From NCBI RefSeq assembly GCF_000192795.1, contig NW_007360670.1, positions 1 to 22,902 on the forward strand: a DNA stretch of 22,902 nt. Reading direction: 5' to 3'. The stretch is from Vavraia culicis subsp. floridensis. Taxonomy: Eukaryota; Microsporidia; Pleistophoridae. Both the position numbers and the translations under genes were made by a program. Under the pieces are notes generated by a model. It was not told where the DNA came from. It did not search any database and saw nothing but the letters and a program-made list of their open reading frames with translations. Positions 1 to 22,902 of this stretch are shown piece after piece (positions within the stretch are counted from its first letter, which is position 1; the number at the start of each line of letters is the position of its first letter).

Positions 1-212
1 TCCACCACGTCTAATCAAAATGCATGAAATAAATAACATATCTGCACTTTTAACTTTTGTTTGATTTCCTCAACATTGTAACAAATTACAATGGCATTCA
101 CGATATGTTGAGGTGATTTACCAGAAAAGAATAAAATATAAAGAAATGGATGTAAAAGTGAGTTTTTGGTCAATGTAACAGAACATAACATCACAATCAA
201 ATTGACGTTTTT

Positions 213-536
213 GTGAACAGTTTGTATGTTCTTATTTTCTTATCATTGACTAACATTCATTTTTCTGGAAGAAATAAAGCTATAAATAAGTTGAAAAATC
301 GATGCATCATGTATCCAGATTGTGACAATACGCCGACTGAAAAGTTTTTGGTGGAAAAGACACAATTGTTAAATCCTGGTGGTTTTGTCTGTGCTGTAGA
401 TAATCAGCTGATTGTATACCGCGGCAAAGCTTTATTTATTGATCGGACCTACGAGAGTCTGCAAAATGTTCCTGTGCTCCGTGTACAGTTCTTAACAAAG
501 CACTTCGATATTGTGCATGTTCTAAAAAAAGTATAG
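213..536 (+). pseudogene. Unassigned frame inside Helitron copy A
   Basis: This open frame of about 107 codons has a counterpart in copy B (20515-20817) with only scattered substitutions. It has no ATG at its beginning here: relative to copy B an 8-base length difference near 230-240 puts the upstream ATG out of frame, and the first in-frame ATG is about 33 codons in. The protein contains a stretch reading NPGGFVCAVDNQLIVYRGKA. I do not recognise it as the Helitron Rep domain or as any helicase motif. It could be a divergent remnant of the region between Rep and helicase, or a host fragment captured by the element. Confidence 0.45.
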
Positions 537-568
537 GGCCAAAATAATAGTACCAGTTGCAGTAAAAA

Positions 569-1685
569 ATAACCAGACAATATCTCTACACCGACATTTC
601 ATATCACTATGTGTACCAGAACAGCCGATGGGTATTGCGACAGCGGGGTGATGACAAAGTCATTACAAGATTGTATGCGGTCAGTCCAGAGGAAAAGGAG
701 AGATTCTATCTGAGAATGCTCTTGCTCAACGTGAGAGGTGCCACATCATTCGACGACTTAAGAAGTGCAAACAATGTTATATATGGCACATTCGAGGAAG
801 CAGCAATGGCAAGAAATCTTCTGCAGGATGACAATGAATGGAAGAACGTGCTGGGCGAAGCTGCAATGACAGAGACATCTGACCATATCAGAAAGCTGTT
901 CGCATACATCTGTGTGTTCAACAGACCGCATGATGCACTTGGGCTGTTCAACGACTACGTTAACGATATGTGCGATGACATCGTTTACGAGATATATGGT
1001 GATGTTGCCAACATGGCTGACAGCGAAGATCTGACGAACAGAACTATACTCACAACAAACAACGATGCTGCAAAGGAAATCAATGACAGGGTCCTTGACT
1101 TGATGATCGGCAACGAAGTAACATACACGAGTGCAGACTCTATTGTCACAGAGGACAACGATGTTGTTGCGAACTATCCGCTAGAGTTTCTCAACAAGCA
1201 GCAGCCTTCAGGATTGCCACCGCACAAGTTAGTTCTAAAAAGGGTGCGTTGATAATGCTATTGCGCAACCTTGATCCAGCCAATGGCCTGCTCAATGGCA
1301 CACACCTGGTGGTTGAAAACTCCACACAAACTTCATCATAGCTACTATTGTAACCGGATCCAGGAAAGGTAGCAGGGCAGTTATACCAAGGATCGACATG
1401 GCACCGAGCGAGACACAGCTGCCATTCATACTCAAGAGAAGACAGTTTCTTGTTCTTCTTTCGTTTGCGATGACAATCCACAAGTCACAGGGTCAGTCAT
1501 TTGACAAGGTAGGTGTTTATCTGCACAGCCCAGTCTTTGTGCATGGTCAGTTGTATGTAGCTCTGTCGAGAGTGCGCTATGCAAACGGTCTAAGGGTGTA
1601 TGTTGCTGACAATGGAGACCAAGGAAAGCATGAGAATGGTAAAGTATACACAAGAAATGTTGTGTACAATGAGCTACTAGAATGA
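569..1685 (+). pseudogene. Helitron helicase remnant, internally deleted and twice frameshifted (copy A)
   Basis: The first part (569-1252) reads as the segment that precedes the PIF1-type helicase in Helitrons; recognisable are RQYLYTDI, RWVLRQRGDDKVI, ERFYLRMLLLNV and GATSFDDLRS. Around 975-995 it jumps directly to the region after the motor (EIYGDVANM, then NRTILTTNNDAAKEIND). The roughly 200-250 residues that carry Walker A, Walker B and helicase motifs Ia to III are therefore missing. A one-base loss at the G-run near 1242-1244 breaks the frame, and a second one-base loss near 1310-1335, not present in copy B, breaks it again. The last part (1398-1685) keeps motif V (TIHKSQGQSFDKV) and motif VI (YVALSRVR). 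GTG rather than ATG lies at 611, so no functional start is evident. Confidence 0.88.
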
Positions 1686-1793
1686 AAGTGATTTATTGAT
1701 TTTGTAACCATGGAACAGTTGGTAGAAAGGAATGACCTGATGTTGCGGTTATATTCAAAAGCGCTATTTTGATCTACTATCCATTCATACACC

Positions 1794-1823
1794 CGTTTTT
1801 GAAAAACGTGACAGCACAGCTAA
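1794..1823 (+). repeat. Helitron 3' terminal hairpin and CTAA end (copy A)
   Basis: CGTTTTTGAAAAACG at 1794-1808 is self-complementary about a central G. Fifteen bases follow, ending in CTAA at 1820-1823, then T. Copy B has the same arrangement at the same spacing, with one hairpin base changed so that pairing is kept as a G-U wobble, and TTAG in place of CTAA. This is the expected 3' signature of Helitrons. Confidence 0.7.
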
Positions 1824-2239
1824 TGCTTTAATAAATTTGTTATAACTCGATTGCATACTACAGATAGAACTTGTTCATTAGCATTTACATCATATATTAA
1901 ATAATTCGTTGCGCATGATAACACATCTCTCGGAAGCTGTATGTATTGGTTATTCTTTGAGATGCTATTTGTTTTCATACAATAAGCATTTCATCATGGC
2001 AGAATTTGCTACGCCATCTTGCCAAAATAATCCATTTATATCTTAAATAGCGATCAATAATAATTAATCTATGTCGTATAATCCGTACCCACTCCGTATT
2101 TCTGTATTAGATACATTGCATAATGTTAGTACATCCTTTTATCATCATAGGATGGTTACCTTATTAATAAGTTCTCCAGCTATTTTATTCGGTCTATCAT
2201 TTTACGCATTTCTTTTGTTTGGTGTAGCATTATGCATAA
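1824..2239. other. Intergenic spacer upstream of the MCM-like gene
   Basis: AT-rich sequence between the Helitron 3' end and the next start codon. I see no convincing coding frame, RNA gene or strong TATA element in it. It presumably carries the promoter of the gene starting at 2240, but no CCC motif is present next to that start. Confidence 0.5.
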
Positions 2240-3787
2240 ATGGAAAATAAACCAACGATGAAGATGATGAGAGAAATTCTTGCCAGCAGTCGGAATATTA
2301 ATGGTCTTAAACTCAATAGTCTTGTGCAAATTGATATTACCATTGATTTTATAAATCTTTACCACCAATATCCACAAGAAACCGAAAAAATTGTGACGAA
2401 TTATGCGAACGAAATAAAAATGTATAGCTATCACATAAAAAGGCTGATATTAAGGCACAGGTTCAACTACAACAATCCCTGTATAGGATACGACGCGTGC
2501 AACACGGGAAACTGTTCTTCAAAACAACCTTGCCATACAGCATGTGGAGATGAGACAACAGAGAGAAAAGAAAGATATTGTCTGAGTCCGGTTTTAAAAA
2601 TCAATTACACCTTCAGAAATACAAATAGCAGTATCAGGAAATTGAATTTGCGCAATTGTTTTAGGCATGCAGACAGCAACGAACTATTTTTTGTTGAGGG
2701 ACAGTTCTTTCTGTTTCAGATAAACACAAATACCTTGTTTAAATCATACCGATGCACCAACAAATTGTGTAGGAGCCCCGACACAATATTGGAAATCAGC
2801 AATTTCTTGTACTATTATAACAATGAGGCAGATGCTATTGAGCTAATATTTTGCAAAAAGCATTCAAAGGAATGTAGAGCATGTCTTACATCCTTACAAG
2901 AAGCTTTTAGTGAGCGAAAGATTGAAAAAAGTTACTATTTTAGGTTAAGCGAAGGATCATCTGTACAGAAATGTGTCACAGTCTGTGGTGTCGATTACAC
3001 AAATGATGAGTTTATCGGTGCCCTTGGGCATTTTATAAGAGGATCAGGTGGTGATCTTCTATTTTGTGTGTTGAAAACATGGAGAAAGCACCAACAGATA
3101 CGTAGTATAAGATCCTCAAGCGTAGAATTAACAACCAAATATATTTTTGATGGTATAAAGAACAGCATATGTGCACAGGATCAGCTGATAACAATCATTC
3201 TAAGCATTCAGCTCTTCAATAATCTTAAAATACTCATTTATACTTTCGATGTAACCGGTGTCAGCAGGATCGCCAACAATTTTTTGGCAGTTCACCATAT
3301 GAAAATCAAACTTTTTTACACAAATGTAGTAAATTCTGGTGGTATTTACATCAACAGCCTGTCAGAGTATAAAAATAGGATTGAAGAGAATGTCGATCTC
3401 ATGTTTATATTCAGAAAAAATGACGAACTGAACTTATGCTACAAATACCAAAAAAAGATGGACAAACAAAAGTTTATTTATGAAGAGAGTATTACAGTCG
3501 ATCAAAACAGCTTATCATCACGCTTAGATACCTATTTATCTGCCAATTCATGTGTAAAACACGATATTAGTAGCATACTTCTTCAATATCTCGATTCTCA
3601 ACTTTTTACCGAGTTGCAAACCGCTGCACTGCGTATTTACCTCAAGAACAAGAAAAAAATTAACATTTCAAGAATTATCTACACACTTAATAATTTGATC
3701 ATTGGTTATCGAAACCTTATAAATAGAAATATCGATAAAACCGATCTCCATTTGATAGAAAAGCTTGTCATCGACAAGTTAATTTGA
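2240..3787 (+). CDS. Degenerate MCM-family protein (predicted pseudo-ATPase)
   Basis: A 515-residue protein that follows the MCM helicase layout. Residues about 25-62 resemble the MCM A-domain. Residues about 118-172 resemble the OB fold, with an IRKL segment and VEGQFFLF before the zinc-binding site. Cysteines C172, C177, C212 and C215 could form that site. Residues about 300-345 match the MCM sequence before and across Walker A, but the catalytic lysine position is V341. GGIYINS at 367-373 sits where Walker B (GGICCIDE) should be, with Asn and Ser instead of Asp and Glu. VDLMFIF at 385-391 matches the SRFDLIF block, with the arginine finger replaced by N384. Residues about 474-510 match the C-terminal lid. 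The protein is shorter than typical MCMs because the segments around the beta hairpins are missing. A cysteine-rich insert (C81, C87, C92, C98, C102, C114) is extra. By analogy with MCMDC2, it may act in DNA repair or meiosis as a non-catalytic partner. The family assignment is by eye; the role is inference. Confidence 0.55.
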   Translation: MENKPTMKMMREILASSRNINGLKLNSLVQIDITIDFINLYHQYPQETEKIVTNYANEIKMYSYHIKRLILRHRFNYNNPCIGYDACNTGNCSSKQPCHTACGDETTERKERYCLSPVLKINYTFRNTNSSIRKLNLRNCFRHADSNELFFVEGQFFLFQINTNTLFKSYRCTNKLCRSPDTILEISNFLYYYNNEADAIELIFCKKHSKECRACLTSLQEAFSERKIEKSYYFRLSEGSSVQKCVTVCGVDYTNDEFIGALGHFIRGSGGDLLFCVLKTWRKHQQIRSIRSSSVELTTKYIFDGIKNSICAQDQLITIILSIQLFNNLKILIYTFDVTGVSRIANNFLAVHHMKIKLFYTNVVNSGGIYINSLSEYKNRIEENVDLMFIFRKNDELNLCYKYQKKMDKQKFIYEESITVDQNSLSSRLDTYLSANSCVKHDISSILLQYLDSQLFTELQTAALRIYLKNKKKINISRIIYTLNNLIIGYRNLINRNIDKTDLHLIEKLVIDKLI

Positions 3788-4418
3788 TCAATGGTAGTAA
3801 GCGTAGCAATGCAAATATCCTTCTGGTTTGATTCCATAAAATATCTGGTCAGATAACTCCATATTTAATAAATTACAGTAAGGCGGTAATACAGGATAGG
3901 TGTAATATTAGCCTATTTTACTGTTCAATGTTTTGTGGTGACCGAACATGGTTTTAATTATTATTTAGCTAAATTTTGAGAGCCTTGATCGATAGTTGAT
4001 AAGAGAAATAACTGAAGTAGCAACCAAATTTAGTGTAGCTTAACCTTAATTGATGGCTTGTAAAGCTATAATATTGTTTGATGAACAAAAGAGGCCTTCT
4101 ACAAATGTGGACGGATACATCGTAAAGATTTGAAACAACATATAAGCAAAAGTAAAAGCAAGAATGTCGGTTTGTATGAAAATATAAATAAATTGCTCCT
4201 ACTAGGAAATGAAATATTGGTATGATGATTGCAATATTGAAAATGATTTTGTCCATTTGCATGGTACAACGCTGACCATCACGTGTTGTACCAAGATAAA
4301 ACAATGATAAATTGTACTAAATAACACGGCACTGTAACAAACCTATTTTCCTTGTTGAGTCTATTAAGAACAATTTTTTATACAAAATACACGATATGTA
4401 TGAAAATGAAACTTTACT
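3788..4418. other. Convergent intergenic spacer
   Basis: It separates the 3' ends of the MCM-like gene and the coiled-coil gene. An AATAAA at 3867-3872 suits the polyadenylation signal of the former. A minus-strand open frame at 3969-4304 (111 codons, ATG start) is hydrophobic in part, but its composition is what AT-rich noncoding DNA gives, so I do not call it a gene. Confidence 0.5.
3867..3872 (+). promoter_or_regulatory. Probable poly(A) signal of the MCM-like gene
   Basis: AATAAA lies 80 bases after the stop codon at 3785-3787. Short 3' ends with this hexamer recur after several genes here. Confidence 0.4.
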
Positions 4419-5390
4419 TTACGAGCTGCCATCATTTATCTCTGGGAACTGGATATGATCGTACGCTATGTCGTAGAAGATAGGCAAGAACGGTAGGATC
4501 TCCCTCTTCTCGAGATTTTGTGCAACCTTTTCCAAAATTTGCGCTTTTGCATTGAACCCTTCACTATCAAAAAGCTTTAGGTCTCTCTCAATGTATTGAT
4601 TCAGCTCAGAAAAATGCTCCAAGCTAAAATTGGCAATATCCCACCTACTACGGCCAGATTTAAGTCTGTAAACAATTTCATCAAGGAACTTCTCAATACG
4701 GCAAACATCGCTCATTAATGCTTTTATGGTTTCGTATTCAACATAATTTTGCTCAAGAAAAACACAGAATGTCTCTAAAAAGCGTCTCATATTTACAATA
4801 CTTGTCTTTTTCAAAGGAAAGCTACGCATTTCTCTCATGTTTTTCTCTACCTTTGCTTTCATTTTGTCAAGTTGTGTCATATAATTCGCCAAATTGGCAT
4901 CAAAACTGTCACCACGGAGCATCTGATGGTCCAAAAAATATTTTTTCTCCGTTTCTGTGTTGAACTTAATCAGAATGCCATATTTCAAAATATCAAAGTC
5001 TTTTATCTCTCTTTTCAATCCCTGCTCTTGCACCACCAACAGATTTGTATAAAAAGCATCATATTCATATATTTCATCGGACATAACACGCATCGACTCG
5101 CTACCCTTCTCATTACCTGCGTACAATAGCGATAATGTCTCGACATACCGTGCATACAAGGAGTCAACCTCTCTCAATTTGGGTATTTTGTTTTGTACCT
5201 TTCGCATCAGTCTGTGCTTTACTTCTGCCGACTTGGATGTGTTCAATCTTTGGATAATAATTTCAGCGTTGTATACCTCCCTGTTCTTAGCATCTTGTTT
5301 TTTTAAAGACTTAACGGCATTAATGTACTCGTCAGGATTTGCACCTCTTTTGCTCACCTTGTTGCGTATTTTGTTCAGTTTCTTTAGCAT
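4419..5390 (-). CDS. Coiled-coil protein, possibly BAR-domain-like
   Basis: The frame opens with an ATG at 5411, but I place the start at the next ATG (5388-5390), giving 323 residues. A CCC motif lies 5-7 bases and an AT-rich TATA-like stretch 21-30 bases upstream of that second ATG. The protein is almost entirely helical in character and very rich in Lys, Glu, Arg and Leu, with no signal peptide or membrane segment. It opens with a basic amphipathic stretch (MLKKLNKIRNKVSKR). Three long helical blocks follow at about 20-95, 105-190 and 195-245. The middle one contains IKDFDILKYG and DHQMLRGDSFDA, which recall the DHKLLDYDA region of BAR domains. BAR proteins bind and bend membranes in endocytosis. 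The match is weak and could be a generic coiled-coil effect; the gene itself is secure. Confidence 0.75.
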   Translation of the reverse strand: MLKKLNKIRNKVSKRGANPDEYINAVKSLKKQDAKNREVYNAEIIIQRLNTSKSAEVKHRLMRKVQNKIPKLREVDSLYARYVETLSLLYAGNEKGSESMRVMSDEIYEYDAFYTNLLVVQEQGLKREIKDFDILKYGILIKFNTETEKKYFLDHQMLRGDSFDANLANYMTQLDKMKAKVEKNMREMRSFPLKKTSIVNMRRFLETFCVFLEQNYVEYETIKALMSDVCRIEKFLDEIVYRLKSGRSRWDIANFSLEHFSELNQYIERDLKLFDSEGFNAKAQILEKVAQNLEKREILPFLPIFYDIAYDHIQFPEINDGSS

Positions 5391-5394
5391 GGCA

Positions 5395-5420
5395 GGGATA
5401 CAAAAAATCAAATTTTATAA
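5395..5420 (-). promoter_or_regulatory. CCC motif and TATA-like element deciding the 5390 start
   Basis: On the minus strand TTATAAAATT (5411-5420) is followed by CCC (5395-5397) and then the ATG at 5390. The same order of AT-rich box, CCC and ATG is seen at PDCD5 and RhoGAP. It would put the ATG at 5411 inside the promoter. Confidence 0.5.
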
Positions 5421-6432
5421 TTAATAAAAAAACCTGCACAGTGCTGTGAGTACACTGGTACTGTGGATATAGAAGATAAAACGTGACAAAAAAAATAATT
5501 TAATCTTCACTTTTATTTCTATTCTTGACAACAGATAACATGCTCTTATAATTTCATTAAAATCAGGATAACATCAATTATGCGTGTATACTCGTCGGAA
5601 CTATTAATTCATAATTAAATAATTGAGCTAAAAAATGCTAATTTTACTAAGAAGGAAAATCATTCTTCTACAGCATTATCAAAATAAAGTTCAAAATTTG
5701 ATGTAAAATAAGCTAAACCTTTTTATTTTATTCCGTTTTGCCACCTTAACCATCATTTGGTGACATGGCAAACCATGTTCGCTAATTCTGTGTTCAAATA
5801 AACGTTTATTAAGATCCATATCTGTTTTGTAAATTTTTTTAGCACTTTACGAACAAAGTTGTAATTTTGATGCATTAAAAAAAGATTTATTAGTTTATAA
5901 AATATTACTGCTCCTGGCTGTAATTGCATGTACAATGACAAATTCATCAATTAAATATATGAACATGCACAAACATACCTTTAATATTTGTTAAGATCAA
6001 GTCTAATGCCTCTACGCATTTTTTCCTTTCAAAACGAAGTGCTTATACTTAATGAGCGCAATAAACCTAAATACTAACCAGTTGCTAACAGGAGCCTACA
6101 AGTTCTATAAATCACAAACATCCGCTGTTAGTTTTTACTTGTTACTTTTTCCGTAGTACCATCATGTCATTTATCATTCAGACGCTGTCATTTAACAGAT
6201 TGAACGCCAAAATTAAAAGAAATAAGGTACCGAAGTGCAAGTATAAAATAAAAAGCAATCTCAATTTTACTTTTCTATTTAACCAAATAATATTTTTTCC
6301 AAACTTTCAGCAAGTAAATTAGCCCGAAAATAGATAAAACATTTGTTATAAATAGTTTCTACTGAATGAAACTTATCAATCACATAAATGAGCTTTTTTT
6401 TTTTTGCGACCGTTGTTTTTAGCACCATATCA
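5421..6432. other. Divergent intergenic region, about 1 kb
   Basis: It lies between the divergently transcribed coiled-coil and pantothenate kinase genes. It is AT-rich with long A and T runs, including 12 T residues at 6394-6405 just before the kinase start. A minus-strand frame at 5753-5950 is short and unsupported. I see no RNA gene. Confidence 0.5.
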
Positions 6433-7305
6433 ATGATTGGTATCGATTTCGGTGGATCACTTATAAAATGCGTTGAGATCGTTGGCAATGAGACAAAATT
6501 TACTGTAATGAAAATAAAGGATGTTGTTGAGCTGTCGAATATGCTTAAACAAAAAAGTGGAGCAAAATTGATGTTGACTGGCGGTGGTTCGTACAAGCAC
6601 AATTTTTTGCCGCATGAAAATATTTTGCCGGAAATGGAGGCATTGTATTTAGGGTATCAGTACATTTTAGAACACGACATACAACAGTTCTACACGTACA
6701 ATCCGATCAGTATGAATAAGAACAAAGTCGCGCGGACCAATGAATGCATTCTGGTAAACATTGGGTCAGGCATTTCGATAATAAGATTAACGCAAAACAA
6801 TTTTGCAAGGTTGGGAGGTACTACTATCGGAGGAGGCACATTTGCTGGACTGGGTTGGCTGATTTGCAAGGAAGAAAACATCGACAAAATGTTTGATATG
6901 GCTTCGTTGGGTAACAACTTTGGCGTTGATCTGTCTATTAATGATATCTATGGAAATTGTGACACCAGAAATCTTCTTGGGCTTTCTAACAATCTTGTTG
7001 CAAGTTCCTTTGGCAAAGTCTCCCTTTCTTCCGATATCGAGTTCAGCAAATATGATATTCTATCATCTCTGCTCTCCCTAATAGTGAATAATGTCTGTTT
7101 GATGGCCATAAGCCATGCAGAAAAACAGAACATGGCACGAATTGTGTTTTCAGGCTGCTTTAGTCTGCAAGACGTTGTCCAAAAACGAATAGTGTATTGC
7201 TTCCACGCACTCAGAAAGACATCTATAGAACCAGTTTTTATAGAACATGCGGGGCATTTGGGAGCATTCGGATGTATCAACTGGATAATGCACAACAATC
7301 GGTAG
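6433..7305 (+). CDS. Pantothenate kinase (eukaryotic type II)
   Basis: This enzyme phosphorylates pantothenate with ATP, the first and usually controlling step of coenzyme A synthesis, in the cytosol. The frame is open from an ATG at 6388, but the extra 15 residues come from a poly-T tract and read as a phenylalanine run. The start at 6433 begins with MIGIDFGGSLIK, the first phosphate-binding loop of the family, giving 290 residues. Further family blocks are LTGGGSYKH (49-56), LPEMEAL with E67 at the catalytic glutamate position, ILVNIGSGISI (106-116), the RLGGTTIGGGTFAGLG block near 127-142, ASSFGK, and a C-terminal NNVCLMAISHA followed by IVFSGCF. The core is complete but short compared with yeast or animal enzymes, lacking an N-terminal extension. 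An AATAAA follows at 7350-7355. Confidence 0.92.
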   Translation: MIGIDFGGSLIKCVEIVGNETKFTVMKIKDVVELSNMLKQKSGAKLMLTGGGSYKHNFLPHENILPEMEALYLGYQYILEHDIQQFYTYNPISMNKNKVARTNECILVNIGSGISIIRLTQNNFARLGGTTIGGGTFAGLGWLICKEENIDKMFDMASLGNNFGVDLSINDIYGNCDTRNLLGLSNNLVASSFGKVSLSSDIEFSKYDILSSLLSLIVNNVCLMAISHAEKQNMARIVFSGCFSLQDVVQKRIVYCFHALRKTSIEPVFIEHAGHLGAFGCINWIMHNNR

Positions 7306-7873
7306 GAACAAAACGAGGTTTTTCGCCAGCAGTGTCACGTATGGAATACAATAAAGCAATGGCGAGAAAATTATCTTTATTTAGTGTTGAAGATGCTTTA
7401 ATTTACACCATTATTTCTCAACTACGGGAATTTGTGCCGTAAATCTTCATGCTATCATATCGTACGCAAAGTGTGAATTTAATGCATAACTATTGCACAT
7501 GTGGATGAACGTGGTTTTCAACCAATTTTATTTTTTAAATAATCTCGATACTTCCGTTTACGGAACAAAACAAAAATACGCCTGTTTATTCAATTGACTT
7601 GCTTGTTCTTCCTCAGTACCATTTATTTTTTTTGCTAAAAGTTGTTATTCATCATCTGATGCACTACCCTGTCTGAAATCGTATTTTTTGGTTCACTGCG
7701 ATAGAGCACAGTTTTTCAGTTTATCAACATGCACATTTATTCTCTTGGGCGGGCTGTTTATTTGTTTGAAAGGGACAGTTGATTGGTCTTCGATGTTTCA
7801 TCAAATAAAAATGTGCATTTTCTAATCCTCCTAAACAGTTTTATTTATTTTTTGTGATATATTCTCTATGAAA
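7306..7873. other. Convergent intergenic spacer with poly(A) signals and a small hairpin
   Basis: It holds AATAAA at 7350-7355 for the kinase gene and, on the minus strand, overlapping AATAAA signals (TTTATTTATT at 7840-7849) for the E3 ligase gene. TTCCG-TTTA-CGGAA at 7552-7565 forms a 5-bp stem-loop with a related copy at 10882-10900. An open frame that overlaps the kinase end and runs to 7442 has no ATG or conserved sequence supporting it. Confidence 0.5.
7840..7849 (-). promoter_or_regulatory. Poly(A) signals of the CHY/RING gene
   Basis: Two overlapping AATAAA hexamers on the minus strand begin about 25 bases after the stop codon. Confidence 0.45.
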
Positions 7874-8659
7874 TTATTCTGTCTTATAAAGCTCGTTGAT
7901 ACGTGTATTATAAGATCCGCATTTGGCGCACTTGTTGTATAGAAATGTGTAGATAGTCTTGCTCACAGACTGACAGTCGAAGCACGATACCTGGCACATG
8001 TAGTTTTGTCGTTTGGCATTTAGGCCAACATTATTGCTCAGTATGCAATCGATTCGTTCGTTCAGGACCTTTGTATCTCCGGCCGATTTCAGACACACGG
8101 GACACTGAAACGATGATTCCTTGTAAATTTTGAAGCAGGCAAAGTGGATTGAATGGCCACAGTTCAGCAGCACCACATCGTTCACACTTTCAAACATAAA
8201 CTCTGCGCAAATAGGACAGGTGCTTTTCAGTGTGTTCTCTACATGGTTGTGGTTGTTCAGCAGTTCTCTGGGCAGGCATGCGTTGCATCCAGTGCAGTGG
8301 AAGAAGTTCTTCTTATTCCCCACTCTACAAACCTTGCACTGCTTGCAATGGAATACACCAAGCGAATCCGTCCAAAACTTGCAAATTTTGCAGAAATAAT
8401 TTGCCATTTTTACCTTGCACATGACACAGTATTGGCTTGCTCCTTGTATCATTCCGCAACACAAACACAGCATATACTTCGTTCTGTGCCTAATCATTTT
8501 ATGGTCCTCGTTATGGTTGTGACAAAGTCTACATGGATATGTGCGCTTACAGCAGTCTGTAATGATCAAACACTTTCTTCTGTAATGTTTGCATCCAAAA
8601 CTTTCAATCTTCGCCATGAACAAAGGAGAAGTAAATTTTTTAGTATTTGTAAAGGACAT
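7874..8659 (-). CDS. CHY/CTCHY/RING zinc-finger protein, likely E3 ubiquitin ligase of the RCHY1 (Pirh2) family
   Basis: At 261 residues it matches the RCHY1 family in size and domain order. A CHY-type zinc finger fills residues about 21-90 (FGCKHYRRKC, then paired CxxC and HxH motifs). A CTCHY finger follows at about 88-129 (FCKICKFW, FHCKQCKVCR, FHCTGCNACL). A RING-H2 finger lies at 148-189 (CPIC, NCGHSIHFAC, CPVC). A C-terminal zinc ribbon uses C226, C229, C244 and C247. Family members attach ubiquitin to targets through the RING. Every zinc ligand pattern I can check is intact, so the protein should fold. The first ATG at 8659 is preceded by an AT-rich TATA-like TTTATAATAA at about -30; an alternative start at Met15 (8615-8617) would keep all domains. 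The substrate cannot be told from the sequence. Confidence 0.92.
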   Translation of the reverse strand: MSFTNTKKFTSPLFMAKIESFGCKHYRRKCLIITDCCKRTYPCRLCHNHNEDHKMIRHRTKYMLCLCCGMIQGASQYCVMCKVKMANYFCKICKFWTDSLGVFHCKQCKVCRVGNKKNFFHCTGCNACLPRELLNNHNHVENTLKSTCPICAEFMFESVNDVVLLNCGHSIHFACFKIYKESSFQCPVCLKSAGDTKVLNERIDCILSNNVGLNAKRQNYMCQVSCFDCQSVSKTIYTFLYNKCAKCGSYNTRINELYKTE

Positions 8660-10034
8660 AATGATACATAAATAAAGATTAGTTATTATAAAGGATGATA
8701 CAAACCAAATTATGTTTGTTTATAGACGTATAAAACAACAGATATTATTAGTTCCTATTTATCATCTTCTATAACACGATTTTATTCGTCACTCAACAGA
8801 AGAGATCAGTGATAAAACTTTTTTTATAATGAAAGTGTGTTAAGTTTGGATGCTGGTACGCAGCAGTCTAAAACACTGTGCTTGGTTGTCAAAGATCAAT
8901 TTGCCGTGTTTGACATCGTGGTTGTGATATTCTGTTACGGTAGTAGCAGTGTATATGATCGATGATATATTCTTTGAACTGATCTGCGCTAAAAATACTT
9001 TGAAATGACATTTGGTGTTCTCATCGATACTAAAAAGGAAAGGTTTGGGTGTATTTGATCATCGCTGTACTCTTTATCAGCAGAGGTGTATGGCGTGTTG
9101 CTTTTAAGGAGTGTGCTCGTGCCTATTAAAATATACCGATTGATATATGTTGCTGTTTAAGGGGAATAACATTTAATATGTGTGCTTTTCATAATTGTCA
9201 TCTCTTCTCGGATGATGTATGGTTGTTGAGAAAGAGCTATTCAATAATTGCGTGTATGCAGGTTGGAGCGTGTCTCCTTTGTCAACTGTCTCCAATTATA
9301 AGAACTTATGACCACTGAGCCAGATACTCATCAATGCCATGCTCTCTGATAAAATACTGCTCACGAAATTATACTTGTGAGAATTAACAAATGCTTTGTA
9401 ACTGTGGTTTCGCAATACTACTATACAAGTAGAAAGATATGTAAAAAGAGTATTCTTGCAAAAGAATGCTATTATATTAGAATATGTATGAAAGAAAAAT
9501 ACAGAAATTATTTTAATCGATAATGGTAAATAAAAAACCATGACATGTCATACAATATAGCTTTACTTTTGGCTATATGCTCGTTAAAACATTCCTTAAA
9601 TACCGAATAAAGTATCCTTTTCAACATCGACGAATACATTGCCTATATATTTTTTCATGGCACATAGACGACTAATTGACAATTGGTAAAATAGGGTAGT
9701 AAAGTGTCAAAGTCATGTCAGTGATACGGGAAGATTCGCACCTATACTTCCATTCAATATCAGACTAATTTACGGAGTACTTTCTGTTGTATTACTAAAT
9801 TTTTACTGATCAGTTTTATGATACATTTGAAACTGTTTTGTTGTACTGCATGCTCATAGATAGAACAAATATTTATATTGGTAGGAAACTTAATGTTTTG
9901 CTCAACAACAGCGTATTATGTACTGTGATTTCGACTAAAAGTCGTTTGTTTATAATTTCGTACTTAATATCATCAAAAAAAAACTTTTAAAGTATGCTGA
10001 GACCGATCATAGCTGCAGATCTTTGCTTCACAGA

Positions 10035-10241
10035 TTATGTGTAGTAATGTAAAACATTTTCGTAAAAAAGTGGCAGTGTTACTACGGTTAACCAAGATAC
10101 AATGCGTACGATATTAAGGATCAAAGCGAAAGCCGTGCACAGCACTAGGGATATGTAGACAAAAGGTCGTTGGTTCGATAATATGCGGTAAATGAAACAG
10201 AAAATAACGGTGATGGCAAGGCAGAAGACACTCTTTTGCAT
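10035..10241 (-). CDS. Possible small membrane protein (weak)
   Basis: A 68-codon frame with an ATG start and two hydrophobic stretches (about residues 4-21 and 26-58). On the minus strand a TATA-like TATTTATATAA lies some 40-50 bases upstream of the ATG. Nothing in it is recognisable and no CCC motif is present. AT-rich noncoding DNA readily yields such frames, so this is only a candidate. Confidence 0.2.
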   Translation of the reverse strand: MQKSVFCLAITVIFCFIYRILSNQRPFVYISLVLCTAFALILNIVRIVSWLTVVTLPLFYENVLHYYT

Positions 10242-10881
10242 GAACGACTTTAGAAAACTGGTATTTGGATGTGATGTAAGTTATATAAATACCGACAACA
10301 CTGTTAAAACATTCCTGAGTGTTCGAAATGACGTAAAGGCGATAGAAAAGGATGTTAGTACCATGATAGGTAAATTATAGCGTGAGAATTGAAGAGTTCA
10401 ACAACTAAGTATTGGAAATAAAGCAGAGTTGAGTGTCCAATAGTTGCACTTAAATCTAGCGTGTCATACGGATTAGAAAATAAAGTTTTACCAATTCGAG
10501 CAAATTGTATAATTTTCAACAAAACATCGAGAATGCGGGTCCTACAAAATAAATACTTACCGAATGTTTTACAACCAATCTGTTACATAAAGATATAAAT
10601 ATTGGTATTGTAATTTCATTTCTGCTATTCATCCCTTTTCACCAAATCTATTTTTGTTTACCACTACTCATTTCATTACAAGACATAATGGCTGTGCTTA
10701 GAAGAAGGTTGTTCTTTTATTAGAAGGAACGAAAGTACGCGATGATAAAGAATAAAGCGTGCTGGGCGGAATAAGGAATCTTAAGTATTGATATACTAAA
10801 CCATTACGTTGAGGCACAAAATATGGCAGCATTTTATGAGTCAACAGTAACAAACTAGTGCAAGTTTATTAGGTTTGCCAT

Positions 10882-10900
10882 TTCCGTTTACAAAACGGAA
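10882..10900. repeat. Perfect 8-bp inverted repeat
   Basis: TTCCGTTT-ACA-AAACGGAA is a perfect stem with a three-base loop in the gene-poor region. A shorter relative, TTCCG-TTTA-CGGAA, lies at 7552-7565. Both are followed by CAAA. It could be a transcription-termination or protein-binding site, or a relic of a small repeat; no neighbouring gene decides which. Confidence 0.4.
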
Positions 10901-12073
10901 CAAAGTTTATTTACCTATTAGTATGCCTTTTGTTAAGTTGTTGTTTCATTGGCTTCTTGATATTTTCGCTTGTTTTGAATTTTGTGATAAAGGTTAATGA
11001 ACTAATTCTCATTTAGTAAGCATGCAAATTAATTTCGTCTGTAAATAACGGTTCAGCATGTCTTGTAACAGATGAGTTACATAATAATTGTATTCTTTGT
11101 TGCGTGTAAAGCTGCGGAACAAAGAATTTTTATTTTTCTTGGACAGTGACCGACCAGCTATGGAGCTGCCATGTTATTTATACGGATCAATAAATAATTT
11201 GGTGCATTTAAAGATGTTTTAGACGGCAGCTTCGTATTTTAACGGAGTAATTTTAATCATAACTTTATTTACCGGTTTAAAGAACAAGTATGAGTATGTC
11301 ATACGATAACAATGACATTGGAAGGGTTTAGAATACCAATATAGAAAAAAATCCTGAGATGCAAACGATACGCTTCTTAATATGTATCATATAATCATGT
11401 ATAAAGGATAAATGTACGGGTTTAAAATAGCATGATTGTGAATATATGGACGATGACACTTCGTCAGACATAAAAATAAACCTGCTGATGCCCTAATTTT
11501 GGTGCACCTGCCATATTGATGGAATAAAAGTTTTAAACAAGATATCTTGCAAGAGTCTACATCTAAAACAATAAAATGATTTATTGAAGAGAGCAGTAAA
11601 CAGAATATATGCAATAGCTGTTAGATGAGATCAGAACTGTAAACATCTCCATTAGTTAGGCACTCGAGTTGCTACTCGACGACGAACCCAAAATACTCAA
11701 ATAAAGATAACGATTATCATTGTATTCATATTCGTCTATAGAAGCGAGAGCAAGATAGTTTAGGAATCGACTTTTATTATGGTATAACCTGTTGATGATC
11801 GTGGTAGTAGACAGGTCTTCAGTATTTCGTGGCATAGTTCGCGCTGGGAAAACGTTAGATCTTTTTTTCTTTTTTCTTTTATATTAAAATATATATTTAG
11901 TAGAAGAATACCCGGTAATTCTGTGTCATTTACACTAGTCATAGTCAAAACCAGAACATTAACATTTCTGAACCATCATGAAACTATAATCGTTAAAAAA
12001 TAGCTTTATTAACTTACATCGCATTAATTTGTTTCGTTATATTATAAATTCTTCATGGTGCTTCTAAACACTG

Positions 12074-13195
12074 ATGGCAAACTGTTTTTTGAAGCCCTCA
12101 TCCCAAACAGTGTCGATGAGTTTGAGGAAAATTAATCAATACTTGACAGAAAACAGCGACATAAGGGGCTTCATACTTTCACTCCACGATAAAAATGTTG
12201 ATACCCTCCCATCATTCGATTATTCGCCTACAAAGGTACTCAAGCACGTTTTAAAGCGGCTGGGTATGAAAAAAATTATCAAGCGTAACAATATAAGCAT
12301 ATGTTACCCGAAAATGTATTCTGTTTTTTTGTTTTTTGAAGAAATTATGTCCGGTCTATTTAATGTAAGTCCGTCGTATTTCTGCGATCTTGTTAAACAC
12401 CTGGACCAGAGCGAACAGATAAATATTCTTCGCAATAAGCGGGTATTAACGCCACTTATCGTTATTTGTATGGAACAAAGAATACAAACCGTGTCGGTGA
12501 ACGACTTAATTGTAGAAGATAAAAATCAAACAACGCAGACATATAAAAATTTCATGGTATTCCTTAAATGCGCCAGCCTGGATTATGAGAGAGCCACAGA
12601 AATTCTTAACAAGCTAAACTACAATTGCTTGTGCGACATGATAGTACATAGCAAGTATAAGGAGGTGCGTGCGTATATCAAGGAGTTAAATTACTATTTT
12701 CCACAGTTTAACAGTCTGGCACATCTAATACAGAGCGATCCGAACAAACACTACGAAGACAAAAGCATTGATTTTCTTAACGATCCTCTCAAAATCCCCA
12801 TAAAATTTAGGGCACTGCCGTATTTCAAGGCATCAATTGAATACCTGCAGAACAAAACGGGGTACAAATTGGAAAACGATAGAAGATTGGTGCTGATTTA
12901 TTTTATTGAAGCATATCAAAAGAGAAGGAAAAAAGATATCAAGCACGTGGCAAAGCTCCATAATTTTGTTGAATGCGCTGTTAAAGAGGATGTAATGGTT
13001 CTAAAAATTTTAATTCTGAGGGGTTTCTTTCATGAGGCGTACCACCATATCTTAGAAAGGGAGTTTCGAACGATTTTGGGTTGGTACAAAAAGGATGAAG
13101 AAAATTTGTACTTGAGTAGGATCGTAAACGGGATTTTGACGGGAAGATACAAGAATCGTCTTGATGGAGAAATTCGTGCTGGTAATAATTTATGA
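12074..13195 (+). CDS. Hypothetical protein, 373 codons
   Basis: I do not recognise this protein. It is lysine- and leucine-rich, without a signal peptide, membrane span or cysteine cluster. Most of it looks alpha-helical. The C-terminal half (about 255-345) has alternating helix-like blocks such as HNFVECAVKED and HEAYHHILERE, reminiscent of helical-repeat scaffolds, but no defined repeat can be set. A basic patch YQKRRKKDIKH lies near 285-295. The ATG at 12074 lies about 30 bases after TATATTATAAAT. A second in-frame ATG at 12116 (Met15) has CCC 12-14 bases upstream and may be the true start. An AATAAA at 13247-13252 follows the stop. The length and clean frame argue for a real gene. Confidence 0.8.
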   Translation: MANCFLKPSSQTVSMSLRKINQYLTENSDIRGFILSLHDKNVDTLPSFDYSPTKVLKHVLKRLGMKKIIKRNNISICYPKMYSVFLFFEEIMSGLFNVSPSYFCDLVKHLDQSEQINILRNKRVLTPLIVICMEQRIQTVSVNDLIVEDKNQTTQTYKNFMVFLKCASLDYERATEILNKLNYNCLCDMIVHSKYKEVRAYIKELNYYFPQFNSLAHLIQSDPNKHYEDKSIDFLNDPLKIPIKFRALPYFKASIEYLQNKTGYKLENDRRLVLIYFIEAYQKRRKKDIKHVAKLHNFVECAVKEDVMVLKILILRGFFHEAYHHILEREFRTILGWYKKDEENLYLSRIVNGILTGRYKNRLDGEIRAGNNL

Positions 13196-13506
13196 GTTAC
13201 CTGTAGAACGGAGCATACAGCTAAAGCGAGCCGAGTTCATCATACAAATAAATCATCCCTTGTTGTGGTAGTGATACATTGATATCTGAATCCTTAGGGT
13301 AAATCCTCCCATATTTACCAACGATGTTACAAAGTCATGAATAAATACATTTTTGGTAAAAAACCAGCAATATATAAATGGCGCTGACATAGCATGAGAA
13401 CCTACTACAATTGAACGAATACGCTACCATATTTCAAACACTTAACTATATGTCGTGATTTCACACAGCAGTCACACAATAAAAGAATCTTTAATACCAC
13501 AGCAAT
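13196..13506. other. Convergent intergenic spacer
   Basis: It lies between the 3' ends of the hypothetical gene and PDCD5. It has AATAAA at 13247-13252 (+) and ATTAAA on the minus strand (13490-13495), which suit the two genes' poly(A) signals. Nothing else is visible. Confidence 0.5.
13247..13252 (+). promoter_or_regulatory. Probable poly(A) signal of the 373-codon gene
   Basis: AATAAA about 50 bases downstream of the stop codon. Confidence 0.4.
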
Positions 13507-13764
13507 CTACAAATCGCCTTCATTCCGTTTTCTCATCATAATGATACGTGGTGCACTCTCCTCGCACAAACTACCCACAAATTCTTCAAATTCATCCTCA
13601 TCTATTTGTCTTTGCACACGTCCACTTTTATAAAGTTCCACTAACTCTTTTTCTATTATTTTGGCACGATCCTTGTTGTACAGCTTTATACGGTTATACC
13701 TTGTTAATGAAGCTGGTGCCAGAATGGACGCAAGAAGCTGGTCCGCATTGGGCTGTTGAGACAT
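13507..13764 (-). CDS. PDCD5 family protein (TFAR19-like)
   Basis: A compact 85-residue member of a family conserved in archaea and eukaryotes and built around a small helix bundle. Known members bind DNA and, in animals, also bind the chaperonin CCT and promote cell-death responses. Residues about 9-70 carry the family core: LLASILAPASLTRYNRI aligns with the first conserved helix, then KDRAKIIEKELVELYKSGRV aligns with the segment ending in the family's MARYGQ-type motif, and a final IDEDEFEEFV helix follows. RIIMMRKR near the end matches the conserved basic strand after the bundle. The usual N-terminal helix and acidic tail are nearly absent, making it much shorter than the roughly 125-residue animal proteins. 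CCCC lies 4-7 bases before the ATG and a TATA-like box lies just upstream. In a microsporidian the role is more likely chromatin- or chaperonin-linked than apoptotic; that is inference. Confidence 0.9.
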   Translation of the reverse strand: MSQQPNADQLLASILAPASLTRYNRIKLYNKDRAKIIEKELVELYKSGRVQRQIDEDEFEEFVGSLCEESAPRIIMMRKRNEGDL

Positions 13765-13767
13765 TCT

Positions 13768-13783
13768 GGGGTGGTGTATAAAT
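13768..13783 (-). promoter_or_regulatory. PDCD5 core promoter: ATTTATAC and CCCC
   Basis: On the minus strand ATTTATAC (13776-13783) precedes CCCC (13768-13771), which is 4-7 bases before the start codon. This is the clearest example in the window of the CCC-before-ATG arrangement. Confidence 0.5.
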
Positions 13784-14788
13784 GGGTAAAAAATTTGTGC
13801 ATTTTATCGGTAGACAGGTTTTTGGTGCTGTAAAGCAAGAATCATGCTTTTATTGAGATATATCGATACAAGGAAATGACTTAATAACGTAGTACGATCG
13901 TTCTTGCAATTAAAAATGCAAGCATCAATCAAAGCGGTGACTGGCACAGCCGTAGATCTCATATCGTGATCATTTTGCTGTAAATGAGTCAGTGAACTGT
14001 GATATAGGAAGTATTTGGCAATAAACAAACTTCATTCCATTTGTTAACGTTATGATAGTTGGTAATACGATTTATCAATGTATAATTAAGGACATAAACG
14101 GCAGAACTAACTTCAATATCTCATGAGGTGTTCTTGCGGGGTCCTATTTTACTAGATTGGAATGCAGTACCTATCACGAAATGATTGTTGTTGCTTAAGG
14201 AGGCTGCTCTATTCAATGTTGGCAATCAGAAGTAATGTGAATAATAATTACAGTAATTGAATTGCTTGATAAGAAATGGTATGTGCAGATGAGAACACAA
14301 CTGTACCGTTGTTGTTTGTATCACTGGTAACATGTAAATCTGGTAAAAAATCTAAATAATGCTCGTTTTCATTAGCGCAGGCCATGTCCCTGCGATTACG
14401 CTCCCATTGATTAATGTGATGGCCTGAAAAACACTGAAGCGGCAGATTATTTTACTAGTTGGTTAACCAAAAGCATTTGGTACGAAACAATAAACCATTT
14501 TACATTACACGTGATGTAGATTATGAGGGTATCGAAGACTCTCAAACCAATTTTGTACCAATGGCCGGGCAGCACTTGCGTTATGTAAATATTTCTGTCC
14601 TAATGCTGCTCCGGCACAGTCACCCACTTTCGTGGAAAGATTCAAAAATACTACCGCTAAATAACTTAGTGAAATTTTATCATCGATATACATCATACAT
14701 CTCTAATCGATTATTTTATTTCAAATTTGTACTATTCAGGCCATGACATGTATTAACAGCATATTTAAACAACAGTGACACAATTTAA
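13784..14788. other. Divergent intergenic region, 1 kb
   Basis: No supported gene. A plus-strand frame at 14459-14746 opens only with TTG, and an opposing frame at 14505-14696 overlaps it; neither shows recognisable motifs. The last bases before 14789 (CAATTTAA) are AT-rich and may be part of the promoter of the membrane protein gene. Confidence 0.5.
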
Positions 14789-15040
14789 ATGCAATTTACA
14801 AACGAAACTGTTGTTGATCCAGTAGTTGATGAGCTGGTAATAAAAGAAACAACTTCTTCTAACAACCAAAACACTGTTACATGGTCGTTCAACGATGATG
14901 ATATGTTGCTATTCACGATAGGATTGTTAGTTCTTGGTGTTATTTTAGTAGTATTGCTCATCTTGTGTTACTTTGTTGCCAAGAAAAGGCTTGAGCAGTT
15001 CATAAAAGTTTTTACTTCATACCAACAAGCCATGAGATAA
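14789..15040 (+). CDS. Small single-pass membrane protein, function unknown
   Basis: An 83-residue protein with an acidic, Thr/Asn-rich N-terminal part (1-38), one strong membrane segment at 40-64 (LLFTIGLLVLGVILVVLLIL and onward) and a basic C-terminal tail beginning KKR at 65-67. The acidic side before and basic side after the span predict N-terminus outside or lumenal and C-terminus in the cytosol; N5-E-T is a possible glycosylation site. There is no cleavable signal peptide. The clean ATG, the clear amphiphilic design and an AATAAA that overlaps the stop codon make it a likely gene. It has no family I recognise and could be a surface, secretory-pathway or organelle membrane protein. Confidence 0.65.
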   Translation: MQFTNETVVDPVVDELVIKETTSSNNQNTVTWSFNDDDMLLFTIGLLVLGVILVVLLILCYFVAKKRLEQFIKVFTSYQQAMR

Positions 15041-15044
15041 ATAA
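15039..15044 (+). promoter_or_regulatory. Poly(A) signal overlapping the stop codon
   Basis: AATAAA begins on the second base of the TAA stop of the membrane protein gene. Such an extremely short 3' end is known from compact microsporidian genomes. Confidence 0.45.
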
Positions 15045-15174
15045 ATACTACACGGTATGAGTGCAAATTTACCGATGATACTTACCATTGTCTGATCATT
15101 CTTCTCTACTATCGTTTTATAGAACTATGCCTATATAAATACTTGTTATGAAGGAACTGATTGAGATGAGTTAA

Positions 15175-15246
15175 TCCCTAATGGTCCAGAGGTTAGGATA
15201 CCGGTCTTTCACACCGGCGGCCCGAGTTCGATTCTCGGTTAGGGAA
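15175..15246 (+). tRNA. tRNA-Glu (anticodon UUC)
   Basis: The full cloverleaf can be drawn. The 7-bp acceptor stem pairs TCCCTAA (15175-15181) with TTAGGGA (15239-15245), with A at 15246 as the discriminator base. The anticodon arm CCGGT-CTTTCAC-ACCGG (15201-15217) has TTC at 15208-15210. The T arm is CCGAG-TTCGATT-CTCGG. The A box TGGTCCAGAGG (15182-15192) and a B box around 15224-15234 match the eukaryotic polymerase III internal promoter. There is no intron and CCA is not encoded, as usual for a nuclear eukaryotic tRNA. Confidence 0.97.
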
Positions 15247-15249
15247 TGA

Positions 15250-15254
15250 TTTTT
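15250..15254 (+). terminator. Polymerase III terminator of tRNA-Glu
   Basis: Five T residues begin four bases after the tRNA end, a standard polymerase III stop signal. Confidence 0.75.
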
Positions 15255-16521
15255 AGGCGGCAGGTTGTGTGGCAATATCGGTGCCATCCCGAAACTTTTT
15301 TCCATATCCTATGCTTTTGATTCGTTGCAATCTAAGTTTGATACAACTCCGCAAGTAGCCTTCTGACTCTACATTTCCATTTTTGTTATTAAAAACATTA
15401 ATATGGAACCGCTCGTGCCATGACCAACATCCACTAATTTAGTTAATTTAAACTGCTGACAAACACTTTGTCGTATTTTTATACGGAATCTTCGAAGTAA
15501 CAATATTTTATCAAATTTCTTTGATAAAGATGCTTCATCTTCGGGCATTTCAAGAATTATCGAAAAAGTTATTCATCAGAACCCATTCAACTGATAATTT
15601 CTAATTTTTGCATGTACCAAATATGCAAAACCTGGGATAAACTTTACCTCTTCTCTTTTTTATCAGGACTTCATCGTTCACATTCATACGTCATTTTTCC
15701 ACAAATCATCCACTTTTTAATTTTTTTATCGTCGCTTGGAACCGTTTTCATGTTTATGCACTGCACAACACGCTGTCAATCGTGGTCCTATTATCAGAAA
15801 TACAAATTTGTGTAAAAAGTTGGATAAAAGATCAATGCGATTCAAATAGTTCGCCTTAGTTTTTATTTCTTGTCCTGTAAATAAAAAGATAACAAACCTA
15901 AGCGGATTTATTGCATACGCACAAATAAGTAAGTCCTAGCTTATCTTTTAATAAAAAGAATATTTAATGACGAGACAATAAATTTACCTTTTGTAAAACA
16001 AAAGAAATATCGGTGCATATGTAATCAAGATCATAAAAAATTCAGAATGTAAAGTATTACAGCAATGTTAACATGCAGAAAGTGCACCAAAAAGATAAAC
16101 ACGTAATCAGGAATGCGACATTAAGACGCATCATAGCTGCAGTACCGTTTTTTACAAAAAATGCTTGTATTTACTTAGCAATTGATAATGGAAAACCCGG
16201 TGTTTCTGATCTAGTGCACCAATGATTAACACCAAATACATCAAACTTAAGTAACAATGCAGAATCGTTTTACTTGCTCGGATTAATGAAAGTACTTTAA
16301 TAAAGTTAGGCCGATGGATCAGCCTTACTCTGACACCTGCTCAAATTTATCATTCACAAGTATTTGGCGCATTACAACCCGTCATAGGCGAGACACTGGT
16401 AATAAACCGAGCATTTTAGAAGCTTTGTATGCGAATACAATGCAAATAATAATCGAGATATTTGCTCACTCTTTCAAACTCTAGCCTAATGTACTGCGTT
16501 ACCTCTGATTCACCACCTTCA
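15255..16521. other. Intergenic region, about 1.27 kb
   Basis: No supported gene. A frame at 15612-15815 (+) is T-rich and unrecognisable. A perfect 8-bp stem-loop TTATCAAA-TTTC-TTTGATAA lies at 15508-15527. The distal part is the 3' flank of the RhoGAP gene; I found no close AATAAA there on the minus strand. Confidence 0.5.
15508..15527. repeat. Perfect 8-bp stem-loop
   Basis: TTATCAAA-TTTC-TTTGATAA, with a four-base loop, lies alone in noncoding DNA about 260 bases after the tRNA gene. In AT-rich sequence this may be chance. Confidence 0.3.
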
Positions 16522-17982
16522 CTAGCAGATCGAAAAAGAGCTCTTTTCTACCACATAAACGTGTGAGAACTCCAATAAAGGCTTAGGCACCTTGACTAAA
16601 TCAATATCAAACAGCTTCTGCACCGCCCACGCCTGGTAGAACACAGTCTCGATACTTTTGAGCCGAGTATCGGGAAACAGAGAAGGAGCTATGCACCGCA
16701 CCAGGTTGGGAATGGGCATGTCGTTCTCATCTTTGTGCTGATCAATCTCTTTGAACATTTCTATCAAGCTTATAAGAAACTTCCTTTTATCGCCGACAAA
16801 GCAAAACGGGAGATAAAAAAGCAAATAGTTGATAGATGGTGACGACTTGTGCTTGGCAGTCTCATACAGCGAGTCAAGTATATCGAATGAGAAAATTCCA
16901 TTCACCTTTTTCTTCAGGTAAATCTTGAAAAATGCAACTGTGTTCCTCACATCCGTGGTATCGAGATCGAACGTTTCACCAGCCATGAACCTGTCATACA
17001 AAAGCAGACTCGCGCGGTAGTCACCTGAGCACCTGAATATGCCGTGATAATTAGCGCGCTTTGTTTTTATAAAATCCATGATTTTGAATATGAACGGGTG
17101 TATGTGGCTCGTCTCTGTCCTATCTTCATTCCCAAATTTCATCATTTTTTTGAGAAACGAGAGTTTGTTCCCAGACACAGCGGAGGAGAGCATAAATACC
17201 GCATAGCGGTATAGCTCATACTTCTCAACAGGCGAAATATCATCGTAGCGTATGAATTTATCCTGATAATTTTTAAACGTGATATGCTCGACTTTAAACT
17301 TGCTTCTGAACCTGTGATCAGCGATCCGATCATTTCCTGGCGCTATTTTAGTTTTCCCGCTCACATTGGACACTACGCGCCGCACGAATCGACTCATTTC
17401 ACAGACTCTACTGCTAGCAGCATGGGCATCGCCCTCATCGCTATTCTCGACCGATTGTCGCTTTGGTTGTTTACTTTCAGCACACACTTCTTTCTCAGAT
17501 ATCACTACTCCTTTAGGCGCTCCACTATACTCATTGTCAGCTGCTCCATCGCTCCTATCGGTATCTATACTGTCTGTTCTCTCCGTTTTAGGCACCTTCC
17601 CACACACGTCATTGTTCATTTGCCGCTTTTTGTCAATTATTTGTCCTATCTCTCGCTCCTCTTGATTTTTCCCACACTCACCATTGTCTTCTCCCTTCCA
17701 TATCCCTTCCTCCTCGCCATTTTTTGCTGTACTTTCATCATATACCTGAATTGCACATTCCTTCCCCCTCCCACACGCCCATTTTTTCTCCATTCCTAGC
17801 TCACTTCGCACACCCACTGACCCTATGTCACTCCCGAAACTATCTGAATAAAACACACTTCCATACTTACCGACGGTATCATCCTCAACAACTTCCATCC
17901 CAATCTCATTCTCCAATTTATCGAGTACATTATCCGTCCCGTGCGCTCTACTTACTTCTGCAATTTTGTCTTCTTGTCCCAT
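16522..17982 (-). CDS. RhoGAP-domain protein
   Basis: A 486-residue protein whose C-terminal part is a RhoGAP domain, which speeds GTP hydrolysis by Rho-family GTPases and so controls actin and polarity. The domain runs from about 292 to 460. GIFRCSG at 314-320 carries the arginine finger R317. FFKIYLKKKV (351-360) matches the conserved LLKxYLRxLP helix, with Lys where Arg is usual. LLFYLP (387-392) and IPNLVRCIAPSLF (424-436) match the later helices and NLAxxxAPxLF block. Residues 1-220 are low in complexity, acidic and Gly/Ser/Glu/Lys-rich with no clear domain, and are probably disordered. Their coding strand is strongly purine-rich, unlike the flanking genes. CCC lies 8-10 bases before the ATG. 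No second domain (PH, SH3, LIM) is evident, so membrane targeting must depend on the N-terminal half or partners. Confidence 0.92.
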   Translation of the reverse strand: MGQEDKIAEVSRAHGTDNVLDKLENEIGMEVVEDDTVGKYGSVFYSDSFGSDIGSVGVRSELGMEKKWACGRGKECAIQVYDESTAKNGEEEGIWKGEDNGECGKNQEEREIGQIIDKKRQMNNDVCGKVPKTERTDSIDTDRSDGAADNEYSGAPKGVVISEKEVCAESKQPKRQSVENSDEGDAHAASSRVCEMSRFVRRVVSNVSGKTKIAPGNDRIADHRFRSKFKVEHITFKNYQDKFIRYDDISPVEKYELYRYAVFMLSSAVSGNKLSFLKKMMKFGNEDRTETSHIHPFIFKIMDFIKTKRANYHGIFRCSGDYRASLLLYDRFMAGETFDLDTTDVRNTVAFFKIYLKKKVNGIFSFDILDSLYETAKHKSSPSINYLLFYLPFCFVGDKRKFLISLIEMFKEIDQHKDENDMPIPNLVRCIAPSLFPDTRLKSIETVFYQAWAVQKLFDIDLVKVPKPLLEFSHVYVVEKSSFSIC

Positions 17983-17989
17983 TTTTTGA

Positions 17990-18029
17990 GGGTCTCCTTT
18001 TGCTTTCTTTTATGTGCTGATAAATAAAT
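17990..18029 (-). promoter_or_regulatory. RhoGAP core promoter: ATTTATTTA and CCC
   Basis: On the minus strand an ATTTATTTA box (about 18021-18029) precedes CCC (17990-17992), which sits 8-10 bases before the start codon, repeating the arrangement at PDCD5 and the coiled-coil gene. Confidence 0.4.
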
Positions 18030-19227
18030 GACAGATTGATAAAGGTGGAGTGTGGTCTTTACACCTAACTGTGTATAATATAGCTAGCATTATCTAAGCT
18101 AGTACACACCTATATAACAAATTTTATGTGATATTGGTACCGCGTGCATCATTACCACAAGCAGAATAAAATGTTGTTAAAAGGTGCTATTTTATTTGGT
18201 TGAGAACGTTCTATACCACACTATTTTGTTTTTTCATATTGTTAAATGAATTCTCGCTTTTGTTTTTTCCCTCCAAAAAAAGCTCAAATATAACAAATAT
18301 AATTCCATAGTGGGAAGTTCTTGACATAAATGGATAATGTAATCAATATGAATTAATTTTTATTGGTAAAAGATAGTAAATTATTTGAAAAACTACTTCT
18401 CTAAAATAAATTTGGTGTTTTATCTGATCATGACCCGTACGGTTCTCAACTCTCAGAATAATTTTACCTCGGTGATATAGTTCTTGTGAAGTGAGAGCGA
18501 AGCATTTTTGCAATTAAACTCTCGCGATGTGATAAAATATAACAAATGTCTTCAAAATTCGACCACTGCTGTATTTGTAGCTTGATCGGGTGCGCAAATG
18601 TTCAAGGAGATAATATAATAAAATATGACACAAGTATGGTGAAACGACTTCTTTCTTCTGACGTAAAATCTCGCTGTATTAAAGATTTTTTTGTCTCAGT
18701 AGTATTGTAGTTGGCACAAAATCCCGATCAAGCTTAGTATTTGTTCCCATTATCGCTAAATCAATCTTATTTACTCTATTATAAATCGCTTACGTAGGCT
18801 CACTCATGAGTTATCTACATAATGTTCAGAAATATAGTATTAGTTTTTATTTCTCAAAAAAACAATGCATTACGTATTTCTAGTCATTCACTAGCTGCAA
18901 TAAGTTCATTTATGGAATAGAGAAGACTAATTGTTTGTCAAGACCTGATTTCTTCTTTATTGTATTATTTTCTTTTTTCTCGCTATCTTCTCATATTTTG
19001 CCACTCTTATAAAGAGGAGTTGAGGTCAACTTTTTGTTTGAAACATGTATATTTGCATTCTTCTCATATAAATTACCTGTATGAGACTCGGAAAAGTAAA
19101 CTAAATTGCGGTTATATCATTTTATCCATACAGGAATGCGTGGTAAAAGATTTCATTTATCAACGATTGTATAAATCTATTCTACAGGAATTGATCAGTT
19201 ATCATATATCTTTTTGATTGTAAGAAA
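18030..19227. other. Intergenic region, about 1.2 kb
   Basis: AT-rich DNA between the RhoGAP promoter and the 3' end of Helitron copy B. A plus-strand frame at 18960-19217 opens only with TTG and has no recognisable content. I see no RNA gene or larger repeat. Confidence 0.5.
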
Positions 19228-19242
19228 CTAACTGTACCAGTT

Positions 19243-19257
19243 CGCTTTTCAAAAACG
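19243..19257 (-). repeat. Helitron 3' terminal hairpin (copy B)
   Basis: CGTTTTTGAAAAGCG on the minus strand has the same position relative to the end as in copy A. The single change (A to G) keeps pairing as G-U. Confidence 0.65.
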
Positions 19258-19364
19258 GGTGATGAATGGGTAGTATATCAAGACTGCGCTTTTAAATGTG
19301 ACTAGGACATCAGGTCATTCCTTTCTACTAACTGTTCTGTGGTTACAAAATCAATAAATCACTT

Positions 19365-20482
19365 TCATTCCAATAGCTCATTGTATACAACATTTCTTGT
19401 GTATACTTTACCATTCTCATGCTTTCCTTGGTCTCCATTGTTAGCAACATACACCCTTAGACCTTTTGCATAGCGCACTCTCGACAAAGCTACGTACAAC
19501 TGACCATGCACAAAGACTGGGCTGTGCAGATAAACACCTACCTTGTCAAATGACTGACCCTGTGACTTGTGGATTGTCATCGCAAACGAAAGAAGAACAA
19601 GAAACTGTCTTCTCTTGAGTATGAACGGCAGCTGTGTCTCGCTCGGTGCCATGTCGATCCTTGGTATCACTGCCCTACTACCTCTCCTGGATCCGGTTAC
19701 AATAGTAGCTATGATGAAGTTTGAGTGAAGTTCATCAACCACCGGGCGTGTGCCATTGAGCAGGCCATTGGCTGGATCAAGGTTGCGCAATAGAATTATC
19801 AACGCACCCTTTTTAGAACTAACTTGTGCGGTGGCATTCCTGAAGGCTGCTGCTTGTTGAAAAACTCTAGCAGATAGTTTGCAACAACATCATTGTCCTC
19901 TGTGACAATAGAGTCTGCACTCGTGTATGTCACTTCGTTGCCGATCATCAAGTCAAGGACCCTATCATTGATTTCCTTTGCAGCATCGTTGTTTGTTGTG
20001 AGTATAGTTCTGTTCGTCAGATCTTCGCTGTCAGCCATGTTGGCAACATCACCATATATCTCGTTAACGATGTCATCGCACATATCGTCAACATAGTCGT
20101 TGAACAGCCTAAGTGCATCATGCGGTCTGTTGAACACACAGATGTATGCGAACAGCTTTCTGATGTGGTCAGATGTCTCTGTCATTGCAGCTTCGCCCAG
20201 CACGTTCTTCCATTCACTGTCATCCTGCAAAAGATTTCTTGCCCTTGTTGCTTCCTCGAATGTGCCATATACAACATTGTTGGCACTTCTTAAGTCGTCG
20301 AATGACGTGGCACCTCTCACATTGAGCAAGAGCATTCTCAGATAGAATCTCTCCTTTTCCTCTGGATTGACCGCATACAATCTTGTAATGACTTTGTCCT
20401 CGCCCCGCTGACGCAATACCCATCGGCTGTTCGTGTACACATAGTGATATGGAATGTCGGTGTAGAGATATTGTCTGATTAT
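19365..20482 (-). pseudogene. Helitron helicase remnant, internally deleted, one frameshift (copy B)
   Basis: Reading on the minus strand, the pre-helicase segment (20482-19799) carries RQYLYTDIPYHYVY, RWVLRQRGEDKVI and GATSFDDLRS, then jumps to NEIYGDVANM and NRTILTTNND without any Walker A or Walker B motif. The frame breaks at the same G-run as in copy A. The next frame (19802-19365) continues through ILLRNLDPANGLLNGT to motif V (TIHKSQGQSFDKV) and motif VI (YVALSRVR). This copy keeps an intact frame across the place where copy A has its second frameshift, so it is the less decayed of the two. Confidence 0.88.
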
Positions 20483-20514
20483 TTTTTACTGCTACTGGTA
20501 CTATTATTTTGGCC

Positions 20515-20817
20515 CTATACTTTTTTTAGAACATGCACAATATCGAAGTGCTTTTTTAAGAACTGTGCACAGAGCACAGGAACATTTTGCAGACTCTCGT
20601 AGATCCGATCTATAAATAAAGCTTTGCCGCGGTAGACAATCAGCTGATTATCTACAACACAGACAAAACCACCAGGATTTAACAATTGTGTTTTTTCCAC
20701 CAAAAACTTTTCAGTCGGCGTATTGTCAAAATCTGGAAACATAATGCATCGACTTCTCAACTTATTTATAGTTTTATTTCTTCCAGAAAAATGAATGTTA
20801 GTCAATGATGAGAACAT
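20515..20817 (-). pseudogene. Unassigned frame inside Helitron copy B
   Basis: A 100-codon counterpart of the frame at 213-536. Here an ATG opens it (MFSSLTNIHF). The reading frame is kept over nearly all of its length in both copies. No family is recognised. It ends about 30 bases before the helicase remnant frame begins. Confidence 0.45.
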
Positions 20818-21042
20818 ACAAAATGTTCACCAAATTGTCAATTTGATTGTGATGTTATGTTCTGTTACATTGACCAAAAACTCACTTTTACATCCATTTC
20901 TTTGTATTTTATTCTTTTTCTGGTAAATAATCTAAATATATTGTAAATGTCATCGTAATTTGTTACAATGTTGAGGAAGTCAAACAAAAGTTAAAAGTGC
21001 TGATATGTTATTTATTTCATGCACTTTGATTAGACGTGGTGG

Positions 21043-21425
21043 TGTTCATAAAAACAGCCAACCAAATAATGATAGGGGTTGAATAAATAAAAATAGGATG
21101 AAAATATTGTTTGTAAATGATGACTAAGTGCATCTCAGAAAGAATGAGTTGTACAACAACTTTAGACTCTTCATGCAGTGCAAATACGTGAAACAAAATT
21201 TTTTATTTTTCTCGAAGGGTCAAATAATCTATTTCACAGAACCGAACAATCAGCTTCTGAGTTGTCTTTTTACTCATGCGATGATGATATCATCTGATGT
21301 CTGTTCACAATAATAATAAATCGTAATATCAGATGTAAAAACTACTACAAAAACACATGTAATATTTAGACAACACAAATCCATAAATACTATTTAATCT
21401 TATGATTCTCATATCTGGGTGTTAT
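21043..21425. other. Spacer between Helitron copy B and the last gene
   Basis: AT-rich; it should contain the remaining 5' end of the Helitron and the 3' flank of the final gene, for which a minus-strand ATTAAA near 21392-21397 may be the poly(A) signal. A plus-strand frame at 21128-21313 is short and unsupported. Confidence 0.5.
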
Positions 21426-22862
21426 TTACTGGCGTATCAACTCTTCCAGATGTCCTCTAACACACTTATAAAGATCACAAACTTGCTGTGCCATAGGTTC
21501 AGAGTTGTTATAATTCAATTCCTCAATTTTATTGAGTATTTCATCTCGCCTCTCAGAATAGCTTGTGGAGAGATACCGTCCAATATATCCATACAACCAT
21601 TTCACGTTTTGTCCTAATCTCTCTTTCATATGACGTGAATAGATACGAAGAATCTCCTTAAGAATGTATTTTCCATCTAAGTGCTCCATGCTTAGATTTA
21701 TATCCCAAGTAGCTTTTGAACTATATTTTGTGAATCTAATCTTATCAAATAAACCAGACAGCAAAAAAAATAGAGGCTCATATCCCTCCAAAAAAGTATC
21801 GCAAACAGTATCAGGATTACTCGCACCACAAACTGTTGAGCAAGTATACTCCAACTCGGAAAAAAATATGTACTTTGAAATAACGCTTGACTTAACTCTG
21901 AACACACTAAGAAGTTGCGAAAACAGAAATTTACGAACAAAGGAACGATAATCGATCTGTATCAGCAGATTCTGTTTGTTCTTATATTGATCATCTCCTC
22001 CATTCCTCAGTTTTATGCATGATGTCACAATGTTTTCAATTCTGCTGGCAATATATATCGTGATCGCTTTATCACGAAGTTTTTTGTTTCGATAATTGCG
22101 GAACTGTATAAAATACCCACAAAGGCTTGTAAACTCGGAAAAAAGCAAACACTTGTCAATAACTTTGTTTCCGTACAGCATTTCTAATGAGTTTTCAAAT
22201 AAATTATCGATCACATTTTGCATAATAAAACAGCTATTAGGATGATAATGCCTACAACCTACACATTTCACACTTTCACTACTAAAATACTCTGCCTCAC
22301 TTATCTTCGAATTCGTTGTTAGCATAGAATAAAGTTCATCGTTGTATCTGGCGTAAAGCCTCAGCAGCTCAGAAATTTTATTCACACCCCCACAGCAAAC
22401 AGCCACTTTATCGGAACTTAATCTTTCAATTGACACTGAAAATCTTTTCATCTGAACAAATATGTTTGTTCTAAACGTAATATATTCGGAAATTAGTGAC
22501 AAACTACCGTAATTATCTATTCTCGTATTAACTATCTTTCCCTTATTTTTGTGTGTATCATCTGTAAACTTAACCAACATTTCTTTTAGATTATCAAAAT
22601 ACCTGGACAACTCCAAATCTCCTTGGTTATTCTTTGTTTTTTGATTATATTCTTGTGCAAAACATTCTCTCTTATTTATCACTTTAAAAATGACATTTTG
22701 CAACTTTTCAAGCTTATTTGAGTGATCTTCATTCGATTGTCCGCTCACTCTCTTGCGTTTTCTTGAGCTGCTCGTTCCCGCACTTTCACAATCATGTTGT
22801 GCATGTTCTCGTGATTCATCGCTACACGTGGTCAACTGTGTAGGATGGCCGACTAATTCCAT
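21426..22862 (-). CDS. Hypothetical protein, 478 codons or more (5' end uncertain)
   Basis: I do not recognise this protein. The first ATG in the window is at 22862, but the frame upstream (about 13 codons) is open to the window edge, so the real start may lie outside. The N-terminal 45 residues are Ser/Glu/His-rich and contain SSRKRKRV, a likely nuclear localisation signal. The rest is helical and Leu/Ser/Asn-rich, with scattered cysteines such as CVGCRHYHPNSC near 205-216, which could bind a metal. No membrane span or signal peptide is clear. There is no CCC motif before the 22862 ATG, only TATATCCTGGT. A nuclear, lineage-specific protein fits what can be seen. Confidence 0.78.
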   Translation of the reverse strand: MELVGHPTQLTTCSDESREHAQHDCESAGTSSSRKRKRVSGQSNEDHSNKLEKLQNVIFKVINKRECFAQEYNQKTKNNQGDLELSRYFDNLKEMLVKFTDDTHKNKGKIVNTRIDNYGSLSLISEYITFRTNIFVQMKRFSVSIERLSSDKVAVCCGGVNKISELLRLYARYNDELYSMLTTNSKISEAEYFSSESVKCVGCRHYHPNSCFIMQNVIDNLFENSLEMLYGNKVIDKCLLFSEFTSLCGYFIQFRNYRNKKLRDKAITIYIASRIENIVTSCIKLRNGGDDQYKNKQNLLIQIDYRSFVRKFLFSQLLSVFRVKSSVISKYIFFSELEYTCSTVCGASNPDTVCDTFLEGYEPLFFLLSGLFDKIRFTKYSSKATWDINLSMEHLDGKYILKEILRIYSRHMKERLGQNVKWLYGYIGRYLSTSYSERRDEILNKIEELNYNNSEPMAQQVCDLYKCVRGHLEELIRQ

Positions 22863-22902
22863 ACCAGGATATATGAAAGTGTTGCTTTGAGAACTTTCTC
22901 CG

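What the first reader, a model, noticed from the sequence alone, without database searches (positions are those of the whole stretch)
2240..3787. MCM-fold protein with all ATPase residues replaced
The 515-residue protein follows the MCM order: A-domain, OB fold, zinc cysteines (C172, C177, C212, C215), AAA+ core, C-terminal lid. At the Walker A position the lysine is V341, at Walker B the acidic pair is N372/S373 in GGIYINS, and at the arginine finger (SRFDLIF block) it is N384. The helix-2 insert and presensor hairpin segments are missing. This suggests a pseudo-ATPase comparable to MCMDC2, unusual in a reduced fungal-type parasite where extra MCMs are normally lost. If real, it would be a non-catalytic MCM in a lineage where none is described to my knowledge.
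Basis: partly seen in the sequence, partly recalled or inferred. Interest (0 to 1): 0.8.

Follow-up and report, generated by a model that had tools for sequence, protein, structure and literature searches.

The report
MCM9-like start, no detectable ATPase
This 515-residue protein of a likely microsporidian parasite has no ATPase domain that our searches could detect, and only a short stretch near its start resembles the DNA-repair helicase subunit MCM9, from which it is likely derived.

Summary
The gene is real: an intact 515-codon ORF with a gap-free 88% relative. No Pfam or PDB match exists up to E 10, profile comparison with MCM9 aligns only residues 31-56, and both structure predictions fail (pLDDT 33 and 38). 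The one strong signal is residues 34-55, matching the N-terminal A-domain of microsporidian MCM9 at 11.5 bits (0 of 20,000 shuffles). A weak match lies near the expected lid (p 0.01-0.09, by profile). [quoted passage not shown] The protein is likely MCM9-derived and without ATPase; 'ATPase residues replaced' cannot be claimed. Extra MCMs are not lost here: the genome holds MCM2-7, MCM8-like, MCM9 and HROB genes. A firmer disabled MCM lies elsewhere in it: its MCM9 lacks the Walker B glutamate, as do all 11 sampled members of one clade among 46 microsporidian-clade MCM9s, with Walker A lysine and arginine finger kept.

The parts
2240..3787 (+). 515-codon ORF (P0001), the gene of the finding
   Evidence: Translation; 515-aa relative P0002, 88% identical with no gap; one match in the genome
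2339..2404 (+). Residues 34-55: A-domain-like segment resembling microsporidian MCM9
   Evidence: 11.5 bits in P0001 and P0002, 0 of 20,000 shuffles and 0 of 949 genome stretches as high; hhalign aligns residues 31-56 only
2753..2884 (+). Residues 172-215: C-x4-C ... C-x2-C, possible zinc site
   Evidence: C172, C177, C212, C215 kept in P0002; C205 is His there. Zinc binding is inferred; the OB fold around it is not supported statistically
3095..3499 (+). Residues 286-420: stretch claimed as AAA+ core (V341 at 3260-3262, N372/S373, N384); no core detectable
   Evidence: No sub-profile support; global alignment chance-like
3395..3601 (+). Residues 386-454: weak match to the MCM9 arginine-finger-to-lid region
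   Evidence: 5.6 and 6.4 bits in P0001 and P0002, p 0.016 and 0.010 against 2,000 shuffles with the microsporidian rows, 0.076 and 0.043 with all rows; the best unrelated ORF reaches 7.1

Best explanation
It is an intact gene whose product likely descends from the MCM9 subunit of microsporidia, of which only the N-terminal A-domain segment is still detectable, and it would act without ATPase activity, as a binding partner or scaffold. Shown: the ORF, its gap-free relative, the A-domain match, the conserved cysteines, and that no AAA+ core was detected by sequence. Inferred: descent from MCM9. Inferred and untested: that the cysteines bind zinc, that the C-terminal helices are a remnant of the MCM lid, and that the protein contacts the MCM8-MCM9-HROB helicase, whose three genes are present in the same genome. 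In that reading the A-domain and zinc region would dock on the N-terminal ring of MCM8-MCM9 or on DNA, as a modulator rather than a motor.
Against: No Pfam or PDB hit up to E 10. hhalign gives 1.75% probability with MCM9 and 0.1% with the genome's MCM set. BLASTP of P0001 and P0002 against 56 MCM9s finds nothing below E 1.2. An unrelated zinc-finger ORF of the window outscores both on the full MCM9 HMM (11.8 against 8.0 and 9.0 bits). Outside the A-domain, alignment to MCM9 is close to that of shuffles: MAFFT-based test z about 1.1 and 0.8 after gap costs (raw score of P0002 1.8 SD up), end-to-end test of residues 58-515 p 0.19-0.44. Even residues 1-60 aligned end to end give only p 0.005-0.175. 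Three MAFFT alignments disagree on where Walker A would lie. In one semi-global test an unrelated ORF of this window has a higher z (4.3) than P0001 (2.9, rerun 2.5) or P0002 (3.7). The A-domain sub-profile of non-microsporidian MCM9s does not match. A 22-residue helical match might be convergence: over some 25,000 families a p near 1e-5 is expected in a fraction of random proteins. Even with 13 MCM9s aligned, the prediction stays at pLDDT 38.
Confidence: 0.45

Rival explanations
1. A protein restricted to this microsporidian lineage and unrelated to MCM; the A-domain resemblance is a chance or convergent match of one helical stretch.
For: One relative found in searches of about 5.8 billion proteins, which reach only proteins sharing exact 5-residue words; nothing outside residues 31-57 stands clear of controls; both models fail.
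Against: The A-domain match is above the shuffled and natural controls and is in the right place in both relatives.
Confidence: 0.4
2. One reading: a full MCM fold (A-domain, OB, zinc, AAA+ core, lid) with every ATPase residue replaced, comparable to MCMDC2.
For: A-domain match, weak lid match, cysteines in the right order, Walker A window at rank 1 of 497 in both relatives; one MAFFT alignment sets TGVS on the Walker A TGKS of MCM9.
Against: Two other MAFFT alignments set another stretch there, and shuffled sequence aligns about as well; core sub-profiles give no hit or chance-level hits; about 135 residues for a core of about 220.
Confidence: 0.1
3. An OB-fold and zinc-ribbon protein of the RPA1 C-terminal type, whose C-x4-C ... 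C-x2-C spacing it shares.
For: Cysteine spacing C172-x4-C177 and C212-x2-C215, as in RPA1 chains shown.
Against: No Rep_fac-A_C hit in P0001; the genome has its own RPA1 (L034); BLASTP of the two finds nothing below E 2.9.
Confidence: 0.05

Closest known systems
Microsporidian MCM9 (L010/P0003 in this genome)
   Same: N-terminal A-domain segment, its position, and similar length
   Different: MCM9 has detectable OB, AAA+ core and lid; P0001 has none detectable
[quoted passage not shown]
   Same: An MCM relative without conserved Walker A and B motifs would be the same idea
   Different: Their MCM domain is recognisable (PMC6922451, section 7); that of P0001 is not
Tetrahymena Mcmd1 and its partner Pamd1 (PMC6922451, section 7)
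   Same: Pamd1 in particular: a short MCM-like stretch in an otherwise orphan protein, common origin doubtful
   Different: In Pamd1 the stretch resembles the MCM domain; here it is the N-terminal A-domain

Membership tests
MCM family | N-terminal A-domain | tested here: met
   11.5 bits to microsporidian MCM9 A-domain, 0 of 20,000 shuffles; a short segment only, residues 1-60 end to end p 0.005-0.175
MCM family | OB fold (Pfam MCM_OB) | tested here: inconclusive
   No Pfam hit; sub-profile and global alignment chance-like; low-confidence models cannot exclude it
MCM family | Zinc site of two cysteine pairs in the OB fold | tested here: inconclusive
   Four cysteines kept in both relatives in the right order, but C-x4-C rather than C-x2-C first
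MCM family | AAA+ core (Pfam MCM, PF00493) | tested here: not met
   By sequence: no hit in P0001 at E up to 10; the genome search found 10 places, none in the window; core sub-profile no hit
MCM family | Walker A lysine, Walker B acidic pair, arginine finger | tested here: not met
   No matching motif; the positions claimed are not anchored
MCM family | C-terminal AAA lid | tested here: inconclusive
   p 0.01-0.09 by profile at the expected place, not above the best unrelated ORF
MCMDC2 / meiotic MCM-domain proteins | Recognisable MCM domain that lacks the ATPase motifs | tested here: inconclusive
   MCM domain not recognised; no MCMDC2 profile was compared
MCMDC2 / meiotic MCM-domain proteins | Role in meiotic recombination | not testable with these tools
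   Needs genetics
RPA1 C-terminal domain | Rep_fac-A_C domain | tested here: not met
   No hit in P0001; one place in the genome, L034

The most novel reading that the evidence does not exclude
A microsporidian clade has disarmed its MCM9 twice over: MCM9 itself lost the catalytic Walker B glutamate while keeping the arginine finger that serves MCM8, and an MCM9-derived protein shed its whole ATPase and became an ATP-free third partner of the MCM8-MCM9-HROB helicase.
Probability: 0.2. Interest if true: 0.7.

Novelty: new variant of a known kind. Interest (0 to 1): 0.35.

Why it matters
If P0001 is MCM9-derived, it would be an MCM relative reduced to its N-terminal docking part, useful for asking what the MCM8-MCM9 helicase needs besides ATP hydrolysis. 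The firmer result, the shared loss of the Walker B glutamate in MCM9 of one clade, bears on a known biochemical asymmetry: in the human enzyme the MCM8 Walker A mutant gave no unwinding and the MCM9 mutant only moderately reduced it (PMC11055865, passages). A clade that gave up the MCM9 site and kept the MCM9 arginine finger would be a natural version of that experiment.

Tried and rejected
Rejected: RPA1-like identity. Rejected: P0001 as HROB, since the one HROB match lies on another contig, C15. Tried without gain: a second protein search with the two-row alignment found nothing new. Semi-global PSSM alignment, a collinear block chain (P0001 z about 2.3, P0002 about 3.3; of 150 shuffles the best exceeds P0001 but not P0002) and a MAFFT-based control did not clearly separate P0001 from chance. 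My first impression, that OB and Walker regions align well by eye, did not survive.

Structure searches: the model made with 13 MCM9s gives MCM chains on top, but at E 0.003 or more and TM about 0.15, and the alignment biases it. The model made without MCM sequences gives no MCM among the 50 rows shown of each search; with pLDDT 33 this says little.

Limits: 40 ORFs of 250 residues or more from 20 stretches of 10 kb served as natural controls, plus window ORFs; one search scored 46 of these, one of them the query gene itself. A3 holds P0003 and 55 of the 120 proteins listed, which itself listed 120 of 4572; of the best 46 hits only the partial P0010 was left out. No DNA of P0002 was available, so no dN/dS. 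Names MCM2 to MCM8 for this genome's genes are recalled from motifs and elimination; MCM9 rests on names.

Full report
What is there. Window 2240-3787 (+) is an intact ORF of 515 codons, with one match in the genome G000. A search of about 5.8 billion proteins, limited to those sharing 5-residue words, finds one relative, P0002, 515 residues and 88% identical without a gap; 61 positions differ. So the gene is real. The genome is microsporidian by inference: its MCM9 falls inside a clade of 46 rows (100/100) that contains MCM9s named for Encephalitozoon, Ordospora, Nosema and others. The gene lies between two inverted copies of a dispersed repeat.

Is it an MCM? No Pfam family and no PDB sequence matches up to E 10. 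Profile comparison with the genome's eight MCM proteins gives 0.1% probability; with 56 MCM9 proteins it aligns residues 31-56 only, at 1.75%. On the full MCM9 HMM, P0001 and P0002 score 8.0 and 9.0 bits, above 300 shuffles (best 6.9) but below a zinc-finger ORF of the window (11.8). I then cut the MCM9 profile into sub-profiles. The A-domain sub-profile (MCM9 residues 8-60) matches P0001 34-55 and P0002 34-57 at 11.5 bits; 0 of 20,000 shuffles and 0 of 949 six-frame stretches from 200 kb of the genome score as high. With all 56 rows, 1 of 20,000 shuffles does; with 7 clade members, 6; with the microsporidian rows outside that clade (8.3 bits), 3; the non-microsporidian set does not match there. 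The profile stays at or below 1.2 bits on the rest of 56 MCM9s. BLASTP against the 56 finds nothing below E 1.2. The arginine-finger-to-lid sub-profile matches 386-454 at p 0.016 and 0.010 with microsporidian rows, 0.076 and 0.043 with all rows, below the best unrelated ORF. OB, core, Walker A and Walker B sub-profiles give chance-level hits or none.

Controls on alignment by eye. One MAFFT alignment sets P0001 on MCM9 in an attractive way, TGVS on TGKS included; two others put a different stretch on Walker A. In a MAFFT-based test 200 shuffles score 115 +/- 32 where P0001 scores 137 and P0002 172; after gap costs z is about 1.1 and 0.8. [quoted passage not shown] End-to-end alignment of segments gives p 0.08-0.59 against shuffles for OB, core and the whole rest; 0.005-0.175 for residues 1-60; and 0.04-0.20 for the lid and finger-to-lid segments, which beat 98-99.7% of natural fragments but only 80-96% of shuffles, so part of that signal is amino-acid composition.

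Structure. AlphaFold2 on the two relatives gives pLDDT 33 and pTM 0.26. With residues 120-515 and 13 MCM9s, an alignment chosen to favour the MCM reading, it gives 38 and 0.23; ten-residue means are 47-61 in the putative zinc and OB part (fragment residues 41-110), 47-54 in the last 60 residues, and 25-41 between. Neither model can decide the fold.

Reading. The likely explanation is a protein descended from MCM9 that keeps the A-domain segment and has lost a detectable ATPase. The claim of an MCM fold with every ATPase residue replaced needs an AAA+ core that no test here finds.

The premise. The genome search for Pfam MCM returned ten places, nine above the cut-off: eight distinct genes and a second, shortened copy of one. 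By motif and elimination (recalled) these are MCM2-7, an MCM8-like gene and MCM9. A HROB match over its cut-off is there too; HROB promotes the human MCM8-9 helicase (PMC11055865, passages). MCM8 and MCM9 of Encephalitozoon were reported in 2009 (PMC2667178, passages).

A firmer disabled MCM nearby. In P0003, this genome's MCM9, the Walker B reads CCIDAFD where most have CCIDEF. Of 56 MCM9 rows, 44 have the glutamate and 12 do not. Eleven of the 12 form one clade within the 46 microsporidian-clade rows (support 99/94); the label needs 2 changes on the tree against 11.1 in shuffles; P0050 in this clade and P0060 outside it have long branches. The twelfth, P0060, has aspartate. All 11 keep the Walker A lysine, the arginine finger and the sensor-2 arginine, and the MCM8-like protein of this genome keeps GDPGLGKS, CIDEFDKL and SRFDL. 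In human MCM8-9 the MCM8 site is more critical for unwinding than the MCM9 site (PMC11055865, passages). The pattern fits a helicase in which MCM9 no longer hydrolyses ATP but still serves the MCM8 site; hydrolysis was not tested, and only one MCM8 of this clade was seen. In four paper searches (one search listed 10 of 37) no title or abstract start shown reports this; of those papers I saw passages of four and one whole section.

Noticed in passing
L010 743-2383 (G000:C4, MCM9, P0003) and P0007, P0008, P0009, P0016, P0018, P0044, P0047, P0050, P0051, P0052: Walker B glutamate of MCM9 replaced by A, T, S, C, N or G in all 11 sampled members of one microsporidian clade, with Walker A lysine and arginine finger kept. 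The partial P0010 also reads IDSF.
   Followed up: yes
window 2-1804 and 19246-21042: Inverted copies, 91-96% complementary, of a dispersed repeat that carries a 178-aa ORF; 15 matches to that ORF listed in the genome, the two window copies included, five with stops inside. The gene of the finding lies between them.
   Followed up: partly
L007 and L008 (G000:C1 and G000:C32): Two nearly identical copies of one MCM gene (MCM3 by recall); the second, 556-aa frame departs near its end and lacks the C-terminal part. Duplication or assembly effect.
   Followed up: no
P0014: An MCM9 filed under the snail Biomphalaria pfeifferi groups with microsporidian MCM9s beside P0011, so that snail assembly likely holds microsporidian DNA.
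   Followed up: no
window 6388-7305 (+), 7874-8659 (-), 16522-17982 (-): Neighbouring genes with clear Pfam domains: pantothenate kinase (Fumble), CHY/RING zinc finger, RhoGAP; the other five of eight ORFs scanned have no match above cut-off.
   Followed up: no
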